Shown here in pieces: positions 1 to 64,000 of a DNA stretch of 64,000 nucleotides. Source of the stretch: Novosphingobium ovatum. Its GTDB lineage: Bacteria > Pseudomonadota > Alphaproteobacteria > Sphingomonadales > Sphingomonadaceae. The number at the start of each line of letters is the position of its first letter. Position 1 is the stretch's first letter. The notes below the pieces were generated by a model. It saw only the letters and a list, made by a program, of their open reading frames with translations. It was not told the origin of the DNA and searched no databases. The translations under genes were made by a program, and so were the position numbers. Where the stretch lies: assembly GCF_009909235.1 (NCBI RefSeq), contig NZ_JAAAPO010000005.1, positions 62,001 through 126,000 of the forward strand, written 5' to 3'.

Positions 1-1703
1 CCGCGTGCCAGACGCTCCAGAGCAGGTTCGGCAGACAGGCTCGCTTCCAGTCCCGGGGCGAAACTGGACAGGCCTGTGGCGAATGTCACCGCAACGCCGC
101 GCTCGATCAGGAATTCGGCCGCGGCAACGCCTTCATAATGGCCGGTATCATCGTAAACCAGCGCGCGGCTCCCCCAATCGCGATTGCTGTTCTCCAAAAG
201 CAAATCGTGACTGGAAATGACCTGGCGGCGCTCCATGCCGGACGCGATCCGCCCCGGCGAGCGGTGCTGTTGACCATCGACACGCGGCAACGATCCGGTG
301 GCGATGATAACCGCATCGGGCGCGATATCGGTCACGTCGTCCGCTTCAACATAGGTGCCCAATCTTACGTCCACGCCCAATCGATAGACTTCGCGTTCAA
401 GCCATTCGGTAATGTCGCCGATGCCGGCGCGGCGCGGGGCCCGCCGGGCCGCATTGATCGCGCCGCCCAGCGCCCCCGATGCCTCCGCCAGGATGACCTT
501 GTGCCCTTTCTTCGCGGCGATCCGGGCCGCTTCCAACCCGGCAGGGCCACCGCCGACCACCAGCACCCGCTTGGGATTGTCGGTTGGCTGTATCAGGTCT
601 TCGGACAGGGTGGCCTCGGCCCCGACGGCGACATTCACCGTACAGCCCATCCGCCCCACGGTGCCCAGACCGCCAATACAGCCATGGTTGCAGCCGATGC
701 AGGGACGCACGGATTCCGGCGCGCCCGCCACGGTCTTTGCCACAAGATCAGGGTCGGCAATATGCGCGCGGGTCAACGCGACCAGATCGGCCGCGCCCTC
801 GTGAATGACCTGATCGGCTTCCTCCAGAGTGCGGAACCGCCCCGTAACAAGGATGGGCAGATCGAGCGCCGCGCGCACCGGGGCGGCATGGGGGACTTCA
901 TAGCCCGCCGCCTCATGCATGGCGCCGATGATCTTGTGCGGGTTATAGTCCGTACCCAGCGTGAGGTTCACAAAGTCGATCAGGCCGCGCCTGCGGAATT
1001 CGGCCGCGATCATGGCCACATCGTCTTCGGTCATGCCGCCGGGCAACAGTTCGGGCGAAAGCCGGACGCCCAGCGCCATCGTCGGCGGCAGCATGGCGCG
1101 CACCATTTCCAGAATTTCCAGCGGCAGGCGCAGTCGGTTCTCGAAGCTGCCGCCATAGGCATCGGTGCGATGGTTGTGCAGCGGCGAGAGGAACTGCTGC
1201 ATCAAATAGCCATGCGCCATATGCAGTTCGACGCCGTCCAGCCCCCCTTCGATGACAAGGCGCACCGCGGTCCGATAGCCTTCCTTCAGCTCCTCGATCT
1301 CGCGCGCGCCCATCGGTTCTGCCTGTACGCCCAAAAGAGCGCCAACAGTGTCCGAAGATGACCACGGCGGGCTGCCGTCAGCCTGAGGGATCTCGTTGCC
1401 GAGGTGGCCGATCTGCTGGAACACTTTCATCCCGAACGGCGCAACGCGGTCCATCAGACGCCGATATCCCGAGACCATATCGGCGCCGTGCTGGTTGAAA
1501 AACGGATAGGCCGACGATGCCACCGAGAGCAGTTCAATGATCGTCAGGCCTACGCCGCCCCTGGCGCGCGCAACGTGGTAGTCGATGAGCGTGTCATTCA
1601 TCGTCCCAAGACCCAGCCCGGTACCGTGACCGGTACGCACCACACGGTTGGGCAAGGTGACGGGGCCGACCTTGAACGGGGTCAGAATGTGCCGCAGGGC
1701 CAT
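1..1703 (-). CDS. NADH:flavin oxidoreductase / 2,4-dienoyl-CoA reductase-like (C-terminus cut by window edge)
   Basis: About 567 codons are visible; family members are usually near 670-690 residues, so the end of the FAD/NAD(P) domain lies outside the window. The N-terminal TIM barrel of the old-yellow-enzyme family carries the AHGYLMQQFLSP and YGGSFENR signatures. It is followed by a 4Fe-4S cluster motif (C335, C338 and C342 in CIGCNHGC, then MGCTVN) and a dinucleotide-binding motif (GGGPAGLEAA, near residue 380). This is the domain order of bacterial 2,4-dienoyl-CoA reductase, trimethylamine dehydrogenase and BaiCD-type enoate reductases, which reduce activated C=C bonds with FMN, Fe-S and FAD. 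The ATG at 1703 has an AGAGGA ribosome site about 9 nt upstream. The gene is divergent from the EthD gene. The substrate is unknown; an enoyl-CoA, enone or N-methyl substrate are all possible. Confidence 0.88.
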   Translation of the reverse strand, partial: MALRHILTPFKVGPVTLPNRVVRTGHGTGLGLGTMNDTLIDYHVARARGGVGLTIIELLSVASSAYPFFNQHGADMVSGYRRLMDRVAPFGMKVFQQIGHLGNEIPQADGSPPWSSSDTVGALLGVQAEPMGAREIEELKEGYRTAVRLVIEGGLDGVELHMAHGYLMQQFLSPLHNHRTDAYGGSFENRLRLPLEILEMVRAMLPPTMALGVRLSPELLPGGMTEDDVAMIAAEFRRRGLIDFVNLTLGTDYNPHKIIGAMHEAAGYEVPHAAPVRAALDLPILVTGRFRTLEEADQVIHEGAADLVALTRAHIADPDLVAKTVAGAPESVRPCIGCNHGCIGGLGTVGRMGCTVNVAVGAEATLSEDLIQPTDNPKRVLVVGGGPAGLEAARIAAKKGHKVILAEASGALGGAINAARRAPRRAGIGDITEWLEREVYRLGVDVRLGTYVEADDVTDIAPDAVIIATGSLPRVDGQQHRSPGRIASGMERRQVISSHDLLLENSNRDWGSRALVYDDTGHYEGVAAAEFLIERGVAVTFATGLSSFAPGLEASLSAEPALERLAR

Positions 1704-1834
1704 GACGATGCATCCTCTTGTGTGCCGGGCATCCGCCGCGGTCATTGTTTTGCGACGGTCGTTACAAAATGATGCTACGCCCCGCGAGCGTTTGCGCCTC
1801 TCGTAAAAGCTAGGTGCCGGCGCGCTTTTAATGC

Positions 1835-1843
1835 AACAATGTT
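1835..1843. promoter_or_regulatory. AACAATGTT dyad in divergent promoter region
   Basis: The 215-bp region between the divergent OYE-like and EthD genes holds AACAATGTT, a dyad around a central A, followed by ATCAAA. The same core, AACAATGTTAT followed by ACAAA, occurs upstream of the phytanoyl-CoA dioxygenase-like gene (6563-6573). A shared operator for the island, perhaps for the local TetR protein, is an inference. The motif is short and AT-rich in a high-GC genome, so it could instead be part of promoter elements. Confidence 0.35.
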
Positions 1844-1918
1844 ATCAAATAAACGAAGCGTGACGCGCCTGCGGCCAAACCTTGTCATGCAAGTGCCGCG
1901 CACCTCGGGAGAGTGCGG

Positions 1919-2596
1919 ATGAACGATCAGACCATTCACTACGTCGGCTTTATCCGGCGGCGGGCGGGCATGTCCCATGCGGATTTCTCGACGCATTGGG
2001 GAACTGTCCATCGCGATCTGGTGATGGGCTTCGCCGATCCCGGCCCCATTCTTCAGTACATTCAGGATGTGAGCTTCGAGAGCCTGCCGGCGGGGTTTGC
2101 GAACAGTTTCGACGGCGCGCCCGAACTGTGGATCCGCAGCGAACAAGCGTTGGCGGAACTGTTTGCGGCTGAACGCTTCCAATACGCCTATGCCGTTGAC
2201 AGTCCGCTGTTCATTACAATGCCCGCGATCAGCTTCTTTGTGAAGGACACGGTTGTTGTCGATGGCCCGGCGCGGGGGGCCAAGCTGCTGCGCCTGATCC
2301 CCGCGCCCAGCCCGGCTCAGGCTGAATGCCTGATCGAGGCGTGGACCCAATCCCCCCGACCACTGGGCATGGCTGGTCAATCGCCATCGCGTATTGTCCG
2401 CTCGACCATCGTGTCAGCCGAGGCCGAGGGCACCGATCCAGCCGCCTACTTTGGAATAGAAAGTTCATGGTGGCCCGATGCAGATGCGGCCGCGGCGGCG
2501 TGGCTGGGCCGGGATACAGACCTGACTGCTGGCGAGCAGGTGCTGCTGGCGCAAGAGCGCACCGTCCTGCGCATGGCGGACGCCAGCGTCTCGTAA
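1919..2596 (+). CDS. EthD-domain protein
   Basis: A protein of about 225 residues. The N-terminal segment (HYVGFIRRRAGMSHADFSTHWG) has the F-x-R-x-x-G-M-S-x-x-x-F-x-x-H-W pattern of EthD dimeric alpha-beta-barrel proteins, and the C-terminal half looks like a second, diverged barrel. EthD proteins accompany many oxidative catabolic systems; few have a defined reaction. I chose the ATG at 1919 because GGGAGAG lies 5-6 nt upstream; a GTG at 1913 is in frame but would overlap that site. It is first in a likely operon with the VOC gene (40-nt gap) and the TIM-barrel isomerase. Confidence 0.8.
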   Translation: MNDQTIHYVGFIRRRAGMSHADFSTHWGTVHRDLVMGFADPGPILQYIQDVSFESLPAGFANSFDGAPELWIRSEQALAELFAAERFQYAYAVDSPLFITMPAISFFVKDTVVVDGPARGAKLLRLIPAPSPAQAECLIEAWTQSPRPLGMAGQSPSRIVRSTIVSAEAEGTDPAAYFGIESSWWPDADAAAAAWLGRDTDLTAGEQVLLAQERTVLRMADASVS

Positions 2597-2635
2597 CCTT
2601 TTGGCGATGGCAACAATACTACCGGGAGATGGCAG

Positions 2636-3109
2636 ATGCTTGATTACACGCGCGTATTCCACACTGGCGTTCTGACCGATGATCTGGAGGCTGCCTGCGC
2701 TTTCTATTCGCAGGCATTCGGCATCACTTTCGCCGAGCCTTACGAATTTGACGCCTTGCCGATCTGGACGCCGGAACGCGGGCTGCACCATGTCCGCAAC
2801 CGGTTCACCTATTCGGTGGAAGGCCCGATCCATCTCGAGCTTCAGGGCGGGGAACCCGGCAGCTTCTATGATCCGGCGGCATCGCGCGGGGATCACATCG
2901 GCCTTTGGGTCAGTGATGTGCCAGCAACGGTGGAAGGCCTGATCGCACAAGGTTGGGAGGTCATCGCAGCCGGTGCCGCTCCCGAGGATGGCTGGGGGCT
3001 GTTCACCTATCTGCGACCGGCGCAGGGGGGAATGGCCGTTGAAGTGGTCTCCGAAACCCTGCAGCCGGTGTTTGCACGCTGGTTCCGCGGTGAAGGGCTG
3101 TCGCTTTGA
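2636..3109 (+). CDS. VOC-family (glyoxalase/dioxygenase fold) protein
   Basis: 157 residues with the paired beta-alpha-beta-beta-beta modules of the vicinal oxygen chelate fold. It starts YTRVFHTGVLTDDLEAACAF, has a central HLELQGG segment and DHIGLWVSDV, and ends in a strand containing MAVEVVSE. His9, the central Glu/His and the last-strand Glu are candidate metal ligands. VOC proteins include lyases, isomerases, epimerases and extradiol dioxygenases, so the reaction is open. The ATG at 2636 follows GGGAGA. It lies between the EthD and TIM-barrel genes, consistent with a metabolic role in this island. Confidence 0.82.
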   Translation: MLDYTRVFHTGVLTDDLEAACAFYSQAFGITFAEPYEFDALPIWTPERGLHHVRNRFTYSVEGPIHLELQGGEPGSFYDPAASRGDHIGLWVSDVPATVEGLIAQGWEVIAAGAAPEDGWGLFTYLRPAQGGMAVEVVSETLQPVFARWFRGEGLSL

Positions 3110-3124
3110 TCGACCGGGCGCAAG

Positions 3125-3244
3125 ATGTCCGAACTGCGGCGCCTTGCTGACGAAATCGGCACGCGCGCTGCATGTCGACATCGCGCGCGTGAGGAAATGG
3201 CCGCAGCGCTTGCGGGCGGTGCAATAGAAGAGGTGGCAGCATGA
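3125..3244 (+). CDS. possible 39-residue translationally coupled small protein
   Basis: This short frame begins MSELRRLADEIG, ends GGAIEEVAA, and is rich in Arg, Ala and Glu, so it could be a single helix. Its TGA (3242-3244) overlaps the ATG of the TIM-barrel gene (3241) as ATGA, a usual sign of translational coupling. It is in the same frame as the VOC gene, separated only by that gene's TGA (3107-3109) and five codons. It may be a real small protein, a leader that delivers ribosomes to the next gene, or a decayed tail of the VOC gene. No clear ribosome site is seen. Confidence 0.35.
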   Translation: MSELRRLADEIGTRAACRHRAREEMAAALAGGAIEEVAA

Positions 3245-4074
3245 AACTGGGTCTGCATCAGATTACGGCCAACGAACTTGCGCCGGTTGATCTGGTCAAG
3301 CTGGCGGCGCAAGTGGGGTGCGAAGAGGTATGCCTCTTTACACACATCCCCGCAGCTGCGCTGCCGGGAGACGATGCGCCAACGCTGTTTCCGGTGGTCA
3401 CGCGTGCTGACGTGGATGAGCTGAAATCTGTGCTTGCCGCAAAAGGTGTCGGGGTGGGGAACGTGGAATTCTTCCCGGTGACCGCCGGTCTCGACATCGA
3501 CATCTACCGCGAGGGTTTTGAAGTTGCCGCCGCCATCGGCGCGCAGCGCGCCGTCACGCATATCCATGACGGCAACGACGCCAGGGCGGTCGACACGCTT
3601 GGACGACTGGGATCGCTGGCCGCCGAGCATGGTTTGCGCCTGGGGCTGGAATTCATGGGCCTCACCCCGGCCTGCGCCTCGATCGAACGGGCGGCCTGGT
3701 TCGTGGAGCAGGTTGGCACACGGGTGGCCGGCATCGGTGCGGATGCGCTGCATCTGGTGCGCACCGGCGGCACACCGGCTGATGTGGCCCGCATCGCCCC
3801 CGAATTGTTCACCTATGCCCAAATCTGCGATGCCACCGGCCTGCAGGTCACCGGTGATTATCTGCACGAAGCCTTGGAGCGCAAGCTGCCGGGGGATGGC
3901 GATTTTCCGCTCGCCGCATTCGTTGCCGCCCTGCCCACAACGGTCGCCGTCGATGTGGAGGTGCCCTCCGCGTCCCGGATCGCCGCCTGCATTTCGCCCG
4001 CAGGCCATGCACGCGAAGCTGTCGCTCGCTCCCGGCAATTGCTGGCCGGTTTGGGTCAGATGCGTTGCGGGTAG
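3241..4074 (+). CDS. sugar-phosphate isomerase/epimerase-like TIM-barrel protein
   Basis: 277 residues resembling the xylose-isomerase-like TIM-barrel superfamily (IolE, IolI, dehydroshikimate dehydratase, AP endonuclease 2). It opens MKLGLHQITANELAPVDLV, and the barrel contains LGLEFMGLT (acidic ligand on a strand), the ALHLVRTGG strand, YAQICDATG and a late VDVEVPS strand, matching the usual Glu/Asp/His/Glu metal site. The start overlaps the preceding small frame as ATGA. It ends the + strand operon and converges on tetR. Together with the VOC protein it recalls two-domain dehydroshikimate dehydratases, but here the two parts are separate genes and the similarity may be only of fold. Confidence 0.8.
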   Translation: MKLGLHQITANELAPVDLVKLAAQVGCEEVCLFTHIPAAALPGDDAPTLFPVVTRADVDELKSVLAAKGVGVGNVEFFPVTAGLDIDIYREGFEVAAAIGAQRAVTHIHDGNDARAVDTLGRLGSLAAEHGLRLGLEFMGLTPACASIERAAWFVEQVGTRVAGIGADALHLVRTGGTPADVARIAPELFTYAQICDATGLQVTGDYLHEALERKLPGDGDFPLAAFVAALPTTVAVDVEVPSASRIAACISPAGHAREAVARSRQLLAGLGQMRCG

Positions 4075-4081
4075 AAGCCGC

Positions 4082-4684
4082 TCAGGCAGTCTCTGTGGCC
4101 GGCCGGTAGCCGAGACGCCGCAACTGCTTGCGCAGGAACGCGCGCTGGCGGTCGGCTGGCCAGTCGGAGCGGACTTGGGCCACGAGTGTGGCGATACCGT
4201 TTACTGCCAGCTGAATTTCGGTTGCGATTTCGCCTGGGTCCTCGGCGGTGATGAATTCGCCGCGCGCCTGAGCCGCCTCAATCAGTTCGACGAACACAGC
4301 GTGGCTCGTGGCCACGCTTTCCGCCCAAGCGGCCTCGACCCCCTCGGTGGAGGGTGATTGGCCCCAGAACGCCAACCAGCACAGCCAGTCCTGCCAACGC
4401 TGGCTGGTGTTGGGCAGCGCATGGTCAAGGCAACTGGGCAAGTCCTTGCCCATCCGTGCGGCTTTCCGGATGCGTGACAGGCCACGTTCCCACGCCCGGC
4501 GCTGGGTATAGGCCAGCATTTCGTGCTTGCTGCGGAAATAGTGGCAGACGATCGTCGTGCTGTAACCGCATACTTCAGCCACGGCGCGGATCGTGACGGC
4601 CTCTGCGCCGCCCTTTACGACAAGGTTGGATACCACCTTTGCGATCTCGATCCGTCGTTGCTCATGATCGACAATGCGCGGCAT
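4082..4684 (-). CDS. TetR-family transcriptional regulator
   Basis: 200 residues. The N-terminal helix-turn-helix is canonical: VTIRAVAEVCGYSTTIVCHYF at about 31-51, followed by the usual RSKHEMLAYT linker. The C-terminal half is an all-helical ligand/dimerisation domain with several Trp residues, suggesting an aromatic or hydrophobic ligand. It lies between the two arms of the island and downstream of the SDR on the same strand with a 118-nt gap. A perfect palindrome 54 bp upstream of its ATG (4738-4760) is a good candidate for its own operator. Which genes it controls is inferred from position. Confidence 0.9.
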   Translation of the reverse strand: MPRIVDHEQRRIEIAKVVSNLVVKGGAEAVTIRAVAEVCGYSTTIVCHYFRSKHEMLAYTQRRAWERGLSRIRKAARMGKDLPSCLDHALPNTSQRWQDWLCWLAFWGQSPSTEGVEAAWAESVATSHAVFVELIEAAQARGEFITAEDPGEIATEIQLAVNGIATLVAQVRSDWPADRQRAFLRKQLRRLGYRPATETA

Positions 4685-4737
4685 GGTCGGCTGTCACCCT
4701 TTTGCTGGAAACCGGGCTTTTGCCGAAAGATTTTGCA

Positions 4738-4760
4738 GGTGTCATTCGCTGAATGACACC
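4738..4760. promoter_or_regulatory. perfect 10-bp palindrome, likely TetR operator
   Basis: GGTGTCATTC and GAATGACACC are exact reverse complements separated by GCT. The dyad lies 54 bp upstream of the tetR ATG and just beyond the end of the SDR gene. Neither side carries a T-run, so a terminator is unlikely; length and symmetry fit a TetR dimer site. No second copy of GTCATTC in dyad form was noticed in the island. Confidence 0.6.
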
Positions 4761-4802
4761 GCTGAACAAACTGTTAGGAAGCCTGACCGCCCCCACTGTG
4801 CA

Positions 4803-5552
4803 TCAACGCGTGGTCCAGCCGCCGTCAACGGGCATGGCCGTCCCGGTTACGAATGAGGCATGTGGAGAAAGCAGCCAAAGGATGGCTTGGGCGATCTCGC
4901 TCGGTTCGGCGAAACGGTTCATGGGGTGGATCGCCGCCAGGGCCGCGGCTGCATCGGTGTCGACCACATGGCTGACCAAAGGTGTACGCACGATACCGGG
5001 GCAGATCGCATTGACACGGATGTTCTTCTCGGCGACTTCCAGCGCGGCGGACTTCGTCAGGCCAACAACACCGTGCTTTGCAGCGGCATAATCCGTGCAG
5101 TTGGGCAGGCCGATCAAACCCAGGGCAGATGCCACGTTGACCACGGCCCCTTCGCCGGACTGAAGCATCATGCGCAGTTCGGCTTTCAAACAGGTCCACA
5201 CGCCCTTCAGATTGACCGCGATCACCCTGTCGAATTGCGCTTCGTCCAGATCGATCAGCGATTTGTCACCGCCGCCGATCCCGGCACTGTTCACGGCCAG
5301 ATGAAGCCCGCCCAACTGCGCGCCTATCAGTGCGAAAGCGCTGTCCACTTCCGCCATGTTGCTGACATCTACCGCGCAAGCTGTGGCCTTGCGGCCCATT
5401 TCACGAATGCGCCGGGCGATGTCTTGGGCACAATCAGCGTTGCGGTCGATAACGGCGACATCAGCGCCCGCCTCTGCCAATGCCAGTGCCACATTCGCGC
5501 CAATGCCCGATCCGCCCCCGGTGACTGCGGCAACTTTTCCCTCGAAGCGCAT
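4803..5552 (-). CDS. short-chain dehydrogenase/reductase (SDR)
   Basis: 249 residues, the classical SDR length. The cofactor motif is TGGGSGIG (11-18), the structural motif is NSAG (88-91) and the catalytic residues are S142, Y155 and K159 (YAAAK). D36 after the second strand (VAVIDRN) favours NAD(H). The C-terminus has the usual PVDGGWTT ending. The role is alcohol/ketone interconversion. An AAGGGGAAG ribosome site precedes the ATG. It sits between the dioxygenase-like gene and tetR on the same strand and is probably part of that operon. Confidence 0.9.
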   Translation of the reverse strand: MRFEGKVAAVTGGGSGIGANVALALAEAGADVAVIDRNADCAQDIARRIREMGRKATACAVDVSNMAEVDSAFALIGAQLGGLHLAVNSAGIGGGDKSLIDLDEAQFDRVIAVNLKGVWTCLKAELRMMLQSGEGAVVNVASALGLIGLPNCTDYAAAKHGVVGLTKSAALEVAEKNIRVNAICPGIVRTPLVSHVVDTDAAAALAAIHPMNRFAEPSEIAQAILWLLSPHASFVTGTAMPVDGGWTTR

Positions 5553-5679
5553 ACGGTTACTTCCCCTTGGTGGTCATGATGCGCAAGGCTCCTGGCGTTG
5601 CGGCCTCGGGGACGGACGTGTTATCCTGTCGCGCGGGGCAACGGACGAGGCTGTCTGCCAAGTGTGATGCGCAGATTGC

Positions 5680-6510
5680 TCAGGCCAACCGGGGAAAACG
5701 CTCTTCGTCCAGCATGCCAAGATGTGTCAGCCCAGCCGTGTCGAACGACACCGCCGGTCCGCCTGTCCACCGGGCATCTGCGGGGTTCATGATGGCAAGG
5801 TAGGTCCAGCGCGGTTCACCAGAGGTATTGGGACCAGCCATGTGCACGGTCAGGTCTGAATGGATGACAACATCGCCCGCTGCGAGTGTCTGAAGCCCCG
5901 AAGACGGGCAGGTGTCGGCCAGTTCGGGATAGACATCCAGCAGATTGCCGTTGCCATAGGTACGGTAGTCGCCCATCACACCTTCGCGATGCGACCCACT
6001 GAGATAGGCCATCGTGCCATGTTCAGGGGTAAGGTCCACTAGCGCCGTCCAGAACACCATACCACCGGACCGATCGGACACTTGCGCCGCAAAGTCCTGA
6101 TGCCAGTCGGATTTACCGTGTCCTTCGGTCTGCGCTACCGGCAGCTTGACGCCAAAGAAATCCAGAAAATAGCGGGCCCCTGCGGTCTTGCGCAAATTGC
6201 GGACATCAACCGCCGTCCGGGCAAAATGCCGCAGCACGTCGTCGAAGACCGGCTTGCCAAGCCCCATGACAGGCAGAGCGTTGAAATAGTCGAACTTGCC
6301 AGGCGTTGCGCTGATGGTCCCGTCCTCACCCATGCGCGCCTTGGCATAGGCCAGCATCCTTGCGGTTACCCCGGGCGGGAGGAACTTGTCCAACCGGGCC
6401 CATCCATGCTGTTTGTAGTGGGCGATCTCCGCGGGCGTAATTCCGCGAAAATGCAATATGTCGGCATCGGCCCCGTGGGAGCCGGCGGCATGGCTGCCTA
6501 CGTCCGTCAT
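5680..6510 (-). CDS. phytanoyl-CoA dioxygenase-family Fe(II)/2-oxoglutarate oxygenase
   Basis: 276 residues with the PhyH double-stranded beta-helix layout. The iron ligands are readable as H137 and D139 in WHQDF and H223 in TVHMAGPN; R234 in GEPRW is a candidate 2-oxoglutarate ligand. Such enzymes hydroxylate an unactivated carbon next to an acid, CoA thioester or other group. GGAGAGGA lies just before the ATG. It leads the leftward operon oxygenase-SDR-tetR, so a hydroxylation followed by SDR oxidation is a reasonable inference. The 36 bases upstream include the TAACAATGTTA dyad. Confidence 0.87.
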   Translation of the reverse strand: MTDVGSHAAGSHGADADILHFRGITPAEIAHYKQHGWARLDKFLPPGVTARMLAYAKARMGEDGTISATPGKFDYFNALPVMGLGKPVFDDVLRHFARTAVDVRNLRKTAGARYFLDFFGVKLPVAQTEGHGKSDWHQDFAAQVSDRSGGMVFWTALVDLTPEHGTMAYLSGSHREGVMGDYRTYGNGNLLDVYPELADTCPSSGLQTLAAGDVVIHSDLTVHMAGPNTSGEPRWTYLAIMNPADARWTGGPAVSFDTAGLTHLGMLDEERFPRLA

Positions 6511-6562
6511 GGTGTCCTCTCCTGGCAGCAGGGTGGCTGCTTGCGCGCTACGCCTTATTTCG

Positions 6563-6573
6563 TAACAATGTTA
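6563..6573. promoter_or_regulatory. TAACAATGTTA dyad upstream of the PhyH-family gene
   Basis: This is an exact inverted repeat (TAACA-A-TGTTA) 53 bp upstream of the ATG at 6510, with the same core as the site at 1835-1843 in the OYE/EthD promoter. It could be an operator shared by both ends of the island. Confidence 0.38.
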
Positions 6574-6653
6574 TACAAAGAGGAGCCCTGCATTGAGAAC
6601 GCGCACTTTGGCTAGGTAGCCATGTGCCCGGCGGTTTGATCCCCACCTGTTGA

Positions 6654-6909
6654 GGTGCGCCCCGCATTGACGATCGCCGCGTGCTGAACGGCATCTTATG
6701 GGTTCTGGGTTCTGCGTTCCGCTGCGCCGTGGCGCGACCTGCCGGAACGCTGTGGCCCGCGCACTGCCTGCTACAATCGCGTTGCACGATGGCGGACGCA
6801 CTTCCGCCGGGGCGCGTCCCGTTACGACAAGCTTGCCGAAAACTTCCTCGCCATGATCCAGCTCGTTTCAATGCGGCTGTGGCTGCGCGTTCATGAGTCC
6901 ACGACCTAG
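6654..6909 (+). pseudogene. IS5-family transposase remnant (frameshift plus internal deletion)
   Basis: The first part reads IDDRRVLNGILWVL, then changes frame and continues RSAAPWRDLPERCGPRTACY and NRVARWR, the typical N-terminal DNA-binding part of IS5-group DDE transposases. It then jumps directly to ASRYDKLAENFLAMI and MRLWLRVHEST, the usual C-terminus. The DDE core is therefore missing. The frame change is caused by a tandem 7-bp duplication, GGTTCTG at 6701-6707 and again at 6708-6714. Removing one copy restores the frame up to the stop at 6907-6909. No clear terminal inverted repeats were recognised. It is a decayed insertion between the catabolic island and the chemosensory operon. 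Confidence 0.85.
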
Positions 6910-7045
6910 TGAACTTACGTAAACATAATTACACATGCGATTGTCTTCAATAATAAAACGGGTTGCATTGCATCAAGTTTGGCAAGCGGCCAATCGATTC
7001 GTACTAATTGACATTATTTGCCGCGACTGACGGGAGTTTCAGTTC

Positions 7046-9004
7046 ATGGCATTGATTAAAAAGGAACAGATCGGCGCCAACGCTATCGATAAGGGCGTAC
7101 TTGCCACCAATGCGCTAAAAGGTGCCAAGACAGCAAGCCGCCCTGTCGCCGCAAAAACGGATCGCGATGCCGAGGCCCACAAGCGTCAGGCCCGCACCTA
7201 TGCCCGCCAGCAGCAAGCCGCGGAGCGCATCGCGGCAGCCACCACCGAACTGTCAGGCGGCGTGAGCGAGGCCAGTGAAGCGCTTGATCTGCTCCAGACG
7301 GCCATGCAGCAAGTGGCGTCCGGTGCTGAGGAAGCCTCCAGCGCGGCCGCCCAGTCGCTACGCAATGTCACCATCATCAATGGCCTGATCCGCGATTGCC
7401 GAAAGGCCGCTGATGTCAGCCTTGACAAGACCCGCTCGCTGCAAAATCTGATCGAAGACAACCGCGCGCAGATCGCGGCCTCGGTGCGCGCGCTCGAAAC
7501 CGCCTCGGAGCGCCAGACGCGTTCGGTGCAGATCGTCAACGAGCTCGAGACCCAGGCGGCCAATATTGGCGATATCGTCAAGGCTGTGGCCCGTATTGCC
7601 GACCAGACCAACCTACTCGCGCTAAACGCCGCCATCGAGGCGGCCCGCGCAGGCGAGCATGGCAAGGGGTTTGCGGTGGTGGCCGACGAGGTCCGCACGC
7701 TGGCTGAAATCAGCGAGAAGAGCGCCACCGAAATTCAGGATCTGGTCGGGCAGATCCAGGGCGAGGTGAAGGTGATTGCTGAAGGCATCCTGTCCTCGGC
7801 CGAGGGCGCTCGCAGCGAAGCCCAGAAAGGCGCCGAAGTGACCGAGCGCCTTTCCCACATCCGTGTCGAAATGACCGCTGTGCTGACCGGCGCCGAGGAA
7901 ATCGCGCGACTCAACGCAGAATCGGAAACCGCCATCGGCGAAGCGCAGAAAGGCTCTGAAGCCGTCAGCAGCGCTGCGGCCGAACAATCTGCCGCTTGCG
8001 AGGAAGCGCTCGCAACGCTCGAACAGCAAGGCGCAGCTCTGCGCGAATCCGACGCCACGGCCCAAATGCTCTCGGAACTGACAGAGGACCTGAAAAACGC
8101 CACTGATGTGCGCAAGAGCGCCGAGGAAGTGGCCAGCGCTGCCGAGGAATTGTCCAGCGCGGTCGAGGAAATCAACCGTTCGGCCAGCCAGATCATGGTG
8201 GCGATCAGTCAGATCGGCAATGGCGCCGAGGCGGCCGCGGCTGCTGCCAATCAGTCCAGCGCAGCGATCGAGCAGATCCGCAAGGGGGCCGATCGTTCGG
8301 CAGAAGCTGCCTCCCTGGCGATCGACAGGGGCACACAGATTTCGCAACTCATTGCCGACAGCCGCTCGGCGGTCGAAGGCATGATCGAGGGGGTCGCCCA
8401 ATCGGTCGAAAGCAATGCCCGACTACGCCAGCAAGTGGCGCAATTGAGCAGCGTTTCGCGCCGGATCGACAAGATTGTCGACGCGATTACCACGGTTGGC
8501 ATCAAGACCAACATGCTTGCGGTCAATGGCTCGGTCGAAGCCGCACGCGCAGGCGATTTTGGCCAGGGCTTTGCGGTGGTTTCCAATGACATCCGCAATC
8601 TGGCGGAGGAATCCTCGGAGAATGCCGACCGCATCAAGGATATGGTCCGCACCATCCAGGAGCAGATCGGCGATGTCTCGCGCGACCTCGACGATATCAA
8701 CCGCGCCGCGCTGGACGAAGTGGAAAAGAACAAGGTCATCACCGCCGACCTGACCCGCGTGACGGACGACATGGCCGAGGTGATGGCCGGCAACACATCG
8801 ATCCGCGAAAACACCGCCGAGATGCTGCGGCAGGTAGGCGAGGTGCAAACTGGTATCAACCAGATCGCCTCGGCCGCGACGCAAGCCTCGCAGGCCTCTA
8901 CGCAAGCCGCTTCGGCTGCGCGTCAGCAGAGCCAGGGCGCCGAGGAACTGGCCGGCGCTATCGAGGAAATCGCCTCGATGGCAGACGAACTGCAGTCCGC
9001 CTGA
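7046..9004 (+). CDS. soluble methyl-accepting chemotaxis protein with two signalling tips
   Basis: 652 residues of almost continuous Ala/Glu/Gln-rich coiled coil. There is no signal peptide, membrane segment or recognisable sensor domain, so it should be cytoplasmic. Two hairpin-tip motifs are present. The first is canonical ([18 protein letters not shown] then [16 protein letters not shown], about 187-225). The second is diverged ([18 protein letters not shown] then [16 protein letters not shown], about 485-525). Each tip is the part that binds CheW and CheA, so one chain could make two contacts or one double-length array unit. No C-terminal CheR/CheB pentapeptide is seen. GGGAG precedes the ATG. 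It is the first gene of the operon, and a promoter must lie in the AT-rich 136 bp upstream. Confidence 0.92.
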
Positions 9005-9019
9005 TCCTCAGCTCGTGCG

Positions 9020-9037
9020 GGGGGCCTTAGTGCCCCC
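9020..9037 (+). terminator. short intercistronic GC hairpin
   Basis: GGGGGC and GCCCCC pair across the loop CTTAGT in the 58-bp gap between the MCP and CheW genes. There is no T-run after it, so it more likely protects an upstream mRNA end or tunes read-through than fully terminates. Confidence 0.3.
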
Positions 9038-9062
9038 ACGCAACAGCCGAGGGAGGCTGACG

Positions 9063-10619
9063 ATGTTGCATTCTCATATTGACCCAAATGCCGAAGGCGT
9101 CGTGGCGCTGGAGACTGTGTCGCAGCAATTCACCATCTTTGCGGTGGACGGCGAGAATTTCGCGGTCAGCCTGGATGAAGTGAAGGAAATCATCCGCATG
9201 CCTGACGTGGTGCGGGTACCGCTGGCGCCGCCCAGCCTTGAGGGGCTGGCGAATTTGCGAGGCACGGTACTGCCGATTGTCAATGCCCGCCTGTTGTTCG
9301 ACCTGCCGCGCCGTGATGCGGACGATGCCACCCGCGTGGTCATTCTCGACCATGGCCATCCGATCGGTATTGTCGTCGACAAGGTGGCCAGTGTGGTGAC
9401 GGTCGAACCCGATCGGATAGAGTCGGCGAGCGAGGTGGAAACCAGTATTCGTTCCGATCTGCTGCGCGGCATGATCCGCGATCAGGACGGCATGGGGTTG
9501 GTGATGGTGCTCGAAACCCGCCGCTTGATCGCCCAGGAATTCGAACTGCTTGCCGCTCAGGCGCGGGAGCATGTCTCGAAGCTGGCCGAGGATAGCGCGG
9601 TGAGCGCGACCCGTGACGAACCCACATCGGACGATGAAGAAATCCAGCTTGTCAGCTTTGAAGTGGCAGGACAGGAATATGCCTTGCCGATCGCCAGCGT
9701 GCGCGAGATCGTGCAGCTACCCGAAAAAGTGACCAAGGTGCCCAAGGCGGCGAGCAGCGTAATGGGGGTGATCACCTTGCGCGAAAGGCTGCTGCCGGTG
9801 GTGTCCTTGCGCCGCCAGTTCCGGCTCGAGCCTGCCGAATGCGAAGAGCACCAGCGGGTCGCGGTGGTGTCGGTGGGGCCTCGCCAGACACTGGTGGGCC
9901 TCGTGCTCGACAAGGTCAACGAGGTGCTGCGGGTGCGTTCCTCCGGGATTGACGCCATGCCGGGCGTCATGGCCGCCAATGGCGATATCTCCGAGATCAC
10001 TGCGCTGTGCCGGTTGAATGGTGGCAAGCGTCTGGTGTCCATCCTTTCAGCCGAGGCGATGTTTGATCCCGAAGCGATCGAGGACACCCTCAAGCAAGCA
10101 GGTGGCGATGTGAACATGAAGGGCGAGGCTTCGCGCAATCGTGCAGCGGCATCCAAGGTGGAGGAAGAGCAATTCGTCGTCTTCCGCCTGATCAACGAGG
10201 AATTTGGCGTTGGCATCGAGAGCGTACAGGAAATCGTGCGCGTGCCCGAGGACGTGGCCAAGATCCCCCGCACCAAGGATTTCATCCGCGGCGTGATGAA
10301 TTTGCGCGGCTCGGTCATCCCCTTGATCGATCAGCGCGCCCGCTTTGGCCTGCCCGCACTCGAAGCCAATGACCGCCAGCGGATCATGGTGTTCAGGCTG
10401 GGTGGGGTACAGACCGGCTTCATCGTCGATAGCGTGTCCGAAGTGATGCGGATTCGCCGCGACCGTATCAAACCCACGCCCGCAATGTCGGAAGGGCAGC
10501 GCAAGGTGATCCGCCGTGTAGCCAACCTGCCCGAGGCAAAGCGGATGATCCTGTTGCTCGATGCCGATCGGATGCTTGATGCAAGCGAGATCGAGGCCGT
10601 GGCAGCGGCAGCCGCCTGA
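9063..10619 (+). CDS. triple-domain CheW-like adaptor
   Basis: 518 residues with three consecutive CheW folds at roughly 18-165, 195-345 and 370-510. Each contains the hydrophobic strand plus V-x-E-I-V/I and LRG/LRE-x-x-x-P-V/I hallmarks (EGLANLRGTVLPIVNARLLF; GVITLRERLLPVVSLRRQF; GVMNLRGSVIPLIDQRARF). CheW links receptors to the kinase CheA. Fusing three may crosslink array units or bind the several receptor tips made here. The second copy has LRE in place of LRG. I chose the ATG at 9063 because GGGAGG lies 6 nt before it; an upstream in-frame start at 9015 would lack such a site. Confidence 0.9.
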   Translation: MLHSHIDPNAEGVVALETVSQQFTIFAVDGENFAVSLDEVKEIIRMPDVVRVPLAPPSLEGLANLRGTVLPIVNARLLFDLPRRDADDATRVVILDHGHPIGIVVDKVASVVTVEPDRIESASEVETSIRSDLLRGMIRDQDGMGLVMVLETRRLIAQEFELLAAQAREHVSKLAEDSAVSATRDEPTSDDEEIQLVSFEVAGQEYALPIASVREIVQLPEKVTKVPKAASSVMGVITLRERLLPVVSLRRQFRLEPAECEEHQRVAVVSVGPRQTLVGLVLDKVNEVLRVRSSGIDAMPGVMAANGDISEITALCRLNGGKRLVSILSAEAMFDPEAIEDTLKQAGGDVNMKGEASRNRAAASKVEEEQFVVFRLINEEFGVGIESVQEIVRVPEDVAKIPRTKDFIRGVMNLRGSVIPLIDQRARFGLPALEANDRQRIMVFRLGGVQTGFIVDSVSEVMRIRRDRIKPTPAMSEGQRKVIRRVANLPEAKRMILLLDADRMLDASEIEAVAAAAA

Positions 10620-10650
10620 GCTGCCATAAATTATCGGTAGGCACCGTGCG

Positions 10651-11739
10651 ATGAAGGCTCTTGTTGTTGATGACTCCGCTCTGATGCGCCGCCAGATTGG
10701 CGACATTCTGACGCGCGGGGGGTTTGATGTGGCAAGCGCCCGCACCGGGGCAGAGGCCATCGAACGACTGCCGATCGAGAAGCCCGATGTTGTGACGCTC
10801 GACATCAACATGCCTGAAATGGACGGGCTGACCTGTTTGTCGCGGATCATGACCGAGCACCCGACGCCGGTGGTAATGATCTCCTCGCTGACCGAGGATG
10901 GCGCGTTGGCCACGCTGGAGGCGATTGCGCTGGGCGCGGTCGATTTCATGCAAAAGCCGGGCGGCACGGTTTCTGCCAATTTGCGCAGCTGCGAGGAGAT
11001 CATCCTCGAAAAGGTGACGGCTGCGGCCAGAGCGCGCCCGCGCCGCACCGCCAATCTGCGCCAGCGACTGCTGGCGCGGCGCGAAACGATCCTGGGGCAG
11101 CCTCTGCGCCGTCGCCAGCCGTCCACGAGCGTCGAAGCGCTGACACTGGTGGGCGCCAGCACCGGCGGGCCGGCAGTGCTGGAAGAATTGCTGTCCTGCC
11201 TGAGCGCCGACTACCCGATGCCGGTGCTGGTCTGCCAGCATATGCCCTCCAGCGTCACCCGCCATTTTGCCGAGCGGCTCAACCGCATCTGCCCGATGCC
11301 TGTGGTCGAGCTGCGCAAACAGACCGAGTTGGAGGCCGGCACGATCTATGTGGCGCGCGGTGACGCCGACATGATCGTGATGATCCGCAATGACAAGCTG
11401 GTGGCCACCATCGTGCCGCCCTCTCGCAACTATAGCTGGCACCCGAGCGTGAACCGGCTGGTTGAAAGCGCTATGAAATGCGTGACCGCCGATAGCCTGA
11501 TCGGCGTGCTGATGACCGGCATGGGCGATGATGGCGCCGCCGAGATGACCGCGCTTCGCAAAGCTGGCGGCTACACCATGGCCGAAAGCGAGGAGAGCTG
11601 CGTGGTCTATGGCATGCCGCGGGCGTTGATCGAAGCTGGCGGGGCCTGCGACGTGCTGGACGCCAGTGACATGGCCGCAAAATTGGAACGTGTTGCTTTC
11701 ACCCGCTCGCGTATCGACGACAAGATTAGGAGCAACTGA
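10651..11739 (+). CDS. cheB: CheB receptor methylesterase / response regulator
   Basis: 362 residues. The receiver domain has DD at 7-8 and phosphoacceptor D51 (TLDINMPEMDG). After a short Arg-rich linker the methylesterase domain carries the serine S170 (GASTGGP), H197 (CQHMPS) and D293 (MTGMGDDGA), equivalent to the known Ser-His-Asp triad. It removes or deamidates methyl-glutamates on the receptor when phosphorylated by CheA, giving adaptation feedback. It lies 31 nt after the CheW gene and 2 nt before the HEAT gene, so the genes are co-transcribed. Confidence 0.95.
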   Translation: MKALVVDDSALMRRQIGDILTRGGFDVASARTGAEAIERLPIEKPDVVTLDINMPEMDGLTCLSRIMTEHPTPVVMISSLTEDGALATLEAIALGAVDFMQKPGGTVSANLRSCEEIILEKVTAAARARPRRTANLRQRLLARRETILGQPLRRRQPSTSVEALTLVGASTGGPAVLEELLSCLSADYPMPVLVCQHMPSSVTRHFAERLNRICPMPVVELRKQTELEAGTIYVARGDADMIVMIRNDKLVATIVPPSRNYSWHPSVNRLVESAMKCVTADSLIGVLMTGMGDDGAAEMTALRKAGGYTMAESEESCVVYGMPRALIEAGGACDVLDASDMAAKLERVAFTRSRIDDKIRSN

Positions 11740-11741
11740 CG

Positions 11742-12353
11742 ATGGCCCTGCTCAAAGCCAAAGCCGCAGAAAATGTTGCCAATCCGGCGTCTCAATCCGG
11801 TGTCTCCCCAGCAAGCCTGGATTCGGACGATCCGATGGAACGGCGCCGCGCGGTGCAACAATGCGTCGAGGAGCCCAATCCGGTCGCCGCACTGCTGGGC
11901 CTGTTGCGCGAGGAGCATGAGAACATCGTGCGGCAGGCGGCCTTTACCGAACTGGCAGCGCTGGGCACCAGCGAAGCGGCGCAAGGCTTGGCCGAACTGC
12001 TTTCCAACGCCGACCCGGCGCTGCGCAATGGCGCGCTGGAAGCCTTGGTGGCCATGCCCGAGCAGGCGATGGGGCTGCTGGCGCCGCTCGCCTTTTGCGA
12101 TGACCCCGATGTGCGGATCTTTGCGGTGATGATGGCGAACGAACTCCCCTCTGAGCGCACCGCCGACTGGCTCATCGCGCTCGCCGCAAAGGAGCAGGAC
12201 GCCAATGTCTGCTCCAACCTTGCCGAGGCAATAGGCGGCACTGGGCGCCGCGATGCGTTGCCAGTGCTGCAGGCGATCATCGAACGTTTCCCTCGCGAAC
12301 CCTATCTGGCCTTTGCTGCTGAAACCGCCATGACCCGGATCCGGGAGGGTTGA
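11742..12353 (+). CDS. HEAT-repeat protein inside the chemosensory operon
   Basis: 203 residues. After a short N-terminus (MALLKAKAAENVAN) come about four to five helical repeats typical of HEAT or PBS-lyase-type proteins, for example VRQAAFTELAALGTSEAAQG, LRNGALEALVAMPEQAMGLL and VRIFAVMMANELPSERTADW. Such solenoids bind other proteins and have no catalytic residues of their own. It sits 2 nt after cheB and 4 nt before cheR, which strongly suggests a role with these adaptation enzymes or the receptor. It is not a standard Che component; scaffold or specificity factor is inference. Confidence 0.82.
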   Translation: MALLKAKAAENVANPASQSGVSPASLDSDDPMERRRAVQQCVEEPNPVAALLGLLREEHENIVRQAAFTELAALGTSEAAQGLAELLSNADPALRNGALEALVAMPEQAMGLLAPLAFCDDPDVRIFAVMMANELPSERTADWLIALAAKEQDANVCSNLAEAIGGTGRRDALPVLQAIIERFPREPYLAFAAETAMTRIREG

Positions 12354-12357
12354 AGCG

Positions 12358-13227
12358 GTGAATGACATGAGCCGACCGCCCGTGGCGGCCCCTCCCAAGA
12401 TATCTGCCGAAGATGTCGTGAGCTTTTGCGACTTCTTCTACAAGAAGACTGGCATAAGCATGGATGCCAGCCGGCGCTATTTCATCGACCGCAGGCTCGA
12501 AGAGCGCATGGCGGCCAATGACTGCAAGACGTTCCGCGAATACCTTGCTCTGGTCAAATTCCAGCCTGGCGGCGGCGAGATGCAGGCGTTGATCAACGAG
12601 ATGACGGTCAACGAGACCTATTTCTTCCGCGAAGACTACCAGTTCCAATGCCTTACGCGGCATATGCTCGACGAAATCGCCGACAGGCGCGGCAACAATC
12701 GCGCGCCGATCCGCATCTGGTCGGTGCCCTGTTCAACCGGCGAGGAGCCCTACACAATCGCGATCTCGATCCTGGAGAACTGGGGCCGGGCCAATGACTT
12801 CGACATCGAGATTCTGGCGAGCGACATCGACAGCAGGGTGCTGGGCCGCGCGCAAGAGGGCATTTACGAGGCCCGGGCGCTCCATCGGGTGCCAACCAAG
12901 GTCCGCGACACCTATTTCCGCAAGCTGGATAATGACCGCTGGCAGGTGATTGATGACTTACGCGAGTCGGTCGATTTCAGCCTCGTCAATGTTTGCAACC
13001 CGACCCAGATGGCACGGATGCGCGGCATCGACGTGATCTTCTGTCGCAATCTGCTGATCTATTTCGACGACCTCTCGCGCCGCCGGGCCGCCGAGCATTT
13101 CTACGAGGCGCTCAATCCGGGCGGCTTTGTGGCGCTTGGCCATTCGGAAAGCATGAGCCGCATATCCAATATCTTCAACCCCCGCAAATTCCCCGAGGCG
13201 ATTGTCCATCAAAGGCCTGTGTCATGA
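12358..13227 (+). CDS. cheR: CheR receptor methyltransferase
   Basis: 289 residues. The N-terminal helical domain is followed by the SAM-binding domain with the CheR signature around WSVPCSTGEEPYTIAI, the acidic ligand in LASDID, FCRNLLIYF, and the LNPGGFVALGHSES stretch. It methylates glutamates on the MCP adaptation helices. The GTG start at 12358 is supported by GGGAGGG 8 nt upstream; an ATG at 12367 is an alternative. The stop overlaps the next start as ATGA. Confidence 0.95.
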   Translation: MNDMSRPPVAAPPKISAEDVVSFCDFFYKKTGISMDASRRYFIDRRLEERMAANDCKTFREYLALVKFQPGGGEMQALINEMTVNETYFFREDYQFQCLTRHMLDEIADRRGNNRAPIRIWSVPCSTGEEPYTIAISILENWGRANDFDIEILASDIDSRVLGRAQEGIYEARALHRVPTKVRDTYFRKLDNDRWQVIDDLRESVDFSLVNVCNPTQMARMRGIDVIFCRNLLIYFDDLSRRRAAEHFYEALNPGGFVALGHSESMSRISNIFNPRKFPEAIVHQRPVS

Positions 13228-13703
13228 CCCAGCCGCAACACACCATGAGCCCCGCGCCGAGCGGTCCTGCGTCTACGAGCACGCCGTCAGGGGCCACGGC
13301 CTGCGCCCCGGAGGATGCGCCTGCGCCCAAGGGTCGGGTTCTGGTGGTCGATGACACGCTGACCGTACGCCTCTACTGCTCGCAATTGCTGAAACGCGCC
13401 GGCTATGAGGCGTTTGAGGCGATCAACGGGCTCGAAGGGCTGGAAGTCGCGCTGGGGCAGGCGTTTGACCTGTTCGTCGTCGACATCAACATGCAGAAGA
13501 TGGACGGCTATGCCTTTCTGGCCGAGGTGCGGCGCCGCTCCGATCTGCGCCATACGCCTGCGGTGATGATGAGCACGGAACAAGGCAGTGAGGACATTGC
13601 CCGCGCCTATGCTTCGGGCGCCAATTTCTATCTGACCAAGCCTATCGATCCGACGCGCTTCATCGAGACGGTGCAGCTGATGACGGGAGTAGCCCCGCGA
13701 TGA
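13224..13703 (+). CDS. CheY-like response regulator with Pro/Ala-rich N-terminal extension
   Basis: 159 residues. The first 35 are low-complexity Pro/Ser/Ala/Thr sequence, followed by one receiver domain with the acidic pair in VVDDT, phosphoacceptor D87 (VVDINMQKMDG), the conserved S/T (MMSTEQG) and Lys in FYLTKPID. There is no output domain, so it acts by binding a target once phosphorylated. ATGA overlaps join it to cheR upstream and cheA downstream. Its target, motor or otherwise, is unknown because no flagellar genes are nearby. Confidence 0.9.
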   Translation: MTQPQHTMSPAPSGPASTSTPSGATACAPEDAPAPKGRVLVVDDTLTVRLYCSQLLKRAGYEAFEAINGLEGLEVALGQAFDLFVVDINMQKMDGYAFLAEVRRRSDLRHTPAVMMSTEQGSEDIARAYASGANFYLTKPIDPTRFIETVQLMTGVAPR

Positions 13704-16000
13704 GCGACCAAATGGACAACAAGGCCGAAAACGCCGAATTGGCAGCCAGCTTCGTGGCCGAAACGCGCGAATTGCTTGACGAGGCGAACAGTGCGTTGCT
13801 CGCGCTCGAACGCAAGCCCGAGGATCAGGAAGCGATCAACAATCTGTTCCGTTGCGTCCATTCGATCAAGGGTGCTGCTGGCTTGTTTGACCTGCCCGCG
13901 CTGATCCATCTGGTCCATGCCGGCGAGGATCTGCTGGGCGCAATGCGCGATGGCAAGCTGCGCATGGATGGCGCGGCGACCGATGAGCTGCTGGCCGGGC
14001 TCGACCATGTCAACGGCTGGCTCGACCAATTCCACCGCGATGGCAAGCTCGCGCCCGATACCATGGGCATTGCCCGCCAGTTTGCAGCACTCTATCGCGC
14101 GCGGCTGGGCGGCGAACGCGCGGCGGCGCAGGCTAGCGGGGACATCGCCTATGACGCGTGGCCCGCTTGGGCCGAGCCCGCGCGCGAGGCGATCACCGCG
14201 GCGGCCATGGGCGTAGATGCGCTGGTTCTGCTGCGCTACACGCCCGAGGAAGGCTGCTTCTTTTCGGGCGATGACCCGCTGTTTACGGTCTTGCAAACCC
14301 CACAGATGGCCTGGCTCGACATTCAGCCGCGCGAACCCTGGCCCGACCCTTCGCGGTTTGACCCCTACGCCTGCAATCTGATGTTCCTGATCGCTTCGGC
14401 GGCCACAAGGGCCGAAGTCGAAATGCACTACCGCTATGTGCCCGACTGCATCGAACTGGTTGAAGTCGCCTTGCAAACGCTGCCCCGCGACACGGTGCCA
14501 GAGCAGGCATCAGCATCTGGGCCCAGCGCACCAACCAAGCGCAAGCTCACCGCGCTGGCGGTGGAATTGCTCGAAGCGCAACGCCGCGCCCTTTCCATGC
14601 CCGGCCGCCACGGACAGGTTGACGACATCGCCGTCACCTTGCGCAATCTGTGCAGTTCACAAGGCCTGCCTTCCCCGCTGGTGGATCAGGGCGCCACCTC
14701 TCAGGATGTGGCACAAGCGATCGACGCGCTGCTTAAACCCGACGCGCCCGCAGGTCCCCCCGATGAAGACAGTGCCGCCCAGTTCGCGCCTGTCCCGCGC
14801 GCGGCCGACCTCGCGGTCGAGCGGGTCGAACCGAGTACCGACAAGACCTTGCGGGTCGAGCAGGTCAAAGTCGACACGTTGATGAATCTGGTGGGCGAGT
14901 TGGTCGTGGCCAAGAATGCGCTGCCCTTCCTGGCGCGCGATGCCGAGATGAAGTTCGGCTGCCGTGAACTCGCCCGCGAGATCAAGGACAAATATGCGGT
15001 GATCGACCGCATCGCCCGCCAGATGCAGAACTCGGTGATGGACATTCGGATGATGCCGGTGTCCGACCTGTTCCGCCGCTTCCCGAGGCTGGTGCGCGAT
15101 GTGGCGCGCAAACTCGACAAAAAAGTGCAACTGGTCATCGAAGGCGAGGCGACGGAGGCCGACAAGAACATCATCGAGGCACTGGCCGAGCCGCTAACCC
15201 ATGTGCTGCGCAATAGCCTCGATCATGGCATCGAGTTGCCGGCGGAACGGGCGCGGCTGGGCAAGGACGAAACGGCAACCTTGCGCCTGCGCGCCTTCCA
15301 GGAGGGCGACAGCGTTGTGATCGAGGTCAGCGACGATGGGCGCGGCATTGACGCTGGCCGGGTGCGGGCAAAAGCGGTCGAACGCGGCCTGCTTGATGCC
15401 GAACGCGCCGGCGGCCTCACCGACGATCAGGCGGTACAGTTGGTGTTCCTGCCCGGCTTTTCGACCGCCGAGCAAGTGTCCGATCTGTCCGGCCGGGGCG
15501 TGGGCATGGACGCCGTACGCACGGTGGTCGAGCGACATGGCGGCAATGTCCTGCTCAGCTCTTATGCGGGCGAGGGCACGAAAGTGGTCCTCAAGCTGCC
15601 ACTGTCCATGGCGATTACCCGTGTGCTCACCATAGAACTGGCAGGCCAGCTCTATGGCGTGCCGATGGATCTGGTGGTCGAGACAGTGCGCATTGGTAGC
15701 CACTCGATCCGCCGGATGAAGGAAGCCGAGGCGGTTGTGCTGCGCGACACGGTCATCCCTATCGTGCGGTTACGCAAGATTCTGGGCATGGATCCAGGCG
15801 ATAAGGCACTCGAGTCGATCCTAATCCTTAAAATTGGCAATTCGACTGTAGGGCTGATTATAGATGATTTTGGCACAGGCATGGACATTATCCTAAAACC
15901 TTTTGCTGGCATCCTCATGCACATGGGTGGATTTGCCGGCACAGCGGTACTGGGTGACGGGCGCGTGCTGCTTGTCCTCAACCTCAAGGAGCTGCTGTGA
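13700..16000 (+). CDS. cheA: CheA hybrid-free chemotaxis histidine kinase
   Basis: 766 residues. The P1 phosphotransfer domain has H54 in RCVHSIKGAAG. A long middle region follows, then the P3 dimerisation helices (VDTLMNLVGELVVAKNAL), the P4 ATPase with N box (HVLRNSLDHGIE), G1 (DDGRGID) and G2 (GRGVGMDAVR), and a C-terminal CheW-like P5 domain. It phosphorylates the two CheY proteins and CheB in response to receptor state. No receiver domain is fused. The start overlaps cheY as ATGA and the stop overlaps the next gene as TGATG. Confidence 0.95.
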   Translation: MSDQMDNKAENAELAASFVAETRELLDEANSALLALERKPEDQEAINNLFRCVHSIKGAAGLFDLPALIHLVHAGEDLLGAMRDGKLRMDGAATDELLAGLDHVNGWLDQFHRDGKLAPDTMGIARQFAALYRARLGGERAAAQASGDIAYDAWPAWAEPAREAITAAAMGVDALVLLRYTPEEGCFFSGDDPLFTVLQTPQMAWLDIQPREPWPDPSRFDPYACNLMFLIASAATRAEVEMHYRYVPDCIELVEVALQTLPRDTVPEQASASGPSAPTKRKLTALAVELLEAQRRALSMPGRHGQVDDIAVTLRNLCSSQGLPSPLVDQGATSQDVAQAIDALLKPDAPAGPPDEDSAAQFAPVPRAADLAVERVEPSTDKTLRVEQVKVDTLMNLVGELVVAKNALPFLARDAEMKFGCRELAREIKDKYAVIDRIARQMQNSVMDIRMMPVSDLFRRFPRLVRDVARKLDKKVQLVIEGEATEADKNIIEALAEPLTHVLRNSLDHGIELPAERARLGKDETATLRLRAFQEGDSVVIEVSDDGRGIDAGRVRAKAVERGLLDAERAGGLTDDQAVQLVFLPGFSTAEQVSDLSGRGVGMDAVRTVVERHGGNVLLSSYAGEGTKVVLKLPLSMAITRVLTIELAGQLYGVPMDLVVETVRIGSHSIRRMKEAEAVVLRDTVIPIVRLRKILGMDPGDKALESILILKIGNSTVGLIIDDFGTGMDIILKPFAGILMHMGGFAGTAVLGDGRVLLVLNLKELL

Positions 16001-16305
16001 TGCCCATCAGCTATTCGACGACCACGGCCAAATTCGTGGGCGAATGCAGTATTGAAGATGCCAGCGAGCTGACCGAATGGCTGCTGGCCAAGCCCGCGCG
16101 CAAGGTCGATCTGGCGCAATGCCGCAATCTGCACACCGCGCTTTTGCAGCCTTTGCTGGTGCTGGCCCCAGCGATAAAGGCGCTGCCCAAGGAGGAGAGG
16201 CTGGCCCGCTGGATCTCACCTCTGTTGCCGGCGCCTGTGGCTTCCGCCACGCGTATCGCTTCGCGCAAACGCACCAAGCCTTCCATTGAACAGGTGCTGG
16301 CATGA
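16000..16305 (+). CDS. small STAS-like protein
   Basis: 101 residues, beginning MPISYSTTTAKFVGECSIED. The pattern of strands and helices (EDASELTEWLLAKPARKVDL then AQCRNLHTALLQPLLVLAP) resembles a reduced STAS or sulfate-transporter/anti-sigma-antagonist fold, in which VDL-x-x-C usually precedes the partner-binding helix. In chemosensory operons small STAS proteins can act as alternative partners of CheA or CheY. The C-terminus is basic. It is linked to cheA by TGATG and to the next cheY by ATGA. The fold assignment is tentative. Confidence 0.65.
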   Translation: MPISYSTTTAKFVGECSIEDASELTEWLLAKPARKVDLAQCRNLHTALLQPLLVLAPAIKALPKEERLARWISPLLPAPVASATRIASRKRTKPSIEQVLA

Positions 16306-16673
16306 AGCACATTCTGATTGTTGATGATTCCCCCACAATTCTGATGAGTATGGAAGGCGTCCTCAGCCGCGCGGGGTTCCAGGTGTCAAAGGCGCCGAGC
16401 GGCGAGGATGCAGTGCGCGCGCTGCAAAACGGCGTGCGGCCCAACCTGGTGATTACCGACCTGAACATGCGCGGCATGAACGGCATCGATGTGATCAAGG
16501 CGATCCGCGCCAATAGCGCCACCCGCTTTACGCCTGTGCTGATGCTGACCACCGAAAGCGCCCAGGACAAGCGCCAGGAGGCGCGCAGCGCTGGGGCGAC
16601 CGGCTGGCTGGTTAAACCGGTTCAGCCCAATGACCTGCTTGGCGTGGTGCGCCAAGTCATGCCGGGGGCATGA
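16302..16673 (+). CDS. CheY-like response regulator (second copy)
   Basis: 123 residues, a single receiver domain with DD at 8-9, phosphoacceptor D53 (VITDLNMRGMNG), T in LMLTTES and K in WLVKPVQP. It lacks the N-terminal extension of the first CheY. Two single-domain receivers fed by one CheA often divide into an effector and a phosphate sink, since no CheZ or CheX phosphatase is seen here; that division is inference. It overlaps the STAS-like gene by ATGA. Confidence 0.92.
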   Translation: MKHILIVDDSPTILMSMEGVLSRAGFQVSKAPSGEDAVRALQNGVRPNLVITDLNMRGMNGIDVIKAIRANSATRFTPVLMLTTESAQDKRQEARSAGATGWLVKPVQPNDLLGVVRQVMPGA

Positions 16674-16674
16674 G

Positions 16675-17829
16675 GTGGGGGCCTGGTGGAAATCGCTGAG
16701 CGCATGGGCCAGCCCGGCTAAGTCCACATATGAGGTGGAGGAGGCCGTTGCGCTTCCGCCTGAGCCAGAAGCAACGCTCGCGCCCGCCCCCAATCCGGAA
16801 TGGCTGGCGCAGGGGCAAATGAGCGACCTGCCGCAAATGGCCGCGCATGCGCTGAGCCTGGGCCTGCGCCCCGAAACGCTGTCGCTGATCCAGGAAATGG
16901 GCAGCTACGCCAACTTTGTCGAAATTATGCAGCGTCATCTTGACAATGTCTGCTCGGGCACCGAGCGCGCTGCCGAGGAGATCATGGGGCAGGTGCTCCA
17001 CATCGAGGGCGACCTGAGTGGTCTAGTCCAATACGTCACCCACACGGTGAACAGCAGCGAGTTTCTCCACGCGAGCGATGCTGTGATTAACAGCATCGGC
17101 GAAGGCCACACGATGATCCGCGATCTGGTGCGCCATCACCTCGCGACGCAATGCCGCATCCGGGACAATCTCTCGGAGGTCAACCGTGTGTCGGTACGCA
17201 TGAAGGATCACCTCGAGGACATCGAAAAGATCCGCCGCCAGACCGACCTGTTGGCGATCAATGCCCGAATCCGCATCGCCAGCCTCGGTCAACAGACCGG
17301 GCTTGATGTGATCGCGCAGGAGATCCGCGGGCTGGCAACCCAGACCGGCGATCTGGCGCAGAACCTGCGCGGCGAACTCAAGGAAATGGACGAGCTGATC
17401 CGCAGCCGGCTGGTGCAGGACTTCAACGAGCAGGAAACGCGCGACAACGACAGCATCAATCATCTCCAGACCACTTTTGACCGGCTGCAAGAGAATATGC
17501 AGCGCATGATCGCCATGCAGGGCGGCTTGATCGAGGCCGTGCGCAGCCGTGCCCATGAAATGGACGAACCGCTGATGAATCTGGTTGGCTCGATCCAGTT
17601 CCAGGATGTCGCGCGCCAGCAGATCGAGCTGGTAGGCCAGGCGTTGAACATGATATCGGACCATTTCGTCTCGCTGAGCCAGGCAATCATTAATGGCGAG
17701 GCGCCGCCCGACAGTTCGATTGCGCGCTGCCTGACGCTAATCCTCGAAAACTATGTGATGGAAGAGCAGAGAGCTGCGCATACCGGCCCGGGCGCTTGCG
17801 ATGGCGGGGCAGCGATCGAGCTGTTCTAG
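16675..17829 (+). CDS. degenerate MCP-like soluble protein
   Basis: 384 residues from a GTG at 16675 with GGGGG 6-7 nt upstream, one base past the preceding TGA. It is largely helical. A receptor-tip-like segment (RRQTDLLAINARIRIASLGQ followed by IAQEIRGLATQT) recalls the MCP hairpin but has lost the E-A-A-R-A-G-E core, so CheW/CheA binding may be altered. It ends with an FQDVARQQIELVGQALNMI helix of a type seen in other soluble receptor-like proteins. There is no membrane segment. It closes the operon. It may act as a capping, competing or phosphatase-like partner; this is inference. Confidence 0.72.
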   Translation: MGAWWKSLSAWASPAKSTYEVEEAVALPPEPEATLAPAPNPEWLAQGQMSDLPQMAAHALSLGLRPETLSLIQEMGSYANFVEIMQRHLDNVCSGTERAAEEIMGQVLHIEGDLSGLVQYVTHTVNSSEFLHASDAVINSIGEGHTMIRDLVRHHLATQCRIRDNLSEVNRVSVRMKDHLEDIEKIRRQTDLLAINARIRIASLGQQTGLDVIAQEIRGLATQTGDLAQNLRGELKEMDELIRSRLVQDFNEQETRDNDSINHLQTTFDRLQENMQRMIAMQGGLIEAVRSRAHEMDEPLMNLVGSIQFQDVARQQIELVGQALNMISDHFVSLSQAIINGEAPPDSSIARCLTLILENYVMEEQRAAHTGPGACDGGAAIELF

Positions 17830-18033
17830 GCGGCGCCATACACGGCGCTCTTGGGCATCGCGCCAAGCCGGCCAGCGCGATCACAGCGATGTGAAGGCTG
17901 GCACACATTCACCGAGCATAACCCTGAGCCGGGGCGCATCTGGCAAGCCACGCCTGCTCACTCTCGCCACGGACGAGGGTGAAGCCCCATTTCAAACCTT
18001 GGGGCCGCAAACGTCAGCCATGTATGCTGTAAG

Positions 18034-18107
18034 TGGAGCGGGTGAAGGGAATCGAACCCTCGTATTCAGCTTGGGAAGCTGCTGCTCTACCATTGAGCTA
18101 CACCCGC
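18034..18107 (-). tRNA. tRNA-Gly (anticodon CCC)
   Basis: The minus strand folds as a cloverleaf of 74 nt. The acceptor GCGGGTG pairs with CACCCGC, followed by discriminator T and an encoded CCA. The D-arm includes AGCTCAATGGTAGAGC and the T-arm GAGGGTTCGATTCCCTT. The anticodon loop is TTCCCAA, so the anticodon is CCC, reading GGG. Confidence 0.95.
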
Positions 18108-18249
18108 ATCGCCTGGGTCCGCAGACCGTGTCGCTGCCGCGTCCGAGGAGGGGCGAATGCACAATTCCAAAGCCTTGGTCAAGAGGGTTGTGCGTGGAAT
18201 GAAACAGGCCAGCGAGCGCCCCTGCCCCGTCAGCCTTACCCCGCCTGAT

Positions 18250-20025
18250 CTACCCCGCCAGCTTCAGCGCGTCGGCCACCCGTTGGTTCAGCGCATGCAC
18301 CGGGCTCTCGCCGCGCGTGGCCAGCCAGCGTTCCAGTTCCGCCGCAGGCATGGGGCGCGCCAACAAATAGCCCTGAAATTCCTGACAGCCGCGCGCGCGC
18401 AAATAGGCGATCTGTTCAGGGCGCTCGATCCCTTCGGCGATGACCTTGTGGCCCAGCACCTGTGACACGGTGATGATCGCGGCCAACATGCTCTCGGTCT
18501 TGCCATGGGCGCCGATGCTGGCCACCAGCGACCGGTCCACCTTGAGCGCATCATATTCCAGCCGCGCCAGTTGCGACAGGTTGGAATAGCCGATGCCGAA
18601 ATCATCAATCGAAATGGCAATCCCCGCCGACCGCAATGCATCCACCCGCTCACGTGTGCGGACGAAATCGGCCATGGCGATGGTCTCGGTGATTTCCAGT
18701 TCCAGCAAGGCGGGCGGCAGGTCGTATTCAGCCAGCAGTTCCAGCGTCAGCTCGACAAAGCCGGGGCGTTCGAACTGTACCGGCGAAACATTGACCGCCA
18801 CGCGCATAGGCTGTCCAGCGTCCTGCCACGCGCGCGCCTGACGGATCGCCATGCGCAGGATTGATCCACCCATTGGCACCATCAGCCCGCATTGTTCGGC
18901 AATGCCCACGAACACCTCGGGCGAGACCGGGCCCAGCCCCGGGCAGGTCCAGCGCGCCAGCGCCTCTACTCCGGTGACCGCCATGGTGTCGGCGTCAAAC
19001 TTGGGCTGATAATGCAATTCCAGTGTGTCGCGCTCAACCGCCTGATGCAATTCGCGCTCGATCAGGGCGCGTTCCTCGACCTTGCCTTTCAACGAGGCGT
19101 CAAAGAATACATGGGCGTTCTTGCCGCCTTCCTTGGCGCGATACATCGCGATGTCGGCATAGGCCAGCAACTGGTCGGGCGTGGCCGCATCCTCGGGCAA
19201 GCGCGCGATCCCCATGCTGGCGCTGATATGTACCTCGTTGTTGAACACGTTGAAGCTTTCGGCCAGCGCCGCACCGATCGAACGCGCGATGGCGTCCAGC
19301 GCGGCGCGCTCATGGTGGCCAGGGAGCAGCAAAAGGAACTCGTCCCCGGCAAAGCGGGCAAAGACCGGGCGGGTGGGACAGCTCTGGCACAATTCGCCAA
19401 AGGTAGTGGTGCAATTGTCCAGATCCTGCATCGTCAGGCCCAGACCGCGTTCGACCACGCGCCCGGCCACCTGCCGCAGCAATTCATCGCCCGCGTCATG
19501 GCCCAGCGTGTCGTTCACCCGCTTGAACCCGTCCAGATCGATGAACACCATCGCCCCGGCGCAGGCATCGGTCTGGTCGCGCTGTGCCACCGACAGGATG
19601 TGCGAAATCACCGCGCGGTTGGGCAGGCCCGTCACCGCATCAGTATAGGCCAGCACGTTCATGCGCAGGATATTGCTGTTCAACCGCCCGACCATGGCGC
19701 GGAAACTGTCAGCCAGACCGCCCACCTCGCAGGCACAGTCTATATCGACCGGACGATCAAAATCGCCTGACACCAGCGCCTGTGTGCTGTTGCGCAGGGC
19801 GCGGATCATGCCCGCCAGCTTGGACGCCGCGGCAAAGTTGACCGCCACCGGCAGCGCCAGAATGCCTACCAGCACCGCCCAGCGCGCCGGACCTTGCAGG
19901 TTGACCCACCAGCCCGACACCAGCCAGGCCACCAGCGCCGACATGACCAGAGCCATCAATGCAAAGCGTACAGGGATGCTGTTCAGGCCCCGCCCCTTGC
20001 CCAGCAGATGATCAGTCAGTGCCAC
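18250..20025 (-). CDS. membrane-anchored GGDEF-EAL protein (c-di-GMP turnover)
   Basis: 591 residues from a GTG with AAGGA 5 nt upstream; an ATG at 20058 has no such site. Two membrane segments (about 21-40 and 48-66) are followed by a HAMP-like linker with a DCACE pair of cysteines (C97, C99). The GGDEF domain carries AGDEF (226-230), a variant usually still active, and no RxxD inhibitory site. About 25 extra residues with C205, C213 and C216 are inserted before AGDEF. The EAL domain has EAL (354-356) and DDFGIGYSNL, so both synthesis and hydrolysis of cyclic di-GMP are possible. It lies beside tRNA-Gly and downstream of the chemosensory operon, but on the opposite strand. Confidence 0.9.
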   Translation of the reverse strand: MALTDHLLGKGRGLNSIPVRFALMALVMSALVAWLVSGWWVNLQGPARWAVLVGILALPVAVNFAAASKLAGMIRALRNSTQALVSGDFDRPVDIDCACEVGGLADSFRAMVGRLNSNILRMNVLAYTDAVTGLPNRAVISHILSVAQRDQTDACAGAMVFIDLDGFKRVNDTLGHDAGDELLRQVAGRVVERGLGLTMQDLDNCTTTFGELCQSCPTRPVFARFAGDEFLLLLPGHHERAALDAIARSIGAALAESFNVFNNEVHISASMGIARLPEDAATPDQLLAYADIAMYRAKEGGKNAHVFFDASLKGKVEERALIERELHQAVERDTLELHYQPKFDADTMAVTGVEALARWTCPGLGPVSPEVFVGIAEQCGLMVPMGGSILRMAIRQARAWQDAGQPMRVAVNVSPVQFERPGFVELTLELLAEYDLPPALLELEITETIAMADFVRTRERVDALRSAGIAISIDDFGIGYSNLSQLARLEYDALKVDRSLVASIGAHGKTESMLAAIITVSQVLGHKVIAEGIERPEQIAYLRARGCQEFQGYLLARPMPAAELERWLATRGESPVHALNQRVADALKLAG

Positions 20026-20148
20026 GAGCGTCCTTTCGCAATGCCAGCCGCCGACCATACCGGGCCAGTGGCTACGAAGGCACGAAAGGACATGGTTGGA
20101 CGAAGCTGTGCGTGGTCCTACGCGATGGCGCGTAACGCGGCGGCGGGA

Positions 20149-20613
20149 TCAGCCCGGCAGCTTGCCCACCATCGCGTCCAGCGTTTCCTGACTCATCGGG
20201 GCATAGTGATCAAATTGCGGCACGGCCGGATCGAAATGGTCCCAGCCCACCGCCTGCTTCAGATAGATCACCGCCTGCGGGCTGACGTCATCGGGATCAT
20301 CCAGCGATCCGGCCTGCACCATCACCACCTCTCCGGGCAGCGACCCCGAGGTATAGAGCCGCCCGCCGCAGCGCCCGCAGAAATGGCGCGTCACCGTACC
20401 GCCGCTTTCCCCATGGGTGGTATAGGTGGCGGGCGTGCCGGTCACGGCCAGCTGGCTTTGATGGACGCCGATGATTGTGGTGTGGCCGGTTCCGGTGGCC
20501 TTTTGGCAATCCTTGCAACAGCACTGTTGCTCGAACAGGCTGGGGCCGGTCAGCGCATAGCGTACATCGCCACAAAGGCACCCGCCGGCATAGGTCTTTC
20601 CTGCTGCGATCAT
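20149..20613 (-). CDS. GFA-family (glutathione-dependent formaldehyde-activating-like) zinc protein
   Basis: 154 residues. The Cys pattern of the GFA fold is clear: GGCLCGDVRY near residue 11, QQCCCKDCQKATG in the middle and FCGRCGGRLY in the second half, which build two zinc sites. Most members have no proven activity, and the founding enzyme's role in formaldehyde-glutathione adduct formation is itself disputed. I chose the ATG at 20613 because GGAGAGGAC precedes it. It lies 107 nt after the EthD gene on the same strand. Confidence 0.85.
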   Translation of the reverse strand: MIAAGKTYAGGCLCGDVRYALTGPSLFEQQCCCKDCQKATGTGHTTIIGVHQSQLAVTGTPATYTTHGESGGTVTRHFCGRCGGRLYTSGSLPGEVVMVQAGSLDDPDDVSPQAVIYLKQAVGWDHFDPAVPQFDHYAPMSQETLDAMVGKLPG

Positions 20614-20720
20614 TGTCCTCTCCACGTCGCGCCTGTGAAGGCTGGCATGGCAGGCAGGCTGCGGGCAAACGCGCCGCGCGGCAAGTCCCTTTTCCGCCGC
20701 CTCCCCCAATCACCGCCGGA

Positions 20721-21101
20721 TCACGCCACCGGCGGCAAGGCGGTCTCGTGCTCGTCCACGATGGCGCAAACCGTGGCCGCGCGGTCAAACACCTGCTCCT
20801 CGTCGGCCGCGATTTCCGCCGCGATGTCTGCCTGCGTCAAATAGGCCATGCAGCGGTCCAGCGTGGCGCGGTCGGGGAACCAGATCTCCATCACCACATC
20901 ATGCGGGCGATCGGTCGCATCCACATCACCCGCCAACGGGTACATGAACCGCCGGACATAGCGCGTGGCATAGCCCGAGAGCACCCGCGCGCCCAGCCGG
21001 GCATGGACCGTCTCGTACCGCTCGACAAACTGGGCCATGGTCATGCCCGGCTTGCGCCGCAGCAAAGTCACCAGTTTCACCACTTGCGTGTCCTGCGCCA
21101 T
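20721..21101 (-). CDS. EthD-domain protein
   Basis: 126 residues with the EthD pattern VKLVTLLRRKPGMTMAQFVE followed by RYETVHARLG and a C-terminal VMEIWFPD strand. It is a single-barrel, probably dimeric protein of unknown reaction. The ATG at 21101 follows AAGGAG; an upstream in-frame ATG would add a Pro-rich stretch without a ribosome site. It sits between the GFA gene and the TonB-dependent receptor, all leftward, and may be co-transcribed with GFA. Confidence 0.8.
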   Translation of the reverse strand: MAQDTQVVKLVTLLRRKPGMTMAQFVERYETVHARLGARVLSGYATRYVRRFMYPLAGDVDATDRPHDVVMEIWFPDRATLDRCMAYLTQADIAAEIAADEEQVFDRAATVCAIVDEHETALPPVA

Positions 21102-21260
21102 GTTGTCGGCTCCTTCCCCGTGTTGGCTGTTCTGTGCGCCCTTGAAGCATGGGGGCGGCGGGGGTGACAACCGTGAAAGATGGCAGGTCCCGGACACGGC
21201 TGGCGGGGAACGGCGGCGAACCAGCCTCCATGACGCCGCAACGCCATGGAGGCCGCGCAA

Positions 21261-23627
21261 TCAAAAACGTTTGGTGACGATCAAGGCCCATTCGCGCGGA
21301 CGGGCCGGCTGCCCGCTGGAGAAACCACCCGCTGTCGTCTGATCGAATACGTTGACCAGATAATAGCGATTGGCGATGTTGGTCACTTCAGCCGTGACAT
21401 CCAGATTGCGCGCCGCATTGCGCCACGTCACCCGCCCGTTCATCACCGTATAGGCAGGCACGGCCGATGTCGGCACATTGCGCGGCTGGGTATAGAAGGT
21501 GGACTGATAGGCAACGTCAAAGCGCGGGGTCAGCGAACTCCCGCCGGGCAGTTCGATCTCATACTGCCCGCCGATGCTCCATTTCCACGGGCTGGTATAA
21601 GGCGTGATGTCGGTCAGGCGCACCCCATTGGCGCCTGCCGCCGCCGCGGCTGCGATGCTCTTGTACTGGAAATCCAGATAGCTGAGCGAGGCATCAATGC
21701 TCAGATGCGCGACCGGCCGCAAGGTGGTCTCGATTTCAAAGCCCTTGACCTCGGCATCGCCGGCATTGGCGGTCATCGCACAGGGCGCCGCCGCGCCACC
21801 GGGCGTGAACAGCGGGCATGATGTCAGCACCAGCTGGATATTGCTGTATTGGTTGAAAAACGCCGAGGCATTGAAGCGCACCCGCCGGTCGAACAGTTCG
21901 CTCTTCAGACCAATTTCCCAGGCTTTAAGCGATTCCGAGCTGAAAGGCTGCACCTGCGAGGGGAAGAACGGGCGCGGGTTGATGCCGCCGCCCTTGTAGC
22001 CGGTGGAGAACTGGGCATAGGTCATCACGCGCGGCGACCATTCGTACTGGATATTCGCCCGATAGTCATAGCGCGTTTCGGCATAAGCCCCGGTCTGCTC
22101 ATCCAGCGATCCCACGCGCGGCTGTCCGGTCGCGCCATTGGCAAAGCGGCGGGAGAAGGTGTAATCCTTTTGCTCATGCGTACGGCGGATGCCCCCGTTC
22201 AACGTCAGATGCGGCAGCACCTCCCACGATGTCTGGGCGAACAGGGCAAAGGATTTGGCCGGCACCGTATCGCCCAAGCTGGCGAATTGCAGGCCCGACG
22301 TGCGCAGATCCTGCACATTGGCATAGACCGTGTTCTGATCGCTGTAATAGCCGCCCAGCGTATAGTTCAGCCGGTCATGCAGCGCCTTGCCGTTCAGGCG
22401 CACTTCCTGACTGAAAAAGCGCGTGCGCATGTCGGTGTTGGCGCCATTGGCGGGCAAGGGCGTCAGATCGCCGTCGATCGCATAGACGGTGTGGAAATAG
22501 CGATAGCCGGTGATCGAGGTCAGTTTCAGGCTGGGCGAAATCTGGACATCGCCCTGACCGGAAAAGCCATAGCCTTCATAGCTGGTGCCCAGCGGGCGCG
22601 TCGTGGCATAGGGGATGCCATTGGCCGTATCGGCGGGCATCTGCCCGTTTTCGTAATTGCAATAAGGCCCGCAGACAAAACGCGAATCCAGCGCCACGCC
22701 GCTATAGGACCCGCGCACCGCTCCGGCGGCGGCGTTGTTAGCCGTCAACAGGACCGTGGGCGCGGGCGAATGGTTGTCGCTGACATAGTCCGCCGACAGC
22801 AGGATATCGAGCGCCGCGCCGGGGTGATAGCGCAACTGGGCGCGCACCGCCTGATAGTCAACATTGCCGTCACGCCCCGTCAGGCATTGACCCGTGGGCC
22901 GAGTGGCCGGGATGCCCCCGCTGGTCGGGTTGATCGCGCTGCCTTGTTGGTTGACGCAGCCGAAGTCATAGACATCGACATAGCCCTGCTGCCGCTTGGC
23001 CGCCCCAGAAATGCGCGCGCTCAGATTGTCGGTGATGCCAAAATCGCCACTGGCGCGCAGGTCCAGACGGTTACGGCTGCCATAGCCAGCCTGCACCATG
23101 CCGATGTTGCTGCCCGTCGGGCGCCGCGAATAGAGCTTGAGCGCGCCGCCGATCGAATTGCGCCCGGCCAGCGTGCCCTGCGGCCCGCGCAGGATTTCGA
23201 TGCGGTCCAGATCCAGCAGATCAAACATCGCCCCCATCAACGAGGGGTAATAGACATCATCAACATACATGCCCACGCCCGGCTCCACCGCCGGGCTGAA
23301 GTCGAACTGACCCACCCCGCGGATCGAGGCCGCCATCGAGGGACCAAAGCTCTGGTTACCCGGTTGCAGGTTCAGGCCCGGCGCTTGCGCGGCGATCTGC
23401 GACACGTTCGACTGGCTGCGCGCGGTCAGCATGTCGCCCGAAATGGCGGTGATCGAAATGGGTGTCTTCTGCAAATTCTGCGACCGGAACTGCGCGGTCA
23501 CCACGATCTCCTCGGCCGTGGGCGCAGCAGGCGCGGCAGGCGCGGCAGGCACCTCTGCTGCGTGGGCACTTGTCCCCAAACCAGCCGCCATGGCTGCGAT
23601 GGACACCGCGTAGGCATATGTTTTCAT
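21261..23627 (-). CDS. TonB-dependent outer-membrane receptor
   Basis: 788 residues. A signal peptide ends near SAHAAEV, followed by a Pro/Ala linker and an EEIVVTAQF region that acts as TonB box plus plug start. The plug contains ASIRGVGQFDF, VEPGVGMYVDDVYY and RIEILRGPQGTLAGRNSIGG, all typical. The rest is a 22-strand-type barrel ending in the C-terminal Phe (VTKRF) needed for insertion. The family is the large sphingomonad group that takes up diverse organic substrates. It lies 52 nt downstream of sulfatase 1 on the same strand, so it probably imports that enzyme's substrate. GGGGGGAGAGAC precedes the ATG. Confidence 0.93.
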   Translation of the reverse strand: MKTYAYAVSIAAMAAGLGTSAHAAEVPAAPAAPAAPTAEEIVVTAQFRSQNLQKTPISITAISGDMLTARSQSNVSQIAAQAPGLNLQPGNQSFGPSMAASIRGVGQFDFSPAVEPGVGMYVDDVYYPSLMGAMFDLLDLDRIEILRGPQGTLAGRNSIGGALKLYSRRPTGSNIGMVQAGYGSRNRLDLRASGDFGITDNLSARISGAAKRQQGYVDVYDFGCVNQQGSAINPTSGGIPATRPTGQCLTGRDGNVDYQAVRAQLRYHPGAALDILLSADYVSDNHSPAPTVLLTANNAAAGAVRGSYSGVALDSRFVCGPYCNYENGQMPADTANGIPYATTRPLGTSYEGYGFSGQGDVQISPSLKLTSITGYRYFHTVYAIDGDLTPLPANGANTDMRTRFFSQEVRLNGKALHDRLNYTLGGYYSDQNTVYANVQDLRTSGLQFASLGDTVPAKSFALFAQTSWEVLPHLTLNGGIRRTHEQKDYTFSRRFANGATGQPRVGSLDEQTGAYAETRYDYRANIQYEWSPRVMTYAQFSTGYKGGGINPRPFFPSQVQPFSSESLKAWEIGLKSELFDRRVRFNASAFFNQYSNIQLVLTSCPLFTPGGAAAPCAMTANAGDAEVKGFEIETTLRPVAHLSIDASLSYLDFQYKSIAAAAAAGANGVRLTDITPYTSPWKWSIGGQYEIELPGGSSLTPRFDVAYQSTFYTQPRNVPTSAVPAYTVMNGRVTWRNAARNLDVTAEVTNIANRYYLVNVFDQTTAGGFSSGQPARPREWALIVTKRF

Positions 23628-23679
23628 GTCTCTCCCCCCTTGTATATTCGTAAGATTTTCGGGCCGCGCGTGGCGGCCA

Positions 23680-25998
23680 TTATGGAATGGTAATCGTCAC
23701 CGACTGGATGGTGCAGCCACAGCCCTGCGGCCCGCTTGTGTCGCCCAGCGCCGCCTGGCCAATCATCGCATAGCCATTGACCACGCGGTCAAAGCGATCG
23801 GCATGCGCCCGCGCCTGCTCAACGCCATCGACCGAAAGGGTCATGTCCACGCCTTGCGCCATCGGCACGAATGTGACCGTGACCTCATGCGCCCCCACCG
23901 AGAGCGGCGCGCGCCCGCGCAGGCTGCGCCGCTCTTGCGTGCGGCCGGTCGGGTTGTAATCAAACACCGGCACCCCGCGCTCCAGCTGCAAACCATAGCC
24001 CGAGAAACTGGTGCCCGCGTTGAACACCGGCCCGCTGTCATGGTCGCTGGACACCGATAACCGGGACGCCGCCTGCCAGTTGCGCGTCACATTGGCCCAT
24101 GCAGCGATGGGATAGCGCGTATCGCCCGGGCGGAAGACAATCTCGCCACGCGGTGGAATGGCTTGCGGGCGCAGCCCCGGCGCCAGACGGCTGATGAAAT
24201 TGCTGGCCAGCGGATAGACATGATTGGCCCGCGCCGCCGCATCGAAACCGGCCTGCAATTCGGCCAGCTTGTCAGGGTGCTGCGCGGCCACATTGCGCGT
24301 TTGGGCGTAATCATGCGTCAGGTCATACAGTTCCCAGCGCAACTGGTTGGGATCGCCAGTGTTGAACACCCAAGGCGCTACCGCAGGCACCGTCGAGGCC
24401 AGCCAGCCATCACGGTAAAAGCTGCGATTGCCCAGCATTTCGAAATATTGCTCGCGGTGGCGGCTGGGCGCGCGAGCGTCGGCAAAGCTGTAGACCAGCG
24501 ATGTGCCGTCGATGGGTTGCTGCGCCGTGCCGTCCACCTGTTGCGGCGGGGTGATGCCAATCGCTTCATACAGCGTGGGCGCGATGTCGACCACATGGCC
24601 GAACTGGCGGCGGATTGCGCCACGGTCCTGAATGCGGCGCGGCCAGCTGATCACCATGCCGTTGCGGATGCCCCCCAAATGCGAGGCCATCGTCTTGCCC
24701 CATGGAAAGGGCGTGTTCATCGCGCTGGCCCAGCCAACGGGATAGAGTCCGGCGGTATCAGGCCCGCCCACACTGTCGATCCGACTCAGGTTCTCAGCCG
24801 CGCTGGTATGCACATCGGCAAAGCCGGAATAGACGTTCAGCGTACCTTCCAGATTGTGCATAGCCGCGCCATTGTCCCCCTGAACAAAGACAATCAGCGT
24901 GTTGTCATACTGGCCAGTTGCCTTGAGCCGGGCGATGATCCGCGCCACCTGATCGTCCAGATAGGCCAATTGCGCGGCGGCCACCTCCATCATCCGCGCG
25001 GCCAGACGCTTCTGGTCGGGGCTCAGGCTGGCCCATGTCGGAACGCCGGGCGGGGGCGGCGCCAGTGTCGCCTTCTCCGGAATGATCCCCATGCGCTTTT
25101 GCCGGGCAAAGATTTCCGCACGCATCTGGTCCCAGCCGCCATCAAACCGCCCGCGAAACCGGGCGATCCACTCGGCAGGGGCCTGTTGCGGCCCGTGCAT
25201 CGCGGCCGGCGCGTAATAGGCCATGAACGGTTGGTCGGGCTGGAGGCTGTGTTGCACATCCAGCCAGTGGATCAGGTGATCGGCGACATCGCGCTCAAAG
25301 AAATAGCTGGCGTCGCGCGGATCGCGGCGCACCGGATTGAGGTTCTCGATCAGTTCGGGGTGGAACTGGTCAGTAGCCGCGCCGTTGAAGCCGTAGAAAT
25401 AGTCGAACCCCAAGCCCAGCGGCCAGCGGTCATAGGGGCCCAGCGGCCCGCTTTCCCATGTCGGCGTATTGTGGTTCTTGCCAAAAAAACCGGTGGCATA
25501 GCCATTGTCGCGCAACACCCGCCCAACCGTGGCGGCGCTGCGCGGGATGATCGAGGTATAGCCTTCCTCGTCTACGCCCACATCGCTGATCGAGCCATTG
25601 CCCACGGCATGATGGTTGCGCCCGGTCAACAGCGCCGCGCGGGTGGGGGAACACATGGCGGTGACGTAGAATTCGGTATAGCGCAGGCCTTGCGCCGCCA
25701 GCCCGTCCAGCGCGGGCGTGGGGATCGGCCCGCCAAAGGCGGACGAAGCGCCAAAGCCCACATCGTCCGTCAGAATCAGCAGGACATTGGGCGCGCCAGC
25801 AGGGGCCCGCACGGGCGCGGGAAAATGGTTCCATCTGCCTGGGAGTGGCGCAGGCGCGGCAACCGTGACCGCTCCTGTGGTCTGCGGCGACTGGGACCTG
25901 CCCAATCCGGGCGCCGCCAGCGCCAGACAGACCGCCATGACGCGCCCAATCGATGATGCCGACAATCGCTGTCGGACGCGCTTGACGCGAATTGGCAT
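23680..25998 (-). CDS. formylglycine-dependent sulfatase 1 (arylsulfatase family), exported
   Basis: 772 residues. An N-terminal signal segment (MAVCLALAAPGLG core, about 20-34) suggests export. The metal-binding start of the alkaline-phosphatase-like fold is LLILTDDVGFG (D78, D79). The sulfatase signature CSPTRAALLTGRNHH gives C116 as the residue to be converted to formylglycine. VQGDNGAA later supplies further metal ligands. After the catalytic domain there is about 200 residues of beta-rich C-terminal domain ending GPQGCGCTIQSVTITIP. It hydrolyses a sulfate ester, type unknown. I chose the ATG at 25998 for its GGGAGAG site. No formylglycine-generating enzyme is encoded in the window. Confidence 0.92.
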   Translation of the reverse strand: MPIRVKRVRQRLSASSIGRVMAVCLALAAPGLGRSQSPQTTGAVTVAAPAPLPGRWNHFPAPVRAPAGAPNVLLILTDDVGFGASSAFGGPIPTPALDGLAAQGLRYTEFYVTAMCSPTRAALLTGRNHHAVGNGSISDVGVDEEGYTSIIPRSAATVGRVLRDNGYATGFFGKNHNTPTWESGPLGPYDRWPLGLGFDYFYGFNGAATDQFHPELIENLNPVRRDPRDASYFFERDVADHLIHWLDVQHSLQPDQPFMAYYAPAAMHGPQQAPAEWIARFRGRFDGGWDQMRAEIFARQKRMGIIPEKATLAPPPPGVPTWASLSPDQKRLAARMMEVAAAQLAYLDDQVARIIARLKATGQYDNTLIVFVQGDNGAAMHNLEGTLNVYSGFADVHTSAAENLSRIDSVGGPDTAGLYPVGWASAMNTPFPWGKTMASHLGGIRNGMVISWPRRIQDRGAIRRQFGHVVDIAPTLYEAIGITPPQQVDGTAQQPIDGTSLVYSFADARAPSRHREQYFEMLGNRSFYRDGWLASTVPAVAPWVFNTGDPNQLRWELYDLTHDYAQTRNVAAQHPDKLAELQAGFDAAARANHVYPLASNFISRLAPGLRPQAIPPRGEIVFRPGDTRYPIAAWANVTRNWQAASRLSVSSDHDSGPVFNAGTSFSGYGLQLERGVPVFDYNPTGRTQERRSLRGRAPLSVGAHEVTVTFVPMAQGVDMTLSVDGVEQARAHADRFDRVVNGYAMIGQAALGDTSGPQGCGCTIQSVTITIP

Positions 25999-26070
25999 GC
26001 TACTCTCCCAAAACATGTTTTGCGGGAGCAGGATGCGGCGCAGGGGCCTTGCAAAGCAACGCACCAACCG

Positions 26071-26101
26071 TTTATACGATATAGGCAATAGGCTATATAT
26101 G
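26071..26101. promoter_or_regulatory. shared sulfatase promoter/operator, copy 1
   Basis: This 31-bp site in the sulfatase 1 / LysR divergent region matches the site at 29476-29506 at 23 of 31 positions without gaps. Conserved blocks are TTATACG at the left and GGCTATATA at the right, with a TATAG...CTATA dyad. It lies 73 bp upstream of the sulfatase 1 ATG and runs into the lysR start. A T-N11-A-type LysR binding site overlapping the promoter is the natural reading. Confidence 0.65.
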
Positions 26102-27001
26102 ACATTCACCTTTCGCCAGCTCGAAATCTTTGTGGAAGCCGCTGCGGATGAGAATTTCCGCATCACGGCCGAGCGTCTGGGCATCAGCCAGCCATCCGTC
26201 AGCAATCACATCACCGCGCTGGAGAACAAGGCCGGCGGCCAGTTGTTCGAGCGGAGGCGCGGGTCGGCGGCGCGGCTCTCGCCCTTTGGCCGCGATATGC
26301 TGGATCAGGCACGGATGCTGCTGCGCGAGTCGCGCAAGATGCCCGACCATGGCCAGCGGCAGGACCCCTCCTATACGCTGCGGGTGGCGGCTGGAGCCTA
26401 TCTTGTCGATTACTGCATCCGCCCGTCGCTGGCGCAATATTACGCCGCCGGTAACCTGCCCAACATCGAGCTGATACCCGCCTTCCCCGGCAACGAGATG
26501 GTCTCGCTGTTGCGCAGCGGCCGGGTTGATCTGGCCTGCTATACCGGACGGCCGATCTCGTTTCCCGACGTGGATTGTGAAGTGCTGCGGCGGGTGTCGG
26601 TGGGGCTGTATGGCACCCCGGCGCTGGTCGCGCCGCTGGAGGCCGATATCGCGCGCATCAGCGCCGCGCCGATCATCATGCTGCCCGTGAGTGCGCCCGC
26701 GAACGACTGGATGCTCAACACGCTGACCAACGCGGGCATCTATCCCCGGCTGGTGGCCGCGCGCGCGCAATTCGTCGATGTGCTGACCGAACTGGTGGTG
26801 CAGGGTGTGGGTCTGGGCCTACTGTTCGACGAGGAAGGGTTGCCGCTGGCCGAAGCAGGGCGGCTAGTGCGCCTGCCGCTGGAGTTCGACCCCGGCTTCC
26901 GCGTCATGCTGACACGTCGGGGCTTTCGCGATCCGCGCGCCAAGGGGGCTGTCGCGCATGTTCGCAATGCGTTACTTTCCCCCTCGCGCCGGGCGGATTA
27001 G
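26099..27001 (+). CDS. LysR-family transcriptional regulator
   Basis: 300 residues. The N-terminal winged helix-turn-helix is clear (TFRQLEIFVEAAADENFRIT then AERLGISQPSVSNHITALEN). The effector domain follows, with YTLRVAAGAYLVDYCIRPSL at its start. The ATG at 26099 has no Shine-Dalgarno sequence; it directly follows the AT-rich operator, so the mRNA may be leaderless or translation weak. It is divergent from sulfatase 1 and convergent with sulfatase 2. With the repeated promoter site, it is the likely regulator of both sulfatases. Its coinducer is not predictable. Confidence 0.9.
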   Translation: MTFTFRQLEIFVEAAADENFRITAERLGISQPSVSNHITALENKAGGQLFERRRGSAARLSPFGRDMLDQARMLLRESRKMPDHGQRQDPSYTLRVAAGAYLVDYCIRPSLAQYYAAGNLPNIELIPAFPGNEMVSLLRSGRVDLACYTGRPISFPDVDCEVLRRVSVGLYGTPALVAPLEADIARISAAPIIMLPVSAPANDWMLNTLTNAGIYPRLVAARAQFVDVLTELVVQGVGLGLLFDEEGLPLAEAGRLVRLPLEFDPGFRVMLTRRGFRDPRAKGAVAHVRNALLSPSRRAD

Positions 27002-27058
27002 CCCCCCCCCGCGACAATGGGGCAGACCGGCATCCGCCCCGCCCCATGCTGGCCGCCA

Positions 27059-29401
27059 TCAAGGAGTGGCAATCGTCACATGGGCAATGGTGCAGCCACA
27101 GGCGCGCGGCCCGCTGCGATCGTCAATTGCTGGCTGCCCGACAAAGGCCTGCCCCGCCATGATCCGGATCACGCGCGGCGTCTCCTGCGTGGCCACCACC
27201 GTGCCATCGACACTCAGGCGGATTTGCGCGCCTTGCGTGGCGGGGGCAAAGGCCACCTCCAGCACATGGCTGCCCGGAGCCAGTGCGGCAGGCGCCCGCA
27301 GGATCCGGCGCTCCTGCTCCCGGCCGGTGGGGTTATAGGTGAAGACCGGCACGCCGTTCTCCAGCGCCAGCCCATATCCGGCAAAGCGCGTGCCCTGCGC
27401 GAAGACCGGGCCGCTGGCAGCGCCCGCCGCGACATTCAGGCTCACGCGGGCTTGCCATCCGGGCACCAGATCGGGCCATTGCTGCGCGGGCAAGCGCGTC
27501 TCGCCCGGATAATAGGTGCGGCTGCGCGCCGCGCCCAGCCCGGCCGGGCGCAGATGCGGATTGATACGGGCAAAGAAATCCGCCGACAGGGGATAGACAT
27601 GGTTTCGCCGCGCCGCCACGTCAAAGGCGGCACGCAATTGCGCCAGCTTTGCCGGGAATTGCGCGGCAACATTCCGGGTCTGGGTTGGATCAGACCGCAG
27701 ATCATACAGCTCCCATGGCGTTTGCATCGGGTTGGTATGGTTGGGCTCCCACGGGTTCCAGTTCACCGCTGTCCCCGCCAGCCAGCCATCGCGATAATAG
27801 GCCCGGCTGCCCAGCATCTCGAAATATTGCTCGCGGTGGCGGCTGGGCGCGCTGGGATGGTCAAAGGTATAGGTCAGCGAAATGCCATCGATCGGCTGTT
27901 GCCGTACCCCGTCCACCTGTGCGGGCGGGGTGATGCCAATGGCCTGATAAATGGTCGGCGCGATATCGATCACATGACCGAACTGGCTGCGCATCGCCCC
28001 CCGGTCGCGGATGCGGCGCGGCCAGGAAATCACCATGCCATCGCGCAGGCCGCCCAATTGCGAGGCCACCGTCTTGCCCCAGGGATAGGGCGTGTTGGTG
28101 GCCAGCGCCCAGCCCACCGGATAATTGCCGAAAGTGTTTTCCGAGCCAATCTCGTTAAGGCGCGGCATGGTATCCGCGTCATTTTCCTGAATGCCCGCAA
28201 AGGTGGCATAGGCATTGATGCTGCCTGCATATGTGTGCAGCGCGGCACCATTGTCCCCCTGGATGAAGATCACCAAGGTGTTGTCCAACTGCCCGCTCTC
28301 GCGCAGATGCGCAATCACCCTGCCAAACTGGTCATCCATATAGGCCAATTGCGCGGCGGCCACTTCCATCATGCGGGCATACAGGCGCTTCTGGTCTGCG
28401 CTCAGGCTGTTCCAGCGGGGCACGCCAGCGGGCATGGCGGGCAATTGCGCTGAAGCCGGGATCAGCCCCATCGCCTTTTGCCTGGCAAAGGTCTGTTCAC
28501 GCATCGCGTCCCAGCCGCCATCAAACTGCCCACGGAACCGCTCGATCCACGCCTGCGGCGCCTGTTGTGGATCATGCATGGCGCCCGGCGCGTAATACAG
28601 AAAGAACGGCTTGTCCGGCTGGACGGCATGCTGGCTGCGCAACCATGACAGCATGTGATCGGCCAGATCGCGGTCGAAATGATAGCTGCTGTCGGCCGGA
28701 TCGCGCCGGACGGGATTGCGGTTCTCGATCAGATCGGGATTGAACTGATCGGTGGCCGCCGCGTTGAAGCCATAGAAATAGTCAAAGCCCATGCCGTTGG
28801 GCCAATGTTCGAATGGCCCCATCGGCCCACCTTCCCACGGGGGCGTATTGTGGTTTTTCCCGAAAAAGGCGGTGTTATAGCCATTGCCGTGCAAGACCCG
28901 GCCCAGTGTGGCCGCGCTGGCCGGCATCACCGAGGTATAGCCCGCTTCATCCACCGACACATCCGCGATCGAGCCGGAGCCTACAGCGTGATGGTTGCGC
29001 CCGGTCAGCAGCGCGGCGCGGGTGGGGGAACACATGGCGGTGGTGTGGAACTGCGTATAGCGCAGGCCCATCGCCGCCAGCGTGTCGAATGTGGGCGTGG
29101 GGATCGGCCCCCCAAAGGTGCTGGACGCCCCAAAGCCGACATCATCGGTCAACACCAGCAGCACATTGGGGGCCCCCGCCGGTGCGGTGGGCACGCGGGG
29201 ATAGTGCCGCCATACCTTGGGTGCCTGCGGTGACGCCGATGGCGGGACGGATGGCTGCGCCGGTTGCGCGGCCCAGCCCCACGCCGCATGCACCATCATT
29301 GCCATCGTCAGGGCCGAACCAACGGCCACTTTTCCCAAACCCAGCCCACAAGACAGGCGCAAAATGGCGGATGATCGGCGGCGAACTGCCGGCTGGTGCA
29401 T
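27059..29401 (-). CDS. formylglycine-dependent sulfatase 2 (paralogue of sulfatase 1), exported
   Basis: 780 residues, closely similar to sulfatase 1 over the whole length. It has an N-terminal export signal with an RRR start (hydrophobic core about 23-44), the metal site in LVLTDDVGFG (D86, D87), the CSPTRAALLTGRNHH signature with C124, IQGDNGAA, and the same C-terminal domain ending GPRACGCTIAHVTIATP. Differences lie mainly in the N-terminus and the middle loops (for example TYAGSINAYATF against NLEGTLNVYSGF), so substrate preferences may differ. GGGAGAAG precedes the ATG at 29401. It is divergent from a SnoaL-like gene, and the intergenic DNA carries copy 2 of the shared promoter site. Confidence 0.92.
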   Translation of the reverse strand: MHQPAVRRRSSAILRLSCGLGLGKVAVGSALTMAMMVHAAWGWAAQPAQPSVPPSASPQAPKVWRHYPRVPTAPAGAPNVLLVLTDDVGFGASSTFGGPIPTPTFDTLAAMGLRYTQFHTTAMCSPTRAALLTGRNHHAVGSGSIADVSVDEAGYTSVMPASAATLGRVLHGNGYNTAFFGKNHNTPPWEGGPMGPFEHWPNGMGFDYFYGFNAAATDQFNPDLIENRNPVRRDPADSSYHFDRDLADHMLSWLRSQHAVQPDKPFFLYYAPGAMHDPQQAPQAWIERFRGQFDGGWDAMREQTFARQKAMGLIPASAQLPAMPAGVPRWNSLSADQKRLYARMMEVAAAQLAYMDDQFGRVIAHLRESGQLDNTLVIFIQGDNGAALHTYAGSINAYATFAGIQENDADTMPRLNEIGSENTFGNYPVGWALATNTPYPWGKTVASQLGGLRDGMVISWPRRIRDRGAMRSQFGHVIDIAPTIYQAIGITPPAQVDGVRQQPIDGISLTYTFDHPSAPSRHREQYFEMLGSRAYYRDGWLAGTAVNWNPWEPNHTNPMQTPWELYDLRSDPTQTRNVAAQFPAKLAQLRAAFDVAARRNHVYPLSADFFARINPHLRPAGLGAARSRTYYPGETRLPAQQWPDLVPGWQARVSLNVAAGAASGPVFAQGTRFAGYGLALENGVPVFTYNPTGREQERRILRAPAALAPGSHVLEVAFAPATQGAQIRLSVDGTVVATQETPRVIRIMAGQAFVGQPAIDDRSGPRACGCTIAHVTIATP

Positions 29402-29475
29402 GGTCTTCTCCCGGAATGCATCTGATTTGGCCCGTGATTGCCCGCCTTCCGCCGCGACAAGCAACGCCGTGAAGC

Positions 29476-29506
29476 GTTATACGTAATAGCCCAAAGGCTA
29501 TATACT
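29476..29506. promoter_or_regulatory. shared sulfatase promoter/operator, copy 2
   Basis: Ungapped 23/31 match to 26071-26101, with TTATACG and AGGCTATATA blocks and the tight dyad TAGCC-CAAA-GGCTA. It is 75 bp upstream of the sulfatase 2 ATG, against 73 bp for copy 1, and the stretch GCGTTGCTT follows at the same position in both leaders. It also lies 87 bp upstream of the divergent SnoaL-like gene, which it could control as well. Confidence 0.65.
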
Positions 29507-29592
29507 CTCCGGCCGCGCATGCAGGCTCAGACAAGCCGATGCACGACGGAAGGGGGTAAGCTGCCGGTTCGAAGCGAACATAGGGGAGAGAT

Positions 29593-30213
29593 ATGGACGA
29601 GAGGATCGATCAATTGGCGCAGGCGGTGGCCGACCTGCGCGCGCAACTGGCCACCGCCCAGCGCGCCGCCGCCAAGGCCGACCATTATGTCGAGATCTGC
29701 AACCTGCAGGCGGCCTATGGCTATTACATCGACAAGGGCCGGTGGGATGACGCGGCCGACCTGTTCGCGCCGGACGCGACGCTGGAACTGGCCGGGCGCG
29801 GGGTCTATGTCGGGCAAGAGCGCGTGCGCGCCTATTTGCACCACCTGCCGCCCTATGGCCACGGCGTGCTCTACAACCACATGCAATTGCAGCCCGTGAT
29901 CCATATCGATGTGGACGCCGGCACCGCCAAGGGCCGCTGGCGCAGCTTCATGATGGTAGGGGCGCTGAACGCCGAAGCCCGCTGGGGCGAGGCCACCTAT
30001 GAGAATGAATATAAGCTGGTCGATGGCCAATGGCGCATCGCGCTGCTGCACGGCTATATGAACATCTATACCGAATTCGATCAGGGCTGGAACAAGGGCG
30101 GGGTTAAACTGCTGCGCTCGATCGATGGGTTGCAGGCCGATCTACCCCCCACGATGCAGTATGAGGCCTATCCCGAACCGGTGATCGCCCCCTATCACTA
30201 CGACAAGGTGTGA
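29593..30213 (+). CDS. SnoaL/NTF2-like protein with coiled-coil N-terminus
   Basis: 206 residues. A heptad-like N-terminal helix (IDQLAQAVADLRAQLATAQR) precedes an NTF2-type cone with YYIDKGRWDDAADLFAPDAT, GRWRSFMMVG, and WRIALLHGYMNI. Bacterial SnoaL-like proteins are isomerases, hydratases or cyclases, or lack activity. It is clearly related to the gene at 39411-40100, and both share the coiled coil and Y-x-Y-Y motif. GGGGAGAGAT stands before the ATG. It is divergent from sulfatase 2 and probably shares its operator. Confidence 0.8.
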   Translation: MDERIDQLAQAVADLRAQLATAQRAAAKADHYVEICNLQAAYGYYIDKGRWDDAADLFAPDATLELAGRGVYVGQERVRAYLHHLPPYGHGVLYNHMQLQPVIHIDVDAGTAKGRWRSFMMVGALNAEARWGEATYENEYKLVDGQWRIALLHGYMNIYTEFDQGWNKGGVKLLRSIDGLQADLPPTMQYEAYPEPVIAPYHYDKV

Positions 30214-30221
30214 AAGGGCCA

Positions 30222-30248
30222 TGCGGGGGCGGCATGAGCGCCCCCGCA
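30222..30248. terminator. bidirectional terminator between convergent SnoaL-like genes
   Basis: TGCGGGGGCG and CGCCCCCGCA are exact complements around the loop GCATGAG. The hairpin fills the 41-bp gap between two convergent stop codons. There is no strong T-run; the assignment rests on position and stem stability. Confidence 0.55.
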
Positions 30249-30254
30249 CAGCGC

Positions 30255-30824
30255 CTACTTTTCCATGCGGTTGGGATCGAAATGCTGCATGGCCGCGCTT
30301 TTGAGCGCGGGATCCCAATGTTCGGCGATTTTGCCGTTCTCGATGCGGTACATGTCGAACCATGTGGTGCGATAGGGATGCCCGGCCTCGTCGCGCATCG
30401 GGCGCTCGGACATCACCAGCACATGGTTGCCCTCGGCAATGATGTTCAGCATCGGCAACACGATACGGTCTTCCAGCGGGCGCGCCGGGCGCGATCCGCG
30501 CAGGAACGCCGCCAGCGAATCCCGCCCAGAGGCAACATTGGGATTATGCTGGATATATTCGGGGGTGAAATAGGCCTCCACCCGGTCGGCATGGCCGCCC
30601 TGCACGATCTCGCGGTACATGTCCCACACCAATCGCTTGTTTGCGGCCAGCCGGGGATCGGGGCTGTCCAGCAGGCGCAATTGCGCCTCACGCGTGGTGA
30701 CGGCCGCGCTGGGCGGCATGGGCGGCGGGGATTGGTCGGGCATGGGTCGATCCTGTGCAAAGGTGGGGGCCGTGGCCGTCATGGCCCAGACCATCAACGC
30801 AAGACAAAAGGCGTGGCGTCTCAT
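30255..30824 (-). CDS. secreted SnoaL-like protein
   Basis: 189 residues with a signal peptide (hydrophobic to about 20, cut near TFAQDRP), a Pro-rich spacer, then an NTF2/SnoaL domain with LVWDMYREIVQGGHADRVEA, FTPEYIQHNP, and TTWFDMYRIENGKIAEHWD. The I-Q-H-N-P and E-H-W-D stretches are typical of the SnoaL-like group annotated as putative aldol-condensation enzymes. It overlaps the PQQ dehydrogenase stop by 4 bases, so it is expressed with it and would meet its product in the periplasm. The reaction is unknown. Confidence 0.78.
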   Translation of the reverse strand: MRRHAFCLALMVWAMTATAPTFAQDRPMPDQSPPPMPPSAAVTTREAQLRLLDSPDPRLAANKRLVWDMYREIVQGGHADRVEAYFTPEYIQHNPNVASGRDSLAAFLRGSRPARPLEDRIVLPMLNIIAEGNHVLVMSERPMRDEAGHPYRTTWFDMYRIENGKIAEHWDPALKSAAMQHFDPNRMEK

Positions 30825-32890
30825 TTCTGCGGTGCTCCTGCCAAATCCTCATAGCTGCGGCGGGCCAGATAGATGCGGATCGCGTCCAGATCGGCGCGCG
30901 TCAGCTGGCCCGCAAAGGAAGGCATGCCGCGCGGCGCCAGCGCCCCGTTCAGCACGATCTGCGGAAAGGCATCGCTCATCACCAGCGGCGACTGGCGCAA
31001 ATCGGGATAGGCCCCCGCGCTGACCGCGCCCGCCCCGTGGCAACGCAGGCAGAACCGGCCATACAGCCCGTCGCCGCGCGCATATTGGGCGTTGATGGCG
31101 GGCGCGACATCAATGATCGCGCGCGGCGGCGGGCCAGAGGGCGCCACCAGCGGCGGCAGCTTGGCCTTACCATCCAGCGCGAACACCAGCAGGCGGTTGG
31201 GGCCGATCGTTTTGCCCGCCTGCAACGCCATGACGCCGCCCGTCAGCGGCCAGCCGCCGCCCCAACCGGCCATAACCGCCACATATTGCGTGCCCTGCAA
31301 CCGATAGGTGATCGGCGGGGCCAGCACGCCCGTTTGCGCCGGGAACGACCACAGCACCCGGCCCGTGGTGTCGTCAAAGGCCTGCAATTGCCCGGCCGTA
31401 TTGCCGGCAAACACCAGATGCCCGCCCGTCGCCAGCACGCCGCCGTTAAACGGCGCGACCTGTTTGACCCGCCATCGTTCGCGCTGGGCCACCGGGTCCC
31501 ACGCGATCAGATAGCCCTTCATGCCCGAATAGAGCGCGCGTGTCGCCGCCGCGTCCATATGCCCGCCGCCCGCCATCGCCACGCCCGAGGTATAGGCGCC
31601 CACCACCTGCTTTTCCGCATTGGCCGGGGCATAGACCATGCCCACATCCTGTGCCGGAATATAGACCAGCCCGGTCTGCGGGCTGAAGGCCATCGGCGGC
31701 CAGTTATGCGCGCCCCCCGAACTGGGGAACTGGAACCGCGCCTGTCCGGTCTGGTAATAGCGCGCCTGCGGATCGATATCGGGCCGCCCGCTGTGCGGAT
31801 CGATCCCGCGCGACCAGTTCATCGGCATGAACGGCTTACCCGACAGGAACTGCCCCGTCCGCCGGTCCAGCACATAGAAATAGCCGTTCTTGGGCGCCTG
31901 CATCAACACATCGCGCGGCGTGCCGTTGATCGTCAGGCGCGCCATCACCATGTTTTGCGTGGCGGTATAGTCCCAGCTGTCGCCCGGCACTTCCTGATAG
32001 TGCCAGACATAGCGCCCGGTATCGGCCCGCAGGGCGACAATTGACGAGAGGAAGAGATTGTCGCCCTGCCCGGCCGACCGCATCCCGTGGTTCCACGGGG
32101 AGCCATTGCCGGTGCCGATATAGATCAGATCGCTTTTCGGGTCATACTCGATCGCGTCCCAGACGGTGCCGCCCCCGCCATAGCGCCACCATTGCCCCGC
32201 CCATGTCTGCGCCGCGCGCGCCATCACCGGATCAGAGGCGGCATGGTCCACCCTGCCCGGCTTTGGCGGAACGGTATAGAACCGCCAGCGCAGCCGCCCG
32301 CTGCTGCGGTCATAGGCACTGACATAGCCGCGCGCGCCGAATTCGGCCCCGCCATTGCCGATCAGCACCATGTCCTTGACCACGCGGGGCGCGCCGGTGA
32401 TCGTGTAATTCACCGCCAGCGGATCGGCCTGATCGACCGTCTGCGTCTGCCACAAGACCTGCCCGCTGCGCGCGTCCAGCGCGATCAGGCGGCCATCGAT
32501 CGCGCCCAGATAGACCTTGCCATCGGCCACCGCCACGCCGCGCGACACCGGGCCGCAACAGCCCCGCGCCGTTGCCGCGCGCACATCAGGGTCATAGCGC
32601 CACAGCCGGTGGCCATCGCGCGCATCCAGCGCCTCGACCACGTCATAGGCCGACACCACATACAGCACGCCACCCACCATGATCGGCGTGGCCTCCTGCC
32701 CGCGATCGGTTTCCAGATCATGCGCAAAGGCCAGCCCCAGCCGCCCAACATTGCCCCGGTCGATATCGGCCAGCGTGGAATAGCGCTGAGCATCGGGGCC
32801 GCTGTGGCTTTGCCATTCGACATCGGGCGCACTCTTCTGGCAACCGCCCAGCGCCAGCACCAGCGCCAACAGGGTCAATGGTTTACGCAT
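30821..32890 (-). CDS. PQQ-dependent quinohaemoprotein alcohol dehydrogenase (lipoprotein)
   Basis: 689 residues. The lipobox ALGGC puts Cys17 at the mature N-terminus, so it is membrane-anchored facing the periplasm. The eight-bladed propeller has the vicinal cysteines C111-C112 that cover PQQ, the metal ligand N262 (GTGNGSPWN), and the PGDSWDYT segment. There D307 is the likely catalytic Asp and T309 stands where lanthanide enzymes have a second Asp, so calcium is expected. A C-terminal cytochrome c domain holds CLRCH. This is the layout of type II alcohol dehydrogenases that oxidise alcohols and pass electrons to cytochromes. GGGAGG precedes the ATG at 32890, which overlaps the MFS gene by 8 bases. 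No PQQ synthesis genes are in the window. Confidence 0.92.
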   Translation of the reverse strand: MRKPLTLLALVLALGGCQKSAPDVEWQSHSGPDAQRYSTLADIDRGNVGRLGLAFAHDLETDRGQEATPIMVGGVLYVVSAYDVVEALDARDGHRLWRYDPDVRAATARGCCGPVSRGVAVADGKVYLGAIDGRLIALDARSGQVLWQTQTVDQADPLAVNYTITGAPRVVKDMVLIGNGGAEFGARGYVSAYDRSSGRLRWRFYTVPPKPGRVDHAASDPVMARAAQTWAGQWWRYGGGGTVWDAIEYDPKSDLIYIGTGNGSPWNHGMRSAGQGDNLFLSSIVALRADTGRYVWHYQEVPGDSWDYTATQNMVMARLTINGTPRDVLMQAPKNGYFYVLDRRTGQFLSGKPFMPMNWSRGIDPHSGRPDIDPQARYYQTGQARFQFPSSGGAHNWPPMAFSPQTGLVYIPAQDVGMVYAPANAEKQVVGAYTSGVAMAGGGHMDAAATRALYSGMKGYLIAWDPVAQRERWRVKQVAPFNGGVLATGGHLVFAGNTAGQLQAFDDTTGRVLWSFPAQTGVLAPPITYRLQGTQYVAVMAGWGGGWPLTGGVMALQAGKTIGPNRLLVFALDGKAKLPPLVAPSGPPPRAIIDVAPAINAQYARGDGLYGRFCLRCHGAGAVSAGAYPDLRQSPLVMSDAFPQIVLNGALAPRGMPSFAGQLTRADLDAIRIYLARRSYEDLAGAPQK

Positions 32891-34199
32891 GGGCTGCCTC
32901 CCGCATTGCCGACGTGCCGCGCGTGGCCATCGCCAGCAACACGCCACCCACCACAAAGAACAGCGAAAAGGCCGCGATCGACCATTGCAAACCACCCGCA
33001 GAGGCCGCCGCGCAGGCCGGACTGGCCGCCACACCGCGCGCGCAATCGGCGGCAAAACCGCCCACCCCGCCATACAGCGCCTGTGACAGCACATCGCTGA
33101 GCCGCCCCACCATCGGCGGGCCAAAGCCCTGACCGACCATATGGATGATCACCAGAAACAGCGCCGATCCCGTAGCGCGGCTATAGCTGTCCAGATGGCC
33201 GTGCAATGTGGCGATCGCCGGGCCCATCGCCATGTAGAACCCGCAAGAGCCCACCAGCATCAGTCCCACCGCCACCGGCAGCACGCCCGAAGCCATGCCC
33301 AGCAGGAACAAAGGCACCCCCAGCCACACCCCGGCCGCCGGCACCCACAGCATCCGCCCAGCGCCACGCCGCGCGGCCCATTGCGCGCCATAGCCCCCCG
33401 CCAGCGTCCCCACCATCGAGGCCACGCCCGAGATCAGCCCGAACATCAGCCCGGCCTGCGCGGTATCCATGCCGAAATGTCGTGAAAAGAACGCGGGCAG
33501 GAAAGTGTTCACCCCATAGCTGCCCAGCGAGATGCAGGCGACGCCCGCCACGATCAGCGACAGCACCCGGCTGCTGCCCATCAGGCGCAGCACGGCCAGC
33601 GTGCCGGGACGCGCGGCGGTTTCGGGGGCCATGCGCGCGGGCTCTTTCAGCCACAACAGGCAGATCACCCCGATTCCCCCCCCCACCAGGCCAAAGGCAT
33701 GGAACGTCGCCCGCCAGCCATAGGCCTGCGCAATCGCCCCGCCCGCAAACGAGCCAAACAGCGCCGCCAGCGGCACGCCCAGCATGAACAGGGAAATGGC
33801 CGAGGCGCGCCGTTCAGGCGGATACATGTCCGAGATCATCGAATGGGGCGGCGCCTCGGTCGCGGCGCTGCCCACCGCCATGCCCAATCGGCACGCCAGC
33901 AGTTGCGCAAAACTGCCCGCCTGCCCCAACAACGCGGTAAAGCCCGACCCCACCAGCAGAAACAGCGCCGTCAGCCGGGCGCGGTTGGTGCGCTCGGCCA
34001 TGCGGGCGATCGGCACGCTGGCCATGGCATTGACAATCGCAAAGGCCGTTCCGCCCAACAGGCCGATCTGGAAATCGTTGAGCAGATAGTCCGCCTTGAT
34101 CCGTTCAGCCACCAGCGCGACCAGCACACGGTCGATAAAGCCAAACGCATTGAGCAGCGCCAGCAGCAACACCGCGACGCGGCGTTGGGTGGTGGTCAT
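32883..34199 (-). CDS. MFS transporter
   Basis: 438 residues with about 12 hydrophobic segments. The first reads VAVLLLALLNAFGFIDRVLV, a D-R motif of the spinster/anion-cation symporter-like MFS group. The loop 2-3 signature region is ARMAERTNRARL, and an acidic/His segment (GSAATEAPPHSMISDMYPPE) follows helix 4-5. AAAGGAGAGGAT precedes the ATG. It is first in the leftward operon MFS - PQQ dehydrogenase - SnoaL. Likely job: moving the substrate or oxidised product across the inner membrane. Confidence 0.88.
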   Translation of the reverse strand: MTTTQRRVAVLLLALLNAFGFIDRVLVALVAERIKADYLLNDFQIGLLGGTAFAIVNAMASVPIARMAERTNRARLTALFLLVGSGFTALLGQAGSFAQLLACRLGMAVGSAATEAPPHSMISDMYPPERRASAISLFMLGVPLAALFGSFAGGAIAQAYGWRATFHAFGLVGGGIGVICLLWLKEPARMAPETAARPGTLAVLRLMGSSRVLSLIVAGVACISLGSYGVNTFLPAFFSRHFGMDTAQAGLMFGLISGVASMVGTLAGGYGAQWAARRGAGRMLWVPAAGVWLGVPLFLLGMASGVLPVAVGLMLVGSCGFYMAMGPAIATLHGHLDSYSRATGSALFLVIIHMVGQGFGPPMVGRLSDVLSQALYGGVGGFAADCARGVAASPACAAASAGGLQWSIAAFSLFFVVGGVLLAMATRGTSAMREAAHA

Positions 34200-34280
34200 G
34201 GGATCCTCTCCTTTTGCGACGGCGATGGCGGCGCGACATGTGCCCGTTCATAGCCACAGCAAAGGCGCCGGAATTGTCGG

Positions 34281-35237
34281 TCAGCGCAGATTTGTGACTG
34301 ACCGCGCAATCGCTGCGGGAGAATGGGCGTGTTGGCGGTACTCACGCGGGGTCTGGCCAAAGCGCGCCTTGAACGCGCGGCTGAAATGCTGGGAGTCGGC
34401 AAAGGCCCACATATGCGCGATTTCCGTCAATGACCGCCCCGCGAGCGCCGGATCGGTCATGTCGGATCGACACGCCTCCAGCCGCCGGTCCCAGATCAGG
34501 CGCGCAACGGTCTGCGCCTCCCCCTCGAACAATTTGTGAATGGTGCGTTTGGAAAAACCAAAGGCGCGCGCGATGCTCTCCACCCCCAGATCGAAATCGG
34601 CCAGATGACGGTCGATATAGGCCATCACCTCGGCGCGGCGCTCCTCGCGCTGGTCGCGCAGATCATCGGCCAGAACCGCACGGATCAGCATGTCGGCCTG
34701 TTGCACGACATGGCTGCCGATCTGCGCCCGCTCGGCCTCGACCAGAACGCCGCCCGCGTGAATGGCCGCCGACGAGGTCGCGTGCAGGACATGCGCCAGC
34801 CCCCGCGTGAACGGGCGCGACATCCGCCACCATTCCACCGGATGATCGGGCCGCGACAGCACGCTGCACGGCAGTGTCAGCGTCAACTGGCGCGAATGGC
34901 GCGGCGCATCCAGCACAAAATCCATGTCCTTGCGCACGGCGCACCACTGGCCGGGCTGCAAGGTCTGGGTGTGGCCAGCTTGATGCACGGTCGTACAGCC
35001 ATCCTCCTGAAACAGGAATTTCAGCGCGGCGGGCGCATGTTCACGCGCATTGTGGCGCTGCTCGACCCGGTGACTGCCCATCGAGACCAGACACAGCATG
35101 GCCGGACCAAAGGTCCCGCCCCGCATCGAGGCCTCGCGGTCGTCGGTGAACTCGACCAGCGGGGCCCGTGTCAGCGCGCTCCATTGACGGCTGCGCTCGC
35201 GACGGGTGGCCGCGCGCGTGGTAAAGACTGTCAGCAT
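34281..35237 (-). CDS. AraC-family transcriptional regulator
   Basis: 318 residues. The N-terminal half resembles the AraC ligand-binding region of the AraC-binding-like/FeaR group. The C-terminal double helix-turn-helix includes ESIARAFGFSKRTIHKLFEG and LTEIAHMWAFADSQHFSRAF followed by KARFGQTPREYR, all classical. It is divergent from the ALDH operon (204-bp gap) and 81 bp upstream of the MFS operon on its own strand, so it probably activates one or both. Confidence 0.92.
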   Translation of the reverse strand: MLTVFTTRAATRRERSRQWSALTRAPLVEFTDDREASMRGGTFGPAMLCLVSMGSHRVEQRHNAREHAPAALKFLFQEDGCTTVHQAGHTQTLQPGQWCAVRKDMDFVLDAPRHSRQLTLTLPCSVLSRPDHPVEWWRMSRPFTRGLAHVLHATSSAAIHAGGVLVEAERAQIGSHVVQQADMLIRAVLADDLRDQREERRAEVMAYIDRHLADFDLGVESIARAFGFSKRTIHKLFEGEAQTVARLIWDRRLEACRSDMTDPALAGRSLTEIAHMWAFADSQHFSRAFKARFGQTPREYRQHAHSPAAIARSVTNLR

Positions 35238-35441
35238 AGCCTCTCTCGCCGCAGGGTCTCGCGTCCCCCGCTCCTTGTTTCGCCAAGGCTATCCTTGCTT
35301 GCCCGCCTTGGCAAGGCGGACGCAAGCAGCCCAAGGCCCAGCCATGCGCGCCGATCCCCCTTGGTGCACTGTCAGGCAAGAAGCGGTGGCGCTCTGGCGT
35401 TAGATTTCGGGCCTGCTTCTGAAAAAGGGCCCGTCAACGCC

Positions 35442-36905
35442 ATGCGCGACATCGAGAAATTTCTGGACGACATGTCCTGCGCGCCTGCGCAATTCATCGG
35501 CGGCGAATGGGTGCGTGCGAGCTCGACTTTGACGGTCGAGGATCCCTCGACCGGAGGCCAGATCGGCCAGATCGGTGCGGGCGACGCGCAGGCGGTGGAC
35601 ATGGCCGTGCGGGCCGCGACAGACGCCATGGCCCCGCGCCGCTGGGGTCCGGCGCAAAGGCAGGACGCGCTGTTGGCGCTGGCCCGCGCGATCGAGGAAC
35701 AGGCCGCGATCCTGACGGTGCTGGAATCGCGCGACGCGGGCAAGCCGATCTTTGCCACCAGCCACATCGACATCCCCGCCGCCGCTGCCGTGCTGCGCTA
35801 TTACGCCGGCTGGGCCGCGCGGTTGACGGGCGAAACGGTGGAGCTGGCGGGGCCGGGTGACGGTGTCGGCTATGTCCTGCGTGAACCGGTGGGCGTGGTG
35901 GGCCAGATCATCCCCTGGAACTATCCGTTGATGGGCGTGGCGTTCAAGATCGGCCCGGCGCTGGCCACGGGCTGCGCCTGCGTGCTCAAACCGTCCGAAC
36001 TGACCTCGCTGTCGGCGCTGTGGCTGGCGCGCAGTCTGGAGCGCTGTGGCGTGCCCGCGGGCTATGTCAACATCGTTACCGGCACCGGCGCACAGGCGGG
36101 CGCGGCGCTGGTGGCGCACCCGGACGTGGCCAAGATCAGCTTTACCGGGTCAACCGCCGTGGGTCGCCAGATCGCCGCGCAGGCGGCAGGCGCCTGCAAA
36201 CGGGTGACGGTGGAACTGGGCGGCAAATCGCCGGTGATCGTCATGCCCGATGCGGATCTGGACCGGGCGGCGATGGCGATTGCCATGAACATCTTTTCAC
36301 ATTGCGGCCAGACCTGTTCGGCCGGATCGCGCCTGATCGCGCATGAAAGCGTGGCCGATGATCTGGCCCGCCGCGTGGCACATATCGGCGCATCGATGCG
36401 CATGGGGCCGGTGGATGATCCCGATACGCGGCTGGGCCCGGTGATTTCGGCCATCCAGCGCGGGCGCATCGCGGGCCATGTCGACGCGGCGCTGGCGGCG
36501 GGCGCGCGGGCGCTGTGCGGCGGGGTGGTCCCGGATGGGCCCGGCTATTACTATCCCCCCACGGTGCTGTGCGATGTCACCCCCGACATGAGCGCCCTGC
36601 GCGAGGAGATCTTTGGCCCGGTGCTGACCGTCCAAAGCTTTGCCTCGACCGATCTGGACGCCATCGCGGCCATGGCCAATGACACGCCATATGGCCTGGC
36701 CGCCTATGTCTGGACAGGCAATCTGGCATGGGCGCAAGGGATGGCACGGCGCATCCGGGCGGGCAGCGTGCGGATCAACGCGGGCGGCGGCGGTGACATG
36801 GCGCTACCCTCGGGCGGCATGAAGATGTCGGGTTTTGGCCGCGAAAACGGCCGCGCGGGCATCGAGGCCTATACCGAACTCAAATCCGTGGCCATGTTGG
36901 CCTGA
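35442..36905 (+). CDS. NAD(P)-dependent aldehyde dehydrogenase
   Basis: 487 residues, the family length. The catalytic nucleophile is C292 (CGQTCSAGSR), the general base E258 (VELGGKSP), and N160 and K183 (PWNYP, LKPSE) complete the known site. It oxidises an aldehyde to the acid in the cytoplasm; the PQQ or GMC enzyme would be the source of the aldehyde. The ATG at 35442 is chosen by alignment to the family N-terminus; the ribosome site is weak (AAAGGG about 12 nt upstream). The open frame upstream is merely the opposite strand of araC. The stop overlaps the next start as TGATG. Confidence 0.93.
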   Translation: MRDIEKFLDDMSCAPAQFIGGEWVRASSTLTVEDPSTGGQIGQIGAGDAQAVDMAVRAATDAMAPRRWGPAQRQDALLALARAIEEQAAILTVLESRDAGKPIFATSHIDIPAAAAVLRYYAGWAARLTGETVELAGPGDGVGYVLREPVGVVGQIIPWNYPLMGVAFKIGPALATGCACVLKPSELTSLSALWLARSLERCGVPAGYVNIVTGTGAQAGAALVAHPDVAKISFTGSTAVGRQIAAQAAGACKRVTVELGGKSPVIVMPDADLDRAAMAIAMNIFSHCGQTCSAGSRLIAHESVADDLARRVAHIGASMRMGPVDDPDTRLGPVISAIQRGRIAGHVDAALAAGARALCGGVVPDGPGYYYPPTVLCDVTPDMSALREEIFGPVLTVQSFASTDLDAIAAMANDTPYGLAAYVWTGNLAWAQGMARRIRAGSVRINAGGGGDMALPSGGMKMSGFGRENGRAGIEAYTELKSVAMLA

Positions 36906-37345
36906 TGCGCGAGACCGCCATGACCGATTGCACCGCCCCCACCCCGTTCCTGACCCCGGCCTATAGGCTGTGGCTGGATCGCGCCGCCCCCGCCACCATC
37001 GGCACCATCGCCACCGGAGGCCTGCGCCGCATCACCACCATGCGCGACGGACATCTGTCAGGCGACGGGCTGGACGCGCGCCTGGTCAGCGGCAGCGAGA
37101 CCGAGCTGACCCGCGCCAACGGCCTGACCATCGTCGAGGCCAGCTATGTGCTGGATTGCGGCGGCACGCTGCTGCGCGCCTTTGGCACCGGTTTCCGCAA
37201 AAGCGCGGAGGACTTTTCCGGCCTGCGCCTCTCGCTGTTGTTCGAGGCCGCGCAGGATGGCCCGCTGGCCCATCTGGCCACCCGCGCCTTTGTCGCCGAA
37301 CAGGCCGATGGCGATGACACCCTCTCCATCCACAGGATCGACTGA
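36905..37345 (+). CDS. DUF3237-like protein (diverged copy)
   Basis: 146 residues. The order GGLRRITTMRDGHLSGDGLD, ARLVSGSETEL, and VLDCGGTLLRAFGTGFRKSA resembles the DUF3237 (UPF0311) beta-barrel encoded by the next gene, but the G-x-F-x-G-P core is altered. It is coupled by TGATG at both ends; an ATG at 36920 is an alternative start. The function of DUF3237 is not established. Pairing with ALDH and GMC genes suggests a binding or isomerising role on the pathway intermediate. Confidence 0.65.
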   Translation: MRETAMTDCTAPTPFLTPAYRLWLDRAAPATIGTIATGGLRRITTMRDGHLSGDGLDARLVSGSETELTRANGLTIVEASYVLDCGGTLLRAFGTGFRKSAEDFSGLRLSLLFEAAQDGPLAHLATRAFVAEQADGDDTLSIHRID

Positions 37346-37797
37346 TGCGTCTGGAATTTGCCATGGAAATGCGCCTGTCGCTGGGCGAGCGCCACCATAT
37401 CCATGTGGCCGATGGCTATACCCGCGGGGCAGTGCTGATTTCAGGCGGCAGTTTCGAAGGGCCGGGCCTGCGCGGGCGGCTGGTGCCGGGCAGCGGGGGT
37501 GATTTTCCGATGGTTCGTCCCGATGGCGGCGGCCGGTTTGAATCGCAATATCTGATGCAGACCGACGATGGCGCGATGATCCTGAAACGCAGCACCGGCG
37601 TGCGTCATGCCCCGCCCAACGTGGTGGCCGCCCTGCTGGCCAAACAGCCGGTCGATCCGCAAAGCTATTACATGCGCATGACCCCCCGTTTCGAGGCGCC
37701 CGAAGGCCCCTATGGCTGGATGAACGAGACGCTGTTTGTCGGCGTGGGGCAGCGCAATCCCGAAGGCTCGATATTCCGTTTCTGGAAAGTGGTGTGA
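37345..37797 (+). CDS. DUF3237 (UPF0311) protein
   Basis: 150 residues with the recognised DUF3237 pattern: LEFAMEMRLSLGERHHIHVA at the start, LISGGSFEGPGLRGRLVPGS GGDF in the middle (positions about 31-53), and LFVGVGQRNPEGSIFRFWKV at the end. Family members are about 150-residue beta-barrels, frequent in aromatic and terpenoid degradation clusters, with no assigned reaction. TGATG overlaps join it to the previous gene and to the GMC gene. Confidence 0.85.
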   Translation: MRLEFAMEMRLSLGERHHIHVADGYTRGAVLISGGSFEGPGLRGRLVPGSGGDFPMVRPDGGGRFESQYLMQTDDGAMILKRSTGVRHAPPNVVAALLAKQPVDPQSYYMRMTPRFEAPEGPYGWMNETLFVGVGQRNPEGSIFRFWKVV

Positions 37798-39395
37798 TGG
37801 AAAGGTTCGACTATGTCATCGTGGGTGCGGGTTCGGCCGGTTGCGTGCTGGCCGCGCGCCTGTCCGAAAATCCGCAAACCCGCGTGCTGTTGCTGGAAGC
37901 GGGCGGCAGCGACCGGCGGATGGATGTGCAGATCCCGCTGGCCGTATCAAAACTCTGGCCCAATCCCGATCTGACATGGGGTTTCCTGTCCGAACCAGAG
38001 GCCGAACTGGACGGGCGCTGTTTGCCGGTGGCGCGCGGACGGATGCTGGGGGGCACGTCCTCGCTTAACGGGATGATGGCCATTCGCGGCCATGCGGCGG
38101 ATTATGACGGCTGGCGCGACATGGGCCTGCCGGGCTGGGGCTGGGACGATGTGCTGCCCTGGTTCCGCCGTCTGGAAAGCCATTGGCGCGGCGATACGCC
38201 CCAGCACGGGGGCAGCGGGCCGCTGTCGGTGCAGGCGCATCCCGCGCCCAGCCCGCTGTATGACCACGCCGTGCAAGCAGCCCGCGCCATGGGTTTCCCG
38301 ATCACGCAGGATTTCAACGGCGAACGCACCGATGGCTTTGGCATGCCCGATTTCACCATCCGCGACGGGCGGCGCCACAGCACGGCGGATGCCTATTTGC
38401 GCCCGGCAATGGGTCGGCCCAATCTGGAGGTGCGCACCGGCGCGCTGGCCACGCGCATCCTCATGACCGATGGGCGCGCCACCGGCATCGCCTATCGCCA
38501 GCATGGGGCCGAGCACACCGTGCAGGCCGCGCGTGAAGTGGTGCTGGCGGGCGGAGCGATCAACTCGCCGCAACTGCTGATGCTGTCGGGCATTGGGCCG
38601 GGGGCGCATCTGGCCGACATGGGCGTGGCGGTGCAGGTGGACAGCCCCGATGTGGGGGCACATTTGCAGGATCACCCCGGCGCGGGGATGGAGTTTGATC
38701 TGGCCCCGCATCTGGCGTTTGAGAACCAGTTGCGGCTGGACCGCCTGCTGGGTTGGGCGATGCGCTGGTTTGCCCGCAAAAACAGCATTCTGGGCGCGCC
38801 GCCGCTGGGCATTTCGGCCAATGTTGCGTCGCTGCCGGGCAATCCGCAGGTCGATCTGCATTTCCTGCTGGTGCCGCTGGCGATGGAATCGCGCGTGTGG
38901 ATGCCGCCCTTTGTCCGCCCGTTTGGCGCGCGGATGGGGGCGATGTGGTCATTGAACTATCCCAAAAGCCGGGGCCGCCTGTCGTTGCGCAACGCTGATC
39001 CGGCGGCGCATCCGCGCATCGCGTTCAACCTGTTGTCACATCCCGATGACCGGGCAGCGATGGTGCATGGCTGCCGCACGCTGCTGCGCCTGCTGGAACA
39101 GCCCGCGCTGGCGCAGGTGGTGGGTCCAATGCGCCGCCCCCATGGTCCGCTGAACAGCGACGCGGCGATTTTGGCCCATGTCCGCGCCACCGGGGCGACA
39201 GCCTATCACCCGTCGGGCACCTGTCGCATGGGGGGCGATGCCGGATCGGTGGTGGATGGGCAATTGCGCGTGCGCGGGGTCGATGGCCTGCGCGTGGCCG
39301 ATGCCTCGGTCTTTCCCTGCCTGCCGGGCGGCAACACCAACCTGCCGGTGATCATGGTCGCCGAACGCGCGGCCGATTTCCTGAACAAGGGCTAG
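37797..39395 (+). CDS. GMC-family flavin oxidoreductase (choline-dehydrogenase-like)
   Basis: About 532 residues. The FAD motif VIVGAGSAGCVLAARL with LLLEAGGSD is at the N-terminus. The GMC signatures GRMLGGTSSLNGM and VVLAGGAINSPQLLMLSGIG are present, and the catalytic His is in TAYHPSGTCRMG, with the C-terminal GGNTNLPVIMVAERAAD. It oxidises a primary or secondary alcohol and passes electrons to a quinone or acceptor. The ATG at 37797 (TGATG) is preferred over the overlapping GTG at 37794. The substrate is expected to be bulky and hydrophobic if it shares the sulfatase pathway, which is inference. Confidence 0.93.
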   Translation: MERFDYVIVGAGSAGCVLAARLSENPQTRVLLLEAGGSDRRMDVQIPLAVSKLWPNPDLTWGFLSEPEAELDGRCLPVARGRMLGGTSSLNGMMAIRGHAADYDGWRDMGLPGWGWDDVLPWFRRLESHWRGDTPQHGGSGPLSVQAHPAPSPLYDHAVQAARAMGFPITQDFNGERTDGFGMPDFTIRDGRRHSTADAYLRPAMGRPNLEVRTGALATRILMTDGRATGIAYRQHGAEHTVQAAREVVLAGGAINSPQLLMLSGIGPGAHLADMGVAVQVDSPDVGAHLQDHPGAGMEFDLAPHLAFENQLRLDRLLGWAMRWFARKNSILGAPPLGISANVASLPGNPQVDLHFLLVPLAMESRVWMPPFVRPFGARMGAMWSLNYPKSRGRLSLRNADPAAHPRIAFNLLSHPDDRAAMVHGCRTLLRLLEQPALAQVVGPMRRPHGPLNSDAAILAHVRATGATAYHPSGTCRMGGDAGSVVDGQLRVRGVDGLRVADASVFPCLPGGNTNLPVIMVAERAADFLNKG

Positions 39396-39410
39396 AACAA
39401 GGAGAGGATC

Positions 39411-40100
39411 ATGTCCGACATCGACGAACTGAAGGCCGAACTGGCGCAATTGCGCGACCGGGTGGGCATGCTGGAGGATCACAACGCGATCCGCCGTCTG
39501 CATTATGCCTATGGCTATTACACCGACTATAACCGGGCCGAGGATCTGGCCAATCTGTTTGCCGATGATGCCGAGATCATCTTCCTCTCGGGCATCTATC
39601 GCGGCAAGGAAGGCGCGCGGCGCCTGTATGGCGACTGGTTCCAGCAGTTCTTTACCCAGGGGCAGGTCGGGCCGGTCTATGGCTTTTTGCTGGACCATTT
39701 CCAGATGCAGGACATCATCACCGTCGCCCCCGACCGCCAAACCGCCAAGGGCCGTTTCCGCGCCGTGCTGTTTGGTGGCAACCACGAGAGCCGCGAATAT
39801 GCGCCTCCGGGCCTGCCCAACCAGTTCTATGAGGCGGGCATGTACGAGAATGACTATGTGCGCGAAGACGGCGTGTGGAAGATCAAACGGCTGGACTATG
39901 TCGTGCAGTGGCAGGCCGATTACGAAAAGGGCTGGTACGGCACGGTAGCGCATCTGCAGCCGCTGACCACATGCTTTCCCGAGGACCCGCTGGGCCCGGA
40001 CGAACTGATCGAGAACCACCGCCAGACCTGGCCCTATCGCCAGAATCTGGAAATGCACTATGCCCATCCGGTGCTGGGCAAGGCGGTGGGCGGGCTCTGA
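39411..40100 (+). CDS. SnoaL/NTF2-like protein with coiled-coil N-terminus (paralogue of 29593 gene)
   Basis: 229 residues. A coiled coil (IDELKAELAQLRDRVGMLED) leads into LHYAYGYYTDYNRAEDLANL and FADDAEIIF, and later WKIKRLDYVVQWQ. Order and motifs match the 206-residue protein at 29593-30213, so the two operons share a paralogous step or subunit. AAGGAGAGG precedes the ATG. It is the last gene of the ALDH operon and is followed by a strong terminator. Confidence 0.82.
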   Translation: MSDIDELKAELAQLRDRVGMLEDHNAIRRLHYAYGYYTDYNRAEDLANLFADDAEIIFLSGIYRGKEGARRLYGDWFQQFFTQGQVGPVYGFLLDHFQMQDIITVAPDRQTAKGRFRAVLFGGNHESREYAPPGLPNQFYEAGMYENDYVREDGVWKIKRLDYVVQWQADYEKGWYGTVAHLQPLTTCFPEDPLGPDELIENHRQTWPYRQNLEMHYAHPVLGKAVGGL

Positions 40101-40150
40101 CCTCGTGGTGACGGGACATGCGGCGTGTCGCCGCCGCTGTCCCGCGACAC

Positions 40151-40184
40151 GGGCCGGGCTGGGCCGATACCGGCCCTTCTTCTT
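40151..40184 (+). terminator. rho-independent terminator after the ALDH-GMC-SnoaL operon
   Basis: GGGCCGG (40151-40157) pairs exactly with CCGGCCC (40170-40176), followed by TTCTTCTT. It lies 50 bases after the operon's last stop. Confidence 0.72.
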
Positions 40185-40328
40185 GGCGGGTGCCCGATTG
40201 CCTATTGCCAATCCGGACGTTTCGAGGCAAAGGCCCCGAACCACCGGGCGCATGGCCAAGACCGAGGCGCCCCACACCATTTATCCGGCCTCCAATCCTC
40301 CGGATAAATGGCGGTATATCATGGGATT

Positions 40329-40404
40329 GGGCGGTTAGCTCAGTTGGTAGAGCATCTCGTTTACACCGAGAGGGTCAGCGGTTCGAGCCCGTTACCGCCC
40401 ACCA
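40329..40404 (+). tRNA. tRNA-Val (anticodon TAC)
   Basis: A 76-nt cloverleaf. The acceptor GGGCGGT pairs with ACCGCCC, with encoded ACCA. The D-arm contains AGCTCAGTTGGTAGAGC and the T-arm GCGGTTCGAGCCCGTT. The anticodon loop TTTACAC gives TAC, reading GTA and possibly other Val codons. It ends 10 bp before the convergent dgt stop. Confidence 0.95.
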
Positions 40405-40414
40405 TTTTTCACAA

Positions 40415-41746
40415 TTACAACCGGTCAAACACCGATCCCATGCGCGGGCTGAACAACCGCTCATAGGTTTTGAGCAGGTGGGCATCCGTCATCGCCGCGA
40501 TCGTGTCGCACAGCACACGCGGGTGGCCATCATAGCGCGCCTGCACATCGCGCGGCAACAGGCGCACCGGATCGGCGGCCAGCGCCTCGAACACCGAGAC
40601 GACCATCGCCTGCCCCTTGAACTCCAGATGCTGCACCTCTGGGCTGGTGATCACCTGATCCACGACAAAGCCCTGCAACACATCCAGAAACGCCCGCTGC
40701 GGCTGGGCCACGGCCACGCGGTAGCGCAACAATGGCTCGGCAAATTCGGGATGTTCCACATAGGTGATGGCGGTCAGGAAATGGTGCACCAACCGCCCGA
40801 TATAGCGTTTGCGCGTGCCTTCATCGCCAAACAGGCCGTCGATCATGTGGGCGGCGACATCATTGGCGCTCTCGCCCGGATATTTGGCCTTCATCGCATC
40901 CAGAAACGAAGGGCATTTGTCCTGCAACGCCGCCGCGAACGCCTCACGCGTGACCAGCCCCAACGCGATGGCGTCCTCCAGATCATGCACGCCATAGGCG
41001 ATGTCATCGGCCGCATCCATGATCGCGCAATCCAGCGATTTATGCCGCGTGCGCGCGTGATGGCCCGCGCGCGGGGTGATCGCGGTAAAGGCGTCACGAT
41101 CAGCCGGCGACAGCGGATCAAGGATCCAGTCCACCACATCGCCTTCGCCATCCAGATAGCATTTGGGCGGTTTGCAGGCGTGGGGATCAATCACCCGGAT
41201 GGTGGTGGGGCCGGTCATCAGCGCGGGGGTAATTGCAGGGTTGCGCACCGCGCCATAGGCCGCCGGATATTTCAGCACGCCCAGCATCGTGCGCCGCGCC
41301 AGATTGGCGCCCGCCCGCGCCGAAAACTTTTCCAGCCGGGCCAGAATGCGCAAGGTCTGGCCGTTGCCCTCGAACCCATCGTGGTCGCGCATGCAGTAGT
41401 TCAGCGCGATCTCGCCCCCATGACCAAACGGCGGGTGGCCAAAATCATGGGCGCAACCAATGGCATGGATCGTCCCGCGATCAGGCAGCAGCGCGGTGGC
41501 GGGATGGTCGGGACAGTTTTGCGCCAATTGCCGAACGATCCCGCCAGCGATCTGCGCCACCTCCAGACTATGGGTCAGACGGGTGCGATAGAAATCGCTG
41601 TCGCCCAGATTCAGGATCTGCGTCTTGCCCTGCAACCGGCGGAAACTGGCCGAATGGATTACACGGGCGTAATCGACATCACCAATGTCGCGGGCGTCTT
41701 CGGCTTGCGGGTTCCAGCTTTCGCGGCGGGCATTCCAATATTGCAT
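40415..41746 (-). CDS. dgt: deoxyguanosinetriphosphate triphosphohydrolase-like HD hydrolase
   Basis: 443 residues from the ATG at 41746; a TTG at 41764 would add six residues, and neither has a clear ribosome site. The HD-superfamily metal residues are readable: H in RLTHSLEVAQ, HD in GCAHDFGHPPFGHGGE, and the later D in IMDAADDIAYGVHDLED. It begins with the family's ARVIHSASFRRLQGKTQIL segment. Dgt hydrolyses dGTP (or other dNTPs) to the nucleoside and triphosphate, affecting dNTP balance. It is downstream of and on the same strand as the MarR-like gene. Confidence 0.9.
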   Translation of the reverse strand: MQYWNARRESWNPQAEDARDIGDVDYARVIHSASFRRLQGKTQILNLGDSDFYRTRLTHSLEVAQIAGGIVRQLAQNCPDHPATALLPDRGTIHAIGCAHDFGHPPFGHGGEIALNYCMRDHDGFEGNGQTLRILARLEKFSARAGANLARRTMLGVLKYPAAYGAVRNPAITPALMTGPTTIRVIDPHACKPPKCYLDGEGDVVDWILDPLSPADRDAFTAITPRAGHHARTRHKSLDCAIMDAADDIAYGVHDLEDAIALGLVTREAFAAALQDKCPSFLDAMKAKYPGESANDVAAHMIDGLFGDEGTRKRYIGRLVHHFLTAITYVEHPEFAEPLLRYRVAVAQPQRAFLDVLQGFVVDQVITSPEVQHLEFKGQAMVVSVFEALAADPVRLLPRDVQARYDGHPRVLCDTIAAMTDAHLLKTYERLFSPRMGSVFDRL

Positions 41747-41811
41747 CGCCGCGTGATAGCGCAAATCGGGGCACCACCGTCAAGCGCGGCGGCAGTTATC
41801 CCCCGCGCCCA

Positions 41812-42327
41812 TTATCCCCCACGCATTGCCCCTTGCAGCTTCTGCAAGATCTGCAACGCCATGCGGAATTCGGCATCGGTCAGCACATTGCTGAACGCGT
41901 TTTCCATGCTGAACACACAGGCCCGCGCCTCGGCCAGCTTTTGCAGGCCGGCGTCGGTGATGAACAGGCCCTGCGCGCGGCGGTCACTCTCGATGCTTTC
42001 CAGCCGCAGCAAATCCTTGCGCGTCAGGCTGGCGATCATCTGGTGGATGGTGGCGCGGCGCATGCGGAACATGCGGGCCAACTGGCTTTGCGTGATGCCG
42101 GGGTTCACCTCAACCAGCCACAGGATCGAGGTCTGCTTGGGCGTCAGTTCGATCAGCCGCAGCGCGGGGTCCAGGTCGAACGAGAGCGCGGCATAGGCCG
42201 TGCCAAGGTTATAGCCCAGCAGCATGTCCAGACCATTCATGTTGATCTGGCCGCAATCGCTGCCCTCTACCGGATCGGGGGCCGCATCCAGTACGCCGAC
42301 CCCGCTCAGCCCGGCCATGGTTGTCAC
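41812..42327 (-). CDS. MarR-family transcriptional regulator
   Basis: 171 residues. The winged helix is clear: LTPKQTSILWLVEVNPGITQ, SQLARMFRMRRATIHQMIAS, and the wing LESIESDRRAQGLFITDAG. Helices at both ends would form the dimer interface. The start is GTG at 42327 or ATG at 42318; an AGGAG lies too far upstream of both to decide. The AT-rich 237 bp upstream, shared with the end of the DUF4139 operon, likely holds its promoter. Its target is unknown. Confidence 0.87.
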   Translation of the reverse strand: MTTMAGLSGVGVLDAAPDPVEGSDCGQINMNGLDMLLGYNLGTAYAALSFDLDPALRLIELTPKQTSILWLVEVNPGITQSQLARMFRMRRATIHQMIASLTRKDLLRLESIESDRRAQGLFITDAGLQKLAEARACVFSMENAFSNVLTDAEFRMALQILQKLQGAMRGG

Positions 42328-42564
42328 CCGCGTGTCCAGTTTCAGCTCCTATACCTTGTGCAAAAAAACTATTATCAGCGATACCTGTTTGGTGCCTGCA
42401 CGTTCACACCTTTTTGCGCAAGCGAAATCGCCACCGCTCCGGCACATAGTTTCACCCCGCGTAACGCCCGCAAATCCGGGGTTATCGCGATTGATGCAAA
42501 CGTTGCCACTGCAAATTTACATAGTTACAGAAGCTTAGCCCTTGCCCCTGCATTGCGCCACCGA

Positions 42565-44145
42565 TCAGCTGGGCGCACGCGCGGCAAAACGCAGTTGCAC
42601 CCGGCCATGTGCTGGCACCGTCACCACCCACAAAGGCAGGCCATTCTTGCGCCCCAGCCGGGCCGAACTGGTGACGATCCGCTCTCCGGCAAACAGGGGC
42701 ACGCGCCCCTCAAACCGAATCGGCCAAGGGTTGGCATTGGTCAATTCCGCCCGCACATCGCGGCGGCCCGGCGCAGGCTCGGCCGCACGTACCTGCAACG
42801 TCACCTTCTGGCCATCGGCCACCTCGACATCGATTTCCTCGCCCTGCGCCTTGTCGGCCATGCTGCCTTCACCTGCCGGGAAAGTCGCCCCACGCACCGG
42901 CTGCCACACGCTGACCTTGCCCGCTGGCAGCGCCATGCCCAGCCCGTCCGCCTTGCGGTTGTGCAGCCGCACGGCCACGCGCGGGTGCAATTGTGTGTCG
43001 CCAAACACATCGGCCTTGTACAGCAATTGCAGCTTTACCGGCCGCGCCGCTATCAACGCCACCTGCTTTTGCGCATGGGCGGCCACCGTGGTGGGCATCG
43101 GCACGCGATACAGCTTGAGATCGCCCAAGGCCTCCTGACGGACCGTCACGGGCTCCACCCTTTTGCGCGCGGTAGCCGTCACCATGATGTCGGCCATCAT
43201 CGGCGCGGGCATCGCCATCACCGGGACGGGCGGCGGCGGCGGTACAGGGACCAGTTCGGGCCGCCCGCCACGCACCGGATAGATCCCGCAGCGCATCACC
43301 AGATCGGGCGTTTCCACCTGCGCGCCCCGCTGGGTCTCCATGTTGGGCCGCCCGCCGATCACCACCGTCTGCGCAGCCGGAAAGCTGGTGGAATCGCTGC
43401 TGGCCAGCGTCACCCACGCCGTCATTTCGGCGCTGCGCGCGCCGGGGGCCAGCTTCAGGACATAATGCGCCTGCCAGTCAAAACCCCACGCCAGATAGGA
43501 CAGGCTCACCCGCGCCCGCGCCGCACGGGGCGCATCGACCGCCACCGACAAGGTGGGCCGCGCGTTCAGCCCCTGCGGCAAGCCGTCATATACCAGTTGA
43601 TCCTTCTGCGGCCCGCAATCGGCGATTTCAAACCCGGCGCGGGTCTGGACAATCGCCGCACCATCGGGCGCGCTGCGGATAATCGCGGGCTCTTCACGCG
43701 TGGCGCCGGTCTTGGGATCGATCCGGCGCAATGTCACCGGACGGCCAAACGCCCCGCCATACAAGCTGTGGGGGGACAGCAGCGCCGCATCCAGATTCTT
43801 TTCCCGCACACCCGCCGGCAGGCCCGCGACCAGCGCGCTTTCGGGCAACATGCCCGCGGCCACGCCTTCGAACCGCAGAACCGAGCGACCAGCAGGGATA
43901 TCCACCACCCGCGTTTCAGTGATCAACGCATAGCCGCCCAGAAACGACAGCTCCATCGCCGCATCCGCGCCCCGGTCCGTGTCACGATACACGCTGACAG
44001 CCACACTGTCGGGCGCGGCGCTGGTCACCACCGGCCCAGCCGCCCCCATCGCCGTGGGTGCTTCGCGGGGCGTATCGGCCCACGCCACCCCCTGCCCCAG
44101 CCCCGCCAACAGGGCCATTGCGGTCCAGCCCGGCGCGCGCATCAT
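42565..44145 (-). CDS. DUF4139-domain protein A, exported
   Basis: 526 residues. A signal peptide covers about the first 24 residues (ALLAGLGQGVAWA). The body has the DUF4139 family layout: an N-terminal beta domain (ALITETRVVDIPAGRSVLRF), a Pro-rich insertion (PVPPPPPVPVMAMP), and a C-terminal mucoidy-inhibitor-like beta domain with AELTNANPWPIRFEGRVPLF and WVVTVPAHGRVQLRFAAR. The family is found in periplasmic or surface proteins of unknown role. It starts 8 nt after the related gene upstream. The start is the ATG at 44145 (or 44142) after GAGGGTGGGG. Confidence 0.78.
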   Translation of the reverse strand: MMRAPGWTAMALLAGLGQGVAWADTPREAPTAMGAAGPVVTSAAPDSVAVSVYRDTDRGADAAMELSFLGGYALITETRVVDIPAGRSVLRFEGVAAGMLPESALVAGLPAGVREKNLDAALLSPHSLYGGAFGRPVTLRRIDPKTGATREEPAIIRSAPDGAAIVQTRAGFEIADCGPQKDQLVYDGLPQGLNARPTLSVAVDAPRAARARVSLSYLAWGFDWQAHYVLKLAPGARSAEMTAWVTLASSDSTSFPAAQTVVIGGRPNMETQRGAQVETPDLVMRCGIYPVRGGRPELVPVPPPPPVPVMAMPAPMMADIMVTATARKRVEPVTVRQEALGDLKLYRVPMPTTVAAHAQKQVALIAARPVKLQLLYKADVFGDTQLHPRVAVRLHNRKADGLGMALPAGKVSVWQPVRGATFPAGEGSMADKAQGEEIDVEVADGQKVTLQVRAAEPAPGRRDVRAELTNANPWPIRFEGRVPLFAGERIVTSSARLGRKNGLPLWVVTVPAHGRVQLRFAARAPS

Positions 44146-44153
44146 CCCCACCC

Positions 44154-45677
44154 TCAGAACGAGGTGTCGATCTGCGCGGTCAGGCTCACCTCGCCATGGG
44201 CGGGGACGGTCACCTTCCACACGCGCTCGTCCAGGCTCTGCTGCTTGCCCGGCACGCTTTCGGCCGAGACGCGGGTGTCGTTCCACATCCCGCCAAGGCC
44301 TGCCTGCACCACCTCAACCGTTACCGGCTGACTGCGGGCATTGGTCAGCTTGTACCGCATCTGCGTGCGCCAGAACACGCGCGTCTTTTCCACCGTCACC
44401 TGTCGCGCCACGCCATCGCGGGTGATGCGATATTGGCCCACTCGCTCCCACTCGGCACTGTCGATCCGCTCGCGCTTGTCCACCACCGGCTGGATCTTGA
44501 CGTCAAACGCATCGCCCGTTTTCAGCACTAGAGTCGATCCGGCGGGGGTGTGGGCAATGTTGTCCTCACCGATGAACTGCGGCTGACCGCTGGCATCGCG
44601 CATATAGACCCGCACCGCGCCCGCCGGCAGCGCGTTGCCCAGCGCCCCGCCCACCGCATTGTCAAACCGCAGCACGCTGGCAAAGCTGGCCGCTTCGTCC
44701 AGCCCGCCCAGCCCCGCATTGCGATACCAATAGGTTTTGGCCGCACTGACCGCTTTGGCGTCCAGAAAGGCGATCTGCTTTTGCTGCGCATTGGCCAGCG
44801 TGGTGCGGCCCGCGATGGGGTAGATGTGGAAATCGCCCAATTGCTCACCATCGCCGCCGCCGGTGCCCACCACGCCCGCCGGGCGGCGCGGGCCATAGCG
44901 CATGGGCTGCGCCTCCTCCCCCACCGATCCGGCCACCAGCATCAGCCGCGCATCGGCAAAACTCGTGCCGGTGGTGTTGTTCAGCGTGACCCAGCCTTGC
45001 AGGTCCAGCTTGCCCTGCGTCTCGTCATACAGCGCGACGTAATCCGCCTTCCAACTGAACCCCCGCGAGAGATAGCTGAGCGTGGCGGGCCGCGATCCGC
45101 TTGCCGCTGCGTTCAGCCGCACCGAGAGTGTCGGCCGCGCCTTGAGCCCGTCAGGCAGACGGTCGAACACCAGCCGCGCATGCATGTCGCCCAACACCTC
45201 GATCCGGCTGCCGATCTGCACCAGCGTGCCGTTGTTGTTGGCAAGGATCCGTCCCCGCTCCACCGTTTCGGCGCCGGTACCGGGATTGGTGCGGATGATC
45301 GTCACGTCCTGCCCCACGCCCTTGTCCACCAACCGCTCGGGCGAGAGCAGGTCATAATCAAAATTCTGTTCCACCACGCCCGCGCCCGGCACCGAGAGCG
45401 TCACCGTCTCCGGCCGGATCTGGGCCGAAACATCGGCAAATTCGGCCACGCTGATCCCGCCCGACAGGTTCAACGGGCGGCGGTCCTGAATCAGCGCCAG
45501 ATCGTTGTTATAGATGGTAATCGCCACATCGCCCTGCGGCGTAGCCACCACCGGCACGTCGCGCGCGGCAGCCTGCGCCGCGCCACTGCCAAACCCGATC
45601 GCCAGCGCCGCCGCAAAAGCACCACGCGCCCTGCGCTGGGCCGTAAAACCCGGCCGTGCCTGAACCACTGCCCGCAT
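44154..45677 (-). CDS. DUF4139-domain protein B, exported
   Basis: 507 residues, with a signal peptide (FAAALAIGFGSGAAQA, about 20-36). The order of motifs matches its neighbour: ITIYNNDLALIQDRRPLNLS, the ATLSYLSRGFSWKADYVALY strand pair, YRNAGLGG, and the C-terminal WKVTVPAHGEVSLTAQIDTSF. It is the first gene of a two-gene operon and a tandem paralogue of protein A, with about one-third or less of residues shared by eye. YLSRGFSWKADYV in B corresponds to YLAWGFDWQAHYV in A. A periplasmic or outer-membrane-associated role is likely; the activity is unknown. Confidence 0.78.
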   Translation of the reverse strand: MRAVVQARPGFTAQRRARGAFAAALAIGFGSGAAQAAARDVPVVATPQGDVAITIYNNDLALIQDRRPLNLSGGISVAEFADVSAQIRPETVTLSVPGAGVVEQNFDYDLLSPERLVDKGVGQDVTIIRTNPGTGAETVERGRILANNNGTLVQIGSRIEVLGDMHARLVFDRLPDGLKARPTLSVRLNAAASGSRPATLSYLSRGFSWKADYVALYDETQGKLDLQGWVTLNNTTGTSFADARLMLVAGSVGEEAQPMRYGPRRPAGVVGTGGGDGEQLGDFHIYPIAGRTTLANAQQKQIAFLDAKAVSAAKTYWYRNAGLGGLDEAASFASVLRFDNAVGGALGNALPAGAVRVYMRDASGQPQFIGEDNIAHTPAGSTLVLKTGDAFDVKIQPVVDKRERIDSAEWERVGQYRITRDGVARQVTVEKTRVFWRTQMRYKLTNARSQPVTVEVVQAGLGGMWNDTRVSAESVPGKQQSLDERVWKVTVPAHGEVSLTAQIDTSF

Positions 45678-45984
45678 CTCTTCCGCTCCCCCTGTGTCCG
45701 GTGCTCAAACGCCCGGCATTGGGGGCCGGACGCCGCGCGACAGGCCTGACCACGGCGCCTCTGGCCCGCGCGGCATGATATCCGCCCGAAACCTGTGGCA
45801 ACCGCTGCCGGGCATGCTGTCGCACTGCAGCCCGGCCTGATGCCTGACATTAGGGCCCACCCGGCTGAACCGCCACTGAATTCCCAAACGCCATTTCGCA
45901 TGCCCCCACCATGTCCATACAAAGACTGGCCGCGTCGAGGCCATCATGGGCATCAACGCGGCCATCGGAGCCGTGGGACGCGGA
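45678..45984. other. 307-bp intergenic region between DUF4139 operon and winged-helix gene
   Basis: It lies between the DUF4139 B start and the stop of the regulator, both leftward. It should hold the DUF4139 promoter and the regulator's terminator. I see only a GC-rich imperfect hairpin near 45710-45735, and no convincing coding frame or repeat. Confidence 0.4.
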
Positions 45985-47004
45985 TCAAATCACCCGCGCA
46001 TTGGCCCCCAGTTCGGCGAAATAGGCCGACATGGCATCGGCGGCCTTGTCCGTCAGCGTGATAAAGGCGCGGCGGCGGTCGGTCTCATCCTCGATCCGGC
46101 GCAGCAGGCCCGCCTCGGTCATCTGGCCGATCCAGCGCAGCGCGGTCGTGGGCGGCACACCCGATGCGATGCACAGGCTGGTGACCGACACCTTCGCGTT
46201 CTCGGCCTTGGCGGCGGTCAGGTCCAGCAGCATGTCCCATGCCGGATCGGCAAACAGGTCGACCTCGAAAAAGCGGGCGCGCATCTGGCGCTGACGGATC
46301 AGTTTGCGCACCATGCGCGGGTCGGGCAATTGCGGGCGGGCGGCCTTTTCCGCCAGCTCCGTGCCGGCGCGCGCGCCATCAAAGCGGAACGCCGAAGGTG
46401 CCTGCGCGGGGGCCGGCGCAGGCGCGACAGGCGCGGCCGTGCTGGCCGGCGTGCCACCGATGCGGTCCATCCGCTCGGCCATCTGGGTCACCTGCTCGGT
46501 CAGGCGCAGCAGCATGATGCGGTCCTGATCGGACAATTCGCGCACCTTGCGCCCGGGCATCCGCGTCATCACCTGACCCAGCGCGACCAACCGTTCCGCC
46601 CGGCTGGGCGCTACCAGAATCTGCGGCTCGCACTGATCCAGACAGCCAAACACATCATCCAGCGCGTCCACGCTGGTCGACACGATCAGCTGCGCCCCGG
46701 CCCGCGCCGCGCGCATATCCAGCCGCGAGAGCGCCGCCATCGCCCCGCCATCCACCTGCGGGCAATCCAGCAACACCACGTCGCCCAGCGGATGGGCCTC
46801 ATTCGTCAGCAGCGCCGCCACCGGATCATCGCCCAGGATGCGCAGGCCCGCGCCCTCACCATCCTCGCGCAGTTCATGGCGTTGATGTGCCCTGTCGGCA
46901 AATACAGATGCGGTCAAACGCATCCCCGACACGTCATGACCCGCGCCACCATAAGAAAAGTCAGCAGTGTTTTCTGAAAAAGCGGCGAATTGAACATTCG
47001 ACAT
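45985..47004 (-). CDS. winged-helix regulator with receiver-like N-terminal domain
   Basis: 339 residues. The C-terminal 120 contain a winged helix (KVSVTSLCIASGVPPTTALR, WIGQMTEAGLLRRIEDETDR) preceded by an FADPAWDMLLDLTAA segment common in sphingomonad regulators. The N-terminal part alternates strands and helices like a response-regulator receiver (DVVLLDCPQVDGGAMAALSR, then AGAQLIVSTSVDALDDVFGC), but I see no conserved acidic pair or Lys, so it is probably a pseudo-receiver. A Pro/Ala linker joins the two. GGGAGGG lies 10 nt before the ATG at 47004. The 308-bp AT-rich region upstream holds its promoter. Confidence 0.72.
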   Translation of the reverse strand: MSNVQFAAFSENTADFSYGGAGHDVSGMRLTASVFADRAHQRHELREDGEGAGLRILGDDPVAALLTNEAHPLGDVVLLDCPQVDGGAMAALSRLDMRAARAGAQLIVSTSVDALDDVFGCLDQCEPQILVAPSRAERLVALGQVMTRMPGRKVRELSDQDRIMLLRLTEQVTQMAERMDRIGGTPASTAAPVAPAPAPAQAPSAFRFDGARAGTELAEKAARPQLPDPRMVRKLIRQRQMRARFFEVDLFADPAWDMLLDLTAAKAENAKVSVTSLCIASGVPPTTALRWIGQMTEAGLLRRIEDETDRRRAFITLTDKAADAMSAYFAELGANARVI

Positions 47005-47227
47005 CGGCGTAGCCCTCCCGGCGATTGCTCCGTGAATATGCGTAAAGGATAGAACAAAACGCGTTCGCGTCAATACAGACGGGGAACAAACATTAAACAT
47101 AGAGTGTGCATTTGTCGAAGTTTCACTCCGCATCGGACGAAAGGCGATCCTGCGGATTTTACGTGATTTTCCGTAACAAATGCCTCGTCCGCACCCACAA
47201 CCCCACCAGAATTGATCCAAAACGGAA

Positions 47228-47290
47228 GCACCCGCCGTCCACATGCGGAACGGCGGGTGCCCTATATCGCCCGGCGTGATTCGCGCCGGG
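47228..47290 (-). terminator. purA terminator region (two hairpins)
   Basis: GCACCCGCCGT (47228-47238) pairs with ACGGCGGGTGC (47250-47260). On the minus strand this is followed by TTCCGTTTTGG. A second perfect hairpin, CCCGGCG/CGCCGGG (47270-47276, 47284-47290), lies closer to the purA stop. Either may end purA transcription. The rest of the 308-bp gap (47005-47227) is AT-rich and shows nothing else. Confidence 0.55.
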
Positions 47291-47312
47291 AACGGATCAG
47301 ACCGGTTTTCGA

Positions 47313-48602
<1,290 letters not shown>

Positions 48603-48851
48603 GGATAGAATCCCTCACCCTGCCAAGTAAATCCAGAAGCGCCCTTCGACAGGACTCGGCGCAGCGGATGGGACAGATAGGGCGCACAGGCCCCGTGTTT
48701 GCGCCGGGCGCGTTAGCCACGCCTGCCCCGCGCGTCAAGCCGGATTGCAGCGCCGCACCAGCGCGGCACGCCCCTGACCACCCATCGGTTCATCGCCCGC
48801 ACAGCTTTCCCGCGCTACCCTTCCCCCGTCTGAAGGCCGTCAGGAGATCAG

Positions 48852-49787
48852 GTGGTGCGAACAGGATATGCAATCGCGGGGGCCGCGCTGGCCGCCGTGA
48901 CACTGGCCAGCAGCGCGCAGGCCGAAGGGCCATTGCGCCAGATGCTGCGCGAACGGATGGCGCAACGCATGGCGGCGATGGATCGGGACGCCCCGCGCGC
49001 ACCCGCGCCCACCACAATAACCTATGGCAACGATCCGGCGCAGGTGATGGATGTATGGCCCCAGCCCGGCGCCACGGCCCCAGTGCCGCTGGTGCTGTTT
49101 GTCCATGGCGGCGGCTGGCAACAGGGGAACAAGGACAACGCCACCGGCAATTGGAAACCCACGCATTATCTGGGGCAGGGCTATGCCTTTGCCAGCATCA
49201 ATTACCGGCTGGTGCCACAGGCCCGCGTCGAGGATCAGGCCGCCGATGTCGCCGCCGCGCTGGCCCGGATCATCGCGCAGGCCGACACGCTGAAGATTGA
49301 CCGGCGGCGCATCGTGCTGATGGGCCATTCGGCGGGCGCGCATCTGGTGGCGCTGGTCGGCACGGATGAGCGCTATCTGAAGGCGGCGGGGTTGCGCTTT
49401 GCCGATGTGGCGGGCGTGATCCCGGTGGATGGCGCGGCCTATGACGTGCCGCTACAGATGCGTGACGGACCGCAGATGATGCAAAAGGTCTATGCGCAGG
49501 CTTTTGGCGATGATCCAGCGCGGCAGGCGGCATTGTCGCCCACGCTACAGGCCGCGGCGCCCAACGCGGCGCGTTTCCTGATCCCGCATGTGCAACGCCC
49601 CGATGGCATCGCCCAAAGCGAAGCACTGGCCAAGGCCTTGCGCACGGCGGGCAGCCAGGTCGATCTGGCCAGCATTCCGGGCGAAGGGCTGACCGGCCAT
49701 ATGGAGATCAACCGGCGCATGGGCGATCCGGCCTATGCCGCCACGCCCATCGTCGATGGCTGGTTGAAACAGGTGTTCGGGCAATAA
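48852..49787 (+). CDS. secreted alpha/beta hydrolase (esterase-like)
   Basis: About 311 residues. A signal peptide (ALAAVTLASSAQA) suggests export. The oxyanion-hole motif is HGGGWQQGN and the nucleophile elbow GHSAGAH; a late Asp and the His in LTGHMEIN would complete the triad. It resembles carboxylesterase/BD-FAE-type hydrolases. The start is GTG at 48852 or the next GTG at 48855, which lies 8 nt after AGGAG and is slightly better placed. It is divergent from purA, unlike the biosynthetic genes around it. Confidence 0.85.
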   Translation: MVRTGYAIAGAALAAVTLASSAQAEGPLRQMLRERMAQRMAAMDRDAPRAPAPTTITYGNDPAQVMDVWPQPGATAPVPLVLFVHGGGWQQGNKDNATGNWKPTHYLGQGYAFASINYRLVPQARVEDQAADVAAALARIIAQADTLKIDRRRIVLMGHSAGAHLVALVGTDERYLKAAGLRFADVAGVIPVDGAAYDVPLQMRDGPQMMQKVYAQAFGDDPARQAALSPTLQAAAPNAARFLIPHVQRPDGIAQSEALAKALRTAGSQVDLASIPGEGLTGHMEINRRMGDPAYAATPIVDGWLKQVFGQ

Positions 49788-49803
49788 ACCGCGCGGGTGC
49801 GGA

Positions 49804-50943
49804 TCAGATCCGCACCGCCTCGCCATTCTGCAACACATGGGTGCAACCCAGCCGGGCCGCGTCACAGCAATCGCCCAGCGCCGCGACAGTACGCATGCCG
49901 ATGGCGCGCAGGCGGGCGGCGGCGGCCACGTCATGCCCCACCGGCAGGAACACCGCATCACGCGCCGGTTCCTGCGCGGCCAGCGCGTCGATCAACGGAT
50001 CGGGATAGAGCGAGAAGCCCACCGCCGGTTCACCCGCCCCATCATCGGCACCAACAATGCGATAGGATCCGCCACGGGCCACCGCGCCGCGCACTCCGTC
50101 GGCAAAGATGGTGAAGCCAAACCAGCTTTGATATTCAAAGCCATGCCGCTCAGTCGGGTCCAGCGTCAGGCGCGCCACATCGGCCAGTCCGTTGGCGGCC
50201 AGATGATCGGCGATCTGACGCAGGGCGGCGATGCGGCCATCCAGCACGCCGCCGACCTCCAGCGCCGCCAGACGGTCAATCGCGGCGGCGAACGGGCCGG
50301 TGGCGTGGATCAGCGGCAAATAGGCCTCGCCGCCCGCAGCAACCAATGCGCCCGCGTCCTTCGCATCCAGTTCGCGGCGCACCGCGTCCACCGCATCGGC
50401 GGCCAAAGGCCAAGGGCCAGTGGCCAGCGTGTCGATCAGATCGGGCAGGGTGAAATCAACGCTGATCCCCGTGGCGCCCGCCGCCTGCAAGGCTTCGACC
50501 GCGATGGCCACCAGTTCACCGGCGGCGACAACGCCATCATGGCCGATCAGTTCGGCACCGATTTGCAACCGTTCGCGGGTGGGGTCCAGCCCGTCACCCT
50601 TGATCGTCACCACCTGCCCGGCATAGGCCAGACGCAAAGGCCGCGCGGCCGCCGCCAGACGGGTGACGGCAATGCGCCCCACCTGCGGCGTAATATCACT
50701 GCGCAGCGCCATCATGCGCAAGGACGCGGGATCGACAAAGCGGAACATCCGGCGCGAACTGATCCCGGCCATGCGGCTGGCCAGCGATTCCTCGAACTCG
50801 ATTCCGGGGGGCTGCACACGGTCGTACCCGTGCACATCCAGCACATCCATGATCGCGCGCGTCATGCGCGTGGCGGCAGCCGTGGCGCTGGGCAGCCGGT
50901 CTTCAAGGCCTTCGGGCAGCAGATCGCGGGTCGGATTGGTCAT
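49804..50943 (-). CDS. hisZ: ATP phosphoribosyltransferase regulatory subunit
   Basis: 379 residues of a class-II histidyl-tRNA-synthetase-like fold without the anticodon domain. It opens LLPEGLEDRLPSATAAATRM, and has RFVDPASLRMMALRSDITPQ (motif 2-like) and YRIVGADDGAGEPAVGFSLY (motif 3-like). HisZ partners the short HisG to start histidine synthesis; no hisG is in the window. It stands between serA and the hydrolase, with its own start behind AAAGGG. Confidence 0.88.
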   Translation of the reverse strand: MTNPTRDLLPEGLEDRLPSATAAATRMTRAIMDVLDVHGYDRVQPPGIEFEESLASRMAGISSRRMFRFVDPASLRMMALRSDITPQVGRIAVTRLAAAARPLRLAYAGQVVTIKGDGLDPTRERLQIGAELIGHDGVVAAGELVAIAVEALQAAGATGISVDFTLPDLIDTLATGPWPLAADAVDAVRRELDAKDAGALVAAGGEAYLPLIHATGPFAAAIDRLAALEVGGVLDGRIAALRQIADHLAANGLADVARLTLDPTERHGFEYQSWFGFTIFADGVRGAVARGGSYRIVGADDGAGEPAVGFSLYPDPLIDALAAQEPARDAVFLPVGHDVAAAARLRAIGMRTVAALGDCCDAARLGCTHVLQNGEAVRI

Positions 50944-50978
50944 GGCGGCCCTTTAGCGAGCGTTGCACGATAAGGAAA

Positions 50979-51006
50979 GGGCGGGAAAGCATCTGCCTTC
51001 CCGCCC
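50979..51006 (-). terminator. serA rho-independent terminator
   Basis: GGGCGGGAA (50979-50987) and TTCCCGCCC (50998-51006) pair exactly, 27 bases after the serA stop. On the minus strand the stem is followed by TTTCCTTATC. Confidence 0.72.
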
Positions 51007-51033
51007 CGTTTGTTTCCGTCTGGTCCTGATGGA

Positions 51034-52617
51034 TCAGAACGCCAGAGCCTTGACGGTCTTGACGCCCGGCAGCTTGCGCGCGGTGTCCAGAACCGGGCCT
51101 TCGACCGGGTTGTCGACCGAGAGCAGCAGCACGGCTTCGCCACCGGCTTCACGACGGCCCAGGTTGAAGGTGCCGATGTTGATGCCGTTTTCGCCCAGCA
51201 GGGTGCCGATGCGGCCGATAAAGCCGGGGGCGTCCTCGTTGACGATATACATCATGTCGCCGTCCAGCTCGGCCTCGACCTTGATGCCGAACAGTTCGAC
51301 CAGACGCGGCTGAGCGTTGCCGAACAGCGTGCCGGCGACCGAGCGGTCACCCTGCGAGGTGTGGACGGTGACGCGGATCAGCGTGTGATAGTCGCCTTCG
51401 CGGTCGTGGCGGATTTCGCGCACGTCCAGCCCGCGCTCCTTGGCCAGGAAGGGCGCGTTGACCATGTTCACGGTCTGCGAATAGACCTTCATCAGACCAG
51501 CCAGCACAGCGCCGGTGATCGGCTTGGGGTTGAGCTGGGCAGCAGCACCCTCGACCTCGATGGCGATCTTGGTCAGGTTGTCATGGGCCAGCTGGCCCAC
51601 CAGCGAACCCAGCTTTTCAGCCAGCGCCATATACGGCTTCAGCTTGGGGGCTTCCTCGGCCGACAGGCTGGGCATGTTCAGCGCGTTGGTGACGCCGCCG
51701 GTGGTCAGGAATTCGGCCATCTGCTCGGCCACCTGCAAGGCCACGTTGACCTGCGCTTCGGTGGTCGATGCGCCCAGATGCGGGGTGCAGATGAAGTTGG
51801 GCGTGCCAAACAGCGGCGATTCCTTGGCCGGTTCGGTGGCGAACACGTCCAGCGCGGCGCCGGCCACATGGCCCGAGTCCAGCATGTCCTTCAGCGCGGC
51901 CTCGTCCACCAGACCACCGCGCGCGCAGTTGACGATGCGCACGCCCTTCTTGGTCTTGGCCAGATTTTCGCGGCTCAGGATGTTCTTGGTCTCGGACGTC
52001 AGCGGCGTGTGCAGCGTGATAAAGTCCGCCTTGGCCAGCAGCGTGTCCAGATCGGCCTTCTCGACGCCCATTTCCACGGCGCGTTCCGGCGTCAGGAAGG
52101 GGTCGAATGCGACAACCTTCATGCGCAGGCCCAGCGCGCGGGCAGCAACGATCGAACCGATGTTGCCAGCGCCGATCAGGCCCAGCGTCTTGCCGGTGAC
52201 TTCCACGCCCATGAAGCCGTTCTTGGGCCACAGGCCAGCCTGTGTCTGGGCGTTGGCTTCGGGGATCTGGCGGGCGACGGCAAACATCAGCGCGATGGCG
52301 TGTTCAGCCGTGGTGATCGAATTGCCGAACGGGGTGTTCATCACCACCACGCCCTGCGCCGAAGCGGCGGGGATGTCGACGTTGTCGACGCCGATGCCGG
52401 CGCGGCCGATCACCTTCAGGCGGGTCGCGGCGGCCAGGATTTCCTTGGTCACCTTGGTCGACGAACGGATCGCCAGACCATCATAATCGCCGATGCGGGC
52501 GATCAGCTGTTCCGGGGTTTCGCCGGTGATCACATCCACATCACAGCCCATGTCGGCAAAGATGCGGGCGGCATTGGGGTCCATCTTGTCGGAAATGAGT
52601 ACGCGGGGCTTGGTCAT
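51034..52617 (-). CDS. serA: D-3-phosphoglycerate dehydrogenase
   Basis: 527 residues, the long form. The NAD domain has GLIGAGNIGSIVAARA, the catalytic Arg in VNCARGGLVDEAAL, and the Glu/His in FICTPHLGASTTEAQ. A following intervening domain leads to a C-terminal ACT domain (MMYIVNEDAPGFIGRIGTLL) that would bind serine for feedback. It makes 3-phosphohydroxypyruvate, the substrate of the SerC enzyme encoded just upstream; the gap is 95 nt and contains a strong hairpin. AAGGAAGG precedes the ATG. Confidence 0.97.
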   Translation of the reverse strand: MTKPRVLISDKMDPNAARIFADMGCDVDVITGETPEQLIARIGDYDGLAIRSSTKVTKEILAAATRLKVIGRAGIGVDNVDIPAASAQGVVVMNTPFGNSITTAEHAIALMFAVARQIPEANAQTQAGLWPKNGFMGVEVTGKTLGLIGAGNIGSIVAARALGLRMKVVAFDPFLTPERAVEMGVEKADLDTLLAKADFITLHTPLTSETKNILSRENLAKTKKGVRIVNCARGGLVDEAALKDMLDSGHVAGAALDVFATEPAKESPLFGTPNFICTPHLGASTTEAQVNVALQVAEQMAEFLTTGGVTNALNMPSLSAEEAPKLKPYMALAEKLGSLVGQLAHDNLTKIAIEVEGAAAQLNPKPITGAVLAGLMKVYSQTVNMVNAPFLAKERGLDVREIRHDREGDYHTLIRVTVHTSQGDRSVAGTLFGNAQPRLVELFGIKVEAELDGDMMYIVNEDAPGFIGRIGTLLGENGINIGTFNLGRREAGGEAVLLLSVDNPVEGPVLDTARKLPGVKTVKALAF

Positions 52618-52665
52618 GATAAAGCCTTCCTTGCGTGCCGAAATCGGCAGTCATGTGGGGGAGTG

Positions 52666-52695
52666 GGGCGGGCGCGAGACATTGCGCGCCCGCCC
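52666..52695 (-). promoter_or_regulatory. intercistronic hairpin between serC and serA
   Basis: GGGCGGGCGCG and CGCGCCCGCCC are exact 11-bp complements around AGACATTG, 18 bases after the serC stop. No T-run follows on the minus strand. It may be a partial terminator or a processing/stability element that sets serA below serC. Confidence 0.45.
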
Positions 52696-52712
52696 GGAAT
52701 ATCAAACGTGGA

Positions 52713-53840
52713 TCAGGCCGCGTTCAGCGTGGCGTAGGCATAGTCCAGCCACGGGCCGAGCGCCTCAATGTCCTCGACATTGACGGTCGCGCCGCACCAG
52801 ATGCGCAGGCCAGCCGGGGCATCGCGATAGCCCGCGATGTCATAGGCGGCGTCTTCCTTTTCCAGCAGAGCGGCAAACTTCTTGATGAAGTCGGCATCGG
52901 CGCCGGCAACGCTCAGGCAGACCGAAGTCTTGGAGCGGATCGCCTCGTCCTCGCACAGATGCGAGAGCCAGTCGCGCTCTTCAACGATCTTGTTCAGCGC
53001 CGCGGCATTGGCGTCGCTGCGGGCCTGCAAGCCCTTCAGACCGCCCAGATCCTTGGCCCATTCCAGCGCAAAGATCGCGTCCTCGACCGCCAGCATCGAC
53101 GGGGTGTTGATGGTCTCGCCCTTGAACACGCCCTCGGCCAGCTTGCCCTTCGACACAAGGCGGAACACCTTGGGCAGCGGCCAAGCGGGGGTATAGGTTT
53201 CCAGACGCTCCACCGCGCGGGGGCCCAGGATCAGCACGCCATGGCCGCCCTCACCGCCCAGCACCTTCTGCCAGGAGAAGGTGGCAACGTCGATCTTCGA
53301 CCAGTCGATGTCATAGGCGAACACCGCCGAGGTGGCGTCAGCAAAGGTCAGGCCTTCGCGGTCGGCCGGGATGAAATCGGCATTGGGAACGCGCACACCG
53401 CTGGTGGTGCCGTTCCAGGTGAACAGCACGTCATGGCTGAAATCGATCGCGTTCAGATCGGCGATCTGGCCATAGTCAGCGCGGCTGATGGTGGGGTCCA
53501 GCTTGAGCTGCTTGGCAACGTCCGTCACCCAGCCTTCGCCAAAGGATTCCCAAGCCAGCGTGGTGACGGGGCGCGCGCCCAGCATCGTCCACATGGCCAT
53601 TTCGAACGCGCCCGTGTCCGAACCGGGCACGATGCCGATGCGGTGCGTTTCGGGCAGCTGAAGAATGTCGCGCATCAGGTCGATGCAGTACTGCAGACGC
53701 GTCTTGCCGATCTTGGCGCGGTGCGAGCGGCCCAAGGATTCGGTAGCCAGCTTGTCAGCAGAGAAGGTGGGCGCTTTGGCGCAGGGGCCCGACGAGAAAA
53801 AGGGACGGGCAGGCTTGGTAGCCGGAACAGTAACAGTCAT
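52713..53840 (-). CDS. serC: phosphoserine aminotransferase
   Basis: 375 residues. It opens with PARPFFSSGPCAKAPTFSAD, the substrate/phosphate start of the family. The PLP lysine is in FSWQKVLGGEGGHGVLILG, and the TWNGTTSGVRVPNADFI segment is typical of the alphaproteobacterial SerC branch. It transaminates phosphohydroxypyruvate to phosphoserine. GAGGAGAG precedes the ATG at 53840, but this site is paired in a leader hairpin. Confidence 0.96.
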   Translation of the reverse strand: MTVTVPATKPARPFFSSGPCAKAPTFSADKLATESLGRSHRAKIGKTRLQYCIDLMRDILQLPETHRIGIVPGSDTGAFEMAMWTMLGARPVTTLAWESFGEGWVTDVAKQLKLDPTISRADYGQIADLNAIDFSHDVLFTWNGTTSGVRVPNADFIPADREGLTFADATSAVFAYDIDWSKIDVATFSWQKVLGGEGGHGVLILGPRAVERLETYTPAWPLPKVFRLVSKGKLAEGVFKGETINTPSMLAVEDAIFALEWAKDLGGLKGLQARSDANAAALNKIVEERDWLSHLCEDEAIRSKTSVCLSVAGADADFIKKFAALLEKEDAAYDIAGYRDAPAGLRIWCGATVNVEDIEALGPWLDYAYATLNAA

Positions 53841-53845
53841 GTAGA

Positions 53846-53861
53846 CTCTCCTCACAGAGAG
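53846..53861 (-). promoter_or_regulatory. hairpin sequestering the serC ribosome-binding site
   Basis: On the minus strand CTCTC pairs with GAGAG around TGTGAG, placing the serC Shine-Dalgarno GAGGAGAG in the hairpin. A second possible stem, CACGCG/CGCGTG, lies just upstream. A conserved serC leader RNA is known in alphaproteobacteria; whether this matches it needs a covariance-model search. Confidence 0.45.
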
Positions 53862-54070
53862 CACGCGCGGCGTTGGGACCGCGTGGCCCGCCGGCCGCCC
53901 TATACATCGCGGCCGCCATGTCAAGCACCGATTTGCCGCCCCGCACAAATGCGCAGGCCTGCGGCAGGACGCCGTAAATCGGCATTAAATCCACCTTAAC
54001 CAATTGCCGCAGCGCCATATTCACCCCAAAGCGGCAAAATCTTGCCATACGAACTTTTACCGAGGCAAGT

Positions 54071-54829
54071 ATGGCGATCCCTTTTGGCCGACCCCATGGC
54101 GCAGGCGCCCACCCAAAGCGGTTGAGCGCGGGCATCGCCCTGCTTTGCCTGCTGGCAACGGGCTGTAGCGTCATTCCGCAGGCCGAACGGCAGGCCAGCT
54201 ATCGCCCGGTATGGCGCGGCGCGGCGGCACCCTATGACCAAAGTGGTGGCGCAGCCTATCGTGCTGCCCCCGCCTATCAGCCACCGATTGCCGGCGGACA
54301 ATGCATTAACGATCTAGGTGCCCGTGCCGCCAACTTTACCCCCCTGCCCGACCAGTTCTACGGCGCGGGTTGTTCAACCATTAACACGGTACGCCTGATC
54401 AGCCTGTCCAGCGACGACGCGCCGCTGGGGGTCAGCCATCTGGGGCCAGTGACCTGCCCGCTGGCCAACAGCTTTGCCGGATGGGCGCGGTTTGGCATCG
54501 ACCGCGCCGCGCGCGAAATCCTGGGCAGCCCGGTTGCCCGGATCGAGACCATGGGCAGCTATAACTGCCGCAACATCGCGGGCACTGCCAAACGCAGCGC
54601 CCATTCGACCGGCAATGCCATTGACGTCTCGGGCTTTGTGTTGGCCGATGGGCGGCGGTTGACGCTGATGACGCATTGGAGCGCAGGCACCCCGGCGGAA
54701 CGGCAATTCCTGCGCACGGTATTCACCAGCGCGTGCCGCCGGTTCGGGACAGTGCTGGGGCCGGAATACAACGCCGCCCACCGCGACCATTTCCATGTCG
54801 AACTGTCCAGCAATGGCATCTGCCACTGA
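54071..54829 (+). CDS. extensin-like C-terminal domain lipoprotein
   Basis: 252 residues. The signal ends in the lipobox LLATGC (Cys32), so it is a lipoprotein. The extensin-C-like domain carries CPLANSFAGWARFGIDRAAR, SYNCRNIAG, the His/Asp pair in SAHSTGNAIDVSGF, and HRDHFHVELSSNGICH. This H-x6-D ... H-x-H arrangement recalls the zinc site of LAS/M15-type peptidoglycan peptidases, so a cell-wall hydrolase is possible but unproven. GAGG lies 5 nt before the ATG. It is convergent with the Anbu operon. Confidence 0.82.
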   Translation: MAIPFGRPHGAGAHPKRLSAGIALLCLLATGCSVIPQAERQASYRPVWRGAAAPYDQSGGAAYRAAPAYQPPIAGGQCINDLGARAANFTPLPDQFYGAGCSTINTVRLISLSSDDAPLGVSHLGPVTCPLANSFAGWARFGIDRAAREILGSPVARIETMGSYNCRNIAGTAKRSAHSTGNAIDVSGFVLADGRRLTLMTHWSAGTPAERQFLRTVFTSACRRFGTVLGPEYNAAHRDHFHVELSSNGICH

Positions 54830-54847
54830 CCGCCCGAACGCTGCGCC

Positions 54848-55603
54848 TCAGGCCTTGGATTGACGCGTCTGCATCGGAAAATCGGGCAAGCCGTCCAGCG
54901 CGGCGCGCAAACTGTCGCTCCAACTGGCGGAAATCACCCGATACCACGGGTCGGTGGCGGTGATGCGGGTTTCCAGCGTGGGCTCCAGCCGGTCGCGCTC
55001 GATCACCAGCAGATCCAGCGGCATGCCAACCGACAGATTCGCCTTCAACGTCGAATCAAAGCTGACCATCAACAGCTTGATCGCATCCTCGAAACTCATC
55101 GCCGGGTCATAGCCGCGAATCAGGATGGGGCGGCCATATTTCGTCTCGCCGATCTGAAAAAAGGGCGTGTCGGGCGTGGCCTCGATGAAATTGCCTTCGG
55201 GGTAGATCAGGAACAGGCGCGGCTCCATCCCCTTGATCTGCCCGGCCAGAATCAGCGTGGCCGAAAAGGTGCCCGATGCCTGCAACCCGTTCGACTGGTC
55301 CCGCTCGGCGATGGTTTCGCGCAACGCCTTGCCCACGATGCTGGCGATCTGGAACATGGTGGGCGCTTCCAGCACGCAATTATGCCGTTCTGACGGGGCC
55401 TTGGTGCGCTCCTCCAGCTTGGAGACCACGGCCTGCGTCGTTGCCAGATTGCCGCTGCTCATCAGCGCGACGATCCGTTCGCCCGGCACTTCCCAGTGGT
55501 TCATCTTGCGGAAGGTGGAGATATTGTCGACGCCCGAATTGGTGCGGGTGTCGCTCATCAACACCAGCCCCGCATCCATCAACATGCCCACGCAATACGT
55601 CAC
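54848..55603 (-). CDS. Anbu-type proteasome-like peptidase
   Basis: 251 residues, starting at GTG. After removal of Met the N-terminus is Thr (MTYCVGMLMDAGLVLMSDTR), the catalytic nucleophile of proteasome beta subunits; the following D and the Lys in STFRKMNHWEV fit the known T1, D17 and K33 positions. This is the Anbu/bacterial proteasome homologue. It is the last of a four-gene leftward operon with ATP-grasp, alpha-E and transglutaminase genes, the conserved Anbu neighbourhood. Natural substrates are not known. Confidence 0.92.
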   Translation of the reverse strand: MTYCVGMLMDAGLVLMSDTRTNSGVDNISTFRKMNHWEVPGERIVALMSSGNLATTQAVVSKLEERTKAPSERHNCVLEAPTMFQIASIVGKALRETIAERDQSNGLQASGTFSATLILAGQIKGMEPRLFLIYPEGNFIEATPDTPFFQIGETKYGRPILIRGYDPAMSFEDAIKLLMVSFDSTLKANLSVGMPLDLLVIERDRLEPTLETRITATDPWYRVISASWSDSLRAALDGLPDFPMQTRQSKA

Positions 55604-55787
55604 GCTCTTTGCCCCCTGTCGAGCGGCCCTGCCATGGTGGCAGCCATGCCCGCCGAATCTATGCGGCGCGAGTGAGCAAATTGCGAAGAGCCGTCAAGGC
55701 AAACCCCCGCTCCCCCACCCATTGGATAGCAATTTACCGCCCTTCAGACAGGCGACCACCCCGCCACGGCGCGATTCGCGCCGCCCG

Positions 55788-56636
55788 TTACATCATCTGC
55801 TGCTGCGCCTGTTGCTGGATCTGCTGCTCGGCGGCCACATTCAGCGTCACGCTCAACGTCGCATCGCCCCCGCCCTGCGACAGGCTGGTGACGGGCGCGG
55901 CATCGCGGTAATCGGCCCCCACCGCCAGCCGCACATACAGGTCGTTGGGACAGATCGCGTTCGACACGTCAAACGCCAGCCAGCCCAACCCGGCGACATA
56001 AACCTCGGCCCAGCCATGGCCGGCGTCCTGCGCCACCCGGTCAGGCATCAGCAAATAGCCCGAGACATAGCGCGCCGGCAGCCCCAATTCGCGCGCCGCG
56101 CCGATGAACACATGCGCATGATCCTGACACACGCCCCGCCCGGCGACCAGCGCCTGCTCGGCCGTGGTGGTGGCGCTGGTGTGGCCCGGCGCATATGCCA
56201 CAGCATCGGCCACCGCCGCCGACAGGTCGTGCAACATGCCAATCAGATTGTCCTCCCGCCCGGCATGACGCTCAAAACGGCTGGCCAGCGCGCGCAGTTT
56301 CGGCCCCGGCGCGGTCAGTTCGGTGTGGTTGGACAGCAGCCACAGCGGCATAAAGCCGGTATGCGCCCCCACCACCCCGGCCGCATCGCGCGTGTCCACC
56401 GTGCCGCGACAGGTGATGGTGATCTCACCCTCGCCGTTGCCGAATGACACCAGCGCGGTGGCGTTCAGATTGTGGTCCTCATAGGCGGCCTCGATCAGGC
56501 CGCCCTCCACCTGCATGTCCCAATCCACCACGGACTGCACGGCGCAATTTCGCGGCCGCAGCCGCAACCGCTTCACCCCATGCCACACCGGCTGGTCAAA
56601 GCAGTAGCGGGTCTGGTGCTCGATGGCGATGCGCAT
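55788..56636 (-). CDS. transglutaminase-like cysteine protease/amidase
   Basis: 282 residues with an N-terminal beta domain (TRYCFDQPVWHGVKRLRLRP) and a transglutaminase core. The catalytic Cys is in GRGVCQDHAHVFIGAAREL, the His in AGHGWAEVYVAGLGWLAFD and the Asp in the last phrase. The C-terminus is Gln-rich (QQQIQQQAQQQMM). In the Anbu operon this enzyme is thought to make or break isopeptide/amide bonds linked to the ATP-grasp product; that is inference. It lies 184 nt before the Anbu gene. Confidence 0.9.
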   Translation of the reverse strand: MRIAIEHQTRYCFDQPVWHGVKRLRLRPRNCAVQSVVDWDMQVEGGLIEAAYEDHNLNATALVSFGNGEGEITITCRGTVDTRDAAGVVGAHTGFMPLWLLSNHTELTAPGPKLRALASRFERHAGREDNLIGMLHDLSAAVADAVAYAPGHTSATTTAEQALVAGRGVCQDHAHVFIGAARELGLPARYVSGYLLMPDRVAQDAGHGWAEVYVAGLGWLAFDVSNAICPNDLYVRLAVGADYRDAAPVTSLSQGGGDATLSVTLNVAAEQQIQQQAQQQMM

Positions 56637-56679
56637 CGGTTTGATGTCCCTGTGTTGCGTCGGGCGCGGCGGCCCGGCC

Positions 56680-57627
56680 TTATTCGGTAAAACGGTAATC
56701 GGTGGCGATGGCGTCGGCGATGCGGAAATTGCCGTTCAGCGAATCGGTCAGGAATTCATGCAGACCATAGTCAAAGATTTCGGCGATCGTGGTGCGCCCC
56801 AGCTTCTCGGCGGCCTCGCCGACCAGATGGCAGGCCGAGGTGGTTTCGCCATATTCACGGGCCAGCGCCACCACGTTCGAGGCCAGCTTGTTATAACAAT
56901 AGGCCAGCGAGCGCGGGAAACGCCCATCCAGAATCAGGAATTGGGCAATGCCGCGCGGGTCCAGCGCGCCCGCGTTCAGCCAACGGAACGCCCGTTCGCC
57001 CGAAACCGAGCGCAGCACCATTTCCCATTGCGCATTGTCCAGCCGCGACCCCACCCATGCCAGCGAAGGCAGCAGAACGTGGTATTTGACGTCCAGAATG
57101 CGCGCCGTGTTGTCGGCACGCTCCAGATGGGTGCCGATGCGGGCAAAGTTGAAGATGTCATTGCGCAGCATCGTGCCTTCCATGGCGCCGCGCACCAGGC
57201 TGGCCTGCCGCCGGATCGAATCCAGCACATGCCCCAGATCCGATTCCCTGACCGGGCGGGCCAGCATGTCGCGGATCATCATCCAGCTCTCGTTGGTGGC
57301 CTCCCATACCTCGCGCGTCAGGGCGGTGCGCACCATGCGCGCGTTGGTGCGGGCGGCCTCCATCATGGCCAGCACGCTGCCCAGATTGTTATGCCCGCGC
57401 AAAATGTAATTGGTGACCGCCGGCCCGGTGTAATCGCCCCCCAGCGCGGCATAGGCATCGTCCAGCCCCAACGTGATCAGCACGCTGCGCCATTCGTCAC
57501 TGGCGGCAGTGTTGCCGCGCGTCAGCGCCATGCGGAACCCCGCGTCCAGCATGCGCGCGGTGTTTTCGGCGCGCTCCAGATAGCGCGCCATCCAGAATAC
57601 CCCCCAGGCGGACCGGCCCAGCATCAT
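56680..57627 (-). CDS. alpha-E domain protein
   Basis: 315 residues, almost all helix. It opens MLGRSAWGVFWMARYLERAE, the alpha-E hallmark, and has ANESWMMIRDMLARPV in the middle and FGDYGLHEFL-type wording near the end (FDYGLHEFLTDSLNG). Alpha-E proteins accompany the circularly permuted ATP-grasp enzyme and probably form its partner subunit. AAGGAAGG precedes the ATG. It lies 52 nt after the ATP-grasp gene and 43 nt before the transglutaminase gene. Confidence 0.9.
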   Translation of the reverse strand: MMLGRSAWGVFWMARYLERAENTARMLDAGFRMALTRGNTAASDEWRSVLITLGLDDAYAALGGDYTGPAVTNYILRGHNNLGSVLAMMEAARTNARMVRTALTREVWEATNESWMMIRDMLARPVRESDLGHVLDSIRRQASLVRGAMEGTMLRNDIFNFARIGTHLERADNTARILDVKYHVLLPSLAWVGSRLDNAQWEMVLRSVSGERAFRWLNAGALDPRGIAQFLILDGRFPRSLAYCYNKLASNVVALAREYGETTSACHLVGEAAEKLGRTTIAEIFDYGLHEFLTDSLNGNFRIADAIATDYRFTE

Positions 57628-57679
57628 ACTTGCAATCCTTCCTTGCCCGCGCCGCGTGTACCGCGATCCCCGCAGGCCC

Positions 57680-59113
57680 TCATTCGGCCAGCACCCAGCT
57701 ATCCTTGGTCCCGCCGCCCTGCGACGAGTTGACCACCAGCGATCCCTTTTTCAGCGCAACGCGCGTCAGGCCGCCCGGCGTGATGTTGATGCCGCCGGGC
57801 GACACCAGCACGAACGGGCGCAGATCGACGTGACGCGGCGCCAGCCCCGCCTTGGTAAAGATCGGCACGGTGGACAGCGAGAGCGTGGGCTGGGCGATGT
57901 AATTGTCGGGCTTGGCGCGCAATTTGCGCTCAAAGGCGGCGATTTCCGCCTTGCTGCTGGTCGGGCCGATCAACATGCCATAGCCGCCCGAACCATGGAC
58001 TTCCTTGACCACCAGATCGGCCAGATTGTCCAGCACATAGGCCAGACTGTCCGCCTCGGCACAACGCCATGTCGGCACGTTCTTCAGGATCGGTTTCTCG
58101 CCGGTATAGAATTCGACGATCTCGGGCATGAAGCTATAGATCGCCTTGTCATCGGCAATCCCGGTCCCCGGCGCATTGGCGATGGTGATACCGCCGCTGC
58201 GGTACACATCCATGATCCCAGCCACGCCCAGCATCGAATCCGGGTTGAAGGTCAACGGGTCCAGGAAATCATCGTCCACCCGGCGATACAGCACATCGAT
58301 CGCCTTGAACCCGCGCGTGGTGCGCATGCACACCCGGCCATCGACCACGCGCAAATCGCCGCTTTCGACCAATTGCGCGCCCATCTGGTCGGCCAGAAAG
58401 GCGTGTTCGAAATAGGCCGAATTGTAGATCCCCGGCGTCAGCACCGCCACCGTTGGCCGGTCCCCGGCAAAGGCGGGCGGCGCGCAGGCCGCCAGACTGC
58501 GGGCCAGCGCGCGCGGATAGTCCGAGACCGGCTGTACCTGCACCCGCGTGAACAGTTCGGGGAACATGGCCATCATCGTCTCGCGGTTTTCCAGCATATA
58601 GGAAACACCGCTGGGGGTGCGGGCATTGTCCTCCAGCACCATGAAGTCATCCGCCCCGGTGCGTACCAGATCGATGCCGACGATATGGGTATAGACCCCG
58701 CCCGGCGGCGTGAACCCGACCATTTGCTTTAGATAGGCGTCGTTATGCGCCAACACCCGCTCAGGTAGCTTGCCGGCCTTGATGATCTCGCGCTTGTGAT
58801 ACAGGTCGTGCAGGAACGCGTTGATCGCGCGTACCCGCTGCTCGATCCCGCGCGACAGCTTTTTCCATTCATCGGCGGTGATAATGCGCGGGATCATGTC
58901 GAACGGGATCAACCGCTCCTCGCCCGCCGCCTCACCATAGACGTTGAAAGTAATTCCGGTCCGCCGAAAGAAGCTCTCCGCTTCCTTTCCCTGACGAGAC
59001 ATCCATTTCGGATCCTGCGCGTCATACCACTGGCGATAACCGGCATAGGCTGGGCGAACATTTCCCTGGTCATCGATCATCTCGTCAAATGACGAGATCG
59101 CGGTTGACGTCAT
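57680..59113 (-). CDS. circularly permuted ATP-grasp protein
   Basis: 477 residues. Start at the ATG at 59113 with GGAGGGG upstream. Recognisable segments are RIITADEWKKLSRGIEQRVR, VGIDLVRTGADDFMVLEDNA, RTPSGVSYMLENR, and VVKEVHGSGGYGMLIGPTSS near the ATP site, ending in VNSSQGGGTKDSWVLAE. The family carries ATP-grasp motifs in permuted order and should form an amide or peptide bond using ATP. As the first gene it would supply the modified peptide handled by the transglutaminase and Anbu enzymes; the product is unknown. Confidence 0.9.
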   Translation of the reverse strand: MTSTAISSFDEMIDDQGNVRPAYAGYRQWYDAQDPKWMSRQGKEAESFFRRTGITFNVYGEAAGEERLIPFDMIPRIITADEWKKLSRGIEQRVRAINAFLHDLYHKREIIKAGKLPERVLAHNDAYLKQMVGFTPPGGVYTHIVGIDLVRTGADDFMVLEDNARTPSGVSYMLENRETMMAMFPELFTRVQVQPVSDYPRALARSLAACAPPAFAGDRPTVAVLTPGIYNSAYFEHAFLADQMGAQLVESGDLRVVDGRVCMRTTRGFKAIDVLYRRVDDDFLDPLTFNPDSMLGVAGIMDVYRSGGITIANAPGTGIADDKAIYSFMPEIVEFYTGEKPILKNVPTWRCAEADSLAYVLDNLADLVVKEVHGSGGYGMLIGPTSSKAEIAAFERKLRAKPDNYIAQPTLSLSTVPIFTKAGLAPRHVDLRPFVLVSPGGINITPGGLTRVALKKGSLVVNSSQGGGTKDSWVLAE

Positions 59114-59268
59114 CAGCCGTGCCCCTCCTTTGCGGTGCCGGGCCGCTGGATCATGGCCCGGCGAATCAAAGCTGCAACAATACGCAGCCCTTGCCAAGGG
59201 GGGCTTGCTGCACGTGCGAAGATATTTTTACAATTGTGTCATCTGCGCGCGTCCAGTCGAGGCACCAA

Positions 59269-60549
59269 TCAGTCAGGCCGAGCGATCGGCGCCAATTGCC
59301 GGTCATAGCGGTACGGCCCCAGCACCAGATAGAGCGCCACGGTCAGCCCCATCAACCCCACCATCGCCCACAGCGCCGGGACATAGGTGCCAAACCGGTC
59401 AAAGCACAGCCCGACCAGGGGCGGGGCAACCCCCATGCCGATCGCCAGAAACGGGGCCTGTGCGCCGCTGATCCCGCCAAAGGCCCGCAGCCCGAAAAAG
59501 CGCAGCTGAAAATAGGTGGCCATCGGCCGTTTCGCCCCGGCGGCAAAGCCCATGGCAACGAAAGAGGCAACCATCACCATCTGCCCAAGACCGCTGCCCG
59601 ACAGGAACAACAGCCCCACCAGCGCCAGCGTGGAAATCAGGCTGAAGGGCGCGGCGATCCACGCCCCGCGCGAATGGTCCAGCGACCAGCCCCCCGCCAG
59701 CGTCCCCACCGCCATCGCCACGCTCATCGCCGTCACCACGCCCAGCGCCGATCCCATCGGCACGCCCCGGTCGATCAGATAGGGTACCAGATGGGGCGAA
59801 AGGCCAATCGCCGGGATGATCGCCAATACCCCCGCCAGCGTGATGAACCAGAACTGCCGCGTTTTGAGCGCCTGTGCCAGCGGCGTGCCGGGGATGTCCT
59901 GCGGATCGGCTCCGGCCTCTGGTCCGGGCGCGGGCGCGTCCGGCTCGGCCAGCCACAACAGCGAGACCGGGACCGTCGCCAGAATGATCGCGCCCATTCC
60001 CACAAACACCCCCCGCCAGCCATGGTTAACCAGCAACCACTGGATCAGCGGGATCGACACCGCGCCTGCCAGCGAGCTTTCCACCCCAAAGATCGCCAGC
60101 GCCTTGCCCCGGTGCTTGGTGAACAGGCTGGAGAGCACCTTTTGATAGCCGATCGCGGTCGAGCCCAGCCCGCCCAACACGGCAAAGCCGGTGATGAACT
60201 GCCACAGCGCGCCATTCTGCAAAGACAGCGCCATCGTCATCAGCCCGACACACACCGTGCCGCCGATCACCATCACCCGCACGCCCAGCCGGTCGACCAG
60301 CCAGCCCAGCCACCATGACGAACACGCGCCCCCCAGCATCATCGCCGTCATCCCCAGCGAGAATTGCGTGCGGCTCCAGCCAAATTCGCCGGTCATCGGC
60401 AACAGCAACAGGCCAATCGCCATCATCGGCAGCACCGTTGATCCAAACAGCGTGCCCAGAATGATCGCGGCCGAAATGCGCAGCTTGCGCGGGGAGAAGT
60501 CCGATTCCTCGGCCACGGCCGGGCCTAAGGGCTGATCCAGATTGGTCAT
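59269..60549 (-). CDS. MFS transporter (oxalate/formate-antiporter-like)
   Basis: 426 residues, 12 predicted membrane segments with a central cytoplasmic loop (about 205-235, Pro/Glu-rich). Signatures are [34 protein letters not shown] (loop 2-3), and [20 protein letters not shown]. The last resembles the monocarboxylate-transporter group, whose members move carboxylates. The start at 60549 has AGGGAA upstream. It is divergent from uvrB. The substrate is not predictable. Confidence 0.85.
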
Positions 60550-60761
60550 GCGCTGTTCCCTGTCCCATCGCCTGCCGGTCTGACGCCGGTCTGGCGGGTG
60601 CTGCCCGCGTGGCGCGGGCGTCGAAGGCATGGTGTACCTTACACCCGCATAAGACGCCAAGAGGCAGAATTTCTACCATCAGCCCGCCTGCCCAGATCGC
60701 CCCGGCCCCATGCCCTTTGGCCACCCTTGCGGAACGATTGGCGAACGGCCATACAGCCGCG

Positions 60762-62948
60762 ATGGCCGAACTGATCATCCGCAGAGGGCTGGACGAGCCC
60801 GAAACCGACGCCAGCTTTACCCCGCATCGCCCCGCCCGCCCGGCCAAGGTGGCGGACAGCCCCCCCTTGCGCATCATCAGCGACTATACGCCCGCTGGCG
60901 ATCAGCCGACCGCGATTGCCGATCTGGTCGAAGGCATACAGGCGGGCGACAAGACGCAGGTGCTGCTGGGCGTGACTGGTTCGGGCAAGACCTTCACCAT
61001 GGCGCAGGTCATTCAGGCAACCCAGCGCCCGGCGCTGATCCTGGCGCCCAACAAGATCCTGGCCGCGCAGCTATACGCCGAGATGAAAAGCTTTTTCCCC
61101 GAGAACGCGGTGGAATATTTCGTCTCCTATTACGACTATTACCAGCCCGAAGCCTATGTGGCGCGCTCCGATACCTATATCGAAAAGGAATCGAGCGTGA
61201 ACGAGGCCATCGACCGGATGCGCCACGCGGCCACCCGCTCACTGCTGGAACGCGAGGACGTGATCATCGTCGCCTCGGTCTCGTGCCTCTATGGCATCGG
61301 CTCGGTGGAGACCTATTCGGCGATGATCTTTGACCTGACCGTCGGGCAGGATCAGGATCAGGGCGAAATCATCCGCAAGCTGGTCGCCATGCAGTACAAG
61401 CGCAACGAGGTGGCGTTCGCGCGCGGCACCTTCCGCGTGCGGGGCGACAATCTGGAAATCTTTCCCAGCCACTATGAGGACATCGCCTGGCGCATCAGCT
61501 TTTTCGGGGACGAGGTCGAGGCGATCAGCGAGTTTGACCCGCTGACCGGCAAGGCGGGCGCCAAGCTGGACAAGATCCGCGTCTATGCCAACAGCCACCA
61601 CGTCACCCCCGGCCCCACCATGAAGCAGGCGATGGAAGCCATCCGCTTCGAGTTGCAGGTGCGGCTGGAGGAATTGCAGGCCGAGGGCAAATTGCTGGAG
61701 GCGCAGCGGCTGGAGCAGCGCACCAATTTCGATCTGGAGATGATCGCGGCCACCGGCTCTTGCGCGGGGATCGAGAACTACAGCCGCTTTCTGACCGGCC
61801 GCCTGCCGGGCGAACCGCCGCCGACATTGTTCGAATATCTGCCCGACAACGCCCTGTTGTTTGTGGACGAAAGCCACCAGACCGTGCCGCAGATCGGCGC
61901 GATGGCGCGTGGCGACCACCGGCGGAAAATCACGCTGGCCGAATATGGCTTTCGCCTGCCCAGCTGCATCGACAACCGCCCGCTGCGGTTCAACGAATGG
62001 GACGCGATGCGGCCCCAGACGGTGGCGGTATCGGCCACCCCCGGCAATTGGGAAATGGAGCAATCGGGCGGCGTCTTTGCCGAACAGGTGATCCGCCCCA
62101 CCGGCCTGATCGACCCGCCGGTGGAAATCCGCCCCGTCGAGGATCAGGTGCAGGACGCCATCAACGAATGCCGCAAGACGGCCGAGGCCGGATACCGCAC
62201 GCTGGTCACCACGCTGACCAAGCGCATGGCCGAGGACCTGACCGAATTCATGCACGAGGCGGGCGTGCGGGTGCGCTACATGCACAGTGACGTTGAAACG
62301 CTGGAACGCATCGAACTGATCCGCGACCTGCGATTGGGCGTGTATGACGTGCTGATCGGCATCAACCTGCTGCGCGAAGGGCTGGACATCCCCGAATGCG
62401 GGCTGGTCTGCATTCTGGACGCGGACAAGGAAGGGTTCCTGCGGTCCGAAACGTCACTGGTACAAACCATCGGCCGCGCGGCGCGCAATGTCGATGGCCG
62501 GGTGATCCTGTACGCCGACCGCATGACCGGCAGCATGGAACGCGCCATCGCCGAAACCGACCGCCGCCGCGCCAAGCAACAGGCCTATAACGAAGAACAC
62601 GGCATCACCCCCGCCAGCGTCAAGAAACAGATCGCCGACATCATCGCCGACACCGCCAGCCGCGATGGCGTGCTGGTCGAGGTGGACGCCGAAGGCAGCA
62701 ACAACCTCGTCGGACACAACCTGCGCAGCCATATCGAGGAACTGGAAAAGAAAATGCGCGCCGCCGCCGCCGATCTGGAATTCGAGGAAGCCGGCCGCAT
62801 CCGCGACGAAATCCGCCGGCTGGAAGCCACCGAACTGGGCCTGCCCGAAGGTGATCGCAAAGCGCCAATCGTGGGGCGGTCGAACGAAGGCAAGCCGGGA
62901 ACGCGCAAGATGCGGTATGGGAAGCAGACGAAGAAGTGGGGGAAGTGA
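60762..62948 (+). CDS. uvrB: excinuclease ABC subunit B
   Basis: 728 residues; the N-terminal 30-40 residues ([16 protein letters not shown]) extend beyond the E. coli protein, as usual in sphingomonads. The Walker A motif is GVTGSGKT, the beta-hairpin is [11 protein letters not shown], the DExx motif is VDESH, and motif VI is [11 protein letters not shown]-terminal UVR motif ([20 protein letters not shown]) would contact UvrC. The enzyme verifies DNA damage in nucleotide excision repair. An upstream in-frame ATG at 60609 would add an unsupported leader. Confidence 0.97.
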
Positions 62949-63123
62949 GGGAGAGGTGTGGAAAACCGATTGCGCCGCGACGCAACTTTCCCTCACCAAG
63001 GAAAAAATTTATTTTCAATTTGCTGCAATTCGCGTCGTCTAACTATTTTGTCGCCACCGCTGTTGCGCAGAGTTTAGACAGCCTCTTATTGGATAGCTGC
63101 CACACGATTCGGAGCGCAGCCAT

Positions 63124-63219
63124 ATGACCCCAGAAGCCACCATTGCCCTTGTCTCGCTCGTCACCGCCGCCGTGATGGGAGGGATTGGTCTGGGGTTACA
63201 GATCAACAAGCGGAAGTAA
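63124..63219 (+). CDS. 31-residue single-pass membrane protein
   Basis: The frame reads MTPEATIALVSLV, then TAAVMGGIGLGLQINKRK and a stop. Residues 6-27 form one hydrophobic segment with a basic tail, so the N-terminus should be outside. GGAG stands 9 nt before the ATG. It is 175 nt after uvrB, in a locally AT-richer stretch that could hold its own promoter. A hairpin follows the stop at once (63222-63241). Small membrane proteins of this size often modulate a larger complex or stress response; the function is unknown. Confidence 0.6.
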   Translation: MTPEATIALVSLVTAAVMGGIGLGLQINKRK

Positions 63220-63221
63220 AT

Positions 63222-63241
63222 GCGAGGGACTCGTCCCTCGC
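63222..63241 (+). terminator. hairpin after the small membrane protein
   Basis: GCGAGGGAC and GTCCCTCGC are exact complements around TC, so in practice an 8-bp stem with a 4-nt loop. There is no T-run. It lies two bases after the small ORF stop, which supports that gene being real. Confidence 0.42.
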
Positions 63242-63411
63242 GCTCCCCATACTGTCAGCCTTGCGCCCTGCACTGAACGGTGGCGCCAGATAGCAAGGAT
63301 TGCGGGAAAAGGCGGCTGCGCCGCAAAGCACTACCCAGCGCCGCAGGCCTTAAAATCCGGCCACCACACACAACGCCGGAACAGCGCGTCAACGCTTCCA
63401 TTATCGGGATT

Positions 63412-63434
63412 GTTAAGGGCGTAACGCCCTTAAC
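63412..63434. repeat. perfect 10-bp inverted repeat with 3-bp spacer
   Basis: GTTAAGGGCG and CGCCCTTAAC are exact complements around TAA, in the 250-bp stretch between the small membrane protein and the VanZ-like gene, which otherwise shows no gene. It may be a VanZ-like gene terminator or a protein site. Confidence 0.5.
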
Positions 63435-63469
63435 CCGCCGGAGGCATAAAGCGCCCCGAACCTAAACAA

Positions 63470-63847
63470 TCACCCCCGCCGCGCGCGCCACCACCGCAGC
63501 GCCGCCTCGGCCAGCACCACCGCGACCCCGGCGGCCAGCGTATCAGCCACCCAGTCGCTCCATTGGCAATCGCGGTGCAGTTCGGGGATGGCCTGAAACA
63601 CCTCGATCAGCGCGCCAAAGAAGGACAGGCGTTCAACGATCCGCCAGCGCCCCGCCGTGGGGAACGCCAGCCGCGAGAGCACCGCCAGCGTGGCAAAGGC
63701 GCCCATATGGTTGAACTTGTCGCCCAGCCGGTCGGAGGGCATTTCGGGCGGATGCGGCAACAGCGCCATCAGTGTGGCGAACAGCCCTGCGGCGATCAGC
63801 AAAAACAGCCACTTGGGCGCGATGGTCGGGTGGGGAGTCTGGCTCAT
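63470..63847 (-). CDS. VanZ-like membrane protein
   Basis: 125 residues. The segments KWLFLLIAAGLFATLMALLP, KFNHMGAFATLAVLSRLAF, and ERLSFFGALIEVFQAIPE with DCQWSDWVADTLAAGVAVVL match the small VanZ-like family: three to four membrane helices with a conserved D-K-x-x-H-x-x-A-F and an E-x-x-Q...D-x-x-A-N/D-x-x-G arrangement. Members are widespread; only VanZ itself is linked to teicoplanin resistance, so the role here is unknown. It is monocistronic. Confidence 0.82.
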   Translation of the reverse strand: MSQTPHPTIAPKWLFLLIAAGLFATLMALLPHPPEMPSDRLGDKFNHMGAFATLAVLSRLAFPTAGRWRIVERLSFFGALIEVFQAIPELHRDCQWSDWVADTLAAGVAVVLAEAALRWWRARRG

Positions 63848-63908
63848 GGCGGGGATACATGGCCCATGCCCACCCTTTCGCCAAGCCCCCTAGGCACGCC
63901 ACTGAACA

Positions 63909-63948
63909 GCACAAGGCCCGGAAAGGTTTCCCCCTCCGGGCCTTGTGC
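63909..63948 (-). terminator. terminator of the partial rightmost gene
   Basis: GCACAAGGCCCGG (63909-63921) and CCGGGCCTTGTGC (63936-63948) are exact 13-bp complements, 18 bases after the stop of the partial leftward gene. On the minus strand TGTTCAGTGG follows. Confidence 0.6.
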
Positions 63949-63965
63949 CATCACCTGAATGCCGC

Positions 63966-64000
63966 TCAGTGGCGATGCCCGCGATAGCCTCCGCCGTAAT
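63966..64000 (-). CDS. C-terminus of a Gly/Tyr-rich protein (partial)
   Basis: Only the last ten residues are in the window, reading YGGGYRGHRH before TGA. The Gly/Tyr/Arg/His-rich tail resembles small basic exported or RNA-binding-type proteins, but this is too little to classify. The strong hairpin downstream supports a real gene end. Confidence 0.4.
   Translation of the reverse strand, partial: YGGGYRGHRH

Follow-up and report, generated by a model that had tools for sequence, protein, structure and literature searches.

Why should a single soluble receptor chain carry two complete signaling tips? The question is raised by a gene of Novosphingobium ovatum, found in a window that comprises the whole stretch of 64,000 nucleotides analyzed here (contig NZ_JAAAPO010000005.1, positions 62,001 to 126,000), where it heads a run of chemotaxis genes (Table 1). 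Our analysis suggests, with a probability of roughly 0.8, that its product DosM is a soluble double-headed chemoreceptor that serves as both spacer and scaffold of a two-layer cytoplasmic array of the F9 class. The sequence, the duplication, the operon, the tip spacing, the register shift, and the methylation sites on which we base this reading are our own data, while the rod shape and the two baseplates are taken from the available part of published work on Vibrio cholerae.

The gene and its F9 operon

The original prediction described two complete MCP tips in one chain with neither a sensor nor a membrane domain, and both points hold. MCPsignal matches DosM in two separate stretches (E=2.1e-58) and is the sole Pfam family found at E<=0.01, and a scan of the chain for transmembrane-like (hydrophobic) windows returned none. 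The 18-residue tip motifs begin at residues 187 and 487, with EAARAG at 198 and 498; the first position was given correctly, whereas the second had been placed at 485, about two residues off. Columns 198-200 of tip 1 are unanimous in 63/63 homologue rows, as are the six EAARAG columns of tip 2 in all 61 rows that extend to it. Since both tips are retained in homologues, the two-tip pattern is not a product of chance.

Table 1. Features of the dosM operon, in positions of the window
Feature	Position	Strand	Basis or remark
dosM, double-tip MCP	7046..9004	+	652 aa; ORF and Pfam; N-terminal peptide MALIKK
Tip 1 EAARAG codons, residues 198-203	7637..7654	+	Residue numbers converted to bases
Hairpin-hairpin junction, residues 345-353	8078..8104	+	Single heptad-register shift
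Tip 2 EAARAG codons, residues 498-503	8537..8554	+	Residue numbers converted to bases
cheW3, three CheW domains in one chain	9063..10619	+	Pfam PF01584, three stretches; start ATG presumed from an upstream purine-rich stretch
cheB, receiver and methylesterase	10651..11739	+	ORF and Pfam
HEAT-repeat protein, N-terminal MALLK like DosM	11742..12353	+	Pfam and N-terminus comparison
cheR	12358..13227	+	ORF and Pfam
Response regulator cheY	13224..13703	+	Pfam; start presumed
cheA: Hpt, dimerization, ATPase, and CheW domains	13700..16000	+	ORF and Pfam
Small protein, no Pfam match, STAS-like by eye only	15997..16305	+	Same place in many loci
Second cheY	16302..16673	+	ORF and Pfam
mcpx: MCP-like hairpin, degenerate tip, Q-x-x-D-[VI]-x-x-Q, C-terminal IELF	16630..17829	+	Start codon uncertain

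The two-tip receptor is already in print as DosM of the F9 class, and the window gene is a further member. In the part of the literature consulted, DosM with its tandem double signaling domains and CheW3 with its triple CheW are described as unique to this class (PMC9321776). Because the gene next to ours encodes a triple CheW, completing this signature pair, we assign the window gene to DosM of the F9 class; the tandem MCP signaling domains, the lack of a sensor or membrane span, and the presence of cheA, cheB, cheR, and cheY in the cluster are further features of the class, and the operon is a complete one. According to the same source, complete F9 clusters occur in 64/2781 species and 98% of DosM homologues have no sensory domain (PMC9321776), and the available part of another account terms the F9 system functionally still poorly understood (PMC7534058). 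Compared through its published description, as far as that was available, DosM of V. cholerae cluster I (VC1403) has in common with ours the two signaling domains, the lack of a sensor, and an adjoining CheW3 with a full che set; the window DosM differs in a lineage-specific form of tip 2. As in the F9 class generally, the dosM-cheW3 pair stands with cheA, cheB, cheR, and cheY and co-occurs with flagellar genes, whereas the HEAT protein, the small STAS-like protein, and the MCP with a CheZ motif are unnamed in the F9 descriptions consulted. The FliM family (PF02154) gave 0 matches in the genome, which might suggest that a flagellum is absent; this is ruled out by FliG and flagellin, both of which were found. 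FliG is also present in 18/20 of the other genomes with DosM.

The operon around dosM recurs in many genomes. Sixty-four loci came from a scan of named genomes; to judge by their titles, most belong to Betaproteobacteria of the Burkholderiales kind, the other taxa being Azospirillum, Chromatiaceae, Methylomonas, Holophagaceae, Armatimonadetes, and Verrucomicrobiales. Rubrivivax and Sphaerotilus are among the carriers of the operon, as is Azospirillum. Fifty-nine of the 64 have cheW3; three of the five loci without it are on contigs that end in or just after dosM, and the other two (L071 and L072) match ordinary MCP tips only. At E<=1e-100, DosM was found in 14/195 congener genomes and in 12/396 genomes drawn from the order, two counts that overlap and that each include the genome of the window. 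In all 21 loci from congeners and order, with the window locus counted, cheW3 adjoins dosM (21/21). The type of operon seen in the window, with HEAT and CheY genes present, occurs in five genomes at 75-78% identity and in one at 50%. A second group at 40-46% identity, which we call group B, retains dosM, cheW3, cheB, cheR, and cheA, and six of its loci from the same family (L100-L105), read over 18 kb, gave no match to HEAT or mcpx. When the CheW domains of CheW3 were grouped, 74/76 third domains, 63/76 first domains, and 63/76 second domains fell with their own kind (D3, D1, and D2), and the domains listed outside the D1 and D2 groups (five each) come from group-B loci; the three domains are old and mostly distinct. 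The tips of DosM are likewise consistently distinct, and the suggestion in the original prediction that they may bind different CheW domains is a conjecture at present.

The arrangement of the locus varies in a few genomes. A second cheY-mcpx pair lies slightly further downstream in L094, L095, and L096; the window has no such pair, and in its place shows a GGDEF-EAL-like frame, recognized by eye, on the minus strand (18250-20058). One Verrucomicrobiales locus (L066) holds two dosM-cheW3 pairs, and one Burkholderiales locus (L051) holds two divergent F9 operons.

Origin and state of the second tip

The double chain had been put down to an internal tandem duplication of the kinase-control module, and both self-comparison and phylogeny speak for this. 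When the halves of DosM were matched against each other at 22 shifts (290-311), 90/308 residues were identical at a shift of 300, the next best shift being 293, one heptad away, with 53/315. In an IQ-TREE analysis of 60 tips (19 T1, 19 T2, 12 from other MCPs of this genome, 8 from mcpx, and 2 from E. coli), a single starred branch with support of 95/91 unites all 38 DosM tips; within it the T2 hairpins are one clade (100/99) and the T1 hairpins its sister (89/52, a weak value). An earlier FastTree run gave the same groups, and eight rows labeled as other MCPs that fell inside them are truncated or single-tip DosM frames. Outside MCPs were few, and the program warned of long branches meeting; given this small outside sample, the weak T1 clade, and the warning, there is only moderate support for a single old internal duplication that gave rise to DosM, after which tip 2 would have changed faster. 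The alternative, that two unrelated MCP genes were fused, could account for the consistent differences between tip 1 and tip 2 in the columns compared across homologue rows, and for an identity of 31/71 residues around the tips. It is at odds with the placement of T1 and T2 on their common branch among the 60 tips, itself moderate evidence, and we regard it as quite unlikely.

Divergence of the second tip was also part of the original prediction, and the homologues agree: relative to the commonest residue in each column of 63 rows, the window DosM differs at 11/40 positions over residues 485-524, against 2/40 over residues 185-224. Could the second tip then be in decay, with the first alone functional? 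The longer branch to T2 (1.38 vs 0.2 to T1) and the Ser that replaces Asn before tip 2 in the group-B DosM rows shown would point the same way. However, the sequence of tip 2 is identical but for E/D in 6/6 close members (the window and L094-L098), and the mean column entropy of 0.38-0.52 bits over residues 480-524 denotes constraint. Decay is thereby very improbable, and with the special form preserved in every close member we rule out a decaying remnant. Judged from these alignments, tip 2 is a conserved form of its own, lineage-specific in the window.

Tip spacing and the shape of the chain

The distance from tip to tip is 300 residues in 68/72 aligned homologues, 299 in 3/72, and 272 in 1/72 (L038, a MAG), after removal of frames outside 600-690 aa, truncated frames, and 12 duplicate loci. 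Under other filters, 60/63 rows have a spacing of 300, and the remainder are two truncated rows and L038 at 272. The DosM of this MAG (L038:9947-11788) has a gap of 28 residues, or four heptads, in one arm only, which may be an assembly error. The length ahead of tip 1 varies among homologues, whose starts are partly uncertain. The hydrophobic heptad phase is constant over residues 45-340 and also over 353-652; between these stretches, near the midpoint of the tip apexes at ~204 and ~504, it shifts by about one residue. Residue 351, near this shift, is absent from three homologues. By simple arithmetic, 150 residues lead from an apex to the center, where the first helix (from ~54) and the last (to 652) just meet. 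Methylation-consensus matches occur at residues 95, 319, 367, and 627, two per hairpin, each separated from a tip apex by 109 to 137 residues; shuffled sequences have a mean of 0.48 matches, and 0/1000 of them reach four. Conservation is highest at both tips and in the neighborhood of the methylation-site regions.

In the available part of the V. cholerae study, DosM is an extended rod with one signaling domain per end, can enter both baseplates, and appears essential for array formation (PMC7534058). By analogy, the window DosM would behave in the same way. Each half would be an antiparallel MCP hairpin with ~150 residues per arm. An end-to-end connection of the halves would let each CheA/CheW3 baseplate receive one tip, with the distance between the layers set by helix 204-504. 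With two of the four methylation-consensus sites on each hairpin, CheR and CheB of the operon would presumably adapt both ends.

The predicted structure complicates this picture. The AlphaFold model of the DosM monomer (49 sequences; pLDDT 88.4, pTM 0.63) consists of helices 39-351 and 355-651 with a break at 352-354, close to the heptad register shift. Whether the second motif might be buried and form no hairpin was tested on this model; instead, VIA superposes residues 418-592 on a receptor hairpin, with 172 residues aligned at 1.5 A. Foldseek matched the model to 2ch7 (298 columns, 2.7 A) and to the E. coli receptor tip 6s1k (93 columns, 0.8 A). VIA also aligned 3zx6 on 303 residues across 58-633 of the model, skipping the middle of the chain; its top rows are TTYH proteins, which are unrelated and cover ~300 residues across 127-582, with a highest Z of 19.7. 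Alignments that skip the middle seem to place the two hairpins next to each other, their tips pointing to the same end. The monomer thus appears folded back, in conflict with the published rod; note here that a monomer prediction cannot reveal the dimer.

Taken at face value, a fold-back at 352-354 would make DosM a single-chain mimic of an MCP dimer, in effect a fused heterodimer, with both tips in one baseplate. The break between the two modeled helices is what such a chain would show, the alignments span both halves as one four-helix bundle, and the junction consensus N-S-T-D could cap a helix. Against this, a monomer prediction is biased toward burying its own hydrophobic faces, and loop lengths should vary among homologues, yet only 3/72 rows differ there, each by one residue, and no column over 340-365 has Gly or Pro in at least 20/72 rows. 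V. cholerae DosM is, moreover, described as a rod in the available part of the published tomography (PMC7534058). Baseplates are ~35 nm apart in V. cholerae and ~31 nm apart in sandwiches of a Tar fragment, according to the portion available of a further report (PMC3964821). A straight helix of 300 residues would measure ~44 nm, which exceeds the 35 nm gap, or ~37 nm after the Tar-fragment offset. The end points of the Tar fragment behind this offset are our assumption. The value of ~37 nm agrees roughly with a rod, and two opposed chains folded like jackknives would fit equally. Given that a rod is published, that the length is fixed, and that the junction is nearly constant in length, we favor the rod and consider the fold-back unlikely.

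Start peptide, CheZ-like motif, and partner receptors

Two further features of the operon allow a more tentative proposal, possible although short of even odds: DosM and the HEAT protein would share an N-terminal docking peptide, and the MCP-CheZ-like protein would provide the array with a CheY phosphatase of its own. The pattern M-[AGS]-L-x-[KR] begins both DosM and the HEAT protein in the window (7046-7063 and 11742-11756) and in L009-L105, the consensus, with few exceptions, being M-[AS]-L-[VI]-[KR]-K for DosM and M-[AG]-L-x-K for HEAT. To compare ten genes by an identical rule, any ATG, GTG, or TTG within a fixed upstream range was accepted, and the looser pattern M[AGSPT][LFI]x[KR] was found in 59/77 DosM and 58/58 HEAT proteins. 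The counts were 0/76 for CheW3, 0/70 for CheB, 0/66 for CheR, 0/53 for CheY1, 1/43 for CheA, 0/51 for the small protein, and 1/98 for CheY2 (2/457 for these seven proteins), and 0/4 for mcpx, which had four usable loci only; all of these include close relatives and are not independent events. With a first-ATG rule, 106/2,886 frames of at least 120 aa match, 86 of them dosM or HEAT, and the other 20 include the dosM of L083.

Entropy jumps after residue 6 in DosM and after residue 5 in the HEAT protein. Within the conserved start peptide the encoded residues are kept although the codons for Ala, Leu, Val, and Lys vary; it is therefore the peptide rather than the DNA that is conserved, and a DNA or RNA signal is disfavored. 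Group-B DosM rows retain the peptide, and, as no HEAT match was found in the six group-B stretches, the peptide must serve something besides HEAT. With a small second residue, the initiator Met is expected to be removed. The docking peptide would then be a mature [AGS]-L-x-[KR] on a flexible and variable linker, comparable to the C-terminal pentapeptide by which E. coli receptors tether CheR. In the rod, the DosM tail would exit at the midplane of the sandwich, where the peptide could recruit a common partner; candidates are an adaptation enzyme and the HEAT solenoid.

The last gene of the operon, mcpx, encodes an MCPsignal hairpin (E=2.1e-10) followed downstream by Q-F-Q-D-V-A-R-Q. Three positions of this motif (first Q, D, and last Q) are invariant in 48/48 mcpx rows, which include the window and come mostly from F9 operons, as are the E and F of the C-terminal IELF (48/48). 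At the tip, Glu and Arg are both replaced in the clade of the window (5/48), and Glu is retained in the other 43. The motif resembles that of CheZ in its FQDxxxQ pattern and in a long helix that carries D and Q at a distance of four residues (D 306 and Q 310 lie within helix 203-335 in a model of the 379-residue form), but unlike CheZ it is joined to an MCP-like hairpin. HMMER and HHalign both pair this D and Q with D143 and Q147 of E. coli CheZ, but in HMMER E. coli CheZ scores no better than its own shuffles do. The NCBIfam CheZ model matches 23/48 mcpx rows at E<=0.1 (best 3.7e-5), and the window mcpx is its sole match in the genome (E=0.0014, below the cut-off), with a whole-protein score of 18 bits against a cut-off of 350. 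This model is a weak test, as among 14 controls it missed E. coli and gave sub-cut-off matches (E<=10) in three, one of them an archaeon. Pfam CheZ is not listed for mcpx, and no CheZ appears among the best 50 Foldseek rows and 50 VIA rows listed for the mcpx model or among the best 60 of 155 rows of a profile search of PDB sequences, absences that exclude nothing. Taken together, the conserved residues make it plausible that mcpx is a CheY-P phosphatase on a receptor-like hairpin. One mcpx row, from a MAG named as Klebsiella pneumoniae (L030), is nearly identical near the tip to a row from Betaproteobacteria (L028), and the name is probably wrong.

Open-access full text, supplements aside, gave no match for a 300-residue tip spacing with a midpoint register shift and nothing on the start peptide of DosM and HEAT, on CheZ joined to a receptor, or on HEAT repeats with chemotaxis. 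The spacing, the register shift, the start peptide, and the MCP with a CheZ motif may thus be absent from print. A ruler with a central register break, a start peptide, and a CheZ-like motif offer testable points on a conserved operon, and bear on how F9 arrays receive signals, adapt, and reset.

As for the receiving of signals, DosM has no sensor of its own, and its input would come from distinct cytoplasmic receptors that share mixed trimers with it. Searches of the genome gave three CheA-type matches and 15 MCPsignal hits, namely two for dosM, one for mcpx, and 12 for others, whose frames were read. The MCPs of L006, L109, and L110 have no transmembrane-like window; that of L008 has none from its 636-aa start, and an open frame upstream adds two hydrophobic windows, which makes it uncertain. 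The genome holds three, perhaps four, MCPs without such a window. EHGKG of DosM tip 1 is common to L109 and to two membrane receptors of L108, and the receptors of L006, L109, L110, L008, and L108 are candidates to complete the trimers. A soluble MCP that appears PAS-like by eye (L106:4871-6271) lies ~11 kb upstream of dosM and is a possible partner receptor.
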